Assembly (NCBI RefSeq): GCF_000384155.1
Contig: NZ_KB913031.1
Span: 1,302,001-1,366,000, forward strand
Direction of reading: 5' to 3'
Origin: Methylophilus sp. 42
Lineage (GTDB): Bacteria > Pseudomonadota > Gammaproteobacteria > Burkholderiales > Methylophilaceae
Length of the DNA: 64,000 bases
Shown here: one piece after another, positions 1 to 64,000 of the stretch
How positions within the stretch are numbered: the first letter of the stretch is position 1
How the letters are laid out: the number at the start of each line of letters is the position of its first letter
The notes under the pieces: model-generated
The model's input: only the letters and a program-made list of their open reading frames with translations
Database searches by the model: none
What the model was told of the DNA's origin: nothing
Position numbers and translations under genes: made by a program

Positions 1-912
1 TCAGCCATGGATAACCGGCCGCTCAAGTTTGAAGAGTTTGAGCGCATTATGCGCCAGTGCGTATTTGTGTCGGCGACCCCGGCGGATTACGAAAAAAATC
101 ACCAGCAGCAAGTGGTAGAAATGATTGCGCGCCCGACAGGTCTGGTTGACCCTGAAATTACGGTGAAACCGGCCGATACGCAGGTCGATGATTTACTGGG
201 TGAGATTAAACTACGCGTGGCCGTGGGCGAGCGCGTGCTGGCGACGACGTTGACCAAGCGCATGTCTGAGGATTTGACCGATTACCTCAGCGAGCATGGC
301 GTCAAAGTACGCTACTTGCACAGTGATATTGATACGGTAGAACGCGTCGAAATCATCCGTGATTTGCGCCTGGGCGAGTTTGATGTGCTGGTGGGCATTA
401 ACCTGCTGCGCGAAGGCCTGGATATTCCTGAAGTGTCATTGGTCGCCGTACTGGATGCTGATAAAGAAGGCTTCTTGCGTTCTGAACGCTCATTGATTCA
501 AACCGCGGGTCGTGCAGCGCGCAACCTCAATGGTACGGTGATTTTTTACGGCAACAAAATTACCCGCAGCATGAAACTGGCGATGGACGAAGCCGATCGC
601 AGACGCAAAATCCAACTGGCGTTTAACGCCGAACATGGCATCACGCCTAGGGGTGTGACCAAGCGCATTAAAGATATTATTGACGGCGTTTATGATAAAG
701 ACGAAGCACAACGTGAACGCAAAGCCGCCCAAGAGCAGGCCAGCTATGAAAACATGAGCGAGAAAACCTTGACCAAAGAGCTCAAGCGGGTTGAAAAAGC
801 CATGCATGATGCGGCCAAGAACCTGCAATTTGAAAAAGCGGCCCAATATCGTGACCAGTTGAAGAAGCTTAAGTTACAGGCGTTTGGTGCCGAAGTAGAA
901 GATTTGAAATGA
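1..912 (+). CDS. uvrB: UvrABC excinuclease subunit B, C-terminal part (5' end outside window)
   Basis: The frame is open from base 1, and the residues before the first Met ([13 protein letters not shown]) continue the UvrB sequence, so this is a partial gene. UvrB is the DNA-loading helicase-like subunit of nucleotide excision repair. It receives damaged DNA from UvrA and recruits UvrC. Visible are the second helicase domain, with the motif V/VI stretch [15 protein letters not shown] and QTAGRAARN. At the end there is a C-terminal UVR helix pair ([17 protein letters not shown]), which is the UvrC contact. The stop codon overlaps the next start (ATGA), so the SemiSWEET gene is probably co-transcribed. 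Identification is firm; only the N-terminal half is missing. Confidence 0.97.
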
Positions 913-1175
913 CCACGTTAAATCTGTGTATTGGTTCGATTGCCGCTGTGTGCACTACGATAGCATTTGTGCCGCAGGTGATTAAATCATGGCGTACCAG
1001 GGATTTAAGCGGGATATCACTGCCAATGTATACGATATTTACGACAGGCGTATTGTTATGGATGATCTACGGCATATTGAGACAGGATTGGCCTGTGATC
1101 ATTGCCAATGCGATCACCGCGATACTGGCTGGCGTCGTTCTTTGGTTAAAATTAAAATCTGTATTAAGCCGTTAA
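909..1175 (+). CDS. SemiSWEET-family sugar transporter (PQ-loop, 88 aa)
   Basis: This is an 88-residue membrane protein with three predicted helices and a single PQ-loop repeat. The [18 protein letters not shown] motif near residue 20 is typical of bacterial SemiSWEETs, which dimerise to move small sugars across the inner membrane. The length matches the family (about 85-95 residues). The start codon overlaps the uvrB stop by four bases, which suggests translational coupling. The substrate cannot be read from the sequence. The family call is confident, the function less so. Confidence 0.85.
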
Positions 1176-1227
1176 ATTAAGATTGATTGTTGATTATTTT
1201 TATAATTATTTTGTTTAGGATACGACC

Positions 1228-2097
1228 ATGAAAAAAATTACAAAAGCAGTGTTTCCGGTGGCCGGGCTAGGCACCCGCTTCTTGCCGGCGACTAAAGCCA
1301 GCCCAAAAGAAATGCTGCCTGTTGTTGATAAACCGCTGATTCAGTATGCGGCTGAAGAAGCCATCGCTGCTGGTGCGACTGAGCTGATTTTTATCACGGG
1401 CCGTAACAAGCGTTCGATTGCCGACCATTTTGACAAGGCCTATGAACTGGAAGCCGAGCTGGAAGCTGCGGGCAAACAAAAACTACTCGATATCGTGCAC
1501 AGCATTTTGCCAAAAGGCGTGAGCTGCGTGTTTATCCGTCAATCACAAGCACTGGGTCTTGGCCATGCGGTATTGTGTGCTAAGCCGGTAGTGGGTAACG
1601 AGCCATTTGCCGTATTGCTGGCAGATGATTTGCTGGTGGGTGATGTCTCTATCACCAAGCAAATGGTAGATGTCTATGCCGAGCAACAATGCTCAGTACT
1701 GGGCATTGAAACCGTGGCGCCGGAAGAAACCAGCAGCTATGGCGTGGTCGATGCGATTGCTAAAACAGATGATTTGCTCGAAGTAAAAGGCATGGTGGAG
1801 AAACCTAAACCAGAAGAAGCGCCTTCTAACCTGGCAGTGGTTGGCCGTTATGTGTTGAGCCCACGTATTTTTGATTGCCTGGAGCATGTTAAACCTGGCA
1901 AAGGCGGCGAAATTCAACTCACGGACGGTATTTCTGCATTGATGGAATACGAAAAAGTGATGGCTTATCGCTACAAAGGCAAGCGCTATGATTGCGGTAG
2001 CAAACTGGGCTTTATGCAGGCTAACGTCGAGCTGGGGTTAAAGCATCCTGAAATCGCCGATAGCTTCAGAAGCTATTTGAAATCACTGGCAATCTAA
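1228..2097 (+). CDS. galU: UTP--glucose-1-phosphate uridylyltransferase
   Basis: GalU makes UDP-glucose from UTP and glucose-1-phosphate for exopolysaccharide, LPS core and related sugars. The N-terminus carries the nucleotide-binding signature ([18 protein letters not shown]) followed by [19 protein letters not shown], typical of GalU. The length of 289 residues is normal. The start is supported by an AGGA ribosome site 8 bases upstream, and a TATAAT-like box lies in the AT-rich leader near 1190-1210. The next gene starts 7 bases after the stop, so the two probably form an operon. Confidence 0.97.
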
Positions 2098-2103
2098 TCA
2101 GGC

Positions 2104-2652
2104 ATGCTCGCGGCACAAGCACAGTCGCCAGATTTCTGGATCGCCCATTCGGATGTCGTATTTACAGCGGCAGAAGTCAGCCTTGCCATTGACCGCATGG
2201 CTGAGCAGTTGCGTGATCAGTTATCTGGCCAGCCTGTGATCTTGCTGTGTGTGATGCGTGGCGGCTTGTATCTGGCAGGCCAGTTAATGAGTCGTTTGCC
2301 ATTGCCAGCCCGGCTGGACTACCTGCAAGCCAATCGCTATCACGGCACTGCCGGGCAAGAAATCGTCTGGAGCAAGCAGCCAGAACTGGATCTGGCCGGG
2401 CAAACCGTGGTGGTATTGGATGATATTCTGGATGAAGGTATTACGCTGGCTGCGGTGGTGGCGTATTGCCAACAAGCGGGCGCCAGCCGCGTGCTGACTG
2501 CAGTACTCACCGAAAAAGATAACGGCCTGCAAAAACCACTGCAGGCCGATATTGTCGGACTCACCGTGCCTAACCGCTATGTGTTTGGCTGTGGCATGGA
2601 TGTGTATAGCTGGTGGCGTAATCTACCAGAAATCCGCGCGTTGCAAGCCTAG
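2104..2652 (+). CDS. hpt: Hypoxanthine-guanine type phosphoribosyltransferase
   Basis: This is a type I phosphoribosyltransferase of 182 residues that salvages hypoxanthine or guanine to the nucleotide with PRPP. The PRPP-binding signature is VVVLDDILDEGITL near residues 101-114, and the early VMRGGLYLAGQL loop fits the Hpt subgroup. It lies 7 bases behind galU on the same strand and converges on the TonB receptor. Base specificity (hypoxanthine, guanine or xanthine) cannot be decided from the sequence. Confidence 0.88.
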   Translation: MLAAQAQSPDFWIAHSDVVFTAAEVSLAIDRMAEQLRDQLSGQPVILLCVMRGGLYLAGQLMSRLPLPARLDYLQANRYHGTAGQEIVWSKQPELDLAGQTVVVLDDILDEGITLAAVVAYCQQAGASRVLTAVLTEKDNGLQKPLQADIVGLTVPNRYVFGCGMDVYSWWRNLPEIRALQA

Positions 2653-2693
2653 TGTTGACATGCCAGTGCTGGCGTTATTCAGGCACTTCAACT

Positions 2694-4925
2694 TCAAAAT
2701 CGATATTCGCCACTGACACCCCATAGCCGGGGTTCGTTATAAATCGCGATCTGATTACCTAAAAAGTCTTTTCCCTTGGCCACGGCAAATTGCTGGTTGG
2801 TCAGGTTTCTTACCCACACGCTCCATAGCCAGTGCTGGTTGTCCGTGGTGTAGTTGAGGCAACTGTTGAGCAAATTTCTCCTGGCAAGCTGGCTGGTTTC
2901 TGGCTCATTACTGATACCGCTATAAGTGGCTGATTGATAATAGTGCTGCAGGCTGGCTTCGAGTTTGCCTTTTAGCATGCCTGAGTGAAAACCATAACTT
3001 AGCGTGTTGGCCATACTCCAGCGTGGCGCGTCAGGCAGCGCCTGACTAGAGGCATCGGTGCCATTGGCACCACCACTGGGAAAGCGCAGGTAGCTGGCAT
3101 CCAGATAAGCCAGTGTTGAGTTGATATGCCATGCCTGGCCAATCGGGACTAGCGCGCTGAACTCCAGCCCTTGCGTTCTCACGCTGGCGGCATTGCGCAA
3201 CTGCAATACTTGCGTATTTGCGCCTAGCCGGGAAAACTGGAACACCTGGTAGTTGTCGTAATGATTCACAAACAGTACCGTGTTGAAATCAAACGCCCTG
3301 TGCTGGTAATGCCAGCCCAGCTCCAGACTATTTACAGACTCAGGCGCGAACGCATAACCATCCTGCACTTGTGCCCGATTCAGAAAATCCACATTCCAGC
3401 CCCCATTTTTATAGGTCCGTGCAAATTTGGCTAACAAGGTATTTCTTTGGTTGGGGTGATAGCTCACCGCTAGCAGTGGGGAGAAAAAGTGGTTAGCCAT
3501 GGCCTGCTTTTGCTGGTTCAAGGTACCGATACGAAAAGCGCCACTTTGTGAACCATCCAGGCTGAAATCCAGCTGCTTTTGCTCCCACTGGTAGCGGCCA
3601 CCTATGTGCAGCGTGAAAGGATCCAGATCGTAACTGGCATTGGCATACAAGGCCTGGGTCTGTGTATTTACCTTGGCCTGCAGCGGCACCACTGCACCTG
3701 CCATCACGCCAAAAGTGGCACCAAATGGGGTGAAAACAGTGGCTGATGGCCGTTTCACCAGTGTTGCCATATCGTTACCAAAAACCGCACGTCTGTCATT
3801 TGATTGCTCTTCCTGCGAGAAATACAGGCCAGCTACGTAGCGTAGCGCCGCCTGCGCATCCGAGCTGTAACGAAACTCCTGGCTGGTCAACTGCTGGCGG
3901 TCTTTATAGTAGGTTGCCAATACATCATTGCCGCTATAGTCATTATCCGTTTGCCGGTCATGTCTGTGGTCCCTGGCCGCCACGATCACCTCCAGTTGCG
4001 CTAGATTGGCCAACTGCCGCTCACTCTGGATGCTGAATCCTTGCGCCAAGGTGTGTGAAACGGGCTGCGTATTTACAAACACGCGTGAGAATGAATTGCC
4101 ACTTTGCGCTGGTTGACCAAACATACCGGTGAGTGGCTGGGCCAGAAAGTTCTGGTTGTTGAGGTCTGCATAGTCTGCATACAACTTCAAGCGATGCTGC
4201 TCACTGGTTTGTATCTGCAACTGAGCACGGGCGGATGTATTGTCCTGATCTTTCAGCGATTGACTGGTATGGTCATTCTCGACATAGCAGTCACGCGTTT
4301 CTTTTCTGATCGCGATACGGCTGTTGATATGCTCTGCGAGAGGCATATTCATGACCGCTGTGGTTTCGCGATAATCCAGATGACCAACCCCAAACTTAAT
4401 CTGCGCCTGGGGTGTGGCTGTGGCTTCTTGTGTTGTAACGCGGATCGCCCCGGTATCGGATTGATTGCCATGTGTATACCCCTGGGGGCCTTTGGCAATC
4501 TCCACTGCATCAATATCAAACAACAGGTTTTCCAGCGACATCGTGGGGCCAACATTCACGCCATCCACATATATCGCAGTACGTGCATCAAAACCGGCAT
4601 TTCTGCCACCACCACCCACGCCGCGAATATACGCACTTTTATAGACGCCATATTGCTGTATGGAAAAGTTGGGCAGCAAGGTGTTCAGCTGAGATAGCTG
4701 GCTCACATGTGCGTTTTGCAAGCTGTCGTCTGCAATTACCTCCGCCATTAATGGCGTGAGATGCGCCGCGGCATTTCTTTTGACGGCAGTGACTTCAACA
4801 TCGGGTAATTCGATCTCGTACACATCCTCTTCTGCAATTGCCGTTTTGCTAATGGTGATGGCTAATAGAAAAAGAATGCGTTGATTGAGACCGCGTGGAA
4901 CAGGAGAGACTGCTTGCATGGACAT
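2694..4925 (-). CDS. TonB-dependent outer membrane receptor
   Basis: This 743-residue protein has a signal peptide (LLAITISKTAIA, cleavage near residue 31) and then a plug domain. The plug carries the usual features: PNFSIQQYG, SAYIRGVGGGG, and YVDGVNVGPTMSLENLLFD followed by AVEIAKGPQG. A long beta-barrel follows and ends in a terminal Phe (SGEYRF), the outer-membrane sorting signal. Such receptors import siderophores, metal complexes, vitamins or sugars with TonB energy; the substrate is not evident. No TonB/ExbBD or ABC importer is nearby. The first ATG lies inside a perfect 16-bp inverted repeat, and a second in-frame ATG lies two codons later (4919), just outside it. A lanthanide role is only conceivable because xoxF lies 40 kb away. 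Confidence 0.93.
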   Translation of the reverse strand: MSMQAVSPVPRGLNQRILFLLAITISKTAIAEEDVYEIELPDVEVTAVKRNAAAHLTPLMAEVIADDSLQNAHVSQLSQLNTLLPNFSIQQYGVYKSAYIRGVGGGGRNAGFDARTAIYVDGVNVGPTMSLENLLFDIDAVEIAKGPQGYTHGNQSDTGAIRVTTQEATATPQAQIKFGVGHLDYRETTAVMNMPLAEHINSRIAIRKETRDCYVENDHTSQSLKDQDNTSARAQLQIQTSEQHRLKLYADYADLNNQNFLAQPLTGMFGQPAQSGNSFSRVFVNTQPVSHTLAQGFSIQSERQLANLAQLEVIVAARDHRHDRQTDNDYSGNDVLATYYKDRQQLTSQEFRYSSDAQAALRYVAGLYFSQEEQSNDRRAVFGNDMATLVKRPSATVFTPFGATFGVMAGAVVPLQAKVNTQTQALYANASYDLDPFTLHIGGRYQWEQKQLDFSLDGSQSGAFRIGTLNQQKQAMANHFFSPLLAVSYHPNQRNTLLAKFARTYKNGGWNVDFLNRAQVQDGYAFAPESVNSLELGWHYQHRAFDFNTVLFVNHYDNYQVFQFSRLGANTQVLQLRNAASVRTQGLEFSALVPIGQAWHINSTLAYLDASYLRFPSGGANGTDASSQALPDAPRWSMANTLSYGFHSGMLKGKLEASLQHYYQSATYSGISNEPETSQLARRNLLNSCLNYTTDNQHWLWSVWVRNLTNQQFAVAKGKDFLGNQIAIYNEPRLWGVSGEYRF

Positions 4926-4960
4926 GATAGATTTTTATATTTTTTAAAAATCTATCATGT
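4922..4960 (-). promoter_or_regulatory. Perfect 16-bp inverted repeat over the receptor start codon
   Basis: ACATGATAGATTTTTA at 4922-4937 is repeated in inverse orientation at 4945-4960 with a 7-base T/A spacer. The first ATG of the TonB receptor (4925-4923) lies in one arm. The dyad could be an operator or an mRNA hairpin that hides the start codon. It is too AT-rich in the stem to be a typical terminator. Confidence 0.6.
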
Positions 4961-5021
4961 TTAGGCCTGCTTGTGAAAACTAAAGCCAGAACGCTGGTGG
5001 CAGAGGGGGAGCTGGAATAGG

Positions 5022-5609
5022 TTAATCTTGAATACAGGTTTTTGTATGTTGTACCATTTTTCCATCCATGAGTTGTGTTGTTTCTTCTCCCAAGCGACAC
5101 TTCTTGTCGGCATCCAACACCCATACATTGTGATAGATTTCTGTATAACTAGAGATATTCCATGCCCAGATGGTTTCATGCCCTTGGCCATCAAGCGCAC
5201 TCACTTCTCTTAGCTTGCTATAGCCATTCAATTTCTTATCCATGATCTCTAACAAACTGGTTGCTGGCGTATCCCATATCAGCTTTGCCGTCGTTTTGTT
5301 CACTTTAAATAGCCACATAGGGCAGTCATGCGCACTACATAAACAGGCATGCGCAGGTTTCACCAAATACGCCTTTGTGGATTTGCTCAAACCCACTAAC
5401 TGTGCTTCAAATAAGTCATTGGGCTTAGTATCTTGGCAAGCGTTTATGCCGTCTGGAGCAATTTTTTTGCTTAGCTGAGCAATGATGGAGGAGGGAATCT
5501 TAGCCGGACTCTTCACTCTTTGCTCAGCACCAAACTCTTCAGCACTTTGAGCGCATAGAGCGATGAGTAACAGGGCGAATAAAGCGGTGATCGATGCTGA
5601 TAATTTCAT
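5022..5609 (-). CDS. Hypothetical secreted protein, 195 aa, cysteine-containing
   Basis: I do not recognise this family. The product has a clear Sec signal peptide (SITALFALLLIALCAQSA, cleavage near residue 23). The mature part holds six cysteines (INACQD, HACLCSAHDCPM, KKCRLG, KTCIQD), which suggests disulfide bonds in the periplasm. It lies about 100 bases upstream of the TonB receptor on the same strand and may be co-transcribed with it. Its 5' flank runs directly into the left repeat of the tRNA-Ser island (5624-5640), so its promoter region is at the island border. Confidence 0.7.
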   Translation of the reverse strand: MKLSASITALFALLLIALCAQSAEEFGAEQRVKSPAKIPSSIIAQLSKKIAPDGINACQDTKPNDLFEAQLVGLSKSTKAYLVKPAHACLCSAHDCPMWLFKVNKTTAKLIWDTPATSLLEIMDKKLNGYSKLREVSALDGQGHETIWAWNISSYTEIYHNVWVLDADKKCRLGEETTQLMDGKMVQHTKTCIQD

Positions 5610-5623
5610 AGGGTTAAGGCTTG

Positions 5624-5640
5624 TTGGCGGAGAAGGAGGG
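5624..5640. repeat. Distal attachment-site repeat (copy of tRNA-Ser 3' end)
   Basis: This is an exact 17-bp copy of 8262-8278. It does not belong to a second tRNA here: the bases after it (from 5641) do not continue the T arm. It marks the far end of the putative island, 15 bases upstream of the start of the secreted-protein gene. Confidence 0.75.
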
Positions 5641-5924
5641 CGTTGGAAAGTTCTTTATTACCATTAATAATCAATGAATTATATTTTTTAAGTGTAGCCG
5701 TGTGTAACGCAAGCGAGCAATTATTCATGAAGTCAGTCGATAGCGCAACCCTTGATAATGGGGTGCGAATCGCTGTGGGGGAACCGGTGGGCTAATTGTT
5801 GTACGAGGTAAGGAAAAGGCGCAAGGCTCCAGTGTGTCAAAAGGTGCACTGGAGGAGAGGTTTAGTTGTAGGCAGTACTTATAAGCCGAGCATATAACCC
5901 TTTTCTTGTCCGCCCTTTTGGCCG
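5641..5924. other. Non-coding left flank inside the island
   Basis: About 280 bases between the attachment repeat and the MgtC-like gene. The first part is AT-rich (ATTAATAATCAATGAATTATA) and could hold a promoter for the minus-strand secreted-protein gene. The remaining reading frames are short and without ribosome sites or recognisable content. No integrase remnant was recognised. Confidence 0.4.
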
Positions 5925-6647
5925 CTACTCTTTTATATTCGGACTCCAAAATGCCTGGGAGATAAAAGGGGAGGCTAGAAGTGTGTCTACAACTTGATTG
6001 AGCGAGTCGGTCTCAACGGAGTTGGCTAAGAGTGTTGCCTCAATCTCGATGCTGTCAGCACCAAACACATGCATTTGTAATTGCTGTACAGGAAAGTTGC
6101 CAGCTTCTAGGGTGCTTTCTAGCAATGCCAGGGCGTCCTTTTGGTTTGCTTTGAGTGCAATGACATAGAATGTGTTGGTCGCTTCAACACGCATGGTGTC
6201 AATCGGCTTCCTATTAATCCCATTCACAATGGGTCTAAGCACTGTATTGGTTGCTAAGACGAAGATAGTCCCCAGCACAGCCTCAAGGATTAAGTCAGCT
6301 CCTGCACAAGCTCCGACAGCAGCAGACCCCCAAAGGGTTGCAGCAGTATTGAGTCCACGCACATTGCCTTCTTCACGCATAATGACACCAGCACCTAAGA
6401 AGCCAATACCAGATACCACATATGCAACAATATGGACTGCTCCTTCATTGCCTGTGAGGCGGTTTCCCATATCGACAAAGATGGCAGCTCCAACGGCTAC
6501 CAGTACGTTAGTTCTCAGTCCCGCTGTACGCTGTCTGAATTGACGCTCAAAGCCAATCACCGAGCCGCATATAAAGGCCATGGTCAGGCTAATGGAGCTA
6601 TCTAACAGAGATACCAGGTTGATGTTTTGAATCACTTGTAATGTCAT
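5925..6647 (-). CDS. MgtC/SapB-family membrane protein
   Basis: This 240-residue protein has several hydrophobic helices in the first 150 residues and a soluble ACT-like C-terminal part. The MgtC/SapB signature is clear: GSVIGFERQFRQRTAGLRTNVLVAVGAA, SGIGFLGAGVIMREEGNVRGLNTAATLW, and a following GSAAVGACAG helix. Family members act in low-magnesium growth and, in some bacteria, inhibit the F1Fo ATPase; they are not proven magnesium transporters. It is divergent from the cation transporter gene with 208 bases between them, and both lie within the tRNA-Ser island. The link to metal stress is an inference. Confidence 0.88.
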   Translation of the reverse strand: MTLQVIQNINLVSLLDSSISLTMAFICGSVIGFERQFRQRTAGLRTNVLVAVGAAIFVDMGNRLTGNEGAVHIVAYVVSGIGFLGAGVIMREEGNVRGLNTAATLWGSAAVGACAGADLILEAVLGTIFVLATNTVLRPIVNGINRKPIDTMRVEATNTFYVIALKANQKDALALLESTLEAGNFPVQQLQMHVFGADSIEIEATLLANSVETDSLNQVVDTLLASPFISQAFWSPNIKE

Positions 6648-6855
6648 GACTTATCACACTATCCGAATCGCAGTTATTATTCTCAGTGCGCATAGTACAC
6701 GCTGTGTCAACGCTTGGCACTAGCTAAAGGTTTTAATCCTCAGCTCGAGCTAGATAAGGGGCTGTAGGTCGTTCCTGGGCAATTCGGCGGTTCTTACGCT
6801 GGTGGAGTTGCTAGGCGTATAATCAACTCATACCAACCATGTTCCAGGTTTACTA

Positions 6856-7554
6856 ATGGCAAGCTGCTGCGAAGACAAAGGATGTGAAGTAACGGCTTTA
6901 AGGGAATCTCATGGCCGTGTGCTTTGGGCTGTCCTAGTCATCAATGCTGTGATGTTTGTAGTTGAAGCTTACTCTGGCATAGTTGCTCACTCTACGTCAC
7001 TGCTGGCTGACTCTCTGGACATGCTAGGTGATGCGATTGTTTACGGCTTCAGTCTGTTTGTCTTGGCTAAGTCTCTACGCTGGCAAGCTTTAGCTGCTGT
7101 GATTAAAGGCGTGTTCATGCTGGTGTTTGGTATTGGCGTATTGTTAGAGGCTGTCTACAAGGTCTTCAATCCAGTTGTGCCTAATGCTGAACTTATGGGG
7201 ACGATAGGTGCGCTTGCTCTGTTTGCTAACCTCGTTTGCTTTGGCATGCTTTATAGACATCGAAGCGATAACTTAAACATGAGTTCGACCTGGTTATGCT
7301 CTCGAAATGACCTGATTGCCAATGTAGGCGTGTTGATTGCAGCGGGTGCCAGCTACTGGTTAACCTCACGCTGGCCTGATATTGCGGTAGGGACACTTAT
7401 TGCTGGTCTGTTCCTGCATTCCTCTGCGTCTGTCCTTAAGGAAGCACTCGACGAGTTGCGTAAGCCGCCTTCAGAACCAGTTAAGCATCCCCAGGCTGTG
7501 GCAGTTGGTGTCGGTATGCCTGTTAGACGCAACAAAAAGACAACAGTAGACTAA
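6856..7554 (+). CDS. Cation diffusion facilitator-type transporter, short form
   Basis: This 232-residue membrane protein resembles the transmembrane part of CDF transporters. SLLADSLDMLGDA (helix II) and NDLIANVGVLIAAGAS (helix V) hold the Asp residues that form the metal site. The usual histidine in the helix V pair appears replaced by the N/D of SRNDLIAN. The C-terminal cytoplasmic metal-binding domain is absent; the protein ends in a short basic tail. An N-terminal CCEDKGC motif may bind metal. CDF proteins export Zn, Co, Cd or similar ions against protons. A TATAAT box lies at 6818-6823. The gene ends exactly where the oppositely oriented 46-codon gene ends. Confidence 0.82.
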   Translation: MASCCEDKGCEVTALRESHGRVLWAVLVINAVMFVVEAYSGIVAHSTSLLADSLDMLGDAIVYGFSLFVLAKSLRWQALAAVIKGVFMLVFGIGVLLEAVYKVFNPVVPNAELMGTIGALALFANLVCFGMLYRHRSDNLNMSSTWLCSRNDLIANVGVLIAAGASYWLTSRWPDIAVGTLIAGLFLHSSASVLKEALDELRKPPSEPVKHPQAVAVGVGMPVRRNKKTTVD

Positions 7555-7695
7555 TCAGTCCTCAAGCCTCACCTGCATTTTCTCAACCCTTTTAAGTTGG
7601 TTGTCCGTAAATCGCTCTACTACAGAGATTCGTATTATGTAGATAGCAACTGCGACACAAGCAAAGAAAGCGATGTTGATTAGGTATCTCTTCAT
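7555..7695 (-). CDS. Small single-pass membrane protein, 46 aa
   Basis: A 46-codon reading frame (start ATG 7695, stop TGA 7557-7555) reads MKRYLINIAFFACVAVAIYI then a charged amphipathic tail ending VEKMQVRLED. It has one strong transmembrane helix (residues 5-25) with a positive N-terminus. It lies 10 bases behind the 118-residue membrane protein gene on the same strand, so the two look like one transcription unit. Its stop abuts that of the cation transporter. There is no recognised family, and the coding status rests on position, membrane segment and frame only. Confidence 0.5.
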   Translation of the reverse strand: MKRYLINIAFFACVAVAIYIIRISVVERFTDNQLKRVEKMQVRLED

Positions 7696-7705
7696 TTTTT
7701 AATAA

Positions 7706-8062
7706 TTAAAATACCAACTTCCAGCATTCGTTTTTTAAGGTCTCACAGAGGAATTTTTGCTTATTCAGCCTTTTCTCTAATCTGAAGCTGGTTCCGTTCT
7801 CGACTTGAAGTTTGCCATAAACGAGGTAAGTGTCTTTATCCGTTTCAATCTTAGTATTGTCTGAGCTAAAAGTGCTAGGTATGAAGACTGCCTTAACTAA
7901 ATGCCCGGCGTTAACAGAGTCTACTACTTGGGCTTGCCTAGCTTTGTTGGATTCTCTTAGAGAGTATCCAGCAATAATAAATAAGGCCACGAAGAAAAAT
8001 ACAGCTACATATGATTTTGAGTTTCCCCTAGCTTCCTGGCTGCCTATTCTATTAGTTTTCAT
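7706..8062 (-). CDS. Hypothetical membrane-anchored protein, 118 aa
   Basis: Not a family I recognise. A hydrophilic N-terminus of about 16 residues is followed by one transmembrane helix (YVAVFFFVALFIIAGYSL, residues 18-35). A periplasmic domain of about 80 residues follows with two cysteines near the end (FLCETLKNECWKLVF) that could form a disulfide. It is the nearest island gene to tRNA-Ser and is followed closely by the 46-residue membrane protein. Codon use is richer in A/T third positions than in the neighbouring housekeeping genes, consistent with acquired DNA. Confidence 0.6.
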   Translation of the reverse strand: MKTNRIGSQEARGNSKSYVAVFFFVALFIIAGYSLRESNKARQAQVVDSVNAGHLVKAVFIPSTFSSDNTKIETDKDTYLVYGKLQVENGTSFRLEKRLNKQKFLCETLKNECWKLVF

Positions 8063-8261
8063 ACATCAACTATTTTCTCATTTTGTAATAATCTAAATTG
8101 TATAGTATCAATCGAGTCGAGCGAGACTCTCTAATGCTAATCACACTAGCGCGGCTTATCTTGAATCCTTAGCAACTGATTTACAGATACTCACCGGTGT
8201 GGTCTTTAGTGTTTAAACTGAGGGTGATCTCACGCTTAGGCGAGTAGTGGCTTAATAAATC

Positions 8262-8278
8262 TTGGCGGAGAAGGAGGG
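8262..8278. repeat. Attachment-site repeat at the tRNA-Ser 3' end
   Basis: This copy of the 17-bp repeat covers the encoded CCA, the 3' acceptor strand and the first bases of the T arm of tRNA-Ser. It is identical to 5624-5640. It would be the tRNA-restoring junction of the island. Confidence 0.75.
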
Positions 8279-8353
8279 ATTCGAACCCTCGATACGCTTT
8301 CACGTATGCCTGATTTCGAGTCAGGTACATTCAACCAGCTCTGCCACTTCTCC
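8263..8353 (-). tRNA. tRNA-Ser (anticodon CGA)
   Basis: Read on the minus strand, the gene begins GGAGAAGTGGC and ends CTTCTCCGCCA, with the CCA encoded. The acceptor stem GGAGAAG/CTTCTCC is perfect. The anticodon arm is CCTGA-CTCGAAA-TCAGG, giving anticodon CGA (reads UCG). A long variable arm (CATACGTGAAAGCGTATC) confirms the class II serine type, and the T loop is GTTCGAATC. The 3' end doubles as the attachment site of the putative island. Confidence 0.96.
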
Positions 8354-8458
8354 GGGATGTTTTGCAACCTTTTGACACTCCAAAAGGTGGCTGGGCGATT
8401 AGTCTACACTGTGGCGCGCGTGCTGTTCAACAAAAATATAATGGCTTTTATTGGGCGA

Positions 8459-9838
8459 TTATTGCAGTGGCAGCACGATTTGGATCAGCAGGCCAGAAGC
8501 GGGTACTGGTTTGTTGCTGATGGATAGTTTTCCACCATGTTTTTCAACAATCATGCGGGCGATGGCGAGGCCGAGGCCGGTGCCGCCTGTTTGGCGTGAG
8601 CGGGAATCTTCCAATCTGCGGAATGGTTCCAGTACATTGCTCAGTTCTTGTGGCGGGATGCCGGGACCGTCGTCAGAAATCACGAAAATGACCTGTTTGT
8701 CTTCTGCGTGCAGTGACAGGGCAGGAGTTTGCGCATAGGCAATTGCGTTATTCAGCAAGTTGGTCAGGCAACGCGTTAACAAATGTGCCGAGCCGAGGAT
8801 GGTAATGGACTGTGTGGGCAGGCTGCTGGCGATGGCATGGCCAGCATCTTCAAAGTCATCGCATACGGCGGTTGCCAGCGCGGTCAGATCGACTTTGCTT
8901 TTATGGATGTTTTCACCGCACAGGCGGGCAAAGTCCAGGCCTTCGCGCACCATGGCCTGGGTGGCGGTGAGGTCTTTGATCAAGCCTTGTTTTAACTCCT
9001 GGTCTTTGACTTTTTCCAGGCGCAAACGCAAGCGCGTGAGAGGGGTTTGCAGATCGTGTGCAATCGCACCCAGAATAAAGCCACGCTCCTGAATATGCTT
9101 GAGGATGCTGCGCTGCATTTCGTTAAAGGCTTTGGCAGCATGGCGCACCTCGGTGGAGCCTTCATTTTCAGGCAAAGGTGCGTGCTCAATATTGTGTGCC
9201 AGTTGTAAGGCGGCGTTTGCCAGTTTGCGCAATGGCTGAGTGGCAACAGAAGCCACGGCCCAGATAATGCTGATCAAGCCAAAGAATGCCAGCACAATGG
9301 TGAGCGGGTTGCGTTCATGTGGTGGCCCGGCCGGTGGGCGATGACCGCCGTAGTGCAGTTCGATCAACACAGATGTATTGTCTTCAAGGTGGGTGTAAAC
9401 CGCCAGGCATTGACCATGAGGATGCGGCGGTGGTGCACCAAAGCCGGGCGGTGGTGGCGGTGGGCGGCGCGGGGCGCAATGGCTGGGCTTGGACAGGCTG
9501 ATAAAGTCAGCCACTTCTGGCACCAGCAAGTTGTTGAGGTTGGCTAATTCTGCAGGCAACAGCGGCGCATTTTGCGGCGGTTCTACGCCCAATGTGACAT
9601 GGCTGCCCATACGTTTAAACACGTCCTGAATCTCGGAGCGTTTTTCGGGCACGGTCGCCTCGAGGATGCGGATCATGCTTTCAATGCGGTCGAAGGCGAA
9701 CTGGTCGCGCAGGCGCGTTTCATTTTCGCGTGAGTCGCGTTGCCCCAGCATGCTCACTACCGTCGCGGTGAGCAGAATCCCAATGACGGTAATCAGGAAG
9801 ATACGGACCGACATGGTGCCCAGCAGTTTCTTTATCAT
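8459..9838 (-). CDS. Sensor histidine kinase with His/Pro-rich periplasmic domain
   Basis: This OmpR-class sensor kinase has a first membrane helix at about residues 12-32 and a periplasmic region to about 178. A second helix (about 180-200) is followed by a HAMP segment, the H box AIAHDLQTPLTRLR (His about 262), and then the N box (NLLNNAIAYA), G1 (SDDGPGIP) and G2 (GGTGLGLAI). The periplasmic region carries an unusual HCAPRRPPPPPPGFG stretch followed by PPPHPHG and a second His/Pro patch near 163-176, which could bind metal. It sits 30 bases behind the response regulator, with a Spy-like gene upstream. The ATG at 9838 is preferred to the GTG one codon earlier. Confidence 0.93.
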   Translation of the reverse strand: MIKKLLGTMSVRIFLITVIGILLTATVVSMLGQRDSRENETRLRDQFAFDRIESMIRILEATVPEKRSEIQDVFKRMGSHVTLGVEPPQNAPLLPAELANLNNLLVPEVADFISLSKPSHCAPRRPPPPPPGFGAPPPHPHGQCLAVYTHLEDNTSVLIELHYGGHRPPAGPPHERNPLTIVLAFFGLISIIWAVASVATQPLRKLANAALQLAHNIEHAPLPENEGSTEVRHAAKAFNEMQRSILKHIQERGFILGAIAHDLQTPLTRLRLRLEKVKDQELKQGLIKDLTATQAMVREGLDFARLCGENIHKSKVDLTALATAVCDDFEDAGHAIASSLPTQSITILGSAHLLTRCLTNLLNNAIAYAQTPALSLHAEDKQVIFVISDDGPGIPPQELSNVLEPFRRLEDSRSRQTGGTGLGLAIARMIVEKHGGKLSISNKPVPASGLLIQIVLPLQ

Positions 9839-9870
9839 CACTCTAGTGCTCTTTATAGTCAGGTGCTTTT

Positions 9871-10638
9871 TTATTTAAGATAGCGGACGTCTGCGGTGAG
9901 CAGATAGCCTTCATTACGTAGCGTTTTGATCATGGATGGACTCTTAGTATCCACTTCAAGTTTCTGTCTTAATCTACTGATTTGTAAGTCTATTGATCTA
10001 TCAAATGGGCCTGCTTCTCGGCCATGCATTTCTTCCATCAACTGATCGCGACTCAAGGTGCGGTTGGCGTGCAGCAGCATAAAACGCAAGAACTTGAACT
10101 CGGCATTGGACAGCGGAATACTGGTGTTGCTTTGGTCGATCAAGGTCCGGTTCTGGATATCCAGAGTCCATTCGTTAAAGCCAATAAAGCGCAAAATACC
10201 GCTGTCAGCAGGTTCTTCATGATGCGCCTTGCCAGGGTTTTCTGCATGCATGCGCGAACGGCGGATGACACTGCGGATACGCGATAACAGCTCCAGCGGC
10301 TCAAACGGTTTTGCCACGTAATCGTCAGCACCGGTTTCCAGGCCCATAATCGTATCCAGCGAACTGGTGCGCGCCGTCAGCATAATAATAGGTAGCAAGC
10401 GGTATTTGGGCGATTCACGCAACTCACGACACAGCTCGATCCCGCTGCGTTGCGGCATATTGATATCGAGGATAATGACGTCTGGTAGTTGCCGCTCTAG
10501 CGCTTGCCACATTTGTGCGTGATTGGCTGCCTGATGGGTGATCAGTTGATTGTCTTGCAGAAAATCACACAGCAAATCACGAATCGCATCATCGTCATCT
10601 ACTACCAGTACATGTGTGTCGGGATGGCCGTCAGTCAT
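9871..10638 (-). CDS. Two-component response regulator, OmpR/PhoB family
   Basis: The protein has a receiver domain (acidic DDD near residues 15-17, phosphoacceptor in VIILDINMPQRSG, Lys in YVAKPFEP). A winged-helix DNA-binding domain follows and ends LRNEGYLL. From the ATG at 10638 it is 255 residues, normal for OmpR regulators. A longer in-frame start at 10710 would run through the terminator hairpin of the upstream gene, so it is rejected. It pairs with the kinase directly downstream. With the Spy-like gene next to it, the system resembles CpxR/metal-stress systems, but the target is not known. Confidence 0.93.
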   Translation of the reverse strand: MTDGHPDTHVLVVDDDDAIRDLLCDFLQDNQLITHQAANHAQMWQALERQLPDVIILDINMPQRSGIELCRELRESPKYRLLPIIMLTARTSSLDTIMGLETGADDYVAKPFEPLELLSRIRSVIRRSRMHAENPGKAHHEEPADSGILRFIGFNEWTLDIQNRTLIDQSNTSIPLSNAEFKFLRFMLLHANRTLSRDQLMEEMHGREAGPFDRSIDLQISRLRQKLEVDTKSPSMIKTLRNEGYLLTADVRYLK

Positions 10639-10679
10639 AAACAAAGTCTCGGGCTTACAAGATTGAATATTGGAGCACA

Positions 10680-10704
10680 AAAACCGGCCATTGTGGCCGG
10701 TTTT
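10680..10704 (-). terminator. Rho-independent terminator of the Spy-like gene
   Basis: A perfect 11-bp stem (AAAACCGGCCA / TGGCCGGTTTT) with a 3-base loop is followed on the minus strand by a T run. It lies between the Spy-like gene and the response regulator start, so regulator transcription must start downstream of it or read through. Confidence 0.85.
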
Positions 10705-10725
10705 GCACATTAAATCAGGATGGTT

Positions 10726-11184
10726 TTATTTTTCATGACGTGGACCACCGTGATGTGGTCCTTCATGTTGAGGAAAGGCATTTTCATCAAATGCTTTCTT
10801 CTGGGCATCGTTCAATTGCGCATAAAAAGTACGCACTGCTTTAGCACGTTCAGCCTGACGCGTATCACGCTCTTTGTCCCAGGCTTCCATTTTATCCAGA
10901 CGTTGCAGTGTATTGAGTTTGCTTAACTCGGCTACATCCGGATGCTCAGCTTTGTCTTGTGGCTTGATTTGCGCCTGATAGTTTTTCCAGGCGTTTTCCT
11001 GGACACTGGTCAGTTGCAAAATGGTGTGCAATTTTTCCTGGTGCTTTTCAAAATGCTCCAGGCGGTGTTCCTGCCAGTTGGTTTTGTCAAATTTACCTTT
11101 GTCGCAACCATGGCCGGGTTCGGCAAAGGCAGTGCCGCACACCAAAACCAGAAGACCTGCGAATGCCAGTTTTTTCAGTTTCAT
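10726..11184 (-). CDS. Spy/CpxP-like periplasmic protein (LTxxQ family)
   Basis: This is a 152-residue exported protein with signal peptide KKLAFAGLLVLVCGTAFA. The mature part is helical and charged with two LTxxQ-type motifs (LTSVQ near residue 60 and LNDAQ near 128). That is the hallmark of Spy/CpxP, periplasmic chaperones or stress sensors. The C-terminus is His-rich (FPQHEGPHHGGPRHEK), suggesting metal binding. The start at 11184 has an AAAGGA site 8 bases upstream; a longer form starting 6 codons earlier is less likely. It is transcribed ahead of the adjacent two-component system and is a plausible target of it. Confidence 0.85.
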   Translation of the reverse strand: MKLKKLAFAGLLVLVCGTAFAEPGHGCDKGKFDKTNWQEHRLEHFEKHQEKLHTILQLTSVQENAWKNYQAQIKPQDKAEHPDVAELSKLNTLQRLDKMEAWDKERDTRQAERAKAVRTFYAQLNDAQKKAFDENAFPQHEGPHHGGPRHEK

Positions 11185-11229
11185 GATGTATCCTTTAATC
11201 ATTATTGCGAAATTGCAATGTTGACATTA

Positions 11230-11254
11230 AAACACCCGAATGTATCGGGTGTTT
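11230..11254 (-). terminator. Terminator downstream of ybiT
   Basis: A 10-bp perfect stem (AAACACCCGA / TCGGGTGTTT) with a 5-base loop, followed on the minus strand by TTTTAA. It lies between the ybiT stop and the Spy-like gene. Confidence 0.75.
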
Positions 11255-11291
11255 GTCTGATGAAACTGGCTATGTAACAGAGTGTATCTGC

Positions 11292-12887
11292 TTATTCGAT
11301 GCCCTGGCTGGCGAGGTAATCCTCATAGTTGCCAGTAAAGTCGACAATGCCGTTAGCTTTGATTTCGATAATACGGGTGGCAATCGAGCTGACGAATTCA
11401 CGGTCATGGCTGACAAAGAATAAGGTACCTTTGTATTTATCCAGCGCAGTGTTCAGCGCTTCGATCGATTCCATGTCCATGTGGTTTGTTGGCTCATCCA
11501 TGAGTAACACATTGGTTTTTGCCAGCATCAGTTTGCCATACAGCATGCGGCCTTTTTCACCACCAGAAAGCACTTTAACTGACTTTCTGGTCGCTTCGGT
11601 CGGGAACAGCAAACGGCCGAGCATACTACGTACGGTGTTGTCGTCATCGCCTTGTTGACGCTGCGCGGTCATCCATTCAAACAGGTCTTCGCCTTTTTCG
11701 AATTCGTATTCATGGTCTTGCGCAAAGTAGCCCAGCTTGGCTTTTTCTGCCCATTTGACTTCACCGTGTTTAGGTGCGAGATCACCGGCCAGACAACGCA
11801 GGAACGTGGTTTTACCGATACCGTTTTCACCAATGATGGCGACTTTTTCACCGGCTTCAAACATCAGTTCTATATCGTTGAATAAGGTCTTGTCAAAGCC
11901 ATGGCTGAGTTTTTTGAGTTCCACGGCATTGCGGTGCAATTTTTCCCTGTCGTCAAATTCAAAGCGGATAAACGGATATTGGCGACTGGAAGGCTTGAAT
12001 TCTTCCACCTTGATTTTATCAATCTGCTTGGCACGGCTGGTCGCTTGTTTGGCTTTAGAAGCGTTAGCCGAGAAGCGGCGCACAAAGTCCTGCAAGTCGG
12101 CAATTTGCTGTTTGGCTTTGGCGTTGTCTTTGGCTTGCTGGTTACGTGCGGCAATGCTGGCTTCCATGTAATCATCGTAGTTGCCAGGGTAAGAGGTGAT
12201 TTTGCCGTAATCCATATCGCAGGTATGCGTACATACCTGGTTTAAGAAATGGCGGTCATGCGAAATGATGACCATGGTGCAGTCACGATTATTGACCACG
12301 TCTTCCAGCCAGCGGATGGTGTTGATATCCAGGTTGTTGGTCGGTTCATCCAGCAGTAATACGTCTGGATTAGCAAACAGCGCTTGTACCAGCAATACAC
12401 GTAGCTTCCAGCCTGGTGCAACTGCACTCATCGGGCCGGTATGTTGTTCCAGCGGAATGCCTACGCCCAGCAGCAATTCGCCCGCACGCGCTTCGGCGGT
12501 ATAGCCGTCGTACTCGGCAAACACACCTTCCAGCTCAGCCGCACGCATATAGTCGTCTTCCGTGGCTTCGAGGTTGGCATAAATGGCGTCACGCTCCTGC
12601 ATGGCCTTCCACATTTGTTCGTGGCCCATCATCACTACGTCCAGCACGCGCTGGTCTTCGTAGGCGAATTGATCCTGTTTCAAGAACGCCATGCGCTCAT
12701 TGGGGTCCAGGCTGACGTTGCCGCTGGTTGGCTCCAGCACGCCGGCCAGAATTTTCATGAAGGTGGATTTACCGCAGCCGTTGGCGCCAATCAGGCCATA
12801 ACGATTGCCGTCGCCAAATTTGACAGAGACATTTTCAAACAGCGGCTTGGAGCCAAACTGCATGGTGATATTGTTTGCAATTAACAT
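11292..12887 (-). CDS. ybiT: ABC-F family ATPase YbiT-like
   Basis: This soluble ABC-F protein of about 530 residues has two ATPase domains and a central linker (about residues 240-310). The first Walker A is GANGCGKST, with a degenerate signature [11 protein letters not shown] and Walker [12 protein letters not shown]. The second domain has [17 protein letters not shown] and [11 protein letters not shown]. The atypical first signature and the ending [12 protein letters not shown] match the E. coli YbiT subgroup closely. ABC-F proteins bind the ribosomal E site and regulate or rescue translation. ATG 12887 is preferred; two codons upstream is only a TTG. Confidence 0.93.
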
Positions 12888-12978
12888 GAACAACTTTCAA
12901 AAAGTTTTGCCGCGGTTGAATGCGGATAAATAAATGCTTCAAAAATACAGGGCACGCAAACTGCGGCGTGCCGGTGTT

Positions 12979-13581
12979 TTAAAATGTGTTGTAGATGACG
13001 ACTTCATCCATAGGCAACTGGCCACCACGTGCTTTGGCTTCTTCCATCGCTTTGCCGACGACGACAAACATCACTGGCACATGGTCAGCAGGCAGGTTGA
13101 TCAGCTTAGCCACAGCGTCAAAATCAAAGCCATCCATCGGGCAGGTGTCATAGCCCATTTCCTTGGCTGCCAGCATCAGCGTCATGGCGGCCATACCGCC
13201 TGAGCGCATGCCTTCATCGCGTTCTGCCTGCGTGTGATCAGTGTAATAGTCGTGAATTGCCTTCACCAGGTAGTCGCTTACTTGTTGCGGCGCATTGACC
13301 CAATAGCGCGCCGGGTCTTTCGCCCAGGCTTTGAGGTCTGCCGTCAGGACAACCAGCAACGAGGCATCAGTCACTTGTGCCTGGTTCCAGCTCACTGCGC
13401 GGATTTGATGACGTAACACCGGATCAGTCACCACCACAAACCGCCAGTGCTGAATGTTGAAAGCAGTCGGCGACAGCATGGCCAGCGAGAACAGTTGCTG
13501 GATTTCCGCTTCTGTCATCCGGTGGGTAGGATCGTAAGCTTTGATCGAGCGACGTTCCTGGATGGCTTGTGATACGTTCAT
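12979..13581 (-). CDS. Nitroreductase-family FMN oxidoreductase
   Basis: A 200-residue flavoprotein of the NfsB/nitroreductase fold. The N-terminal RRSIKAYDP matches the phosphate-binding RRSxRxF region, followed by SPTAFNIQHWRFVVV. A central AAMTLMLAAKEMGYDTCPMDGFD segment contributes to the dimer flavin site. Such enzymes reduce quinones or nitro compounds with NAD(P)H; the real substrate is unknown. The Gre-like gene lies 9 bases upstream on the same strand, so the two are probably one operon. Confidence 0.88.
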   Translation of the reverse strand: MNVSQAIQERRSIKAYDPTHRMTEAEIQQLFSLAMLSPTAFNIQHWRFVVVTDPVLRHQIRAVSWNQAQVTDASLLVVLTADLKAWAKDPARYWVNAPQQVSDYLVKAIHDYYTDHTQAERDEGMRSGGMAAMTLMLAAKEMGYDTCPMDGFDFDAVAKLINLPADHVPVMFVVVGKAMEEAKARGGQLPMDEVVIYNTF

Positions 13582-13590
13582 GATGTGTGT

Positions 13591-14091
13591 TTATTCATAC
13601 TCAATAGTTAAAATATCCAGCTGCAAAGGGCCGGCCGGACGTTGCCAAACGGTGCTGTCACCAGCTTTGCGACCCAGTAGCGCTTTGGCTACTGGCGACA
13701 CGTAACTGACTTTTTGCCGCGCAATATCTGCCTCATCTTCGCCGACGATCTGGAAAACGGATTGTTCGCCGGTTTCATCTTCTACCAGCACTTTGGCACC
13801 AAATAATACGGTGTGCCGTGGTTGCTGCGCGGGATCTACCAATTGCGCAGATTCCAGTCTGGCTAAAAAGTAGCGCAGATCGCGGTCAATTTCAGCCAGC
13901 TTTTGCTGGGCGCTTGGGTCTTCTTTGCGGGCAACATATTGGTTGCGTGCTGTTTCCAGTGTTTTGACCGTGTGCTGTAATGTTTGCAAACCTTCTGGCG
14001 TGACATAGTTAGCATGCGGGCTCAGCGGGCGCTCCGGTAAATTCGTCCCCGCCAGTTCCAGATCATCTTCTTTGACAAAACCGCGACTCAT
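13591..14091 (-). CDS. GreA/GreB-family transcription factor with degenerate coiled-coil tip
   Basis: This 166-residue protein matches Gre factors. It starts MSRGFVKEDD, then has YVTPEGLQTL, a coiled coil (about residues 35-82) and a C-terminal FKBP-like globular domain (FGAKVLVEDETGE...YVSPVAKALLGRKAGDSTVW). In GreA and GreB the coiled-coil tip carries GD(L)SENA(D/E)Y, whose acidic residues hold the catalytic magnesium in RNA polymerase. Here that position reads VARKEDPSAQQKLAEIDRD, with no SENAEY motif. It may therefore bind the polymerase secondary channel without stimulating RNA cleavage. Membership is confident; the function is open. Confidence 0.85.
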   Translation of the reverse strand: MSRGFVKEDDLELAGTNLPERPLSPHANYVTPEGLQTLQHTVKTLETARNQYVARKEDPSAQQKLAEIDRDLRYFLARLESAQLVDPAQQPRHTVLFGAKVLVEDETGEQSVFQIVGEDEADIARQKVSYVSPVAKALLGRKAGDSTVWQRPAGPLQLDILTIEYE

Positions 14092-14124
14092 GCTGTCTGT
14101 TGTATCACCTAAAAGTTACAACGC

Positions 14125-15144
14125 TTAGAAGTACGTCAGCCCCAGCGCAGCCCGCACTTCACTCATGGTGTTTGCCGCGACTTCGCGTGCCTGTTCGGTG
14201 CCTTCACGCAGCAATTGCAAAATGTAGCCCTTGTCATTTGCCAGTTCGGCGCGACGGCTGCGAATCGGTTCCAGCATTTCCTGCAACACGGCTTCGAGGC
14301 GTTTTTTAACGATGCTGTCTGCCAGGCCGCCACGTGTATAGTGTGCTTTGAGCTCAGCGACGGCGGCTTTGTCAGTATCAAACGCATCCAGGTAGGTGAA
14401 AGCGATATTGCCTTCAACATGGCCTGGGTCTTCAATCTTCAAATGCAGCGGATCAGTGTAAACGCGCTTCACTGCCTTAGTCACTTCGTCAGCCGTCGCG
14501 CCCAGGTTAATCACGTTACCCAGTGATTTGCTCATTTTGGCCTTGCCATCAATGCCAGGCAAGCGGCCAAGCTCTGGCACCAGCGCTTTGGTTTCAACCA
14601 GGATTTCCTGCTTGGTGCTGGCGTTTTTATAGGTACGGTTAAAGCGGCGCACGATCTCGTTGGTTTGCTCAATCATCGGGATCTGGTCTTCACCCACTGG
14701 CACCAGCGTGGCTTTAAAGGCGGTAATGTCCGCGGCCTGGCTGACAGGGTAAGTGAGGAAACCCGCCGGAATATCACGTTCAAAATCACGCAGGCGAATT
14801 TCTTCTTTCACCGTCGGGTTACGCTCCAGTCGCGCCACTGTGACTAAGTTCAGGTAATAAAACGCCAGCTCAGTCAGTTCAGGCACTTGTGACTGGATAA
14901 AAATGGTCGACAGCTTAGGATCTATGCCGACGGCCAGGTAATCCAGCGCCACTTCCACCACATTGCGATGCACTTTATCGATGTCATCCATATTGTCGGT
15001 CAGCGCCTGTGCGTCGGCCAGCATCACATATTGCTTGTATTCATGCTGGTATTTGACGCGGTTGCGCAAGCTGCCAACAAAATGCCCCAGGTGCAATGGG
15101 CCAGTCGGGCGATCGCCAGTCAGGATAATGGATTGTTTGCTCAT
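14125..15144 (-). CDS. trpS: Tryptophanyl-tRNA synthetase
   Basis: A class I aminoacyl-tRNA synthetase of 339 residues that charges tRNA-Trp. The HIGH-type motif is [11 protein letters not shown] (near residue 17) and the KMSKS loop is KMSKSLGN (near 203). It shows the longer insertion form in which [10 protein letters not shown] follows the NPT segment. It lies between guaA and the Gre-like gene on the minus strand. No leader peptide or T-box was seen upstream. Confidence 0.96.
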
Positions 15145-15188
15145 CGTATTGTGCTCTAATCGGTCTGAGATTGGTTAGTGAATGAAGG

Positions 15189-16796
15189 CTATTCCCACTC
15201 GATGGTGGCAGGCGGTTTGCCGGAAATGTCGTACACCACGCGGTTAATGCCGCGCACTTCGTTAATGATGCGGTTGGAGACTTTGCCCAGCAAGCTATAC
15301 GGCAACTCTGCCCAGTGCGCGGTCATAAAGTCGCTGGTGACGACGGCGCGCAACGCGACCACATAGTCATAGGTGCGGCCATCGCCCATCACGCCGACTG
15401 ACTTCACCGGCAAGAACACGGTAAATGCCTGGCTGGTGAGGTCGTACCAGGTTTTACCTGTGGCAGCGTCTACAGTGTTGCGCAGCTCTTCAATAAAGAT
15501 AGCATCTGCGCGTTGCAGCAATAAGGCAAATTCGCTTTTCACTTCACCTAGAATACGTACACCCAGGCCTGGGCCTGGGAACGGGTGGCGATAGACCATG
15601 TCGCGCGGTAAGCCGAGTGCGACGCCGAGTTCGCGTACTTCGTCCTTAAATAGGTCGCGCAATGGCTCCAGCAGTTTCAGGCCCAATTGTTCAGGCAAGC
15701 CGCCGACGTTGTGGTGGCTCTTGATGGTGACTGCTTTTTTCGATTTGGCGCCACCGGATTCAATCACATCCGGGTAAATCGTGCCTTGCGCCAGGAAAGT
15801 CGCGCCTTTGTGGCCAGCGCCGCTGGCTTTGAGTTTGGCTGCTTCGGCTTTAAATACTTCCACAAACTCGGCACCGATGATTTTACGTTTGGCTTCCGGG
15901 TCACTGACACCAGCCAGTTTACCCATAAATTGCTCAGTAGCGTCAACGCGGATCACATTGGCATGCAGGCGGCCAGCGAACATTTCCATCACCATATCGC
16001 CTTCATTCAGGCGTAACAGGCCGTGGTCAACAAACACGCAGGTCAGCTGGTCGCCAATCGCGCGATGAATCAAGGCGGCCGCGACGGAGGAGTCAACGCC
16101 GCCGGACAAGCCTAAAATGACTTCTTCGTCACCGACCTGGGCCTTGATTTTTGCCACCGCTTCGCTGATGTAGTCACCCATAATCCAGTCTGGTTTCGCT
16201 GCACAGATATCCAGTACAAAGCGCTCCAGCATGGCCTGGCCTTGTTTGGTGTGTGTGACTTCAGGGTGGAATTGCACGGCGTAGAAACGGCGGTCTTCAT
16301 CGGCCATGGCAGCAATCGGCGTCGTGTCGTTGCTGGCGATGACTTTAAAGCCTGCTGGCAGCTCGGTGACTTTGTCACCGTGACTCATCCAGACGTCAAT
16401 CAGGCCATGGCCTTCTGCGTTGGTGGCATCCTGAATATCGCGGAACAGGGCAGAGTGGCCGCGTGCGCGCACCTGCGCATAGCCAAACTCACGCTTGGTG
16501 CCTGCTTCTACCTTGCCACCCAGTTGTTGTGCCATGGTTTGCATGCCGTAGCAAATGCCCATCACCGGCACGCCCAGTTCAAATACCGCTTGCGGTGCCT
16601 TGTCGGTTTCTTCTTCATACACGCTGGCATGGCTGCCGCTGAGGATAATGCCGTCGGCATCGAAGTTTCTGACAAACTCGTCAGACACATCGCAAGGGTG
16701 GATTTCGCAATACACATGTGCTTCGCGCACGCGGCGGGCGATGAGCTGGGTAACTTGTGAACCGAAGTCTAGAATGAGGATTTTTGAGTGAGACAT
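15189..16796 (-). CDS. guaA: GMP synthase (glutamine-hydrolysing)
   Basis: GuaA converts XMP to GMP using glutamine and ATP. It has an N-terminal class I glutamine amidotransferase with the catalytic Cys in [15 protein letters not shown] and the His/Glu of QFHPEVTHT. An ATP pyrophosphatase domain follows with the PP-loop [11 protein letters not shown], then the C-terminal dimerisation domain ending [11 protein letters not shown] 16796 gives 535 residues with the usual start ([14 protein letters not shown]). The longer frame start at 16826 would begin inside a long inverted repeat and is rejected. guaB lies upstream on the same strand, a standard guaBA order. Confidence 0.97.
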
Positions 16797-16802
16797 TTTT
16801 TT

Positions 16803-16874
16803 AGCCACAGAGTGCACAGAGGACACAGAGGGTTGAGAGAAAAAATCTCTGTGTCCTCTGTGTCCTCTGTGGCT
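16803..16874. repeat. Long inverted repeat between guaB and guaA
   Basis: Two 28-base arms (16803-16830 and 16847-16874) are inverted copies with two mismatches, separated by 16 bases. Each arm is itself built from iterated CACAGAGGA units starting AGCCACAGAG. Transcribed, it would form a very stable hairpin immediately before the guaA start codon. It resembles dispersed palindromic REP-type repeats. Confidence 0.85.
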
Positions 16875-16897
16875 GGTTTAATAATGGTCAGTGAGAC

Positions 16898-18367
<1,470 letters not shown>

Positions 18368-18383
18368 TTATCTCCAAAATATA

Positions 18384-18412
18384 ATTATACCGATTTCGTT
18401 TTGCCTTGACAA
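18384..18412 (-). promoter_or_regulatory. Sigma-70 promoter of guaB
   Basis: On the minus strand, TTGTCA (18412-18407) and TATAAT (18389-18384) are separated by exactly 17 bases. Transcription would start near 18377, leaving a leader of about 20 bases before the guaB ATG. Confidence 0.75.
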
Positions 18413-18499
18413 AGCGTTTTGCATTTTTTGCCGGGATGCTGGTAGTGTTTGGCATGGTTTGTGCATGGATGTTTTTTAATTAAGAGCAGGGCGTGAGTG

Positions 18500-18982
18500 A
18501 TGAAGATGATGTTGAAACTGATTTTGGCAGGATGTCTGCTGTGCAGCTGGCAGGCCAGCGCTGAAATCTATAAATGGCGCGATGAAAAAGGCGTGATGAA
18601 TTATTCTGACGTGCCACCACAGGCAGGGGCCAATAGTACGCAAAAAATCAAGGCCGCCACGGTGCCTAATGATATTCCGCTGACGCGCTCGGATGCTTAT
18701 CAGCGCGAAGAAGGCGCGTCCAGCAGCAAAAGATCACTTGATAACCGTGAGGCTGCCGGTAATGGGCAGTCAGCCGAAGCTGAGGCGCTTAAAGCCATGC
18801 AAGAGCGCTTGAAGGCACAGAACTGTGCTGCCGCAAGGTCTAACTACCGTAACTATGCCGTTGGCGGCCGCATGCAAAATGTCAATGAAAATGGCCAGAA
18901 AGAGTATCTGACGGATGATCAAATCAGGGAAGGCCAGGCCAGGGCGCAGCAGGAAATTGACGAAAATTGTCCAGTTGAGTAA
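18500..18982 (+). CDS. DUF4124-domain secreted protein
   Basis: This is a 160-residue exported protein. After the signal peptide (LKLILAGCLLCSWQASA) comes the DUF4124 motif AEIYKWRDEKGVMNYSDVPP, which typically folds as a small beta domain at the start of periplasmic proteins in proteobacteria. The rest is polar and helical with two cysteines. Function unknown. The ATG at 18500 is preferred to the GTG one codon before. It is divergent from guaB and converges with rnfH, with a hairpin in between. Confidence 0.8.
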   Translation: MKMMLKLILAGCLLCSWQASAEIYKWRDEKGVMNYSDVPPQAGANSTQKIKAATVPNDIPLTRSDAYQREEGASSSKRSLDNREAAGNGQSAEAEALKAMQERLKAQNCAAARSNYRNYAVGGRMQNVNENGQKEYLTDDQIREGQARAQQEIDENCPVE

Positions 18983-18984
18983 CC

Positions 18985-19000
18985 AAAAGCGTTCGCTTTT
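18985..19000. terminator. Short hairpin between DUF4124 gene and rnfH
   Basis: AAAAGCGTTCGCTTTT forms a 6-bp stem with a GTTC loop and flanking A/T runs, located between convergent genes. It is a weak bidirectional terminator candidate. Confidence 0.5.
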
Positions 19001-19017
19001 ATTCAAAGCTGGCGTTT

Positions 19018-19320
19018 TTACTTCCCATTTTTGGCAGCTGCGCGTAGCCTGCGCGCTTCTTTAGGATTCGCCAGCAATGGTCGGTAAATCTCTACCCGGT
19101 CCATGGCTTTCAGTATCGTCCCGTGTTCTGTCTTCTTGCCAAAAATGCCCAGCACTAAGTGATCCAGCGAAATATCAGGGTATTGCTGTGCAATGCCTGA
19201 TTGGATAACGGCTTCCAGTGCAGTCGTGCCCGGGCTCACTGTCAATGCAATAATCGTTTGCGTCTGCGGTAAGGCGTAGGCAACTTCCACAGTCATCATC
19301 TCGGCTTGCGTGTTTGGCAT
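19018..19320 (-). CDS. rnfH: RnfH/RatB-family ubiquitin-fold protein
   Basis: A 100-residue protein of the RnfH (UPF0125) family with a ubiquitin-like beta-grasp fold. Visible features are VEVAYALPQTQTIIALTV, the LGIFGKKTEHGTILKAMDRVE core and IYRPLLANPKEARRLRA, a strong family signature. Its cellular role is not settled. It lies 5 bases behind ratA, the same pair as yfjG-yfjF in E. coli, and is divergent from smpB as there. Confidence 0.9.
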   Translation of the reverse strand: MPNTQAEMMTVEVAYALPQTQTIIALTVSPGTTALEAVIQSGIAQQYPDISLDHLVLGIFGKKTEHGTILKAMDRVEIYRPLLANPKEARRLRAAAKNGK

Positions 19321-19325
19321 TCGTG

Positions 19326-19760
19326 CTATTTCAAATGCAGTTTGTCGGCCTGTTTGACAAAGCTATCCACAAAGGTATTGGCAATGTGGCTAAATACAGG
19401 CGCGATAATGCGTTCGACCAGGCTGTTGGCAAACACATATTCCAGTTTGAATTCAATTTTGCAGGCATCTTCCCGCAGGGCGATAAAGTGCCAGTGGCCG
19501 GTGAGGTGCTTGAACGGGCCATCGACCAGGGTGATATCCATATGGTGAGGCGCTTGTTTGTGGTTGCGCGTAGTGAAGTGTTGCTGAATGCCATGGTAGC
19601 GAATATGAATCGTCGCTTGCGTCACCAGCTCTGTGCGCTCTATGAGTTCACTGCCGCCACACCAGGGCAAAAATTGCGGATAATCCTCCACTGCATCCAC
19701 CAATTGAAACATGGCGGCACAAGAGTGCATGACTAAAACGGTTTTTTCTACTTGCGCCAT
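19326..19760 (-). CDS. ratA: RatA-type START/polyketide-cyclase-like protein
   Basis: This 144-residue protein is of the COQ10/START (SRPBCC) type. It reads MAQVEKTVLVMHSCAAMFQL, then VDAVEDYPQFLPWCGGSELIE, and closes with a long C-terminal helix after FSHIANTFVDSFVKQAD. In E. coli the homologue was described as a toxin blocking 70S ribosome assembly; other members act as ubiquinone-binding chaperones. Which applies here is unknown. It is divergent from smpB and coupled to rnfH. Confidence 0.88.
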   Translation of the reverse strand: MAQVEKTVLVMHSCAAMFQLVDAVEDYPQFLPWCGGSELIERTELVTQATIHIRYHGIQQHFTTRNHKQAPHHMDITLVDGPFKHLTGHWHFIALREDACKIEFKLEYVFANSLVERIIAPVFSHIANTFVDSFVKQADKLHLK

Positions 19761-19852
19761 TGAGTTAAGCCATTTCAGCGATGGTTCCAGAACGGAATTG
19801 GGTTTTGAGTTAAAATGCTATTTTAAGTGATTTAAGTCTGCACACCAGCGTT

Positions 19853-20308
19853 ATGAGCATCGCGCAAAACAAAAAAGCGTTTTTTGACTACTTTATCGAA
19901 GAAAAATACGAAGCCGGCCTTGTGCTTGAAGGCTGGGAAGTCAAAGCCATACGCGATAACCGTACCAACCTCAAAGAGGCTTACGTGGTGGTCATGCGCG
20001 GCGAGTTGTACCTGATTGGCTGCCATGTGACGCCGCTGGGTGCTGCCTCCACCCATATCCGTCCTGATGCTATCCGTACACGTAAATTGTTGTTGCACCG
20101 CGAAGAAATTGACAAGCTGATTGGCAAGGTTGAGCGCGCCGGTTACACCATTGTGCCGCTGGACATGCACTTTACACGTGGCCGCATCAAGATCCAGATT
20201 GGCCTGGCCAAGGGTAAAAAACAGCACGACAAGCGCGATACTGAAAAAGAACGTGACTGGAAGCGTGAGCAGAATCAGCTGTTAAAAAACAAGCAACGCA
20301 GTCGTTAA
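19853..20308 (+). CDS. smpB: SsrA-binding protein SmpB
   Basis: SmpB carries tmRNA to stalled ribosomes for trans-translation. The 151-residue protein shows the family order: [29 protein letters not shown], the GCHVTPL region, and the basic C-terminal tail beginning [20 protein letters not shown], which mimics the codon-anticodon helix. The length is normal. The tmRNA gene itself is not adjacent. A terminator hairpin follows at 20331. Confidence 0.97.
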
Positions 20309-20330
20309 ACCCAGGTCAGTCCCTGTTATT

Positions 20331-20356
20331 CGCACCATCATTCATGGTGCGTTTTC
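20331..20356 (+). terminator. Terminator of smpB
   Basis: An 8-bp stem CGCACCAT / ATGGTGCG with a 5-base loop followed by TTTTCATTTT, 22 bases after the smpB stop. Confidence 0.75.
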
Positions 20357-20621
20357 ATTTTATTCTCTACGGACTTTTCCCTGCACTTGTCCGTTCGTGC
20401 TGATGCGTGCGTTTTCAACTTTTTTGTATTTGCTCTCCATCCATTTTCAATGAATGGAATTTTTCACTTGCAAACTTAAATGTTAATTTTTATTAATAAA
20501 AGTTGTTTTAATGTAATTAAATTGTGTTAATCTAAATTGGTTGGTGCCGCTTTGAGTGGAGGAGATTCACTTGTTTTAAGGCCCAACTATTTTCATTAAC
20601 AATTTAAATAAGGAAGAAGTT
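20357..20621 (+). promoter_or_regulatory. AT-rich leader/promoter region of the double-glycine peptide gene
   Basis: About 265 bases without a gene. The second half is very AT-rich (20450-20610) and must contain the promoter of the small peptide gene. TTGCAA and TATTAA 17 bases apart near 20468-20496 are possible -35/-10 boxes but weak. A strong ribosome site (AAGGAAG) closes the region 6-7 bases before the ATG. Confidence 0.4.
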
Positions 20622-20822
20622 ATGCGTGAATTAACAATGACTGAAGTTGAAGTGGTTTCTGGTGGTTTTTCCATTATTCCTGAGTATCCAACATCCTTGG
20701 GTCTGGTAGGCGGTATCGCTACTATCCTGACTGGCGCTGGTTACATCATTGCCGTTGCCGGTACTAACCTGGCACTGGGCTTGAACGAAGCATTGGGCAT
20801 TGCGACACCACGTCCATTCTAA
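20622..20822 (+). CDS. Bacteriocin-like peptide with double-glycine leader (66 aa)
   Basis: The N-terminus MRELTMTEVEVVSGG matches the double-glycine leader of class II bacteriocins and microcins (ELTxxExxxVSGG), with cleavage expected after Gly15. The predicted 51-residue mature peptide is hydrophobic and rich in Gly and Ala (LGLVGGIATILTGAGYIIAV), has no Cys, and ends PRPF. A strong ribosome site and a strong terminator frame the gene as its own transcript. No C39-peptidase ABC exporter, immunity gene or second peptide is in the window. It could be an antibacterial peptide, a signal, or another cargo of such an exporter. Confidence 0.75.
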   Translation: MRELTMTEVEVVSGGFSIIPEYPTSLGLVGGIATILTGAGYIIAVAGTNLALGLNEALGIATPRPF

Positions 20823-20840
20823 ATTTAAGCTGTAAAAGAG

Positions 20841-20876
20841 AGCGCCATTGCATCTGATGTAATGGCGCTTTTTTTA
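20841..20876 (+). terminator. Terminator of the double-glycine peptide gene
   Basis: AGCGCCATT pairs with AATGGCGCT, and the stem can extend inwards to 14 pairs with one G-U. A run of seven Ts follows. It starts 18 bases after the peptide stop codon. Confidence 0.9.
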
Positions 20877-20962
20877 TTGCTGTGAGTGTGCTTCAGAATT
20901 GCTGGTAAATGCGTTGCGTTTGTGCGCTGCGGTAGGGTTTTTGCGATAGTGCTTTAGGGCCA

Positions 20963-20990
20963 TTGCCCTTTAAATATCCTCCACTATAAT
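20963..20990 (+). promoter_or_regulatory. Sigma-70 promoter of the PEP-CTERM-like gene
   Basis: TTGCCC (20963-20968) and a perfect TATAAT (20985-20990) are 16 bases apart. Transcription would start near 20997, inside the inverted repeat that follows. Confidence 0.65.
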
Positions 20991-20995
20991 TCGCA

Positions 20996-21017
20996 AATCG
21001 TTATCACGGTAACGATT
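20996..21017 (+). promoter_or_regulatory. Operator-like inverted repeat at the transcription start
   Basis: AATCGTTA and TAACGATT form perfect 8-bp arms around a 6-base spacer. Its position at +1 of the predicted promoter is typical of a repressor operator. The regulator is unknown. Confidence 0.5.
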
Positions 21018-21054
21018 AATTCAAATAAAAAACTTGCATGAGAGGAACGCTCAC

Positions 21055-21621
21055 GTGGCTATCAATAAAACAATCAAAACGCTTTTTCTAGGCTTGAGCC
21101 TCAGCCTGGCCAGCCTCGGTACGCAGGCCGCAGTGATGACCGTCAACTTTAACTACACTGGTTCGACCTTGTTTAACCTGGCAGGTAACTTTAGCTACGA
21201 TGCGGCTACCGCCGGTACCATGGTGGATAAGACTGAGTTACTCAGTTTTAAGTATGATGTGTTTGCCAAAGCGGATCCTGCGACGCCGCTTTTCGGTTAT
21301 GTGCTGTCTGATTTGCAATCGCGGGTCGACTTCATTTTTAACTTTGATACCGTCAATCAACAGTTGACCAATACCCGTGCAGCACCTCAGCGCTGGCAGA
21401 TTGGTTCTTTTGGCTTTGCGACAAACGCGGGGCGGGACAACAGCCTGGTCGGGCAGGCGACTATTAGGGATGGTACCGACATAGATACGGTAGTTGCTGC
21501 AAATTTTGCATCTGCGATGAAATATCATGTGAGTACCGTGTCCGAGCCTGAAAGTAGTGGCCTGATACTGGTGGGCCTGGGCTTGATGGGTGCCGTGCTG
21601 CGCCGTCGCCAGCTGGTTTAA
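21055..21621 (+). CDS. PEP-CTERM-like secreted protein (188 aa)
   Basis: The protein begins with a signal peptide (TLFLGLSLSLASLGTQAA). The C-terminus shows the sorting tripartite: VSEPESSG, a hydrophobic helix (LILVGLGLMGAVL) and RRRQLV. This is a slightly degenerate PEP-CTERM tail (SEPES for VPEPS), which is processed by an EpsH/XrtA-type exosortase in exopolysaccharide-producing bacteria. The middle is beta-rich with no recognised domain. GTG 21055 is chosen because an AGAGGA site lies 8 bases upstream; the frame can extend only to a TTG at 21034. The exosortase is not in the window. Confidence 0.78.
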   Translation: MAINKTIKTLFLGLSLSLASLGTQAAVMTVNFNYTGSTLFNLAGNFSYDAATAGTMVDKTELLSFKYDVFAKADPATPLFGYVLSDLQSRVDFIFNFDTVNQQLTNTRAAPQRWQIGSFGFATNAGRDNSLVGQATIRDGTDIDTVVAANFASAMKYHVSTVSEPESSGLILVGLGLMGAVLRRRQLV

Positions 21622-21643
21622 TCACCCAGCGTGACGGCAATCT

Positions 21644-21671
21644 AAAAAACCTCACCGCGGTGAGGTTTTTT
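21644..21671. terminator. Bidirectional terminator between PEP-CTERM-like gene and nnrD
   Basis: A perfect 28-base palindrome (AAAAAACCTCACC, then GC, then the inverse ending in T6), placed between two convergent genes. Confidence 0.9.
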
Positions 21672-21688
21672 GTTGGCAACATTAAAGA

Positions 21689-22543
21689 CTAATTGGCTGC
21701 AGGCGTGGCCATGGCACTGCGTAGTGCGGCCGGAATGAGATCCGGCAGATCATCAGCAATTAAGCCTACACCAAACAGGCTGGCCGCTGCGCCATGTAGC
21801 CAGGTGGCAGCGGCACAGGCTTCAAAGGCGGGCATGCTTTGCGCCAGCAGGCTCGTGATCATGCCTGCCAGCACATCCCCTGCGCCAGCGGTGGCCAGGG
21901 TGGCTGGGGCGTTGTCATTGACGATTAGTCTGCCATCCGGGTTGGCAATAATCGTGTGGGCGCCTTTGAGGAGCACGATGGCCTGGCTGAGTCGGGCGGC
22001 TTCCTGTGCTTGTTTGAGGCGGGTGGGTAGTGATTCATCTGGCCGTTGGCCAAATAGCCGCGAGAATTCACCATCATGCGGAGTCAGCACGCAAGTAGAT
22101 TGGATGTTATTTTTGAGTAGATCAAGCTGGCCATTGAGGCCGCTAATAGCATCTGCATCTATCACTACCGGTTTGCCACTGGCCAGCATGTTGAGGGTTG
22201 TTGCCAGTGTTTGTTCGCTTACGCCAGCACCGGGGCCAATCAGGCAGGCGCTGACGCGCTGGTCTGCAATCAGCGCGTAGAGTTCATCTGGCTGGGTGTA
22301 GGGTTTGACCATAATGCTAAGGCATTGGCTGGCATATATAGGCAAGGCGCTGTCGGGCACGGCAATGGCGGTCATACCTGCGCCTGCGCGTGCTGCAGCC
22401 AGTGCGGCCAGCCTGGCTGCACCCGTGACTGGATAACCGCCTTGAATCAGGACATAGCCGCGATTGTATTTGTGGCTACGGGCATCCGGCTGGGGGAGTA
22501 AGTGTTGCCAATGTGCTGGCGTGTTGAGTAGAGGGTCGGGCAT
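21689..22543 (-). CDS. nnrD: ADP-dependent NAD(P)H-hydrate dehydratase
   Basis: This is the YjeF C-terminal (ribokinase-like) domain as a stand-alone protein of 284 residues. It dehydrates the S form of damaged NAD(P)HX back to NAD(P)H using ADP. Signatures are GYVLIQGGYPVTGAARLAA, LIGPGAGVS, LTPHDGEFSRLFG and NDNAPATLATAGAGDVLAGM. The epimerase (YjeF N-terminal) domain is absent, so it must be encoded elsewhere. The frame extends to 22609, but that start would overlap the pyrG promoter. MPDPLLNTPAHW at 22543 is preferred, though no clear ribosome site supports either. Confidence 0.9.
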   Translation of the reverse strand: MPDPLLNTPAHWQHLLPQPDARSHKYNRGYVLIQGGYPVTGAARLAALAAARAGAGMTAIAVPDSALPIYASQCLSIMVKPYTQPDELYALIADQRVSACLIGPGAGVSEQTLATTLNMLASGKPVVIDADAISGLNGQLDLLKNNIQSTCVLTPHDGEFSRLFGQRPDESLPTRLKQAQEAARLSQAIVLLKGAHTIIANPDGRLIVNDNAPATLATAGAGDVLAGMITSLLAQSMPAFEACAAATWLHGAAASLFGVGLIADDLPDLIPAALRSAMATPAAN

Positions 22544-22608
22544 GGATGAATTGTATGCTTGTGATGTCAGATTGGCGAGTCCACGCAAGATTTTATCCCT
22601 CGTGTTCA

Positions 22609-22637
22609 TTGTCGGCGAAGGGGCTTTACGGTAAAAT
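22609..22637 (+). promoter_or_regulatory. Sigma-70 promoter of the pyrG operon
   Basis: TTGTCG (22609-22614) and TAAAAT (22632-22637) are 17 bases apart, giving a start near 22644 and a leader of about 30 bases before pyrG. Confidence 0.6.
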
Positions 22638-22653
22638 GTTCTCCCGTCTGTAA

Positions 22654-24309
<1,656 letters not shown>

Positions 24310-24318
24310 GGAATTCTC

Positions 24319-25158
24319 ATGAAGTTATGTGGTTTTGACGTTGGCATTGAACATCCGCTGTTTTTGATCGCGGGTCCTTGCGTCATTGAATCCAAACAAA
24401 TGGCGATTGATACCGCTGGCCAGTTAAAAGAAATGGCCGCGCGTATTGGCGTGCCGTTTATTTACAAATCGTCTTACGATAAAGCCAACCGTAGTTCCAC
24501 CAAAACCTTTAGAGGGTTTGGCTTGGAAGAGGGCCTGAAGATTCTGGACGAAGTGCGTGCCCAGATCGGCGTGCCGATTTTGACTGATGTGCATACTGAA
24601 GAACAGGTGCCGCATGTGGCAGCAGTGGTCGATGTGTTACAAACACCGGCTTTTCTGTGCCGCCAGACCGACTTTATCGTGGCTTGTGCCCAGTCCGGCA
24701 AGCCGGTGAATATCAAAAAAGGCCAGTTTTTGGCGCCTGGTGATATGAAACAGGTGGTTAACAAGGCGAAAGAAGCCAACGGCGGTATCGACAACATTAT
24801 GGTCTGCGAGCGCGGCGCTTCTTTTGGCTATAACACGCTGGTGTCAGACATGCGTGGCCTGGCCATTATGCGTGAAACCCATTGCCCGGTGGTGTTTGAT
24901 GCCACACACTCGGTACAACAACCTGGAGGGCAAGGCGATAAGAGCGGCGGTCAACGTGAGTTTGTGCCGGTGCTGGCACGCGCAGCGGTGGCCAGCGGAA
25001 TCGCCGGTGTGTTTATGGAAACGCATCCGGACCCAAGCAAAGCCTTGTCAGACGGACCGAACGCCTGGCCTTTGGGCAAAATGGAAGATTTATTGCATCT
25101 GCTGGTCGATCTCGACAGACTGGTGAAAAAAGCCGGTTTCGCAGAACAAACCCTATAA
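24319..25158 (+). CDS. kdsA: 3-deoxy-8-phosphooctulonate synthase
   Basis: KdsA condenses phosphoenolpyruvate with arabinose-5-phosphate to KDO-8-phosphate for the lipopolysaccharide inner core. The 279-residue sequence carries [22 protein letters not shown], the TDVHTEEQ region and [11 protein letters not shown] near residue 200, all diagnostic. The start has an AAGGAA site. It lies between pyrG and eno in the operon; the next enzyme, enolase, makes its co-substrate PEP. Confidence 0.98.
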
Positions 25159-25185
25159 TTTTTTGACATCTTAAGATAAGGATAA

Positions 25186-26475
<1,290 letters not shown>

Positions 26476-26507
26476 GCTGGGTGAAGTCAGGTCACTGATA
26501 GGTCAAC

Positions 26508-26897
26508 GTGCGTAAACTGACAGTCGTATTGGTGGTCCTGATTGCCCTGCTGCAATATCCATTGTGGCTGGGTAAAGGCAGCTGGTTGCGTGTCTGGCAG
26601 TATTCGCAGCAGATTGAGGCGCATGAAAAGCGTAATGAATATTACCGTCAGCGTAACGACACTTTGCGTGAAGAGGTGCGCGACCTGAAGCAAGGTCAAT
26701 CGGCGATTGAAGAGCGTGCGCGTAGCGAGCTGGGGCTGGTGAAGCAGGATGAGGTATTTTTCCAGGTGATCCAGAATAAGCAGTCTGTGACGAGCAAACC
26801 ACGCTCACCGCTGGAGGCGAAGCCAACTGCGGAAAAGCAGCTAGAGGCTAAACCGCTTGATGTGAAGCCAGTAGATGCTGACGTGAAAGCGGACTAA
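26508..26897 (+). CDS. ftsB: Cell division protein FtsB
   Basis: A bitopic inner membrane protein: short cytoplasmic N-terminus, transmembrane helix (LTVVLVVLIALLQYPLWLG) and a periplasmic coiled coil (about residues 30-75, QIEAHEKRNEYYRQRNDTLR). The E-x-x-AR-x-x-LG motif reads IEERARSELGLVKQDEVFFQV. FtsB joins FtsL and FtsQ to activate septal peptidoglycan synthesis. The Lys/Pro/Glu-rich tail after residue 95 is longer than in E. coli (129 versus about 103 residues). The start codon is GTG with an AGGT site. It is last in the pyrG operon. Confidence 0.93.
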   Translation: MRKLTVVLVVLIALLQYPLWLGKGSWLRVWQYSQQIEAHEKRNEYYRQRNDTLREEVRDLKQGQSAIEERARSELGLVKQDEVFFQVIQNKQSVTSKPRSPLEAKPTAEKQLEAKPLDVKPVDADVKAD

Positions 26898-26911
26898 TAC
26901 AGTTACTTCAT

Positions 26912-26938
26912 AAAAAAGGCGCCTGAGGCGCCTTTTTT
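26912..26938. terminator. Terminator after ftsB (also faces the lipoprotein gene)
   Basis: A 12-bp stem AAAAAAGGCGCC / GGCGCCTTTTTT with a TGA loop. It lies between convergent genes and can act on both strands. It is almost identical (25 of 27 bases) to the hairpin at 28218-28244. Confidence 0.92.
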
Positions 26939-26943
26939 GTTAT

Positions 26944-27534
26944 TTAAAATAGTGCTGGGTTATTTAATATCTCTTTTTTCAGTTTTTCCGATAAGTCACT
27001 GGTTGCACGACTGCCAGCTAAGCCAAGGTTCGTTTTGAACTCTGAGAATTCAGCATAGCCATTTCCATCAACTTTCAAGGTTTTGATTAGATTTCCCTTG
27101 GTGTCTGTGACATTGCAGGACAGCTCGACTCTGAAAAAAGTCGGCGGCCATGTAAAGGCAGAATCTGAACTGGAGGCCGTAGTAATCACCGGGGTATAAA
27201 TCAATTCGACCGCATTATCTCGAATGGCCTCTGAATCAGTCGCTGACTTGATCACGACTACATCTTGATACACTGCCCTTAATGCATCGCGTATGGCTTT
27301 TTCAGAGTCTTTGTAAGCGTAATAAGATACTTTATCGCCACCGCCGCCAGGAGTGGTCACCTGCGTATTTCTTTCAGTATCTGACAAAACATAAGCGACT
27401 TTCTTAGGCTTAAGATTGCTTTGAGGCCTGTCGGGTGTATGAGTAGGATTGATCGAAATGGGATGAGCGCATCCCGCTAATAACATCAAGCAGATAGAGA
27501 TGAGTCCCAGCTTTAAAGAAGAAGATTTTCGCAT
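26944..27534 (-). CDS. Hypothetical lipoprotein, 196 aa
   Basis: Not a family I can name. A lipoprotein signal peptide ends in the lipobox LLAGC (Cys22), so the protein is likely anchored to a membrane on the periplasmic side. The body includes KVAYVLSDTERNTQVTTPGGGGDKVSYYAYKDSEKAIRD (read in parts) and PPTFFRVELSCNVTDTKGN, the kind of beta-rich fold seen in lipoproteins that form complexes. It lies 9 bases behind a second lipoprotein gene and both seem to be one operon. Nearly identical terminators flank the pair. Confidence 0.72.
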   Translation of the reverse strand: MRKSSSLKLGLISICLMLLAGCAHPISINPTHTPDRPQSNLKPKKVAYVLSDTERNTQVTTPGGGGDKVSYYAYKDSEKAIRDALRAVYQDVVVIKSATDSEAIRDNAVELIYTPVITTASSSDSAFTWPPTFFRVELSCNVTDTKGNLIKTLKVDGNGYAEFSEFKTNLGLAGSRATSDLSEKLKKEILNNPALF

Positions 27535-27543
27535 TGGATTTCC

Positions 27544-28107
27544 CTATTTTTTAATGGCGTTTATAAATTCAGAATCGTTATAGACGTTTTTAAGAAATGT
27601 TCTGACCAAGTTAGGATATTCTCTTTGCCCAATACCTATCGCAACAGCGCCTGCAAATGAGGATTCAAATTGCGTGGTTGTGGAGTACACCTTGTCTAGT
27701 GTAACTGCCCCATTTTTTACAATGGTCAGGTTAACGCTTAATATCCCAGAGCCTTTGCTGATGCCTGAGATATCGATATCGTTTTTAAGTACTGTGGCAT
27801 TTAATTTTGTGTTCGAACTGGACTCAAGAATCCCGATTTCCTTCAGGTCTGAGCGAATCGCATTTTCCAGATAAGTCGAAAATACGCCTTCGGGCGCTTT
27901 CATTGAGCTGCCTCTTAAACTGATTTTATTGACTGTTGCATTGGGGTCATTAGGCTGGAAATTGCCAACCGATAGTTTTTCTAAATTCAGCTTCTTTAAA
28001 TGATCCAGTGTTTCATAATCCGGACTGTAATTGGGCGCTTGTAAGCTCGCGCAGCCAGGAAGTAGGGCCATTAACATGGCAAGGAAAAGGAATTTTTGTT
28101 TTTTCAT
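27544..28107 (-). CDS. Hypothetical lipoprotein, 187 aa
   Basis: The protein starts MKKQKFLFLAMLMALLPGCA, a lipoprotein signal peptide with lipobox LLPGC (Cys19). The remainder contains VFSTYLENAIRSDLKEIGIL and LSVNLTIVKNGAVTLDKVYS, reminiscent of periplasmic lipoproteins with a variable-lipoprotein-type beta/alpha fold. No specific family is recognised. It is first in a two-gene operon with the 196-residue lipoprotein. A 14-bp inverted repeat stands 21 bases upstream of the start. Confidence 0.72.
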   Translation of the reverse strand: MKKQKFLFLAMLMALLPGCASLQAPNYSPDYETLDHLKKLNLEKLSVGNFQPNDPNATVNKISLRGSSMKAPEGVFSTYLENAIRSDLKEIGILESSSNTKLNATVLKNDIDISGISKGSGILSVNLTIVKNGAVTLDKVYSTTTQFESSFAGAVAIGIGQREYPNLVRTFLKNVYNDSEFINAIKK

Positions 28108-28127
28108 TATTATCTCGCTTAATGTTG

Positions 28128-28159
28128 GATTTTATGGCGAATTGGTTCGCCATAAAATC
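28128..28159 (-). promoter_or_regulatory. 14-bp inverted repeat upstream of the lipoprotein pair
   Basis: GATTTTATGGCGAA and TTCGCCATAAAATC are perfect inverse arms around TTGG, ending 20 bases before the lipoprotein start. It could be an operator or a leader hairpin; there is no gene ending here that would need a terminator on this strand except ygfZ transcription in the same direction. Confidence 0.5.
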
Positions 28160-28217
28160 TTAACTTAAAAAGACAAATAGTAAGATGGATTTATATAAAT
28201 AACTTACTGATCCAAAT

Positions 28218-28244
28218 AAAAAAGGCGCCTAAAGCGCCTTTTTT
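28218..28244 (-). terminator. Terminator of ygfZ
   Basis: An 11-bp stem AAAAAAGGCGC / GCGCCTTTTTT with a 5-base loop, 14 bases after the ygfZ stop. It is a near copy of the terminator at 26912-26938. Confidence 0.9.
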
Positions 28245-28258
28245 ATTGCTGAAACTTG

Positions 28259-29260
28259 TTACGGCAGGACATAAGGTAATTCTTTAAAGTCTAGCGTCTG
28301 GCCTTGCCAATTGATGGCACCAGCTTCTTTGGCTTCCAGTCGGCATTCGGCCAATACCCACCAGCCATTGTTGGCAGTTGGTGCTACGCGTACCAGTTGC
28401 CCGGCTTCCTGCTGCTGGGCATCATGTAATACATCACCAGCGTGTGGCGCTTGCCCGCCTGTGAGTTGTGCCAGTAGTGTGCGACGTTTGACCTTGCCCA
28501 GATAGTGCGTGCGCGCTACGATTTCCTGGCCGGTATAGCAGCCTTTTTTAAAGTTGATGCCATTGAGCGCATCCAGATTCACCATTTGCGGTACAAATTG
28601 CTCTTTGGTTGCTGCATACACTTGTGGAATACCTGCCTGGATTTCCAGCGCTTCCCACTGCGAGGTGCTGCTTGGTGTGAAGGTGGCAGACAGTGATTGC
28701 CAACTGGTTGGTGCCTGCTCGCCAGCAACGACTAATAAAGCACGTTGTTGCGCGCCTGCATCGGTCAGACGTATCAGCGTGCCGTGAAGCGTCTGCGCTT
28801 GTTGGTATGGCGTGACAGGTAACGCTTCAATGGTTGCCGCCAGTGTGTCACTGGCCAGTCCTAAAGACACGCGTCGCTCACTGGCATCTTCCACCAGCAC
28901 TTTGCTACGCAGCACGTACATGCGCAAGCGTTTGACCAAATCAGGGATCAAGTCACGCGGGCATTGCAGGTAAATGACGTCATCTATCGTGAAACTGAAG
29001 AACAGTGCCAGTAAACGGCCTTTAGGCGTGCAGTAACCATTGAATTGCGCGCCTTGGGCTAGCAGTTTAATATCGTTAGTCACTTGCCCTTGCAAAAAGG
29101 TCTGGTTGTCTGCGCCACTGATGGCAATCAGCCCCTGGCTTGAGAGGTCAAACAATTGTGCACTGGCGCCGGTGTCTGTGAATGCGGCTTCGCCCAGGGC
29201 ATTGAATTGCGCGCCTTGTGAGGTCAAAAAAGATTGCCAGGCGTTTGCTGGGCTGGACAT
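28259..29260 (-). CDS. ygfZ: Folate-binding protein YgfZ (Fe-S cluster maintenance)
   Basis: YgfZ is a tetrahydrofolate-dependent protein related to the glycine cleavage T-protein. It helps to assemble or repair certain Fe-S enzymes. The 333-residue sequence has the diagnostic motif KKGCYTGQEIVARTHY with the conserved Cys near residue 239, and an N-terminal IAISGADNQTFLQGQVTNDI. Length and order match the family. It is divergent from the ygfX-like gene, as in several proteobacteria where these genes are neighbours. Confidence 0.94.
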   Translation of the reverse strand: MSSPANAWQSFLTSQGAQFNALGEAAFTDTGASAQLFDLSSQGLIAISGADNQTFLQGQVTNDIKLLAQGAQFNGYCTPKGRLLALFFSFTIDDVIYLQCPRDLIPDLVKRLRMYVLRSKVLVEDASERRVSLGLASDTLAATIEALPVTPYQQAQTLHGTLIRLTDAGAQQRALLVVAGEQAPTSWQSLSATFTPSSTSQWEALEIQAGIPQVYAATKEQFVPQMVNLDALNGINFKKGCYTGQEIVARTHYLGKVKRRTLLAQLTGGQAPHAGDVLHDAQQQEAGQLVRVAPTANNGWWVLAECRLEAKEAGAINWQGQTLDFKELPYVLP

Positions 29261-29308
29261 AAAAAGGGGTTCCTTCCGGGGCAGGACATGCTTGTATGGG
29301 CTGCCCGT

Positions 29309-29815
29309 ATGATTGCGATGAAAAAAGCTATTCTATCAAGTGAAATCGGTCTGCGCCTCAGACCCTCTAAATTTTTATGGGGGTGGGGATGGCTTTTTTC
29401 AATGCTGGTGGTGTTTAGCCTTGTCTATAGCCTGCCATTGCGATGGGCTGCGTTGGCTGTATTGGTCTATATGTTGGTCTGTGTTTGGCAATGGAGGCAG
29501 TTACCCGCGACGCGCTGGCCATGGAGTGTGCAGTCATTAAGAGTCGATGTGTTTGGGCAGATGGCTTTGACGGATAAGCGTGGCCAGACCTGGTCGTTTG
29601 CCGTGTTGCCTGACTCGGTAGTACATCCGGCTTGTATCGTTTTACATCTCACGGCCTTAGTGCCGCAAGAAAACGAGCGTGTCTTGGTTAAAACACCTTC
29701 AGCGCCGATGACGCGCTTGCTTAGGCCTAAACGTTTGTTAATCCTGCCCGATCAGGCAGACACGCAAGCTTTGCAGGCCTTGCGTGTCTGGTTAAAGTGG
29801 GGGTTACGCGAATAA
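29309..29815 (+). CDS. YgfX/CptA-like membrane protein
   Basis: A 168-residue protein with two close transmembrane helices (about residues 24-58: WGWLFSMLVVFSLVYSL and WAALAVLVYMLVCVW) and a cytoplasmic tail. The pattern IGLRLRPSKFLW, the double helix and the LRVDVFGQMALTDKRGQTW region fit the YgfX/CptA family. In E. coli that family is paired with SdhE and was described as affecting MreB/FtsZ. No sdhE is adjacent here; the ygfZ neighbour is typical. The start is uncertain: ATG at 29288, 29309 and 29318 are all in frame and none has a convincing ribosome site. Confidence 0.65.
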   Translation: MIAMKKAILSSEIGLRLRPSKFLWGWGWLFSMLVVFSLVYSLPLRWAALAVLVYMLVCVWQWRQLPATRWPWSVQSLRVDVFGQMALTDKRGQTWSFAVLPDSVVHPACIVLHLTALVPQENERVLVKTPSAPMTRLLRPKRLLILPDQADTQALQALRVWLKWGLRE

Positions 29816-29836
29816 TCGCTGGGTTAATTGAGCGAA

Positions 29837-30868
29837 TTATTGAAAGTGATTGTCGTGCGCCACAGATTCTGCGCGTACCGAGAATTTTGAGCGGATCTGG
29901 TTGTGGTATAGATGCAGGTTCTGTTTGATTTGACGCCATGGGTGGCGACTGGCATAGGTGCCCAATACACACAGGCCCGCCAAGATGGCAAACAGCCAGC
30001 TGAGCGGTAGCGGGGCAATATCGTGGCGGGCAGGTTTCTGCGCCTTCATGGCTTGTAGCACGTTGTATGTGCTGTCGCCTTTGATATATTTTGCCCCAAT
30101 CTCTTTGGTCAGGCTTTCCAGATATTCTGTCGACAATTTCGAAATGAATCTGTCGTTATCCCCATAGGCAATATTGTCATCGCGCACACCCAAGGTGCTT
30201 TCTGAAATCTGGGCAATGCCGGGCTGCATGGCAAAGCTCTCGTTAGACCAGTAACCAATCACCTGATTCTCAGGGCTGAGTTTGGGGATGGCCACGCCTT
30301 CTTCTGAGCCAATGCCGACAAACAACCACTCATCACCGCCCTGAAACTCTTCCAGGTTTTTGGTGTTAAACGCGTGCAATTTGGGCGCTTCTTCGCCGTC
30401 AGTAAAATACAGCACTTGCGCGGGCTCAGGCATGGCGCGTACCACTTTGGCCGTCACAAACAGGCTCTCGCGTACGCGGCTATTGCCTGACCAGGCCATA
30501 CGCCAGTCCAGGTGTGCAATCGTATCCTGAATGGCGGCAAAGTTACTGCATACCTCAATCGGTGAATACATGGCGGCTACCGAGTTGCCGGCGAACATGC
30601 CGATACTGACCTTGGTGCCGCAGGGCAGGGAGGCGACGACTTCATGCATCATATTCTGCATATAGGCCATGCGCGTGACCTTTTTACCGTTGAGTGTCAT
30701 GTCTTCGGCGTTCATACTTTGCGAAATATCTGCGATCAAAAAGTAAGCGTAGATATTATGCTTGAACGGGATACTGGGCCGCAGAATGGCGCCCAGCAAG
30801 CATAGCAGGGCCAGTCCGAGCAGGGCGGTGTCACGGTGCTTGATAAAGTGTCTTAGCCAGATCTTCAT
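29837..30868 (-). CDS. mxaL: Methanol dehydrogenase maturation protein MxaL
   Basis: This is a 343-residue membrane protein with N-terminal (about residues 14-32) and C-terminal (about 288-306) helices around a periplasmic von Willebrand A domain. The MIDAS motif is DISQSMNAED near residue 48. MxaL belongs to the set needed to insert calcium into the MxaFI methanol dehydrogenase. It is the last gene of the contiguous minus-strand run R-S-A-C-K-L, 52 bases behind mxaK. mxaD, which follows in some methylotrophs, is not present. Confidence 0.88.
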   Translation of the reverse strand: MKIWLRHFIKHRDTALLGLALLCLLGAILRPSIPFKHNIYAYFLIADISQSMNAEDMTLNGKKVTRMAYMQNMMHEVVASLPCGTKVSIGMFAGNSVAAMYSPIEVCSNFAAIQDTIAHLDWRMAWSGNSRVRESLFVTAKVVRAMPEPAQVLYFTDGEEAPKLHAFNTKNLEEFQGGDEWLFVGIGSEEGVAIPKLSPENQVIGYWSNESFAMQPGIAQISESTLGVRDDNIAYGDNDRFISKLSTEYLESLTKEIGAKYIKGDSTYNVLQAMKAQKPARHDIAPLPLSWLFAILAGLCVLGTYASRHPWRQIKQNLHLYHNQIRSKFSVRAESVAHDNHFQ

Positions 30869-30920
30869 GGAGTGCCAGTCAATAATATTGAGTCAAATGA
30901 TTCACGCGTTACACAACTTG

Positions 30921-31460
30921 TTATGGCAAGCCGTTAGGGATATTGCCCATGATCAGCCCCGGGTTGTCTGATTCGCCGACGCCCGGTGTTGGTTTTTCAG
31001 GTAGCAGGCCCAGTACGCGATCAAAGTTACGGCGCGTCCCCCAATTGCTGTTATCTGCCTTGAGGGCCGTTTTGTAAGAGGTAGCCGCTTGCGACAGCAG
31101 GTATTCGAGTTCGTCACGCGTGCTGTTGTCGTTACCGCCCGTCAGTTGGATCGCGCGCAAAAAGAACATATTGCCTACATTGTGCAAAATGGCCGCTCGT
31201 TGGGTCGGATTGGCCTGGTCTATAAGCTTGGTAAACAGCAAGGTAGACTCTTTATAGCGCTCGTTTTTGCCTAGCCAATAGGCGACAGCAAACTTTGCCT
31301 CAAAGCTTTGCTGGTCGGTTTGCGGGCTTTTGGCGGCCATCACGGCTTCGTTGAAGGCTTCTACTTGCTGTATGCGTTGCCAGCTATAAGCCATAGTGGC
31401 GAGAGATGCGACTGCCACGACCAGCAGGCCGGTTACCAGTTTATTTACGCTGAGCGCCAT
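30921..31460 (-). CDS. mxaK: Methanol dehydrogenase maturation protein MxaK
   Basis: A 179-residue protein with one N-terminal membrane helix (LVTGLLVVAVASLATMAYSW) and a helical TPR-like periplasmic part (FAVAYWLGKNERYKESTLLF, AAILHNVGNMFFLRAIQL). MxaK is required for active calcium-dependent methanol dehydrogenase in methylotrophs; its molecular role is not defined. The start overlaps the end of mxaC by 16 bases, indicating translational coupling. The call relies mainly on position between mxaC and mxaL and on topology. Confidence 0.85.
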   Translation of the reverse strand: MALSVNKLVTGLLVVAVASLATMAYSWQRIQQVEAFNEAVMAAKSPQTDQQSFEAKFAVAYWLGKNERYKESTLLFTKLIDQANPTQRAAILHNVGNMFFLRAIQLTGGNDNSTRDELEYLLSQAATSYKTALKADNSNWGTRRNFDRVLGLLPEKPTPGVGESDNPGLIMGNIPNGLP

Positions 31461-32431
31461 GTGTGTATCTCCAGATATTTAACAGCCAGCAGGAAGGCAA
31501 TCATGACAAATGCAATCCAGTAACACACATTGGTGTAATCATGGCCAGGGATCTTTTCCAGGTATTGAATCGGTTTTTTCTCTTTGCTGTTAATGTCGGC
31601 AATGGCGGCTTCGAGTGATTTTGGATCCGCCGCTTCATAAGCACTAAACGGGGTGCGCAACGTCTGAAAAAACTGATACAGCAACACTTCACTCGGCATA
31701 GGGCCGGCGTAGCTACTTTCGGCGTATTTGGGGTCAAAGATGGTGACGCCGCCAGGCTGGCGCAACACAATCCAGTACAGGCCGATGTTGTAGCGTTGCA
31801 GCCAGTCACGCAGTTTTTGCTGCACCATATCGCTGACACGGCCGGCACCATCCGAAATCAGGATAATCACACGTGAGCCGGAATCCGGCACATCTTTAAA
31901 TAATTCAACCGCGCTGGTTAGGCCGCCACCAATATTGGTTTGAAACAGGGAGTTGCCCGCTGTGGCCTGAATGGCGGATAGCATGGCTTCTTTGTTTTCG
32001 GTCAATGGCAACACGTACATGGCTGAGTTGCTGAATGTAATCAGCCCCATCATGTCGTTGTTACGGTGTTGTAAAAACTGGGTCATGATGCGCGCCGCGG
32101 CCACAGACTTGGTTTCGCCGACATGGCCATCTTTGTCGCCCGCAAACGGGTCGTCCATACTGGCGCTACGGTCCAGTACCAGGCCGATCTGCGCACCGAT
32201 ACCGGTACGCTCGATTTGCTGTTCCAGGCTATGTGGTCCGGCCAGGCCCAAAATGATAAAGACGATGCTGAGCACAGCAAGCACTTTGAGCAAAAAACCG
32301 ATCATGCTGGACAGCGGATCCGGTGGCAGCAAACCTATCCATGAATAATGCTTGCTGTGCGCACGCTCCAGCAATAGCGGCAGCAGCGCCAATGGCAGCG
32401 CCCATAATAGCCAGGGATGTGTGAATGCCAT
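31445..32431 (-). CDS. mxaC: Methanol dehydrogenase maturation protein MxaC (vWA domain)
   Basis: A 328-residue BatA-like protein: N-terminal helices, a von Willebrand A domain with MIDAS DRSASMDD (about residue 88) and TNIGGGL, and a C-terminal helix (CYWIAFVMIAFLLAVKYL). MxaC is one of the accessory proteins for calcium insertion into methanol dehydrogenase, and resembles aerotolerance-operon proteins that work with a MoxR ATPase. The start codon overlaps the mxaA stop (TAATG). The C-terminus overlaps mxaK. Confidence 0.9.
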   Translation of the reverse strand: MAFTHPWLLWALPLALLPLLLERAHSKHYSWIGLLPPDPLSSMIGFLLKVLAVLSIVFIILGLAGPHSLEQQIERTGIGAQIGLVLDRSASMDDPFAGDKDGHVGETKSVAAARIMTQFLQHRNNDMMGLITFSNSAMYVLPLTENKEAMLSAIQATAGNSLFQTNIGGGLTSAVELFKDVPDSGSRVIILISDGAGRVSDMVQQKLRDWLQRYNIGLYWIVLRQPGGVTIFDPKYAESSYAGPMPSEVLLYQFFQTLRTPFSAYEAADPKSLEAAIADINSKEKKPIQYLEKIPGHDYTNVCYWIAFVMIAFLLAVKYLEIHTWRSA

Positions 32432-33411
32432 TATGTTTGCACCTCTGGGCGTAAGCCGCGCTCGCAGTCACGCATGTGACGACAGAATTTTTTCAGCCAT
32501 TGTTTGGGTGGCATGCCTAAGTCCAGCGGCGTTTTGGCATCGAAAAACACCTGGCGCGACAAAGCAAAAAAGCGTTCGATCTCTGGTTTAGCGACGGCGA
32601 AAGCAGGTTTTTCTTGCAGCAGTCGCTCAACGCCATTACCGAACACGCTATGGCCTGCCACTTGATGCAAGGCTTCATGCACGGTTGAAATGGCCTGCTG
32701 TAGGCCTTGCGCATCTTCAGGCAGCTTGCCGATTTTGCGGTAAGCCTTGGCAAAAGCACCTCCCATATACGGCAACCAGGTGCGTGCACCCAATATATAT
32801 AGCAAAGCCAATAGGCTGGCCGCCAACACGCCTGCGGCGATGTTCAGGGCTAATTGCTCTTTGTCTGCGTGCAGTTTGAGCGGTGCGACATAAGGGCTCA
32901 TTTCATTTTTGAGGTTCACTTCGCCATACACCGAAAGCGGTGAGGTGCGGAAGTTAAACGACGGCATGCGGAATTGTTTGATGTCTTTGCTGCCTTGCTG
33001 GCGCAGTTTGACAATCTCGCCTCTTAAAATGGCGGGTTTGGCGACGCGGCCGCTTTTAAACACCTGGTATTCAAGGTGGATGGTATACACGGATTGCTTG
33101 CTTTCATGCTGCTCTTTGACGTCAATCGCGGTTAACTCAATGCCCGATACCTGGCCGCGGTATCTGTGCTCATAACCAACGATAGGCAACGATTCCTTGA
33201 TCAGGTCATAAGGCTGTTTGACGGTCAGTATCATGGTGCGTTGCAGCTTGTCGCCCACCACATAACCGGCATCGCGGCTGGGGTTGATTTCTTTAACGCT
33301 GACAAACTTGCTGTCTACCGAAGGCAGAACTACATCGGCGGAGGTGCTCAAGCTAGTGCAGAGCAAGGTCGATGCGAGAAATAATGACAATAAATGGTTG
33401 CGCGCTTTCAT
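32431..33411 (-). CDS. mxaA: Methanol dehydrogenase calcium-insertion protein MxaA
   Basis: A 326-residue protein with signal peptide (HLLSLFLASTLLCTSLSTSA) and a periplasmic domain containing YRGQVSGIELTAIDV and FRMPSFNFRTSPLSVYGEV. One transmembrane helix follows (about 200-222, LNIAAGVLAASLLALLYIL), then a cytoplasmic helical end. This layout is that of MxaA, needed for calcium incorporation. It sits between mxaS and mxaC with 12 bases to mxaS and a one-base overlap with mxaC. Confidence 0.87.
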   Translation of the reverse strand: MKARNHLLSLFLASTLLCTSLSTSADVVLPSVDSKFVSVKEINPSRDAGYVVGDKLQRTMILTVKQPYDLIKESLPIVGYEHRYRGQVSGIELTAIDVKEQHESKQSVYTIHLEYQVFKSGRVAKPAILRGEIVKLRQQGSKDIKQFRMPSFNFRTSPLSVYGEVNLKNEMSPYVAPLKLHADKEQLALNIAAGVLAASLLALLYILGARTWLPYMGGAFAKAYRKIGKLPEDAQGLQQAISTVHEALHQVAGHSVFGNGVERLLQEKPAFAVAKPEIERFFALSRQVFFDAKTPLDLGMPPKQWLKKFCRHMRDCERGLRPEVQT

Positions 33412-33423
33412 CGGTCGCTTTCC

Positions 33424-34281
33424 TTAGGCAGGCACATATTGGTGAAAGTAATCGGTGAGCAGGTCTGCATCAAACGTGTCTTCCACAAAAAATGGCTGCA
33501 TATCAAATCTCATAAAAATATCTTCAATCGCCCGGCGTCTCGCAGCAAATGCTTCCAGGATGCGTTCACGATAGGAAGCACGCAGAAACAAGGTGCGTCG
33601 CTCGCCGGTTTCCGGGTCGTTGATACTGGTAATGCCAAATTCCGGCAACTGTTTGTATTCAGTGCTATTCCACAGAATGACAGGCACAATATGGTGGCGC
33701 AGCATCAGTAATAGCGCCTCTTCCAGTTGCTCCAGTGGCATATGAAAGTCGGATACCAGGAAGATCAACGCTCGTTCGCGTGGCAGCAGGCGCACGCTTT
33801 CAAGCAAGGCGCCGGCACCGACTTCATTCGGCAGATGGTTTTCCAGGCGGTCCGCCAGGTCGAACATGGTGTGAGGACGCAACGAGAGCGTGCTCAGCCA
33901 TTCGTCATGTACATCATCATCAAAGCCGATAAATCCAACCGGATCCGTATTGCGGCTGGCGGATTGTGCCACCGAACGCGTGATATGGGCGGCGGTGACC
34001 AACTTTGTGTGCGGTGTACCATATTGCATAGAGCCTGACATATCGCACATCACAAACACCGGCGTGGCACTTTTCTGGTTGAAAATACGCACATAGACCT
34101 GTTCCATCGGGTCACGGATGGTCTGGCGAATATCGATCCGGCGCGGGTCCGGGTATGACAGCAACGTGGTGTGACCACGAAACTCCATGCCCATGCCGCG
34201 CTGATTGCTTTTATGGCGGCCTGGACGACGCGAGCGGGAACGCCAGCCAATGTGGTAGCTGAATTCCTTAATGGTTTCCAT
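33424..34281 (-). CDS. mxaS: Methanol dehydrogenase maturation protein MxaS (DUF58)
   Basis: A 285-residue cytoplasmic protein of the DUF58 family. It carries FRGHTTLLSYPDPRRIDIRQ, a vWA-like MIDAS motif (VFVMCDMSGSMQYG, about residue 80) and SDFHMPLEQLEEAL. MxaS is the usual partner of the MoxR-type ATPase MxaR and is encoded directly after it (20 bases). The pair probably acts as an AAA+ chaperone with its vWA adaptor in metal insertion. Confidence 0.9.
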   Translation of the reverse strand: METIKEFSYHIGWRSRSRRPGRHKSNQRGMGMEFRGHTTLLSYPDPRRIDIRQTIRDPMEQVYVRIFNQKSATPVFVMCDMSGSMQYGTPHTKLVTAAHITRSVAQSASRNTDPVGFIGFDDDVHDEWLSTLSLRPHTMFDLADRLENHLPNEVGAGALLESVRLLPRERALIFLVSDFHMPLEQLEEALLLMLRHHIVPVILWNSTEYKQLPEFGITSINDPETGERRTLFLRASYRERILEAFAARRRAIEDIFMRFDMQPFFVEDTFDADLLTDYFHQYVPA

Positions 34282-34301
34282 AACGTTCCAGCAACAAAAA
34301 C

Positions 34302-35318
34302 TTAAGGCGCTGCGACGGCATTGGTAATGCCAGTCAGCAGTTCGCGTGCGATTTCGGTACGACGCATTTCGTAGACCGGGCTAAATACCAGGCGGTGTGC
34401 GATTGTTTCGTGGAACACGGCGTGAATGTCTTCTGGCACCACGGCCTGGCGATTATTGAGCCAGGCGTTGACACGGGCGGCGCGCAGCAACATGCCCATG
34501 CCACGCGGGCTGGCGCCACTTAGTACCAGGCGTTTCATATCGACATTGGATACTTTGACGCCGTAAGCCACCGGGTCTTTTGTCGCCAGCCACAAGTCCA
34601 GCGCATATTTACGCAGGGCAGGGCTGGCCTGGATATTTTCCTGGATGACCTTGGCAAAACTGTTCAACTGGTCAAATTTGAGGACATCGGCGGGCACGTT
34701 GGAAATCAACTGGTCCACATCATGAAAGCGCGTATCAAAAATCAATGATTCCATAATGTCATGTGCAGGCGGCACCACAATCGGAATTTCCATCATGAAA
34801 CGGTCACGCGCTGCAGACGGGATATCAAAGGTTTCTTCACGCTCCACCTGATTGCGGTCAGCAAATACCAGCATGTGCGGGAAGTAGTGCTCTTTATTAA
34901 AGGCAGTCAACGTGCGCTCTGCCATCACGCGCAGCATCAGTGAGTGCACCTGCGGCCGGGCACGGTTGATTTCGTTAAAAAAGAAAATCGATAAATCCTG
35001 GCCAGACATCAGCAACGGGCCAGGGCTCACATGTGGTTTGCCATCTTCACCCAGATAGGTGTGATACACCAGGTCATTCGGCATCAGGTCAATCGTACCT
35101 TCAATTCGCTGGTAACCGCCGCCAATGCCGCGCGTAAAGGCGCGCAGCAAAGTGGTTTTACCCACGCCGACATCGCCTTCAAGCAACACATGGCCGCGTG
35201 CAAATACGGCAGTGGTGATCAGGCGTACTGGATTTTCCTGACCGACGACGACTTTGTTAACTTCCGACTCTAATGTGAGCGCATGAGTACGCCAATCGTT
35301 TAGTTGTTGATCTTGCAT
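34302..35318 (-). CDS. mxaR: MoxR-family AAA+ ATPase MxaR
   Basis: A 338-residue AAA+ ATPase: Walker A GDVGVGKTTLLRAF (near residue 50), Walker B IFFFNEINRARPQ, and a lid domain including LSGASPRGMGMLLRAARV near residue 270. MoxR proteins act as chaperones for metalloenzyme maturation; this one heads the mxaRSACKL operon. It is divergent from fabA. The structural genes mxaFJGI, which precede mxaR in classical clusters, are absent. Confidence 0.92.
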   Translation of the reverse strand: MQDQQLNDWRTHALTLESEVNKVVVGQENPVRLITTAVFARGHVLLEGDVGVGKTTLLRAFTRGIGGGYQRIEGTIDLMPNDLVYHTYLGEDGKPHVSPGPLLMSGQDLSIFFFNEINRARPQVHSLMLRVMAERTLTAFNKEHYFPHMLVFADRNQVEREETFDIPSAARDRFMMEIPIVVPPAHDIMESLIFDTRFHDVDQLISNVPADVLKFDQLNSFAKVIQENIQASPALRKYALDLWLATKDPVAYGVKVSNVDMKRLVLSGASPRGMGMLLRAARVNAWLNNRQAVVPEDIHAVFHETIAHRLVFSPVYEMRRTEIARELLTGITNAVAAP

Positions 35319-35585
35319 GCCTGATTTCCTGATAAGGTTGAATGTATAGATTGCGCTGAATTGTAACTAATTTGTAATTGAAAACCGCTTGATGATGCGA
35401 AATTATCCTTTAAAGCCTGATAGGCTGGTCATTATCAAGTTGTAAAATTCAGTAACAATTTAGTGAATACTACCTATATTCTTCTAAAAAGTATACAGGT
35501 CGGTATAGTTATTGGATGACAAAAAGCTTTCACTAAACGCAATTTCCGGCGAAAATATTGTTTTATACTAAAAATCTAAAAATAC
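35319..35585. promoter_or_regulatory. Intergenic region between mxaR and fabA
   Basis: 267 AT-rich bases between divergent operons, so it must hold promoters for mxaRSACKL and fabAB. A dyad TATAC-N6-GTATA lies at 35492-35507 (reads TATACAGGTCGGTATA), resembling TetR-family operators. No coding frame is evident. Confidence 0.45.
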
Positions 35586-36101
35586 ATGACTAGAAAAAGT
35601 AGTTTCAGCAAAGAGGATTTGTTGGCGTGCGGTCGCGGCGAAATGTTCGGCGAAGGTAACGCACAATTGCCATTACCACCAATGCTGATGTTTGACCGTA
35701 TCGTAAAGATTTCTGACGAGGGTGGGAAATACGGCCAGGGCGAAATTATTGCAGAGCTCGATATTCGTCCTGATTTGTGGTTTTTTGAATGCCACTTTAC
35801 TGGTGACCCGGTGATGCCTGGCTGTTTGGGCCTGGATGCCATGTGGCAACTGGTTGGCTTCTTCCTGGGTTGGAAAGGTGGTCCTGGCCGCGGCCGTGCC
35901 CTGGGTTCTGGTGAAGTGAAGTTTACCGGCCAGGTATTGCCATCAGCCAAGCTGGTGCGCTACCACATTGATTTAAAACGTGTGATCATGCGCAAGCTGG
36001 TGATGGGGATTGCCGATGCACGTATGGAAGTGGATGGCCGCGAGATTTATAATGCCAGTGATTTGCGTGTCGGTTTATTTACCAGCACGGACAATTTCTA
36101 G
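35586..36101 (+). CDS. fabA: 3-hydroxydecanoyl-ACP dehydratase/isomerase
   Basis: FabA dehydrates 3-hydroxydecanoyl-ACP and isomerises the trans-2 to the cis-3 double bond, the branch point to unsaturated fatty acids. The 171-residue hot-dog protein has the catalytic region [20 protein letters not shown] (His near 79, Asp near 93) and [17 protein letters not shown]. fabB follows after 36 bases; the fabA-fabB pair is the classical anaerobic route. Confidence 0.96.
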
Positions 36102-36137
36102 TCGTCTTTACAGTTTTTGAAGTGAATGGGAGGCGCA

Positions 36138-37364
36138 ATGCGTCGCGTAGTGATTACAGGATTTGGTATCGTATCAAGTCTTGGTAATAACAAACAGGAA
36201 GTACTGGATAGCCTCAAAGCAGGCCGCTCCGGTATTACTTATCAACCTGAATATGCCGAGCGCGGTTTGCGTTCGCATGTGGCAGGCTCGATCAAAAATC
36301 TGGATGTTGAAGCCTTGATTGATCGCAAGCTGTTGCGTTTTATGGCCAAGGGTCATGCTTACGCCTGGCTGGCGATGCAGGAAGCGATTGCTGATGCAAA
36401 TCTGCCGGAAGAGCTGGTTTCAAATGTACGTACCGGCCTGATCGTCGGTGCAGGTGGCACGTCTACTGAAAGTATGCTGGACGGCACCAATACACTGGCA
36501 GAAAAAGGCATTCGTCGTGTTGGCCCTTATATGGTGACTAAAACCATGAGCAGCGGAATTGCCGCTTGCCTGGCGACGGGCGCTAAAATCAAGGGTGTGA
36601 ATTACGGCATCAGTTCTGCCTGTTCAACCAGTGCGCACTGTATTGGCGCGGGTGTTGAGCAAATTCAACTGGGCAAGCAGGATATCGTGTTTGCTGGCGG
36701 TGGTGAAGAAGAACACTGGACCATGAGCTATCTGTTTGATGCCATGGGTGCATTGTCGAGCAAATATAACGAAACGCCTGAAAAAGCGTCGCGTACCTAC
36801 GATGCCGATCGTGATGGATTTGTGATTTCTGGCGGCGGCGGTATCGTTATACTGGAAGAGTATGAGCACGCCAAAGCACGTGGCGCACAGATCTATGCCG
36901 AAGTGATTGGTTATGGTGCAACCTCAGACGGTTACGATATGGTGGCACCAAGTGGTGAAGGCGCTGTGCGCTGCATGCAACAGGCATTGCAGGGCATTAA
37001 TCCGGAAGAGATTGACTATATCAATACGCATGGCACCAGCACGCCGGTGGGCGATACCAAGGAGCTGGAAGCGATTCGTGCGGTGTTTGGTGATAACAGC
37101 AAGACAGCGATTGCCTCAACAAAATCCTTATCCGGCCACGCTTTAGGCGCAGCTGGCGTGAATGAGGCCATTTATACCTTGCTAATGATGCAACACGGTT
37201 TTATTGCGGCATCTGCCAATATTGAAACGCTGGATCCGGCAGCAGAAGGCTTGAATATCGTGCGGAGCCCGATTGCTTCTGCGCGGATTCAAACTGCATT
37301 GTCCAACAGTTTTGGTTTTGGCGGCACCAATGCCACACTGACTTTATCGACCAAGAGTCTGTAA
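36138..37364 (+). CDS. fabB: 3-oxoacyl-ACP synthase I
   Basis: FabB elongates cis-3-decenoyl-ACP and other acyl chains. The 408-residue thiolase-fold protein has the catalytic Cys in [14 protein letters not shown] and the two His in [11 protein letters not shown] and [12 protein letters not shown], with [12 protein letters not shown] near the end. The ATG at 36138 is preferred to that at 36126 because GGGAGG lies between them as ribosome site and the family starts MRRVVITG. Confidence 0.96.
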
Positions 37365-37385
37365 AGTCTCTGCAAGCATTGAACA

Positions 37386-37421
37386 GGCAGTGTGTTGATA
37401 AAACACGCTGCCTTTCTTTTT
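37386..37421. terminator. Terminator after fabB
   Basis: GGCAGTGTGTT / AACACGCTGCC form an 11-bp stem with one G-U pair, loop GATAA, then TTTCTTTTT. It lies between convergent fabB and the pseudopilin gene. Confidence 0.8.
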
Positions 37422-37433
37422 GAGCTTTGCTTA

Positions 37434-37931
37434 TTAACAGCCAGTGCTGTCTATGGAGACACTTAGACCGGCGGTATTGGCTGACCCTGTGGAAATAATG
37501 TATTCCAGTTTGCAGTGATTGCTATCCCTGGCGCCTTGCAGGGTATAGGTGGCGCGATTGGTATCAGACAGCGCTGGCTGCACTGAGAATTTGCCAGCAT
37601 CCACTAGTTGAGACAAGCTGCCAGCGCCATCTTCATTGCCCAGCCAGCCGACCGGGTAGCCGTGACTAAAATAGATCGTATTGCCTTCGATGACGGCCGA
37701 CGGTGTAGTCTGATTGCCGTCACATTGCGGGTCTGACATGCATACACCCTTGGCCATCGTCGCGACCGATAGCACATTGGCTTTGAACGATTGCAAGGCT
37801 GCCAGCCTGGCTTGTGTATCAATCTGCGAGATGCGCGCATAGGCAGTCACCGCCAGCGCTGATAGAATCAGCATGACGACGATCATTTCGATCAGCGTAA
37901 AACCAGATTGGATGCGTGAAATTTTTTTCAT
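37434..37931 (-). CDS. Type II/IV pseudopilin-like protein
   Basis: A 165-residue protein with a prepilin leader: positively charged MKKISRIQSG, cleavage after Gly10, then FTLIEMIVVMLILSALAVTA with the conserved Glu5. The globular part has four cysteines (GVCMSDPQCDG, HCKLEY, final STGC). Such proteins are minor pilins of type IV pili, type II secretion or MSHA-like systems and are processed by PilD. The gene stands alone here without pilus genes, so the system it serves cannot be named. Confidence 0.85.
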   Translation of the reverse strand: MKKISRIQSGFTLIEMIVVMLILSALAVTAYARISQIDTQARLAALQSFKANVLSVATMAKGVCMSDPQCDGNQTTPSAVIEGNTIYFSHGYPVGWLGNEDGAGSLSQLVDAGKFSVQPALSDTNRATYTLQGARDSNHCKLEYIISTGSANTAGLSVSIDSTGC

Positions 37932-38010
37932 TGCACGCGATCTTATCGTATGCAGTCTGCGTGATTGTCAATTTTTGTCGAATGTTGCAAGTGTTAAATA
38001 AGGCTTACAA

Positions 38011-38556
38011 ATGCGTCTTTTAAAAGGCTTCTGTCGTATAGTTTTGCTAGGGTTGTTGCTGACTCACTGTGTGAGTATGGGCGGTCGTACAGTGAAAATG
38101 AACACCGCCCAGTTACAGCAAAAACTCAATCACAAGCTGGCAAAGCCACTCACCGTGATGAAGGTGTTTCATGTCCAGCTGTCTAATGCGCTGGTTTCAC
38201 TGGATCCGGCATCGGGCAGAATTCATACTTTGATGGATGCCAGTGTGCAAAGTGATTTGTTATCCAGCGTCACGACTGGCAAACTGGGTGTGTCGGGTTT
38301 GGTCAAGTTTGACCAGGCACGCAATGCGGTTGTGCTTGACCAGCCTGCCGTGGATTCCTTCAAGCTGGATGGCGCCAATAGCGAGTGGAATGGCCTGGTG
38401 CAGCAATTGGCTCAAAGTCTGAGTGGCAAATGGCTGAACCAGCTAGTGTTATATGAAGTCAAGCCCGAGGATTTAAGCTACGCGGGGCGTCAATATCAGC
38501 CAACGGATTTGCAAGTGACGGCTGATGGTTTACAGGTGACGCTCAAGCCACAGTAG
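38011..38556 (+). CDS. DUF1439 lipoprotein (YceB-like)
   Basis: A 181-residue protein with an N-terminal hydrophobic segment (IVLLGLLLTHCVSMGG). THC is a poor but possible lipobox Cys. The body matches the DUF1439/YceB type: an elongated beta domain with helix, TAQLQQKLNHKLAKPL followed by alternating beta strands and a repeated VKFDQARNAVVLDQPAVDSF segment. In E. coli YceB is an outer-membrane-linked lipoprotein of unknown role. Moderate confidence in the family name. Confidence 0.68.
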   Translation: MRLLKGFCRIVLLGLLLTHCVSMGGRTVKMNTAQLQQKLNHKLAKPLTVMKVFHVQLSNALVSLDPASGRIHTLMDASVQSDLLSSVTTGKLGVSGLVKFDQARNAVVLDQPAVDSFKLDGANSEWNGLVQQLAQSLSGKWLNQLVLYEVKPEDLSYAGRQYQPTDLQVTADGLQVTLKPQ

Positions 38557-38564
38557 TCAGGCGT

Positions 38565-38957
38565 TTATACGGATTCTGCCAGGTGGGATTCCAGTAGCAG
38601 CGCCGCAACCACCTTGCGGCCTTCAGCGGTCAGGATGTTGAAGGTGCGGCAGGCCGCAGCCGTGGTCATGCATTCTACGGCGATGTGCGCTGACAGGAAT
38701 GCTTGTGTGTGCCGAGGGTGAATAAAACGCTGTTTATCGCCCGTACCAAGCAATACCACTTCCGGACTAAAATCCAGTATCGCAGCTAATTGCTGCGCAT
38801 CCAATGTTTCCCACGCTCCCTGAAACCAGTCTGTACTTAAGGCCTGTTCGCTGACAATCACCGGCTGCGCATAGCGCTGGCGATTAATGATCACCGCGTC
38901 GCTATCGACGCCATTAATTTGATATTGCTGTTCGCTGGTATGTAGGTGTAGTTTCAT
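38565..38957 (-). CDS. Mth938-like domain protein
   Basis: This 130-residue protein has the compact alpha/beta fold of the Mth938/DUF498 family, also called Xcc1710-like. Signatures are YQINGVDSDAVIINRQRYAQ, PEVVLLGTGDKQRFIHPR and VECMTTAAACRTFNIL. Bacterial members have no defined function; the human homologue NDUFAF3 assembles complex I. It is divergent from alaA and converges with the DUF1439 gene. Confidence 0.87.
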   Translation of the reverse strand: MKLHLHTSEQQYQINGVDSDAVIINRQRYAQPVIVSEQALSTDWFQGAWETLDAQQLAAILDFSPEVVLLGTGDKQRFIHPRHTQAFLSAHIAVECMTTAAACRTFNILTAEGRKVVAALLLESHLAESV

Positions 38958-39130
38958 AAGCTGTAATCGTGACGCGCCTGCAAATTGCCCATGATGAAAA
39001 TTCCGTTTAAATCTACCGATTCAGAGTCTGGCAAAGGCCTAAGGTTCATTGATGTAGCAAGGGTTTGCAGGTAGAATGAAAGTTTTACTTTAAGAGCTTA
39101 ACACACGCCAGATGTGTTTGTTAACCAGCG

Positions 39131-40357
39131 ATGAAGCCAGTCAATAAATCCAGCAAACTCAGTAATGTCTGTTACGACATCCGCGGCCCGGTATTGCAAC
39201 GCGCACGCCAGATGGAAGAGGACGGACAGCGCATTATCAAGCTGAACATCGGTAACCCGATGCCATTCGGCTTTAATGCGCCAGAAGAAATCGTTCAGGA
39301 CGTGATCCACAATATGGATCACGCCTCAGGCTATACGGATTCCAAAGGTTTGTTCGCGGCGCGCAAAGCCATCATGCATTACACCCAGCAAAAGAATATT
39401 GCGGGCGTGACCATAGACGACATCATCATCGGTAACGGTGTATCCGAGCTGATTGTGATGGCCATGCAGGGCCTGCTCAATAATGGCGACCAGATTCTGG
39501 TGCCTATGCCGGATTACCCTTTATGGACGGCAGCGGTGAACCTGGCGGGCGGCACGGCGCGGCATTATGTCTGTGACGAGCAATCCGGCTGGTTGCCTGA
39601 CTTGGCTGATATTGAAAACAAGATCACGGCCAACACCAAAGGCATCGTGATTATCAACCCGAATAACCCGACCGGTGCCTTATACCCCAAGGAAACACTG
39701 GAAGGCATTATCGAGATCGCGCGTCATCATGGTCTGGTGATTTTTGCTGACGAGATTTACGACAAAGTGCTGTACGACGGCAATACACATACTTCTATCG
39801 CCTCACTGGCCGATGATGTGCTGTTTGTGACCTTTAACGGCTTGTCTAAAAACTATCGTGCCTGTGGCTACCGCTCAGGCTGGATGATTATCTCCGGCGA
39901 TAAAAAAGATGCCAAAGATTATATCGAAGGCCTCAATATGTTGGCCTCCATGCGCTTGTGTGCCAATGTGCCGGGGCAGTTAGCCATTCAAACTGCGCTT
40001 GGTGGTTACCAGAGTATTAACGACCTGGTGGCACCTAGCGGCCGCTTGTGCAAGCAGCGTGATTTGGCCTATGAGATGTTGACAGCCATGCCGGGTGTGA
40101 CCTGTGTCAAACCGGCGGCGGCCATGTATCTGTTCCCCAAGCTGGATCCGGAGATGTATCCGATTGAAGACGACCAGCAGTTTATTCTCGATCTGTTGCT
40201 GGAAGAAAAAGTGTTGCTGGTGCAGGGCACCGGCTTTAACTGGAAAACACCTGACCATTTCAGGGTGGTTTTCTTACCCAATGTAGACGACTTGACTGAA
40301 GCCATGACGCGCATAGGCCGCTATCTGGATAGCTATCGCAAGAAGCATGCAAAATAA
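39131..40357 (+). CDS. alaA: Glutamate-pyruvate aminotransferase AlaA
   Basis: A PLP-dependent class I aminotransferase of 408 residues making alanine from pyruvate and glutamate. It closely matches E. coli AlaA (YfbQ): SSKLSNVCYDIRGPVL, LNIGNPMPFGF, GNGVSELIVMAMQ, IINPNNPTGALYP, FADEIYDKVLYD, and the PLP Lys in FNGLSKNYRACGYRSGWM. It precedes hom and thrC with a 41-base gap, so it may be co-transcribed with threonine biosynthesis. Confidence 0.95.
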   Translation: MKPVNKSSKLSNVCYDIRGPVLQRARQMEEDGQRIIKLNIGNPMPFGFNAPEEIVQDVIHNMDHASGYTDSKGLFAARKAIMHYTQQKNIAGVTIDDIIIGNGVSELIVMAMQGLLNNGDQILVPMPDYPLWTAAVNLAGGTARHYVCDEQSGWLPDLADIENKITANTKGIVIINPNNPTGALYPKETLEGIIEIARHHGLVIFADEIYDKVLYDGNTHTSIASLADDVLFVTFNGLSKNYRACGYRSGWMIISGDKKDAKDYIEGLNMLASMRLCANVPGQLAIQTALGGYQSINDLVAPSGRLCKQRDLAYEMLTAMPGVTCVKPAAAMYLFPKLDPEMYPIEDDQQFILDLLLEEKVLLVQGTGFNWKTPDHFRVVFLPNVDDLTEAMTRIGRYLDSYRKKHAK

Positions 40358-40398
40358 AGAAACATTCAAAATAAGGTAAGCGTGCGCGCAAGCCATTA

Positions 40399-41727
40399 AT
40401 GGTGAGTATGAGTATGAAAGAATTAAAAGTAGGGTTGTTGGGCATAGGCACAGTGGGTGGCGGTACGTATACCGTGATCACGCGTAACCAGGCAGATATC
40501 GCACGCCGTCTTGGTGGCAATATCCGTATTGTGCAAGTGGCTGACCGCAATATTGAGCTGGCAAAGCAAGTGACTGGCGGCCAGGTGGCCGTGACTGACG
40601 ACGCCTTCGCGGTGGTGAATAACCCGGAAATCGATGTCGTCGTGGAGTTGATCGGCGGCTACACCGTGGCTAAAGAACTGGTGTTAACCGCGATTGCCAA
40701 TGGCAAGCACGTGGTGACCGCTAACAAGGCCTTGCTGGCTGTGCACGGTAATGAGATTTTTAAAGCCGCGGCTGACAAAGGCGTGATCGTCGCCTTTGAA
40801 GCGGCGGTGGCTGGTGGTATTCCTATCATCAAAGCCTTGCGTGAAGGCCTGAGCGCCAACAGGGTAGAGTGGGTGGCGGGTATTATCAATGGCACGACCA
40901 ACTTTATCCTGACTGAAATGCGTGACAAAGGCCTGGCCTTTGCCGATGTGCTGAAAGAAGCGCAACGTTTGGGTTATGCCGAAGCCGACCCGACCTTTGA
41001 CGTGGAAGGCATTGATGCCGCGCACAAGCTGACGATCATGGCCAGCATTGCCTTTGGCATGCCGATGCAGTTTGAGCATGCGTATACCGAAGGTATTACC
41101 AAGCTCACCATTAAAGATATTCAATATGCGCAGGAGTTGGGTTATCGCGTGAAATTACTGGGCATCAGCAAAAAAGCAGAAGCCGGTGTTGAGTTACGCG
41201 TGCATCCGACGCTGATTCCTGAAAAACGCCTGATTGCTAACGTGGATGGTGCCATGAACGCTGTTGTGGTTAAAGGCGATGCGGTTGGCCCAACCTTGTA
41301 TTACGGTGCCGGTGCAGGCGCTGAGCCGACTGCCAGCGCAGTGGTGGCCGACCTGGTGGATATTGCGCGTTTGCAAGGCACCAAGGCTGAACAGCGCGTG
41401 GCTTATTTGGGCTATCAGTTAGACCAGCAGCAAGTGTTACCGATTTTGCCGATTGCCGAAGTGCATTCTGCCTACTACCTGCGCTTGCGTGCTTCTGACA
41501 AACCAGGCGTGATGGCAGATATCACCAAGGTGCTGGCGGATTTGCAGATCTCGATTGATGCCATGCTGCAAAAAGAACCTGCCGAGGGCGAGTCAGAGGC
41601 TGATATCGTGATTCTGACGCACACCACGCAAGAGAAAATCATGGATGCAGCGATTGCCAATATTGAGGCGCTGCCTGCCATCGCAGCCGGTGTGACGAAA
41701 ATCCGCATGGAAGCACTGTCACGCTAA
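40399..41727 (+). CDS. hom: Homoserine dehydrogenase
   Basis: Hom reduces aspartate semialdehyde to homoserine. The protein (442 residues or slightly fewer) has the NAD(P)-binding LLGIGTVGGGTYTVI, the catalytic NGTTNFILTEM with EADPTFDVEGIDAAHK, and a C-terminal ACT domain (YYLRLRASDKPGVMADIT) for feedback control by threonine. In-frame ATGs at 40399, 40408 and 40414 are all possible starts; the last gives the usual MKELKVGLLG beginning. thrC follows after 27 bases. Confidence 0.95.
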   Translation: MVSMSMKELKVGLLGIGTVGGGTYTVITRNQADIARRLGGNIRIVQVADRNIELAKQVTGGQVAVTDDAFAVVNNPEIDVVVELIGGYTVAKELVLTAIANGKHVVTANKALLAVHGNEIFKAAADKGVIVAFEAAVAGGIPIIKALREGLSANRVEWVAGIINGTTNFILTEMRDKGLAFADVLKEAQRLGYAEADPTFDVEGIDAAHKLTIMASIAFGMPMQFEHAYTEGITKLTIKDIQYAQELGYRVKLLGISKKAEAGVELRVHPTLIPEKRLIANVDGAMNAVVVKGDAVGPTLYYGAGAGAEPTASAVVADLVDIARLQGTKAEQRVAYLGYQLDQQQVLPILPIAEVHSAYYLRLRASDKPGVMADITKVLADLQISIDAMLQKEPAEGESEADIVILTHTTQEKIMDAAIANIEALPAIAAGVTKIRMEALSR

Positions 41728-41754
41728 TTAAGGTTTTGAGCATAGGTTAATGCA

Positions 41755-43188
41755 ATGAAATATATCAGTACCCGCGGGCAGTCGCCTGCTTTAACATTTA
41801 GTGAAATTTTGCTGGGTGGCCTGGCACCAGACGGCGGTTTGTACCTGCCCGAGCAATATCCGCAGTTCAGTGATGCCGATCTGAACGCCATGCGCGGTAT
41901 GAATTACCGTGAACTGGCCTTTGCCATCCTGTCACGCCTGGTGGATAACAGTGATATTCCGCATACAGACCTGAAGGCGATCATTGATAAAACCTATCGT
42001 GCCGAAGTCTATCAATACGCACGTGCCGGCCAAAACGCTGCAGACATCACGCCAACGCTCAAGCTGGATGATAATCTCTACCTGTTAAGCCTGTCCAACG
42101 GCCCAACATTGGCGTTTAAAGACATGGCCATGCAGTTGCTGGGTAACCTGTTTGAATACGTGTTGGCTAAAACCGGCCAGACCACCAATATCCTGGGCGC
42201 GACTTCAGGTGATACTGGTTCCGCCGCTGAATACGCCATGCGTGGCAAACAAGGCGTGCGCGTCTTTATGTTGTCGCCATACCAGAAAATGAGCCGTTTT
42301 CAGACCGCGCAGATGTTCAGCCTGCAAGACGATAATATTTTCAATATTGCTGTGAAGGGCGTGTTCGATGATGCGCAGGATATGGTGAAAGCCGTGTCCA
42401 ATGACCACGCGTTCAAGGCGCAATATAAAATCGGTGCCGTGAACTCTATCAACTGGGGCCGTATTGCGGCGCAGATTGTGTACTACTTCAAAGGCTATCT
42501 GGCTGTGACCACTAGCAACAGCCAAAAGGTCAGCTTTACCGTGCCTAGCGGCAACTTCGGCAATATTTGCGCCGGACATATTGCGCGCATGATGGGGTTG
42601 CCAATTGACCAGTTAGTGGTGGCCACCAACGAAAATGATGTGCTAGACGAGTTCTTTAATACCGGTGTCTATGCACCGCGTGGCTCAGCCAATACTTACC
42701 ATACTTCCAGCCCGTCCATGGATATCAGCAAAGCCTCTAACTTCGAGCGTTTTGTCTATGATTTGGTCGGCCAGGATGGCGATAAAGTGCGCGAGTTATG
42801 GTCTGCGGTGGATGCTGGCGGCAAGTTTGATTTAAATGCGCAAGGTTATTTTGCCAAGGTGGCTGGTTTTGGTTTCGTGTCTGGCCATAGCAATCACGCC
42901 AGTCGCATGCAAACCATACGCGCGACCAAGGAAAAGTATGGCGTGACGATTGATACGCACACTGCAGATGGCCTGAAAGTAGCGCTGGAGCATCGCAAAA
43001 CAGATGTGCCTATGCTGGTACTGGAAACCGCGTTGCCGGCCAAGTTTGAAGATGCCATTGTCGAGGCTTTGGGCGAAGTGCCTGAGCGTCCTGCCAGCCT
43101 GGCGGGCCTGGAAGACTTGCCACAAACCTCAACGGTAATGGATGTCAGTGTCGATGCCATTAAAGCCTTTATCATCGCCAATACTTAA
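41755..43188 (+). CDS. thrC: Threonine synthase
   Basis: ThrC converts O-phosphohomoserine to threonine with PLP. The 477-residue sequence starts [20 protein letters not shown], has the PLP Lys in [17 protein letters not shown], and [16 protein letters not shown] for cofactor phosphate binding. It shows the longer class II form of threonine synthase (ending ...[13 protein letters not shown]). It lies directly behind hom, so the two form the threonine branch; thrB (homoserine kinase) is not here. Confidence 0.96.
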
Positions 43189-43208
43189 CGCTTAGCGGGA
43201 GCCGGTCT

Positions 43209-44003
43209 ATGCAGCAGTATCATGATTTATTGAACCACGTACTTGCGCATGGTCATGTGAAAACGGATCGTACGGGCACTGGCACCACTTCGGTTTTTGG
43301 CTACCAGATGCGCTTTAACCTGGCTGAAGGCTTCCCGCTGCTGACGACGAAAAAAGTCCATTTAAAGTCGATTATTCACGAGCTGTTATGGTTCTTGCAG
43401 GGTAGTACCAATATTGCCTACCTCAAAGAGCATGGCGTTAAAATCTGGGATGAATGGGCAGATGAACAAGGCAACCTGGGTCCCGTTTATGGCTATCAAT
43501 GGCGCAACTGGCCCAAGCCGGACGGCACGCACATTGACCAGATCACACAAGTGGTTAACCAGATTAAGAACACACCCGATTCGCGCCGTTTAATTGTTTC
43601 TGCCTGGAACGTGGCGGACGTAGAGCGCATGAAGTTGCCACCGTGCCATGCGTTTTTCCAGTTCTATGTCGCTGATGGCAAACTGAGCTGCCAGTTGTAT
43701 CAACGCAGTGCGGATATCTTTTTGGGCGTGCCATTCAATATCGCGTCTTATGCCTTGTTGACCATGATGGTGGCGCAGGTGTGTAACTTGCAACTCGGCG
43801 ATTTTGTGCATACCCTGGGCGATGCGCATATTTACAGCAACCATATGGAGCAGGTTAAAGAGCAATTGTCGCGTACGCCGCGCGCCTTGCCAAACATGCG
43901 CATTAACCCTGAGGTGAAAGATCTTTTCGCCTTCAAGTTTGAAGATTTCAGCTTGGAAAATTACGACCCGTATCCGGCCATTAAGGCGCCAGTCGCGGTG
44001 TAG
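43209..44003 (+). CDS. thyA: Thymidylate synthase
   Basis: ThyA methylates dUMP to dTMP with methylene-tetrahydrofolate. The 264-residue protein has the catalytic Cys in [13 protein letters not shown], the substrate-binding [10 protein letters not shown] and [20 protein letters not shown], all diagnostic. It follows thrC by 20 bases and may share its transcript. No dihydrofolate reductase gene follows in this window. Confidence 0.97.
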
Positions 44004-44180
44004 GCCAGTGGGCTGCTTGCTTATTAAACGGCTGTTTGTAGCCATTTTGTTAACAAGGTGTAATATTTTAAAAAGCTTACTGCGTTTTTGATATCCTTTT
44101 CGCGTTATGAATTCACGAAGCATGCGTCCCTAGCGCGTGTTTCGCGTTTTTCATTCATGACTTTAAACAAGGAGATCATT

Positions 44181-44708
44181 ATGCAAATGAAAGCGTCATT
44201 ATTAGCGGCCGCGTTATGCGGTGTATTATCCGGTCAAGCATTCGCCGACCACGAAACCATCAAACCAAAAGCTTACGACAGCCTGGGTAAATGCGTGAAA
44301 GCGGCATTATCCAAGCACGACGGCAAAATCGTTAAGCTTGAAGCCAAGTCTGAGCGCAAGCACTTGGTGTACGAGTTCGACGTGCAATCCAACGATGGTA
44401 AAGCTTGGGACATCGAATGCGATGCGAAAACAGGCAAAATCACTGAAGTAGAAGAAGAAGTCACTGCAGATGACGAAAGATTCAAGGCTTTGGCCAAAGT
44501 GTCTGAAGCAGATGCCAAAGCGACGGCATTGGCTGCACATCCAGGCAAAGTGGTTGAAGTTGAGTATGAGTTAGAGCCAGACGGCAAAGCTTCTTACGAA
44601 TTTGACATCCTGGAAGCTGACAACGAAGAAGTTAAAGTAGAAGTGGATGCAACCACCGGCAAAATCGTGGAAACCAGCTACGAAGTGTACCAAATCGGCC
44701 AAGAGTAA
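44181..44708 (+). CDS. Periplasmic PepSY-domain protein
   Basis: A 175-residue exported protein with signal peptide [19 protein letters not shown]. Two PepSY-like repeats follow: residues about 30-95 ([23 protein letters not shown]) and about 105-172 ([22 protein letters not shown]), each ending in the typical DATTGKI turn. PepSY domains are thought to inhibit peptidases or act as small periplasmic modules. The protein is very acidic. ATG 44181 has an AAGGAG site 8 bases upstream; the frame extends upstream without a start of its own. It has its own terminator. Confidence 0.85.
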
Positions 44709-44736
44709 TCTCTGATTCCTCTGTTTGTTGCCAATG

Positions 44737-44766
44737 AAAAGGCACCGCAATTGCGGTGCCTTTTTT
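44737..44766 (+). terminator. Terminator of the PepSY gene
   Basis: A perfect palindrome beginning AAAAGGCACCGCAA (44737-44764) followed by TTTTTT, 28 bases after the stop codon. Confidence 0.9.
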
Positions 44767-44789
44767 GCATGAGATCAATATGCAAGTGA

Positions 44790-44858
44790 GGGAGTGTCTA
44801 CCCCGATACCAGCTGATATGCAGTCCGCTGGTATCGGTCCTAGTGATAGCTCACTCCC
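44790..44858. repeat. Nested inverted repeats between PepSY gene and MocR-like gene
   Basis: Inner arms CCGATACCAGC (44803-44813) and GCTGGTATCGG (44827-44837) are perfect over 11 bp with a 13-base loop. They are enclosed by outer arms GGGAGTG (44790-44796) and CACTCCC (44852-44858). The element lies between convergent genes, beyond the PepSY terminator. The rest of the interval to 45004 shows nothing recognisable. Confidence 0.6.
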
Positions 44859-45004
44859 AGTTACTGTTTAGCATTTAGCATGCCACGCCGCGAACAAAAT
44901 TTAACCAAATGATTGGAAAGCTTATTTTTTGTGTAAATAGGAGTTTTTCCTGAGTTTTTGGTGGTTTATATCAGCCATATTGGTTGTTATTTGGGTGTTG
45001 TGAG

Positions 45005-45023
45005 CCGGCAATCTCTTTGCCGG
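45005..45023 (-). terminator. Hairpin downstream of the MocR-like gene
   Basis: CCGGCAA / TTGCCGG, 7-bp stem with TCTCT loop, 5 bases after the stop codon on the minus strand. A T run is lacking, so it may only protect the mRNA end. Confidence 0.45.
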
Positions 45024-45027
45024 GAGC

Positions 45028-46137
45028 TTAAGTTTGCTGCAAAAATCGATGAATGGTCGTCAGCAGCTTTTTATATTCTCCGCGTTTGATGAGCTCGCTT
45101 TGCGCCAGCATATTGAGGAGGGATGATTGCTGTTGCTGCACATTGAGTTCGTTAATAAAATCGCTTGAAAAACCAAGGTTACTGGCCAGGTAGCATAAGT
45201 TAAACATGTCACAACACTCACCATACAAGCTGCCAAGCAATATGCTTTTGGCGTATCTGCTGGATAGTGGTTGGTTTTGTTGCACAAACGGCAAATGTGA
45301 ACGCTGATCATCAATCAGCAGCAAGCGATAATCGGCCAGTTTTTGTGCAACCAGTGCCTGTTCACCTTCTATTGTCTGCGCCTCGAACAATGTCGATGTG
45401 TCGCACCATAATGCGGACACTGGGTAGTTGATGCAATATTTCTCAACTTGCTCTATAAAACCGTGTGCCTGGCCGTCTGCGATGTCAGGCAGGCGCAGTA
45501 CATGTATGCCATGTTTTACCAGGCTTCTTTCCAGTTCTATGCTTGCGCGATGGTCTAATAACAGGCATCCGTCTGCCAGGCTCAGGTGATGCATTAGTGC
45601 TGCCTGCAATACAGGCCAGGTGCCACAGGTGATATGGTCAGGTGAAACCAGGTAGCGTCTTTCGTGTGCGAGCAGGTTGGCCAACATATGTTTGAGATTG
45701 AATAGGCCAGTCACGTCATAGTCGTGCGGCCGTAATTTGTGCATGTGCAAGGCCACCCGGCGAATATGGTGCACCGTGGTTTTCTGGATTAATTGATAAA
45801 TACTGCTGGAGGCACTGTCGAGTTCTGGTCGCGCATGTATCAATGTGCGCGGACGCGGTGGGCCAGGTGTTTCTGAACGTGGCGTCTGCGAGACAAAGGT
45901 GCCGCGCTTGGGCTGGGTATAAATCAGCCCTTGTGCAGAAAGCTCTTCATACACCCGCGAAACCGTTTTCCGGTTGATGCCCAAACGTTGCGCGATATCG
46001 CGCGAGCTGGGCAGGGCGCTGCCGCCTAGCCAGGCACCGCCTTCTATCATGGCGCGGAAATGTTCTATGAGTTGCTGGTGGATGGAATGCGGGGAAGCTT
46101 TGTCCAATACCAGCGAGTAATGCCAGGGTCTCAGCAC
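45028..46137 (-). CDS. MocR-like GntR regulator with degenerate aminotransferase domain
   Basis: This 369-residue protein has an N-terminal GntR winged helix (about residues 10-82: HSIHQQLIEHFRAMIEGG, LPSSRDIAQRLGINRKTVSRV, GLIYTQPKRGTFVS) and a C-terminal part related to fold-type I aminotransferases, the MocR architecture. Typical MocR proteins have about 450-500 residues, a PLP Lys in GTFSK and an Arg in xLRxGY. Here the same place reads ILLGSLYGECCDMFNLCY (about 299-316), so both Lys and Arg are gone, and the EDDY motif reads IDDQRSH. It probably cannot bind PLP covalently. It is divergent from xoxF over 363 bases and is a candidate regulator of it. Confidence 0.85.
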   Translation of the reverse strand: MLRPWHYSLVLDKASPHSIHQQLIEHFRAMIEGGAWLGGSALPSSRDIAQRLGINRKTVSRVYEELSAQGLIYTQPKRGTFVSQTPRSETPGPPRPRTLIHARPELDSASSSIYQLIQKTTVHHIRRVALHMHKLRPHDYDVTGLFNLKHMLANLLAHERRYLVSPDHITCGTWPVLQAALMHHLSLADGCLLLDHRASIELERSLVKHGIHVLRLPDIADGQAHGFIEQVEKYCINYPVSALWCDTSTLFEAQTIEGEQALVAQKLADYRLLLIDDQRSHLPFVQQNQPLSSRYAKSILLGSLYGECCDMFNLCYLASNLGFSSDFINELNVQQQQSSLLNMLAQSELIKRGEYKKLLTTIHRFLQQT

Positions 46138-46500
46138 AGTCAGTGTCTACCTTCATAATCAAGTAAGCAGGGGCCGCCATTCACATTGGGCGACACCATT
46201 ACCTGAAGGGCACACTAGGACATGGCCTTCGATTGCAAAATGATACAAAAAAAAAGCAATTCTATAAAGTTTTCGGAAAAATTCCTTATCTGGCCCATGA
46301 ATAAAACCCAAAACTGGCTGGCTGTTTCGGGGGGCTATTTATATTACAGTTACAAGCGCTTAATCAAGTGACATCTATCCCTGACGGGATAATTTACAGC
46401 TCTGGAAATCCTAGTGCCAGTGGCAAACTTAAGCACAGCGCAATTTTTAATTGCAATTTGTGATGGATCCTTTTGGGATTTTTCTTCCGGAGATATAACT
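46138..46500. promoter_or_regulatory. Regulatory region between MocR-like gene and xoxF
   Basis: These 363 bases hold the promoters of both divergent genes. Two clear dyads are visible on the xoxF side: TATCCCTGACGGGATA (46376-46391, 6-bp arms) and GCAATT-TTT-AATTGC (46440-46454). No convincing -35/-10 pair was found, suggesting an activator-dependent promoter. A GGAG ribosome site precedes the xoxF ATG by 8 bases. Confidence 0.6.
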
Positions 46501-48372
46501 ATGATGAAAATTAAAACTGCTTTTGGTATTGCAGCCAGCGTCGCGCTTGCCTTGCCAGCAATGGCTTATGCTGCTGCTGATCAGGAAGCTGCAATGAAAG
46601 ACTCAAACAACTGGGCACATCCACGTGGTCAGCACAATAACCAGGGTTATAGCGCACTGGCACAAATCAACAAAGGCAACATCAAAAACCTGAAAATGGC
46701 CTGGACATTTGCGACCGGTGTAAACCGTGGTCACGAAGGTTCACCAGTGGTTGTGGGCAACATGATGTATATCGTGACAGCTTTCCCTAACAACGTCTAT
46801 GCTTTGGATCTGAACGACAATCAAAAAATTGTTTGGTCCTATTTCCCGAAACAAGACCCAAGTGTTCAAGCAGTGCTGTGCTGTGATAACGTGACACGTG
46901 GTCTGGGTTTCGGCGATGGCAAAATCTACCTGCAACAGAACGATGGCTTGCTGGTTGCTTTGGATGCCAAAGATGGTAAAAAAGTATGGGAAGTGAAAAA
47001 CACTGATCCTAAAGTTGGTGCAACTAACACTAACGCTCCACACGTAATCAAAGACAAAGTATTGACCGGTTGCTCAGGTGCTGAGTTCGGCGTACGTTGC
47101 TTTATCGCTGCATACAATGCAAAAGATGGTTCTTTGGCATGGAAAGCCTACTCAACAGGCCCGGATGCTGAAACATTGCATGACGCAAATACCAACAAAG
47201 ACAATCCTTTGTACAACGCACTGTCCGTTTACCAAGACGTGAACGGTGGTAACAAAGAGGGTGGTTCTTTCAAACGCCTGTCTGCTGATCAAATCAAAGG
47301 TGGTGAAAAAGAGTTGGGTACACGTACCTGGTTGAAGCCACAAGCAATCAAAGACGGCTGGCAACATGGTGGCGGTTCCGTATGGGGCTGGTGGCCATAT
47401 GATGCACGTACAAACCTGGTTTACTACGGTGCAGGTAACCCATCTGTTTGGAACCCAGACGTACGTCCAGGTGACAACAAATGGTCTATGACCGTGACTG
47501 CACGTGATCTGGATACAGGTGTCGCTAAATGGGCGATGCAAATGACGCCACACGATGAGTGGGACTATGATGGCGTAAACGAAGTGATCCTGTTCGATAA
47601 GGCTGGTAAAACCTACGCATGGCACCATGACCGTAACGGTTTTGCATACACATGGAACGCAAACACTGGTTCATTGATCGCTGCTGAAAAAGTACACCCA
47701 TTTGTTAACTGGGCCAATAACGTTGACCTGAAAACAGGTGTGCCTGACAAACTGGCTGCAGCTTCTACGCACCAGGACTACAACGCTAAAGGCATTTGCC
47801 CAGCTGCTTTGGGTACTAAAGACCAACAGCCTGCTGCTTATTCTCCAAAAACAGGTTTGATGTATTCTCCACTGAACCACGTATGTATGACATACGAGCC
47901 AGTTGAGTCCAAATACGTTGCTGGTCAACCATGGGTTGGTGCGACATTGACCATGTTTGCAGGTCCAGACGGTGTGATGGGCGGTTTTGCTGCTTATGAC
48001 CCAATGACCAACAAAAAAGTCTGGTACAACAAAGAGAAGTTCTCTGCCTGGAGTGGTGCCTTGACGACAGCTTCTAACATTGTGTTCTACGGTACCTTGG
48101 ATCGCTGGTTCAAAGCGGTTGACGCACAAACAGGTAAAGAGCTGTGGAAATTCCAGGTTGGTTCTGGTGCGATTGGTAACGCCTTCACCTATGGCAACAA
48201 AGGTAAGCAATACGTCGGTATCTTGTCTGGTATCGGTGGTTGGGCTGGCGTTGCGATGAACTTGGGTATGACCACTGACACCGATGCACTGGGTGCTGCT
48301 GGTGGTTACAAAGAGTTGACTAAGTACAACGCTGCGCCTGGCGGCGGTGCACTGAACGTTTTCTCACTGTAA
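46501..48372 (+). CDS. xoxF: Lanthanide-dependent methanol dehydrogenase XoxF
   Basis: XoxF oxidises methanol (and formaldehyde) in the periplasm with PQQ and a lanthanide ion. The 623-residue precursor has a signal peptide (KTAFGIAASVALALPAMAYA) and an eight-bladed beta-propeller with repeated tryptophan-docking motifs (e.g. AYNAKDGSLAWK, DAQTGKELWK). Adjacent Cys127-Cys128 (AVLCCDN) form the vicinal disulfide. The catalytic Asp355 is followed at +2 by Asp357 (DEWDYDGVNE), the residue that marks lanthanide enzymes; MxaF has Ala there. ATG 46501 has the ribosome site; the frame extends to 46414 without signal-peptide logic. No xoxG or xoxJ follows. By taxonomy it is probably the XoxF4 clade. 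Confidence 0.96.
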   Translation: MMKIKTAFGIAASVALALPAMAYAAADQEAAMKDSNNWAHPRGQHNNQGYSALAQINKGNIKNLKMAWTFATGVNRGHEGSPVVVGNMMYIVTAFPNNVYALDLNDNQKIVWSYFPKQDPSVQAVLCCDNVTRGLGFGDGKIYLQQNDGLLVALDAKDGKKVWEVKNTDPKVGATNTNAPHVIKDKVLTGCSGAEFGVRCFIAAYNAKDGSLAWKAYSTGPDAETLHDANTNKDNPLYNALSVYQDVNGGNKEGGSFKRLSADQIKGGEKELGTRTWLKPQAIKDGWQHGGGSVWGWWPYDARTNLVYYGAGNPSVWNPDVRPGDNKWSMTVTARDLDTGVAKWAMQMTPHDEWDYDGVNEVILFDKAGKTYAWHHDRNGFAYTWNANTGSLIAAEKVHPFVNWANNVDLKTGVPDKLAAASTHQDYNAKGICPAALGTKDQQPAAYSPKTGLMYSPLNHVCMTYEPVESKYVAGQPWVGATLTMFAGPDGVMGGFAAYDPMTNKKVWYNKEKFSAWSGALTTASNIVFYGTLDRWFKAVDAQTGKELWKFQVGSGAIGNAFTYGNKGKQYVGILSGIGGWAGVAMNLGMTTDTDALGAAGGYKELTKYNAAPGGGALNVFSL

Positions 48373-48386
48373 TGCTACAGTAAGTT

Positions 48387-48442
48387 CACACGTAGCAATA
48401 CGTGTGGTGAAAAAACACCCTGCTTCGGCAGGGTGTTTTTTT
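48387..48442 (+). terminator. Tandem tetraloop hairpins terminating xoxF
   Basis: The first hairpin (48387-48406) has an 8-bp stem CACACGTA / TACGTGTG closed by a GCAA loop. The second (48410-48441) has a perfect 14-bp stem AAAAAACACCCTGC with a TTCG loop and ends in T7, a strong terminator. rsgA converges from the other side and can use the second one. Confidence 0.88.
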
Positions 48443-48480
48443 ATTTGTGCTCAGGATGATAGAAAATAGCGGTGTGGCGT

Positions 48481-49356
48481 TTAGCCGTAGATTTGTACGG
48501 TGTTTTCAGCGCGGATTTGCTGGAAAATCTGCAAACGTTCAGGCGCGATGTTGCCAGACGCCAGTGCTTGTAAAATGACGCACTCCGGCTCATGGGTGTG
48601 CGTACAATTATTGAATTTACAATGGCCAATCAACGGCCGGAATTCGACAAATGCATACTCCAGGTCAGCTTCATCAATATGGTAGAGGCCAAACTCCTGT
48701 AATCCGGGTGAGTCAATAATGGCACTTTCACTGTCCAGATGATACAAATGCGTCGCCGTGGTGGTATGTTTGCCGCTATCGAGGGTGGCACTGATTTCTT
48801 GGGTTTTACTACGTGCCTCAGGTAACAGGCTGTTAATGATGGTCGACTTGCCCATGCCAGACTGGCCGACCAGCACACTGGTGTGACCACTCAGTAAAGG
48901 TTTTAGGCTGTCTACAGACTCTTTGGCATTGAGTTGCAGGGTGTGATAACCCAGCGCTGCATATTGCGCCAGCTTTTGCATGGCTTGCGGGTTAGGTAAA
49001 TCACATTTGTTGAGGATAATCACTGCGCGTATGCCCGCGGCCTCAGCCGCGACCAGGCAACGATTCAGCAGGTCTTCATAGAAGCTGGGCTGGGTGGCCA
49101 ATACAATCAGGATTTGCGTGACGTTAGCCGCCAGGATTTTGCTTTTGAATGCATTGCTGCGATAGAGCAGGGTATTGCGTTCTGCGGTTTTTTCGATCAC
49201 GCCTTCCTTATCAGCCGTTAAGGTCACTGTGACCCTGTCGCCTGCCGCGTTATCGACTTTTTTGCCGCGGGTGACGCAACTGAGAATGCGGCCATCTGGC
49301 AATTCAACGTTATAGCGCTTGCCATAGGCAGCGACAATGAGACCTTCTTGAGACAT
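48481..49356 (-). CDS. rsgA: Small ribosomal subunit biogenesis GTPase RsgA
   Basis: RsgA is a circularly permuted GTPase that matures the 30S subunit. The 291-residue protein has an N-terminal OB fold (VAAYGKRYNVELPDGRILSC), then the permuted G motifs NKCD, GQSGMGKSTIINSLLPEA and DSPGLQEFG. A C-terminal zinc finger (CKFNNCTHTHEPEC) closes it. It starts one base after the stop of the small cytochrome gene, so the two are co-transcribed. Confidence 0.96.
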   Translation of the reverse strand: MSQEGLIVAAYGKRYNVELPDGRILSCVTRGKKVDNAAGDRVTVTLTADKEGVIEKTAERNTLLYRSNAFKSKILAANVTQILIVLATQPSFYEDLLNRCLVAAEAAGIRAVIILNKCDLPNPQAMQKLAQYAALGYHTLQLNAKESVDSLKPLLSGHTSVLVGQSGMGKSTIINSLLPEARSKTQEISATLDSGKHTTTATHLYHLDSESAIIDSPGLQEFGLYHIDEADLEYAFVEFRPLIGHCKFNNCTHTHEPECVILQALASGNIAPERLQIFQQIRAENTVQIYG

Positions 49357-49357
49357 G

Positions 49358-49657
49358 CTAGAAATGATAGTAGGAGTGATTTAAGTACTGTACCACTTGC
49401 TGCTCTTCATCATCAAACCATTTCAGGTTAAGCATGGTATTACAGTTGGTGACTTGGGCTTTTAGGCCATTCAGGGAGCGCACTTTACGGTAATCGCGTG
49501 TATAAATACCACTGCCATCTCCGCCATAACTGCTGGCGTGGCAACTGATACAATGTGCGTCTACCAGTTTTTTACCTGCTTGCAGCGGGCTATCCGCAGC
49601 GCTTGCGTTGAAACTGGCAAGCGCCGGGAGCAGGCTGATCAGCAGGATGTGTTTCAT
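49358..49657 (-). CDS. Small periplasmic c-type cytochrome (99 aa)
   Basis: A 99-residue precursor with signal peptide (HILLISLLPALASFNASA) and one haem-attachment site CISCH (Cys36, Cys39, His40). Met75 (CNTMLNLKW) is the likely sixth ligand. At about 79 mature residues it is a short class I cytochrome c. Its ATG overlaps the stop of the upstream M48 protease gene (ATGA), and rsgA follows at once. A role as electron acceptor of XoxF is possible but nothing in the sequence shows it. Confidence 0.88.
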   Translation of the reverse strand: MKHILLISLLPALASFNASAADSPLQAGKKLVDAHCISCHASSYGGDGSGIYTRDYRKVRSLNGLKAQVTNCNTMLNLKWFDDEEQQVVQYLNHSYYHF

Positions 49658-50901
49658 GCGTAAGTTTGCAGTTTGGCAATGCGCAGGCTGGCAGGTGGAT
49701 GCGAGTCGTAGAACGCTGAGTGTAATGGATCAGGTGTCAGCGTAGAAGCATTGTCGCGATACAGTTTAACCAGTGCATCAATCAAAAATTGTGGCCTGGA
49801 TTGTTGTGCCGCATAGTGGTCCGCCTCAAACTCGTTGGTGCGCGAATAAGCGGCTAACACCGGGCGCAAAATGAACATAAACACAGGTGAAACCAGTACA
49901 AACAGCAGCAGTGCCATATGGTTACTGGCTTCTGCCACGCCCAGGCCGGTAAAGAACCATTCTTGCTTAATCAGGTAACCCAGCAGCGCCAGGCCGAGCA
50001 GGCTGAGGCCAAACATCATGATGATGCGTTTAATCACATGCTGATGCTTGAAGTGGCCCAACTCATGTGCAAGTACGGCTTCGATTTCGTCGGCACTGAG
50101 TTTTTCCAGCAAGGTATCAAAAAACACCACGCGCTTGTTTTTGCCAAAGCCCGTGAAGTAAGCATTGCCGTGACCTGAACGTGTAGAGCCGTCCATCACA
50201 AACAAGCCCTGGCTGGCAAAACCACACTTTTGCAGCAAAGCTTCAATGCGTGCTTTCAGGGATTGATCTTGCATGGGTGTAAACTTGTTAAACAAAGGCG
50301 CAATCCAGATCGGGTACACCGCCAGCATAAACAGATTAAATGCGCTCCAGATCAGCCACAGGTAGAGCCACCACCAGTCGCCAGCCCCTTGCATCAGCCA
50401 TAGCGCGATAAAGAGGATAGGGCCACCAAGCAGCAGGCCAACAATGGTATGTTTTACCAAGTCACCAAAAAACATGCCGCGTGACATTTTATTAAAGCCG
50501 AATTTTTCATCCACGTTAAAGGTCTGGATGTAGTCGAATGGCAGAGTCGCTGCGCCAGAAATTAACATGGCGGAGCAAATGACCAATGCGCCGCGAATGA
50601 TCTCGTGCGCTGGTAACCATTGTTGCCAGGCCTGGTCGAGCATCTGCAATACGCCGCCCAGTGTCAGGGCCAGTAAAATAACAGATTCCACCACTGTTTC
50701 ATTCAAACGTAATTTGACCTTGGCTGTGGTGTAATCAGCTGCGCGCTGATGGGCCTCCAGGCTGATGGTTTGATCGAATGCTGCGGGCACTTGTTGGCGA
50801 TGTTGCTGAATATGGCGGATATGGCGTAGCCCCAGCCAGACACGGATAGCAAGGCTAACGACAATCACAGCGACAAAAATTTGAGTAAAGAGTGCGGACA
50901 T
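49654..50901 (-). CDS. M48-family CAAX prenyl protease-like membrane metalloprotease
   Basis: A 415-residue Ste24/HtpX-type protease with several membrane helices. The zinc motif is VLAHELGHFKHQH (HExxH, near residue 275) and the third ligand lies in TNEFEADHYAA. N-terminal CAAX-protease region reads FDYIQTFNVDEKFGFN. Bacterial members have roles in membrane protein quality control. It is first gene of a three-gene run with the cytochrome and rsgA, and divergent from orn. Confidence 0.92.
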   Translation of the reverse strand: MSALFTQIFVAVIVVSLAIRVWLGLRHIRHIQQHRQQVPAAFDQTISLEAHQRAADYTTAKVKLRLNETVVESVILLALTLGGVLQMLDQAWQQWLPAHEIIRGALVICSAMLISGAATLPFDYIQTFNVDEKFGFNKMSRGMFFGDLVKHTIVGLLLGGPILFIALWLMQGAGDWWWLYLWLIWSAFNLFMLAVYPIWIAPLFNKFTPMQDQSLKARIEALLQKCGFASQGLFVMDGSTRSGHGNAYFTGFGKNKRVVFFDTLLEKLSADEIEAVLAHELGHFKHQHVIKRIIMMFGLSLLGLALLGYLIKQEWFFTGLGVAEASNHMALLLFVLVSPVFMFILRPVLAAYSRTNEFEADHYAAQQSRPQFLIDALVKLYRDNASTLTPDPLHSAFYDSHPPASLRIAKLQTYA

Positions 50902-50993
50902 GGCAATGGGTGATTTGTGAGTGGTGACGGTTAGCTATTTTGATGGATTTATATCCACCTTGTTCACTGAACTGAATATAATGTTTCATTTTA

Positions 50994-51587
50994 ATGGAAA
51001 TCATGACGAGAGGCACACAATTGGCAAGTAATCAGGACAATTTAATCTGGCTGGATATGGAAATGAGTGGTTTGCTGCCTGACACAGACCGCATTCTCGA
51101 ACTGGCCGCCGTCGTCACCGATGCGCAACTGAATGTGATTGCAGAATCTCCGGTGCTGGTCGTCCATCAATCGGATGCCGTACTGGATGGCATGGACGCC
51201 TGGAACAAAGGCACACACGGCCGCAGTGGCTTGATCGATAAAGTCAAGGCGTCCACTTTGGATGAAGAGGCTGCAACCGATGCCATGCTGGCATTTTTAA
51301 AAGAGCATGTGCCTGCAGGCAAATCGCCGATGTGTGGTAATTCCATCTGTCAGGACAGGCGTTTTATGGCGCGTTATATGCCGCGTCTGGAAGCATTTTT
51401 TCACTATCGCAACCTGGATGTGAGTGTTTTCAAAGAGTTATCCCGCCGCTGGCGCCCGGATATCTATGCCGGGTTTAAAAAAGCCAGCCGTCATGAAGCA
51501 TTGGCCGATATTTATGAGTCGATTGATGAGCTGAAGTATTACCGTGAACACTTTTTGAATATGACACCGCCAGCCAAGGCTGAGTAA
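50994..51587 (+). CDS. orn: Oligoribonuclease
   Basis: Orn degrades 2-5 nt RNAs, including pGpG from cyclic-di-GMP, to mononucleotides. The DEDDh exonuclease signatures are visible: [56 protein letters not shown] and the late [12 protein letters not shown]. The frame allows starts at 50994 and 51003, giving 197 or 194 residues against 181 in E. coli. Neither has a strong ribosome site. It is divergent from the M48 protease gene. Confidence 0.95.
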
Positions 51588-51630
51588 CGATTCAAAAAAT
51601 CTGCATTCAGCAAAAAACACAGCGAAAAAA

Positions 51631-51651
51631 AAGACGCCTATTTGGCGTCTT
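51631..51651. terminator. Hairpin between orn and glgA
   Basis: AAGACGCC / GGCGTCTT, 8-bp stem with a 5-base loop, preceded by A8. It lies between convergent genes; the A-run makes it stronger for glgA (minus strand) than for orn. Confidence 0.7.
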
Positions 51652-51751
51652 GAGGGAGGAGAAGTTAGCTTTGGAGAAGCTTGATTAGTAATTAGCAGCT
51701 TCTGTGCCAACTTTTCTTCACCTTTTCGTCAATATCTGTAAGTAATTGTTT

Positions 51752-53203
51752 TTAAATATCTAACAAGTCCTGGTATAGCTCAAAGTAGTGTTTTGCACTC
51801 GTTTCCCAACTGACATCCTGTCGCATTGCCTGTTTTTGTAGCTGTTGCCACTGACCAGAATTGGCATAAATATGTATGGCTTGCCTTAATGTGACCAAAA
51901 GTGTCGATGGATTATTTTCCGGCATTACCAATCCTGTCATCGTTTCAGGCAATATGCCATCAGCCATGAGGGCGCCGCCGTGCACAGAGTCTGCCAGGCC
52001 GCCAGTATTGGCGACCAGCGGAATCGTGCCGTAACGCAAGCCATACATCTGGTTCAATCCACAAGGTTCAAAGCGCGAAGGCATGACAAAAATATCTGTC
52101 CCGGCCATGATGCGATGTGACAGTGGTTCGTTGTAGCCGATGGTGACTACCACTTGCCCGGGATATTGTCGCATCAATGCCAGATATTGCTGCTCCAGCG
52201 CGGGCTCGCCGCTACCAAGCACTGCTAGCTGACAGCCGCTGGCCAGCAGCGCGTGCGCGATGTCGGCCAGCATATCCAGACCCTTCTGGTGCGTGAGTCG
52301 GCTGACGACACCAAGCAATGGACCAGTGGCGTCCTGGTGTAATCCTAGCTCTGCTTGCAAGGCCTGTTTAACCAGTTTTTTATTGGCTAAGGCGCTGCTG
52401 GTGTAATGCGCCGGCAAATAAGGGTCGCTTGCCGGATCCCACACTTGGGTATCTATCCCGTTCAGTATGCCGGTTAAATCGTCGGTTCTGTGCTGTAACA
52501 AACCCTGGAAACCAAAGCCAAACTGCTCGGTTTGGATTTCTTTGGCGTAGGTTGGGCTCACGGTGGCAAGCGCATCTGCGTAATATAGTCCGGCTTTCAT
52601 AAATGACAGATGTCCATAAAACTCATAACCTGCTGGCTGAAAATCCTGCTCGCTGAGCATGAGTCTATGCCGCCAGTCAGCATGAAAATTACCTTGAAAC
52701 GCCAGATTATGAATGCTAAACAACGATTTGGCCGGGCTGGCCAGTTGCTGCAAGTAGTAGGGCGTCAGTCCGCTTTGCCAGTCGTTGCAATGCACCAGGT
52801 CTGGTAGCCATGGCTGTAGCATATTGGGGACGGACAGCATGGCGGCCACCTTTGATAACAAACCAAAACGCAAGGGGTTGTCTTGCCACTCGCCATGTTG
52901 CGGGTGGTGGTAAGGGCCGCCTTCACGGTCATACAGCGCCGGGTAGTCAATTAATAGCAGCGGGATGTCAGTACCGGGCAGGGTGGTTTGGTAGAGCTCA
53001 CAGCGTATATCGTGAAAGGCCTGTAGTGAACCAAGTAAGCGCGGCGCATCACACTGTGCCAGGATACCGCGGTAGGCGGGCAGCAAAATTTGAACATCCA
53101 GGCCCGTAGTGGCCAAGGCTGCTGGGAGTGCACCACTGACATCTGCCAAACCGCCTGTTTTGATTAATGGGAAAATTTCTGAGGTAACAAATAGTAAACG
53201 CAA
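51752..53203 (-). CDS. glgA: Glycogen synthase
   Basis: GlgA transfers glucose from ADP-glucose to growing alpha-1,4-glucan. The 483-residue GT5 protein has KTGGLADVSGALPAAL near residue 15 for ADP-glucose binding, the SIHNLAFQGNF region, VVSRLTHQKGLDML, and the C-terminal MPSRFEPCGLNQMYGLRYGT. Other glycogen genes (glgB, glgC) are not in the window, so it is an isolated copy. It is divergent from crcB. Confidence 0.96.
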   Translation of the reverse strand: MRLLFVTSEIFPLIKTGGLADVSGALPAALATTGLDVQILLPAYRGILAQCDAPRLLGSLQAFHDIRCELYQTTLPGTDIPLLLIDYPALYDREGGPYHHPQHGEWQDNPLRFGLLSKVAAMLSVPNMLQPWLPDLVHCNDWQSGLTPYYLQQLASPAKSLFSIHNLAFQGNFHADWRHRLMLSEQDFQPAGYEFYGHLSFMKAGLYYADALATVSPTYAKEIQTEQFGFGFQGLLQHRTDDLTGILNGIDTQVWDPASDPYLPAHYTSSALANKKLVKQALQAELGLHQDATGPLLGVVSRLTHQKGLDMLADIAHALLASGCQLAVLGSGEPALEQQYLALMRQYPGQVVVTIGYNEPLSHRIMAGTDIFVMPSRFEPCGLNQMYGLRYGTIPLVANTGGLADSVHGGALMADGILPETMTGLVMPENNPSTLLVTLRQAIHIYANSGQWQQLQKQAMRQDVSWETSAKHYFELYQDLLDI

Positions 53204-53292
53204 GGGAATCTCTTTAAATCAACAGGCGGTGGGAGCTGAATGCTTTAAAACTTATGATACATTGCCTGCTAACGTTTTAGAAGGGCAATAAA

Positions 53293-53670
53293 ATGAAATC
53301 TTGGTTGATGGTCGGATTAGGTTCGGCATTGGGTGCATGGGCACGTTGGGGGCTCTCTATCTGGCTCAATTCGATAGGGATGATTCCCTTGGGTACCTTG
53401 ATGGCAAATGCCATCGGTGGTTTTTTAATGGGCATTGCGTTAGCGCTTTTTCAGACCATGCCACAATTAAGCCATGAGTGGCGCTTGTTTATTGCAATGG
53501 GTTTTTTAGGTGGCTTAACTACTTTTTCTACATTCTCGGCACAAGCATTTGTGTTACTGCAAAAACAAGCTTATGTGTGGGTTGGGTTGCATATCTTCAC
53601 GCATGTTGTGGTGTCTGTATTGCTGACGATTATCGGCTATTGGTGCGTCATGCGCTGGCAAGCAGCATAA
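53293..53670 (+). CDS. crcB: Fluoride channel CrcB/Fluc
   Basis: A 125-residue four-helix membrane protein that exports fluoride as an antiparallel dimer. Family signatures are GSALGAWARWGLS, PLGTLMANAIGGFLMG and the GFLGGLTTFSTFSAQ stretch that contributes the fluoride-lining Phe/Thr/Ser. The length is normal. No crcB fluoride riboswitch could be recognised upstream. It converges with rne across a shared terminator. Confidence 0.95.
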   Translation: MKSWLMVGLGSALGAWARWGLSIWLNSIGMIPLGTLMANAIGGFLMGIALALFQTMPQLSHEWRLFIAMGFLGGLTTFSTFSAQAFVLLQKQAYVWVGLHIFTHVVVSVLLTIIGYWCVMRWQAA

Positions 53671-53686
53671 GCCCATCGATGGTGTA

Positions 53687-53716
53687 AAAAAAGAGGGCCA
53701 TCAGGCCCTCTTTTTT
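53687..53716. terminator. Bidirectional terminator between crcB and rne
   Basis: A perfect 13-bp stem AAAAAAGAGGGCC / GGCCCTCTTTTTT with loop ATCA between convergent genes. Confidence 0.92.
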
Positions 53717-53739
53717 ATGGCGACTAGTCCAGGGACTGG

Positions 53740-56436
53740 TTACTTCTGGGTTTCAACCATCACCAGGCTTGGTTCTTCGGACGCTTTTTCGTCTTTCTTC
53801 CACTTGGCAGCGTTACGTGGTTTTTTCGCTTTGGCTGCGGTTTCTGCTGAAGCTGCGACAGGCTCAGACTTGGTTTCTACCAATTGAATGCCTGCATCTG
53901 TGGCACCTTCATTGGTGCTTGCAGCAGTTGCCTTGGTGGTGGCTTTGCGTTTGCGCGCAGGTTTTTTCTGTGCAGTCTCTGCCGTTGCTTCAGTCTCTAC
54001 AACGGCTGCTGCCGCAGTTTCAACCAGTTCGATCGCTGGCGCATCACTGCCTTCTGGCGCGCGTTTACCGCGTGCTTTGCTGGTTTTCCCACCACGTGAA
54101 CGGCTGCGTGGTGTTTTTTCTGCGGCAGCTTCATCTGCTTGAGGCGCATCCGTTTTAGCCGTGTTTGGTGTATCAACAGCTTCAGTGCTGGCTGTTGCAA
54201 CGTCTTTTACCACTGGTTCAGCGGCGGCCTGTTTGGCTTCTGTTTTAGCTACTGGCGCTGCAGTTTCCGCGACCACCACCGGGGCTGCATTGCTTGGTGC
54301 AACTGCCTCAGTGGCTGTGGTGTTGACTGCCGCTTCAGCATTTGCCTGGTTTGGCGCATCTTCACGTTGACGGCGATCACGGCGGCCATGACGGTTACGA
54401 CGATTGCCGCGTTCACCACGCTCCTGTTTGTTTTCGCCAGTTGGTGAAGTTAATGCCGGTTGATTGGCATCTGCTTTCACTTCCTGTGACTGTTGCTGTT
54501 GACGGTCCTGTCTTTCTTTCTGCGCTGGTCTTTCCTGTTGCTGACGTTCCTGGCGAGGCTTGTTAGACGTGTTTTCCTGCTGTTCTTTAGGTTGACGCTC
54601 ACCTGTTGGGCGATCGGTACGGTCTTGCTGGCGTTCGCGCTGACGATCACGCTGGCGGTTGCGATTCTTGTTACGATCACGACCAGGCTCTTTGGTTTCG
54701 CGTGCTGGTTTTGCAACTTCTTGCACCGCTTCTTTTTCTTCCAGGCCCAACCAGGATTTAATCACGCCAAAGAATGATTTTTTCTGCTCGGTCACAGGGG
54801 CCGCAGCAGGTTTCTCTTCAACAATCGGTGCGGCAGTGGCGGGCGTAATGCCTTTTACGACGGCCTCGGCCTTAGCTGGCGCAGCGGCTTGTTGCAGGCT
54901 GTGCTGGTAATCGGACTCGCTAGGCAGGTCTACCATTTTGTAGCTGGCCTGCATGGTGTCTTCATTCACGTCATCCAGGCGAATGCGCAAGATGTTGTAA
55001 TTTGGGGTTTCCAGGTGAATGTTTGGAATCAGCACCACTTCAACGCCGGTACGTTGCTCGATTTTGTGGATGTCGGCGCGTTTTTCATTCAACAGGAAAG
55101 TCGCGGCTTCGACTGGCAACTGCACCTGGATAATGGCGCTGTTGTCTTTCATGGCTTCTTCTTGCGTGATGCGCAGAATATGCAATGCAGTAGATTCAAT
55201 GCCACGGATATGACCTGTGCCATTACAGCGTGGGCAGGTCATGTGGTTGGTTTCACCCAGGCTTGGGCGCAAGCGCTGGCGAGACATTTCTAGCAAGCCA
55301 AAGCGAGAGATTTTGCCCATTTGGACACGTGCACGGTCATGATGCAGGGCATCACGCAAGGCGTTCTCCACGTCACGCTGGTTGCGCTGGTTTTCCATAT
55401 CGATAAAGTCGATCACCACCAGGCCACCCAGGTCGCGCAAGCGCATTTGACGCGCGACTTCTTCAGCAGCTTCCAGGTTGGTGTTGAACGCCGTTTGTTC
55501 AATATCAGCCCCTTTAATGGAGCGACCGGAGTTGACGTCGATAGACACCAGGGCTTCGGTATGGTCAATCACAATGGCGCCACCGGAAGGCAAACGTACT
55601 TCACGCGCAAATGCAGATTCGATCTGATGTTCGATCTGGAAGCGGGAGAACAGCGGAATTTCGTCCTGGTACAGTTTGACACGGGTGACGTTGCCCGGCA
55701 TGACGTGATTCATAAACTGCAAGGCTTGCTCATGCACGTCAGCAGTGTCGATCAGGATCTCGCCAATATCCGCGCTGAAGTAATCGCGAATGGCACGAAT
55801 CACTAGGCTGCTTTCCTGGTAAATCAGGTAGGCGCCAGGCTGGAAATTAGAAGCATCTTCAATCGCTTGCCATAATTGTGACAAGTAGTTCAAGTCCCAT
55901 TGCAGCTCTTCGGCGTTACGGCCAATGCCAGCGGTACGCGCAATAATGCTCATGCCGTTAGGCACGTCCAGTTGTGCCATGGTGTCGCGCAATTCGTTAC
56001 GCTCTTCACCTTCCACGCGACGGGAAACACCGCCTCCGCGTGGATTGTTTGGCATCAGCACCAGGTAACGGCCAGCCAGTGAGATAAAGGTGGTCAGTGC
56101 CGCGCCTTTGCTGCCGCGTTCGTCTTTGTCTACCTGGACAATGACTTCCTGGCCTTCCTTGATCACATCCTGAATGCGGGCGCGACCTTCAGGCTTGTCC
56201 TGAAAGTAACTACGGGCGATTTCCTTAAAAGGCAAAAAGCCGTGTCTGTCGGTACCATAGTCGACAAATGCGGCTTCCAGTGAGGGTTCAATGCGTGTGA
56301 TTACGCCTTTGTAGATATTGCTTTTGCGCTGTTCTTTGCCAGCGTGTTCAATATCGAGGTCGATGAGTTTTTGTCCATCAACAATCGCAACGCGCAATTC
56401 TTCTGATTGCGTTGCGTTAAACAACATTCTTTTCAT
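53740..56436 (-). CDS. rne: Ribonuclease E
   Basis: RNase E is the main endonuclease of mRNA decay and rRNA/tRNA processing. The 898-residue protein has the S1 domain (about residues 38-120), the 5' sensor and the DNase I-like catalytic site ([27 protein letters not shown]). The Zn-link is [10 protein letters not shown] near residue 405. The C-terminal half (from about 520) is disordered, first Arg/Gln-rich ([17 protein letters not shown]), then Ala/Glu/Lys-rich; it is the degradosome scaffold and is shorter than in E. coli (1061 residues). A membrane-anchor-like [11 protein letters not shown] helix is near 555. Confidence 0.96.
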
Positions 56437-56760
56437 GTAAGGCTCCTAATCGAAGCCACAGAATAGACATGAGCGCAGGGCGGGCCGTGGTTATGAATTA
56501 ACCACCAGAATTTAACGAGGAGGTGTGTGCAATGGCTTTTGCGATGCTAGTGTCTGGGTCTCAGCACAGCATGACAGGCATCAATATGCACACGTTTGAG
56601 TGTCAAAGCGCAGTGTGTGACTGCCCGCTGGATACTCGGTTTCTGCAAGGGTGCAGTGAGTGCGTGGCAGGTAGGTTGTCACCTGTATTATCCACCGCGA
56701 TTGACTGCAAAAATAAAACCCTAAACAGAGGGTAATTTCGTTAAAATTCGGGTTTGGCAA
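56437..56760 (-). promoter_or_regulatory. rne upstream leader with hairpins
   Basis: Upstream of rne on the minus strand, several short stems are visible: GTGGTTA/TAACCAC (56487-56505), TTTGA/TCAAA (near 56599), CTGCA/TGCAG (near 56643) and CAGGT/ACCTG (near 56668). A TAATAC box (56685-56690) with TTTTTG 17 bases before it would give a leader of about 240 bases. A long structured leader fits the known autoregulation of rne in E. coli, but this one is inferred only from position. The 70-codon plus-strand frame here has no support. Confidence 0.4.
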
Positions 56761-56864
56761 ACGCCGAGCTCATTTCTTTGTTTATTCTGCGTGAGCTTCG
56801 CGTTAAATCATTTCTAATTAATTATCGCTACTTGATGGCGAGCGGTATTCACCAAAATTTTTTT

Positions 56865-57005
56865 GATTCTGAATGCGCTGACTAGCCAGGAAAACCTGGC
56901 TTTTAAAATCTGGGCCCTGAAAACGCTGGGATTGGATGTCAGTGATGACGATAGCCTGCATATATATATGACCGCTATCGCCTGAAAGAGCGATGATTCA
57001 GAATC
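56865..57005 (+). ncRNA. Candidate structured RNA upstream of rluC
   Basis: Four stems nest consistently. P1: GATTCTGAAT (56865-56874) with ATTCAGAATC (56996-57005). P2: CGCTGAC (56876-56882) with GTCAGTG (56938-56944), including one G-U. P3: AGCCAGG-AAAA-CCTGGCT (56884-56901) inside P2. P4: CGATAGC (56949-56955) with GCTATCG (56974-56980) around a CATATATATATG palindrome. Together they form a multi-branched fold closed by P1, ending 49 bases before the rluC start. ATCGC/GCGAT (56977-56981 / 56990-56994) offers an alternative pairing that would break P4. I recognise no known riboswitch. Confidence 0.4.
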
Positions 57006-57054
57006 TCGACAGTATATCTATAAGTCCTGATAAAGCAAAGCACGACCTGCAACT

Positions 57055-58173
57055 ATGAGCTCACAATTTCGACCCTCGTCATTACCGTCTGCGGAAACGG
57101 CTTCCAGCCTTGGTTCTGAGGCTGGACCCGCCAGTGATCGTGTCACTTACTTGCTGGTGGATGAAGCTTCGGAAACACAGCGCGTAGATAACTTTTTAGC
57201 CAAAGTGCTCAAAGGTGTGCCCAAGAGTCATATCTACCGTATTTTGCGTAGTGGTGAAGTACGCGTGAATAAAAAGCGTGTTGATGCCGAACATCGTTTG
57301 CAACTGGGTGATGAAGTCAGGGTGCCGCCTATCCGCACGGCCGAAGCCGCTGCAAAACCGGATGCGCCTGCGATTAAAGCTAAACTGGCTGAGCAAGTGA
57401 TTTATGAAGATGATGCCATGCTGGCGTTGAATAAACCGTCTGGCATGGCCGTACATGGCGGTAGCGGCATCAGCCTGGGCGTGATTGAGCAATTGCGTTT
57501 GGAGCGGCCACAAGCCAAGTTCCTGGAACTGGTGCACAGGCTGGACCGTGAAACCTCAGGCGTATTGATGATTGCAAAAAAACGTTCGGCGTTGACTGCA
57601 CTGCATGAGGCCATGCGTCATCACCACATGGATAAACGTTACCTGATCTTGGTGCAGGGACAATGGCAAGAGGCCAAAAAGAAAGTCACGCTGGATTTGC
57701 AAAAATACGTGACAGAAAGTGGCGAGCGTCGCGTGCAGGTGGTCGATGAGCCCTTGCTCAATGCAGAACCCGGCGGCAGAAAATCACTCAAAGCAAGTGG
57801 TCTGGTTGCCAAGCGGCATGCTGCCAAAGGTAAGTTTGAAGTGGAAACGCAGACCTCTGAAACCTGGTTTTACCTGCAGGAAGTGCTGGGGCAATGCAGT
57901 TTTTTGCAAGCCAAGTTAATCACTGGCCGCACCCATCAGCTGCGTGTGCAATTATCACATTTGGGATTTCCGATTTTGGGTGATGACAAATATGGTGATT
58001 TTGCCTTGAACAAGTTGTTAAGCAAGCAGGGCTTAAAAAGGATGTTTTTGCATTCCAGTGAAACACGTATTGCCCATCCGTTAACCGGCGAGCCTCTGCA
58101 CCTGGTCGCACCATTGCCAGCAGAACTAGAACACTTTCTGCAACAACAACGTCAACTTAAGTCAGTAAAGTAA
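57055..58173 (+). CDS. rluC: 23S rRNA pseudouridine synthase RluC-type
   Basis: RluC converts uridines 955, 2504 and 2580 of 23S rRNA to pseudouridine in E. coli. The protein has an S4 RNA-binding domain (about residues 40-100, QRVDNFLAKVLKGVPKSHIY, SGEVRVNKKRVD) and the catalytic domain with LNKPSGMAVHGGSG, LELVHRLDRETSGVLM (catalytic Asp) and LITGRTHQLRVQL. Compared with E. coli it has about 30 extra N-terminal residues and an insertion near residues 235-260. Divergent rne and rluC is the usual arrangement. The start at 57055 lacks a clear ribosome site. Confidence 0.95.
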   Translation: MSSQFRPSSLPSAETASSLGSEAGPASDRVTYLLVDEASETQRVDNFLAKVLKGVPKSHIYRILRSGEVRVNKKRVDAEHRLQLGDEVRVPPIRTAEAAAKPDAPAIKAKLAEQVIYEDDAMLALNKPSGMAVHGGSGISLGVIEQLRLERPQAKFLELVHRLDRETSGVLMIAKKRSALTALHEAMRHHHMDKRYLILVQGQWQEAKKKVTLDLQKYVTESGERRVQVVDEPLLNAEPGGRKSLKASGLVAKRHAAKGKFEVETQTSETWFYLQEVLGQCSFLQAKLITGRTHQLRVQLSHLGFPILGDDKYGDFALNKLLSKQGLKRMFLHSSETRIAHPLTGEPLHLVAPLPAELEHFLQQQRQLKSVK

Positions 58174-58236
58174 TCGTTCGTGATAGGCGACAAAGTGGCC
58201 AGTGTTGCCTATAAAGTATATTAGGAAAATAACGCA

Positions 58237-58890
58237 GTGAAACAGTTTGATTTAGTGGTTTGGGATTGGGACGGCACCATTGCCGACTCGACTGGCATGA
58301 TTACGCAGGCATTGATCAAAGCGGCTGATGAGGCCGGGTTGCCCGCACTGAGCGAAGAGCGCGCCCGTAGCATCATTGGCCTCGGTTTACGAGAGTCGAT
58401 CGAGGTGCTGTATGGCGATATCCCCGAGCTCCAGGCGCAGGCGTTAGCAAACAACTACCAGCGTCTTTATTACGCCAACGAAAACAATATTTTATTGTTT
58501 GCTGGTATTGCAGACACGATTGCCACCTTGGACCGTAAAGGTTGCAAGCAAGCGGTGGCGACCGGTAAAGGGCGGCGTGGATTAAACACCGCGTTGCAGC
58601 AGTCAGGGCTATCCAAATTTTTTAATGCGACCAAAACCGTCGATGAATGCTTTTCAAAGCCACATCCGCAAATGCTGGATGAACTCATGGACGATCTGGT
58701 GGTGATGCCTGAGCGTACGTTGATGATAGGCGACTCGCAATATGATATGCAAATGGGTAAAAATGCTGGCGTCATCACAGCGGCAGTCAGTTATGGTTCG
58801 CAAACAGCCAGCCATTTACAGCAGTATTCGCCAGATCACCTGTTTCACGATGTGGCAACATTAAGCGCCTGGTTGCTGGAACAAGCATGA
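58237..58890 (+). CDS. gph: HAD-family phosphatase (phosphoglycolate phosphatase-like)
   Basis: A 217-residue haloacid dehalogenase-type phosphatase: nucleophile motif VVWDWDGTIADST (the usual FDLDGT reads WDWDGT), cap domain, motif III Lys in ATGKGRRGLNTAL, and motif IV MIGDSQYDMQMGKNAG. The order rluC-gph-Rieske-sppA is common in betaproteobacteria. Whether phosphoglycolate is the true substrate cannot be told. Its stop overlaps the Rieske start by four bases. Confidence 0.88.
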   Translation: MKQFDLVVWDWDGTIADSTGMITQALIKAADEAGLPALSEERARSIIGLGLRESIEVLYGDIPELQAQALANNYQRLYYANENNILLFAGIADTIATLDRKGCKQAVATGKGRRGLNTALQQSGLSKFFNATKTVDECFSKPHPQMLDELMDDLVVMPERTLMIGDSQYDMQMGKNAGVITAAVSYGSQTASHLQQYSPDHLFHDVATLSAWLLEQA

Positions 58891-59237
58891 GTGAGACTGC
58901 GTTAACGTTTAACAGCGATGCCTTGCAGGAAAAAGGCGATGGCCTGCGGTTTGCCATGCCCATGTTAGGGCCCCATGCGACTGGTTTTCTGGTGCGTTTT
59001 GAAGGCAAGGCCTATGCCTATGTCAATCGCTGTGCCCATGTGCCGGTCGAACTGGACTGGGAACATGGCAAGTTTTTTAATATGACGCAGGAGTGGATTA
59101 TTTGTGCCACGCATGGCGCGATGTATGCGCCACAAACCGGGCACTGTGTGGTCGGTCCTTGCCAGGGCAAGCGTTTATCTGCCATTCCGGTGACAGAGGA
59201 AGCGGGTGTGATTAAGGTGCACCTGGATCAATTCTAG
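58887..59237 (+). CDS. Rieske [2Fe-2S] ferredoxin-like protein
   Basis: A 116-residue soluble Rieske protein. The cluster ligands are C49-A-H51 (NRCAHVPVEL) and C73-ATH76 (IICATHGAMYAPQTG), with a basic fold of the bacterial ferredoxin component type. It could supply electrons to an oxygenase, but none is near. It overlaps gph by ATGA and precedes sppA. The last codons (GATCAATTCTAG) are the first copy of a threefold tandem repeat that continues behind the gene. Confidence 0.92.
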   Translation: MSETALTFNSDALQEKGDGLRFAMPMLGPHATGFLVRFEGKAYAYVNRCAHVPVELDWEHGKFFNMTQEWIICATHGAMYAPQTGHCVVGPCQGKRLSAIPVTEEAGVIKVHLDQF

Positions 59238-59281
59238 GGTGTGGGATGAATTCTAATGTGTGGGATCAATTCTAGTGGGTT
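59225..59281 (+). repeat. Three tandem 19-bp repeats at the 3' end of the Rieske gene
   Basis: Copies begin at 59225, 59244 and 59263, each of 19 bases with core GGAT(C/G)AATTCTA. The first includes the stop codon of the Rieske gene, and the next two repeat the codons for the last residues and a stop. Confidence 0.75.
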
Positions 59282-59361
59282 GTTTGGGGATTAAAAATAG
59301 AATCCTGGCAAACCGCTAAAAGTTGTTAGAATAGCTAAAATTTATTGACGAAAGTTGAGTT

Positions 59362-60342
59362 ATGCAAGAAGAAAATCAGCAGTCATCTGACCCGAAACAA
59401 GCGAATCAATCGCCGGACTGGGCCATTCGTACGGTGGAAAAAATTGCGCTGGCCGGGCTGCAAGAGCAAAAATCTGCCAGACGCTGGTCGGTATTGTTCA
59501 AGTCACTGACCTTTATCTACCTGTTTTTCCTGCTCATGACGTTTCTGGGCTGGGTGGGCCAAAACAAAAATGCCTCTACTGCGCATACAGCCTTGATTGA
59601 CCTTTCCGGCGTGATCGAGGCAGGTGGTCAGGTCAATGCTGATGCGGTGATCAGCAGCCTGAATGATGCCTATGATAACAAAGGCACCAAAGGCATTATT
59701 TTGCGTATCAATAGTCCGGGCGGCAGCCCAGTACAGGCCGGCATTATTAATGACGAAATTCACCGTCAGCGTAAATTACACCCGGAAATTCCGGTGTATG
59801 CGGTGGTGGAAGACATTTGTGCATCTGGTGGTTACTACATTGCCGTCGCCGCTGACAAAATTTTTGTCGATAAAGCCAGTATCGTCGGATCTATCGGCGT
59901 GCTGATGGATGGGTATGGGTTTACCGAAGTCATGAAAAAAGTCGGTGTGGAGCGCCGCCTGATGACGGCTGGTGCTAATAAAGGCATGCTGGATCCGTTT
60001 TCCCCCGTGAATCCTAAGCAACAGGCTTTTGCACAAAGCATGCTGGATCAGATTCACCAACAGTTTATTACGGTGGTGCGTGAAGGTCGTGGCAGCCGCC
60101 TGAAAGAAAATGAAGAAACCTTTAGTGGTTTGTTCTGGAACGGCGAAGAAAGTATCAAATTGGGCCTGGCGGATGCGCAGGGTAGCGCTGAATATGTCGC
60201 GCGTGAGGTGATTAAAGAGTCTGATATTGTTGATTTCACTTATCAGGAAACCGTGGTGGACCGTTTTGCCAAGAAGCTGGGTGCCAGCATGGCGCAGGAG
60301 CTGGGCGTGAGTGCCAAGAACCTGTTACCGACACTGCGATAA
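59362..60342 (+). CDS. sppA: Signal peptide peptidase SppA-type protease (S49)
   Basis: A 326-residue single-domain S49 protease anchored by one N-terminal helix (SLTFIYLFFLLMTFLGWVG, residues 48-66) with the catalytic part in the periplasm. The Ser is in EDICASGGYYIAVAAD (Ser155) and the general-base Lys in AGANKGMLDPF (Lys207), 52 residues apart as in Bacillus SppA. It digests leftover signal peptides. The length matches the 36-kDa type, half of E. coli SppA. Terminator follows at 60359. Confidence 0.94.
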   Translation: MQEENQQSSDPKQANQSPDWAIRTVEKIALAGLQEQKSARRWSVLFKSLTFIYLFFLLMTFLGWVGQNKNASTAHTALIDLSGVIEAGGQVNADAVISSLNDAYDNKGTKGIILRINSPGGSPVQAGIINDEIHRQRKLHPEIPVYAVVEDICASGGYYIAVAADKIFVDKASIVGSIGVLMDGYGFTEVMKKVGVERRLMTAGANKGMLDPFSPVNPKQQAFAQSMLDQIHQQFITVVREGRGSRLKENEETFSGLFWNGEESIKLGLADAQGSAEYVAREVIKESDIVDFTYQETVVDRFAKKLGASMAQELGVSAKNLLPTLR

Positions 60343-60358
60343 CCTGAGCAATATATTT

Positions 60359-60384
60359 AAAAGGGACCTCGTGGTCCCTTTTTT
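60359..60384 (+). terminator. Terminator of sppA
   Basis: AAAAGGGACC / GGTCCCTTTT, 10-bp stem with TCGT loop followed by further Ts, 16 bases behind the stop codon. Confidence 0.88.
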
Positions 60385-60424
60385 ATTGCCCATATCTTTA
60401 ACATATTACCAGGCGAAAATAGAG

Positions 60425-60895
60425 ATGCTTAAACAACCACCCGTGACAGTTAGGCTGATCGCGTTAGAAGACTATGAAAGCTGGTGCCTGTTATATGCCG
60501 CTTATGCGGAGTTTTATGCCGTCAGGCAAACCTCCGCCATGCGCGACCAGGTCTGGCAATGGCTGCAGCAATCTCCACCTGTGATCTATGCCTTGGTCGC
60601 AGAGAATGTAGAGGGGCAGGTATTAGGTTTTTTGCATTACCGCGTATTTGCGCGGCCATTAGCGGCGTCACTGGGCGCTTATGTGGATGATTTGTTTGTT
60701 GTGCCGGAAGCCAGAGGGCAAGGTGTTGCGCAGCAATTGATTCAGGCAGTTGCCCAGATTGGACGGGAAAATAAATGGTCAGTGATTCGCTGGATGACTG
60801 CAGAAAATAATCTGCGTGCAAGAGCCTGTTATGACAAGCTGGCTGAACACACGCATTGGCAGACTTATGAAATTAAATTGCCGATATTAAACTGA
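60425..60895 (+). CDS. GNAT-family N-acetyltransferase
   Basis: A 156-residue acetyltransferase: the coenzyme A pyrophosphate-binding loop is VPEARGQGVAQQLIQAV (RGQGVA near residue 99), preceded by the beta-4 strand YVDDLFVV and followed by MTAENNLRARACYDKLAEH. The acceptor is unknown. ATG 60425 lies behind the sppA terminator. The open frame reaches back to 60311 inside sppA, but those codons would cross the terminator and are not likely coding. Confidence 0.9.
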   Translation: MLKQPPVTVRLIALEDYESWCLLYAAYAEFYAVRQTSAMRDQVWQWLQQSPPVIYALVAENVEGQVLGFLHYRVFARPLAASLGAYVDDLFVVPEARGQGVAQQLIQAVAQIGRENKWSVIRWMTAENNLRARACYDKLAEHTHWQTYEIKLPILN

Positions 60896-60937
60896 GGCCA
60901 AGATGAGTGAGCAGGGCGACTGCTCACCACATCAGTA

Positions 60938-62371
60938 TTATTTTTTAGTTTTATTTTGCTCGTTACGCTGTTTCAGCTTGGCGCGCATCTCGTTTTTGCG
61001 ACGACGCATGGTCACCAGGCCTTCACCTTTTTTGCGCTCTTCTTCTTTGTCAAACGGGTTTTCACCCTGGTTGTATTGCACGCGTAAAGGCGTACCCACT
61101 AATTGGAAAGCCTTGCGGAAAATACCTTCAAGATAGCGCGTATAACTGGCTTTAATGCCATCAATATGGTTACCATGTATCACCACGATAGGTGGGTTTG
61201 AGCCACCTTGGTGCGCATAACGTAACTTGGGGCGAATGCCGCGGCTAATTGGCGGTTGATGTTGCGTTGTTGCTTCGCCTAATACACGCGTTAACTGCGG
61301 CGTCGCCAGATCGATCATAGCGGCCTTAAAGGCCACGTCTACTGAAGCCAGTAACTCATTGAGGCCTTTTTTGCGTAGCGCTGAAATATAGTGAAACTTG
61401 GCAAAGTCGAGGAACTGCAATTTACGGTCAATTTCGCGCTTGATCCACTCGCGCTCATCATCTTGCAGGCCATCCCATTTGTTAATGGCAACTACTAGTG
61501 CGCGTCCGGCATCAACAATATAAGCGGCCACGTGCGCATCTTGTTCGGTAATGCCATCCTTGGCATCGACCACCAGAATAGCCACATTGGCGTCTTCAAT
61601 TGCCTGCATGGTTTTAATGACAGAGAATTTTTCAACGGCCTCAAACACTTTGCCACGTTTGCGTACACCGGCAGTATCAATAATGGTGTATTGCTTGCCA
61701 TTTTTCTCGAGCGCAATTTCGATGGAATCGCGTGTGGTGCCGGGTTGGTCAAACGCAATCACGCGATCCTCACCTAACAGGGCATTGACCAGTGTGGATT
61801 TGCCGACGTTAGGGCGGCCAACAATCGCAATTCTTGGCGTGTCATGATTGACTGGCTCAGCAGCTTCGGGTTCTTTTTCGCTGATGGTTTCCAGTGCCAG
61901 TTCGATCAGGTCGCGCACACCCTCGCCGTGGGCAGATGAAATGGATAAAGGATCGCCCATGCCCAGTTCATGAAAGTCTGCACTGACGATGGCTTTGCGC
62001 ATGCCTTCGGTTTTGTTGACGGCAAGTAGGATAGGGCGCTGCGCTTTGCGCAAGGTTTGCGCAATGGTGAATTCCTGTGGCGTCAGGCCAGCACGCGCAT
62101 CCACCAAAAAGATAATGACATCGGCTTCGTCGATCGCCAGCAGGGTTTGCTTGGCCATTTCCTTCAGAATTCCGGTGTCTGCGGTCGGCTCAAAGCCGCC
62201 GGTATCAATCACCAGGTAAGGTTGGCTGGCACCCAGGCCGCGGCCATAGTGGCGATCACGTGTCAGGCCAGGTAAATCGGCAACCAGCGCATCACGCGAT
62301 CTGGTTAAACGATTAAATAAGGTGGATTTGCCGACGTTAGGCCGGCCAACAAGTACGATGGTAGGTAGCAT
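60938..62371 (-). CDS. der: Double GTPase Der (EngA)
   Basis: Der is an essential GTPase for 50S ribosome assembly with two consecutive G domains. Both P loops read [12 protein letters not shown] (near residue 8) and [12 protein letters not shown] (near 187), with NKTEG and NKWDG as G4 motifs. A KH-like C-terminal domain follows ([17 protein letters not shown]). The end is highly basic. 477 residues is normal for betaproteobacteria. Its start overlaps the bamB stop by one base (TAATG), so the two are coupled. Confidence 0.97.
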
Positions 62372-63585
62372 TATTTGTATGTGACTGCGTAAAGGTGGCC
62401 GTCACGCGACTGCGCAAAGAACTGATTGGCATTGCTGCCTGCAATCAGCGACATCAGGGGTTTGGAACCCAATTGTAGTCGACCAACGAAACTGCCATCA
62501 TCCTGGCTGAGTAAGTGGATATAACCTTCGAGATCGCCGACAGCCACCACATTGCTCAAAGGCAGCGGCACTGTCAAATGGCGATAGCCCAGGTTGCCCT
62601 GGCGCCAGAAGGTTTTACCATTGGTGCTGTCCAGTGAATAGACTGAACCCATGGTATGGCTTAGGTAGATTTTGTTATTTTCTGCGATCAGGCCGACGTA
62701 GCTGGAAATATCACGGTTCCACACCACCTGTCCACGCTGGCGGTCAACGGCGGCCACTTTGCCCTGATAGGCGACCACATAGACCAATGGTCCATCGACA
62801 AACGGCAGGCTGGTGATGTCGGCAATACGCTCGATTTCTGTCACGCCTTTAGGTTGGGCAACAGTCGCTTCCCATACCAGTTTGCCATTGTCAGCACGAA
62901 TCGCGACCAGTTTCCCGCCAGGGAACCCTGCATAGACTGCGCCGCTATCAACCACAATACCCGCTTGTGTTTTGAGTGAGAGGGAAGGGGTGGCGCGCTC
63001 ATAAGACCACTTGCGACGGCCATCTGCGGCGTCAATGCCGTAAATATGGTGGTCGCTGGTGCGCACAATGACCGTACCATCGTAATAACGGGGTTGTCCT
63101 TGTACTTCGCTACTGAGTACGGCACTCCAAAGCTTTTTACCATTGACGTTTAAAGCAAATAAGTGTCCCTTGCTGGTGCCGACCAATACCAGTCCGCCCC
63201 CCAGGCCTGCACCGCTGCTGATGGGCTCGCCGAGTTCGGTTTCCCAGATTGTTTTGCCGGTTTCAGCCGACAATTGCATTACGCTGCCTTCAGCGTTGAC
63301 GGTGTAAATCAGGTTGTCTGCCAGCACTGGCGTATAAGTGAAGCGCCCGGGTGAACCTACATCCACTGACCACTGAATGCGTGTTTCATAAGAGGACTTG
63401 ATCTCTTCCAGCTCGACGGGCGGGTTGGCCGGTTCTGCGCCAAAAATGCTTTCACTGATATTGGTTTTAACATCATTGAATGCCGTGCATGCAGACAGCC
63501 CGCTACCGAGTAAAAGCAAGGCGGCGAGCGTGGCATGTTTAAGTGAGTGCGGCTGGTTGCGCAGAGCAGGTAAGAGAGACCTCAT
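62371..63585 (-). CDS. bamB: Outer membrane assembly lipoprotein BamB
   Basis: BamB is the beta-propeller lipoprotein of the BAM complex that inserts outer-membrane proteins. The protein (404 residues from ATG 63585) has a lipoprotein signal with lipobox LSAC and eight propeller blades with PQQ-like repeats (e.g. [40 protein letters not shown]). It lies between yfgM and der, the conserved order (hisS)-yfgM-bamB-der. The ATG has GGGG 8-10 bases upstream; a TTG two codons earlier is less likely. Confidence 0.95.
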
Positions 63586-63591
63586 TGGCAA

Positions 63592-64000
63592 TTACCCCAA
63601 GGCATCCAGCTTTTGCTGGGTCAGGTAAAACAGTTTGCCTTCTGGGTCCAGGCCTTGCAGTGCTTTGTTGTAGGCCTCTTTGGCTTCTTTCTCTTGCTTG
63701 TTAGCAATGTAAATATCACCAAGCAAGGCGTTTTTGATGCCATCAAAGCCTTTGTCGTCAATGGCGGACAAGGTTTTTTTGGCGTCATCCAACGCGTTAC
63801 GTTCAATTTGCAAACCGGCAATTTCAACCGCGGCCATCTGTTTGATGGCTGGCTCTTTAGCTTCAGCCAAGGCCCAGCGCAGTTGCTTTTCTGCAGCGTC
63901 TGATTGTTTGGCTTCATGCAGTGCACGGGCAGCAAACAGCGCAGCACGGCCAGCGTATGGCGTCATGCTATAGTCTGCTTCAATGGCTTGCGCATCTTTA
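63592..64000 (-). CDS. yfgM: YfgM-like tetratricopeptide protein, C-terminal part (5' end outside window)
   Basis: The frame is open to the window end, so the gene is cut off. The visible 136 residues are TPR-like helices (AALFAARALHEAKQSDAAEKQLRWAL, AAVEIAGLQIERNALDDAKKTL, LGDIYIANKQEKEAKEAYNKAL). They match the C-terminal part of YfgM, an inner-membrane protein linked to the Sec translocon and periplasmic chaperones. Position directly upstream of bamB-der is the conserved one. The N-terminal membrane helix would lie beyond the window. Confidence 0.88.
   Translation of the reverse strand, partial: KDAQAIEADYSMTPYAGRAALFAARALHEAKQSDAAEKQLRWALAEAKEPAIKQMAAVEIAGLQIERNALDDAKKTLSAIDDKGFDGIKNALLGDIYIANKQEKEAKEAYNKALQGLDPEGKLFYLTQQKLDALG

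Follow-up and report, generated by a model that had tools for sequence, protein, structure and literature searches.

A tRNA-Ser(CGA) genomic island of Methylophilus sp. 42, probably decayed, with an integrase relic and retained cargo

Layout of the element

A 2.6-kb block on the 3' side of tRNA-Ser(CGA) in Methylophilus sp. 42 is most probably a genomic island that was integrated by an integrase of the type found intact in a congeneric genome, G007, and that then decayed to a remnant resembling a cis-mobilizable element (CIME), with its cargo under purifying selection. Four parts of this model are observed directly: the duplication of the target, an empty site, a relic of the integrase and a matching distal attachment arm. 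The element was analysed within a stretch of 64,000 nucleotides (contig NZ_KB913031.1, positions 1,302,001 to 1,366,000), hereafter the window, and coordinates without a locus number refer to it. Related genomes are designated by G numbers. The features are as follows.

5624 to 5640, plus strand: distal att copy, a 17-bp duplicate of the tRNA-Ser(CGA) 3' end, the left flank of which continues into the empty site of G016
5663 to 5681: distal arm motif of 19 bp, common to the islands of G007 and G015 at tRNA-Ser(CGA)
5925 to 6647, minus strand: mgtC-like gene (mgtC), 240 aa; PF02308, E = 4.4e-35, and PF21770, E = 2e-9
6856 to 7554, plus strand: short CDF-type cation transporter gene (cdf), 232 aa; PF01545, E = 8.6e-22, and TIGR01297 above cut-off
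7555 to 7695, minus strand: s46, a small protein of 46 aa with a membrane segment predicted by eye
7706 to 8062, minus strand: s118, a protein of 118 aa with one N-terminal membrane segment predicted by eye
8196 to 8264, minus strand: relic of the N-terminus of a tyrosine-type integrase, from tblastn and a profile, reaching the tRNA 3' end
8262 to 8278, plus strand: proximal att copy, within the tRNA gene except for one base
8263 to 8353, minus strand: tRNA-Ser(CGA), intact (ARAGORN), 100% identical to the tRNA at the empty site of G016

A scan of the window placed exact copies of TTGGCGGAGAAGGAGGG on the plus strand at 5624-5640 and 8262-8278, with no further copy in the window at up to 3 mismatches; at that setting shuffled sequences gave a mean of 0.09 matches and two or more matches in 1 of 100. 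Across the 2.97 Mb of the whole genome there is no exact copy beyond these two. Since ARAGORN puts tRNA-Ser(CGA) at 8263-8353, the repeat consists of the last 16 bases of the tRNA and one further base. The sequence-only reading had described a 17-bp repeat matching the tRNA 3' end and an element on the 3' side of the tRNA, and both descriptions agree with these placements. The element is thus bounded by direct repeats of the tRNA 3' end and lies 3' of the tRNA, as in tRNA-associated genomic islands. The G+C content of the island is 45.1% against 50.3% for the window, and s118 is lowest at 38.9%. This is weak evidence of foreign origin, as a 195-aa gene outside the island, on the native side, has a G+C content of 43.4%, below those of mgtC and cdf; codon use, compared as GC and GC3 alone, is likewise weak evidence.

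Empty and occupied sites in the genus

The tRNA and its 5' neighbour served as a DNA query against 22 genomes of the genus, one per species and including that of the window. Fifteen other genomes yielded a tRNA-Ser(CGA) site, and the 3' sequence analysed was mostly 15-16 kb long; at two of these sites the contig stops short, at 2.6 kb in G021 and at 1.3 kb in G019. No close match to the tRNA was obtained in 6 of the 22 genomes (G008, G011, G012, G013, G018 and G020), two of which are 99% complete, so tRNA-Ser(CGA) may be dispensable.

The closest genome by DNA at this site is G016, with 86% identity over the 638-base query, the others reaching at most 77% over comparable stretches; by identity of the histidine-kinase protein, G015 (96.1%) and G016 (95.7%) are level. 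In G016 the sequence corresponding to that left of 5624 runs straight into the tRNA through a single 17-bp core, and the tRNA is directly adjoined by a relative of the 195-aa gene located left of 5624 in the window. When the window flanks were joined with one core, they aligned with G016 across the junction at 82% over 778 columns. A close relative thus has the single-core empty site expected opposite a tRNA-associated island, as had been predicted from the sequence. None of the four cargo genes is present at the G016 site. Among all 15 congeneric sites, two of which end at contig ends, tblastn at E = 1e-3 detected mgtC, cdf and s46 at none and s118 at one, in G007; the gene block is therefore not conserved beside this tRNA in all relatives, a pattern that would have spoken against an island.

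At 3 of the 15 sites, as in the window, the end of the tRNA is directly repeated on its 3' side, and the repeats bound islands of 8.7 kb in G007, 5.6 kb in G002 and 1.2 kb in G015. Three other candidate repeats, each with 3 mismatches, in G002, G003 and G010 were taken as chance. G003 provides the empty site for the G002 island, the joined flanks matching at 97.9% over 919 bases.

The left flank itself varies among relatives. A TonB-dependent receptor gene lies at 2694-4925, between hpt and the 195-aa gene; it is also beside hpt in G007, at 82% identity, and is absent in G016, where the hpt and 195-aa neighbours are about 27 bp apart.

Cargo genes

The sequence-only reading had listed an MgtC-like gene, a short CDF-type transporter gene and two small open reading frames between the repeats. 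The list was borne out by the matches to PF02308 and PF01545, while s46 and s118 have no family above cut-off in Pfam or NCBIfam; sub-cut-off matches of these two frames to phage proteins (E = 0.095 and 0.021, respectively) were taken as chance. A search for solved structures of the CDF protein with phmmer returned a single match, to a RecA chain at E = 0.007, which is spurious.

Both larger genes occur together in an island of approximately 11.4 kb at tRNA-Ser(GGA) in G016 (L082 3757-15222), which is bounded by repeats of the 3' end of that tRNA and carries mgtC, cdf, a gene for a 111-aa protein, a 415-aa integrase and a resolvase. The MgtC proteins of the window and of this island are identical over 240 of 240 residues, with 31 synonymous and 0 nonsynonymous codon changes; dN is 0.0 and dS 0.20, below all 8 flanking genes compared (0.39-1.19). 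The CDF proteins are identical at 211 of 228 residues (93%), with dN 0.044 and a dS of 0.43 that is not unusual. Against G006, cdf has a dS of 0.53, and the two flanking genes compared have 1.98 (galU) and 3.3 (a response regulator). These low values relative to the flanking genes argue for lateral exchange: movement of cdf between lineages is very likely, and mgtC was probably exchanged after the lineages of the window and G016 had split. The substitution pattern also suggests that the cargo is under purifying selection. The product of s46 resembles the N-terminus of the 111-aa protein of the G016 island (46.5% over 43 aa, E = 4e-10).

The sole relative found for s118 lies beside tRNA-Ser(CGA) in G007, at 59-63% identity. 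The gene occurs in 2 of 150 genomes of the family, namely those of the window and G007, and in 1 of 274 genomes of the class, that of the window. A phage origin was considered for s118 and rejected, as 23 stretches in viral contigs matched a pattern and none was confirmed.

The genes mgtC and cdf are divergent in the window and convergent in G016, which indicates that blocks have been rearranged. A simple internal deletion of the G016 tRNA-Ser(GGA) island was rejected as the origin of the element, since orientation, integrase family and arms all differ. Nor do mgtC and cdf form a widespread pair: of 60 cdf loci, examined with flanks of 1.5 to 8 kb and including some genomes twice, 2 have mgtC alongside, and both are in G016. 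In M. rhizosphaerae (G006) and in a Methylophilus MAG (G021), cdf also lies in what read as metal and arsenic clusters. Six other Methylophilus genomes have relatives of mgtC at 69-73% DNA identity, none of which lies within about 1.5 kb of a tRNA, and a second MgtC-family gene lies elsewhere in the genome of the window; the family is therefore not new to the genus. A search for plasmid copies of the block gave 23 records at 60-80% identity, none of which covered 80% of it. The cargo is modular and drawn from a gene pool common to Methylophilus genomes. From the family names alone, its role may be in metal or magnesium homeostasis.

The sharing of mgtC and cdf with an island that has a different integrase family, a different tRNA and a permuted order, the low dS of mgtC and the position of its relatives away from tRNA genes leave room for a further step, in which both genes were recombined into the island from another island or locus, such as the G016 tRNA-Ser(GGA) island. 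Such a swap is compatible with integration and decay and is not exclusive of them; we regard it as possible, though on balance doubtful. The relative of s118 at the same tRNA in G007 weighs against it, indicating that at least s118 belongs with the tRNA-Ser(CGA) site, as does the tRNA-Ser(GGA) site of the window genome, which now holds no island and has a helix-hairpin-helix gene (comEA-like by reading) directly beside it.

Integrases of the related islands

In G007 a 522-aa protein is encoded beside the tRNA and matches DUF6538 (E = 2e-19), Int_N (5e-6) and a SAM-like domain (3e-4) in Pfam, with no match to PF00589 at E = 0.01. The 413-aa protein of G002 and the 415-aa protein of G016 are encoded at the far ends of their islands and match PF00589 at 4e-14 and 3e-16, respectively. 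The G007 integrase is 25% identical to that of G002 over 203 aa (E = 1e-5), and those of G002 and G016 are 47% identical. All three islands also have a resolvase-family protein according to Pfam. No transfer genes were found among 7 Pfam-scanned open reading frames from the G007, G002 and G015 set.

The single long open reading frame of the G015 island encodes a DUF2846 protein. This island matches that of G007 over a distal 167 bp (89%), an internal 209 bp (85%) and a proximal 179 bp (94%), and keeps the first 21 codons of the integrase, 100% identical to G007, the remainder being gone. On these alignments the G015 island reads as a deleted relative of the G007 island and as a visible intermediate. 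Left of the 8.7-kb island of G007 (L035 4719-6440) lie a Mutator-family (IS256-type) transposase gene and the s118 relative, which suggests the relic of an older island at the same tRNA.

Integrase relic in the window

Ten island proteins, four of them integrases, were compared with window positions 5401-8500 by tblastn. One integrase match fell below E = 0.5, that of G007 residues 22-44 to 8264-8196 on the minus strand, with 48% identity and E = 3e-4 (0.005 in a larger search). The match comprises about 20 codons between s118 and the tRNA, in the same orientation as in the intact G007 island, and corresponds to the part of the G007 protein assigned to DUF6538 by Pfam.

A profile of the integrase N-terminus built from 16 of 21 loci (the other five were left out by choice, two of them having short frames) recovered the relic from the six-frame translation of the window at E = 7e-4; it was the sole place below E = 1, the next scoring 2.7. 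Repeat profiles of 20, 21, 19, 8 and 7 loci each ranked the relic first, at E = 8e-4, 2e-4, 1.5e-3, 5e-5 and 7e-5, respectively, with the next best at 1.5 or worse; the sets of 19 and 7 exclude G007, and those of 8 and 7 were picked after the fact. Of the 44 family sites that matched the tRNA query, 30 were also scanned with the first profile, over as much as 1.5 kb 3' of the tRNA. Four matches reached E = 0.05 or better, each on the strand of the tRNA: the intact gene of G007 and relics in G015, in the window and in G087, a genome of another genus of the family. G007 belonged to this profile, and the same four led when it was left out. The G087 relic starts 18 bp from the tRNA with its frame open into the tRNA, the C-terminal half of this broken integrase is in a different frame, and 18 kb of sequence yielded no second core.

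The sequence-only reading had stated that there is no integrase. This stands for an intact gene, and fails for the fragment of about 20 codons at 8196-8264. The element accordingly has no integrase open reading frame of the kind that Islander-type islands contain and has lost its integration genes, as CIMEs have; with its integrase reduced to such a relic, it is a decayed island and not an autonomous one. No G007-type integrase was found in the host genome at E = 1e-15. The genome has six tyrosine recombinases, one of them distantly related to the G007 integrase; this is a 475-aa frame near tRNA-Gly(ccc) (G000:C1:119918-120442, L155), with 28% identity over the C-terminal half (E = 4e-15).

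Attachment arms

The distal arm motif matches the distal arm of G007 at 18 of 19 positions and lies 22 bases from the core, against 24 in G007. The score of the distal arm against G007 or G015 was reached by 0 of 1000 shuffles in each case, though the distal arms of G007 and G015 are 89% alike and so are not independent comparisons. The motif fits the IHF consensus, so part of the 19-bp match may reflect binding of a host factor. There was no match of the window distal arm to G002 or G016, 554 and 917 of 1000 shuffles scoring as high; the arms of G002 and G016 are similar to each other (0 and 3 of 1000 shuffles). On the tRNA side, the window arm has no similarity to that of G007, 860 of 1000 shuffles being as good. 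The element therefore keeps both cores and the distal arm motif, and a G007-like tRNA-side arm was not detected. An integrase of the G002 or G016 type was rejected as the agent of integration, as neither arm is similar and there is no relic match.

Origin of the element

Under the preferred model, a G007-type integrase, the gene of which would have adjoined the tRNA and pointed away from it, would have recombined the island site-specifically into the 3' end of tRNA-Ser(CGA). The tRNA would have been made whole again by this integration, with its former 17-bp 3' end now lying at 5624. Subsequent deletions, which we infer, would have taken away the tRNA-side arm together with the start and most of the integrase gene; the 2.6-kb remainder is probably unable to leave, and the MgtC-like gene, the short CDF transporter gene and the two small-protein genes would have been retained by selection. 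The sequence-only reading had offered decay or mobilisation by the recombinase of another element. Decay is favoured, because the integrase relic sits in the expected place; mobilisation in trans is little supported, because no G007-like tRNA-side arm was found. Counterpoints to this model are that the relic is short and its match overlaps the core by 3 bases, when the frame begins farther from the tRNA in most relatives, and a deletion ending by chance so near the core is somewhat lucky; that the tRNA-side arm is unlike that of G007; that the distal match could in part be a host-factor site; and that the G007 protein has no PF00589 match at E = 0.01.

Mobilisation in trans supposes that the integrase was already truncated before integration and that the G007-type integrase of another element inserted the window copy, much as for miniature elements that keep only their ends. 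The mini-islands of the window and G015 both keep two cores and the distal arm with truncated integrases, the window relic reaches the core edge, the G087 relic lies 18 bp from the tRNA, and an intact integrase of the right type is present at tRNA-Ser(CGA) in G007. Nevertheless, in addition to the undetected tRNA-side arm, the host genome offers none but a distant relative of the required integrase and no third exact copy of the core, and the G015 cargo differs from that of the window, so that the two islands are not copies of one element. We consider this origin unlikely. Its extension to the genus, in which tiny non-autonomous tRNA-Ser elements of Methylophilus, consisting of attachment ends and swappable membrane-transport cargo, would be moved in trans by full-length islands and would circulate metal-transport genes between two serine tRNA sites with unlike integrases, appears rather improbable.

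Integrase genes that span the attachment site are described for the viruses SSV and Mx8 in the available text of PMC4383910, and in such a gene integration itself would remove the first codons. The frame of the window relic is open into the tRNA, as is that of G087 at the same tRNA; against this, of the 9 relatives that combine a long frame with a tRNA close by, 8 have a frame beginning 65-104 bp from the tRNA and one at 17 bp, and the YYFRRRVP-like stretch that is conserved in relatives ahead of the relic residues is absent from the window, making this origin very improbable. A chance repeat around native genes can be dismissed, given the G016 empty site, the two genomic occurrences of the exact repeat and the independently occupied sites of G015, G007 and G002. 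Integration followed by decay thus remains the preferred account.

Relation to known elements

The sequence-only reading had called metal-related cargo without its own recombinase unusual, which was overstated, as CIMEs are a described class and small islands with tRNA repeats are reported in this family, according to the available portions of the sources cited below. CIMEs are integrase-less elements that keep their att sites (PMC5704250, in the available text, citing Pavlovic 2004 and Bellanger 2011). The window element likewise lost its integration genes and keeps its att cores, and G007 resembles the accretion of a newer island beside an older relic at the same tRNA. It differs in that the undetected G007-like tRNA-side arm means that cis-mobilisation may not work, and, CIMEs being derived from ICEs or IMEs, it is CIME-like by its lost integrase and kept cores alone. 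Among tRNA-targeted islands identified by Islander, the restored tRNA and the displaced 3' fragment mark the ends, as they do here (PMC4383910, available text).

In the same bacterial family, the available text of PMC10872708 describes additive flexible genomic islands of Methylophilaceae, which are variable, from 330 bp to 42 kb in size and preceded by repeats of a tRNA 3' end, and another type of island flanked by tRNA-Ser(gga). The additive islands are at tRNA-Lys in Ca. Methylopumilus, whereas the present site is tRNA-Ser(CGA) in Methylophilus, a word absent from the main text of that paper. Judged by titles and the openings of abstracts, none of the top literature matches describes a Methylophilus island at tRNA-Ser(CGA). 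Decayed tRNA islands that retain cargo are a known kind; the trail through relatives is unusually clear here.

Significance

Islander, in the available text of PMC4383910, requires an integrase frame and a length of at least 2 kb, and would therefore discard the islands of the window and G015. By such stated rules, finders that require an integrase would miss the window island. At one tRNA of one genus, the sites compared form a series in the death of an island, from the full island of G007 through the partly deleted island of G015 and the almost erased one of the window to the empty site of G016. Islands with unlike integrases share cargo in Methylophilus, and mgtC was apparently exchanged after the species had split.
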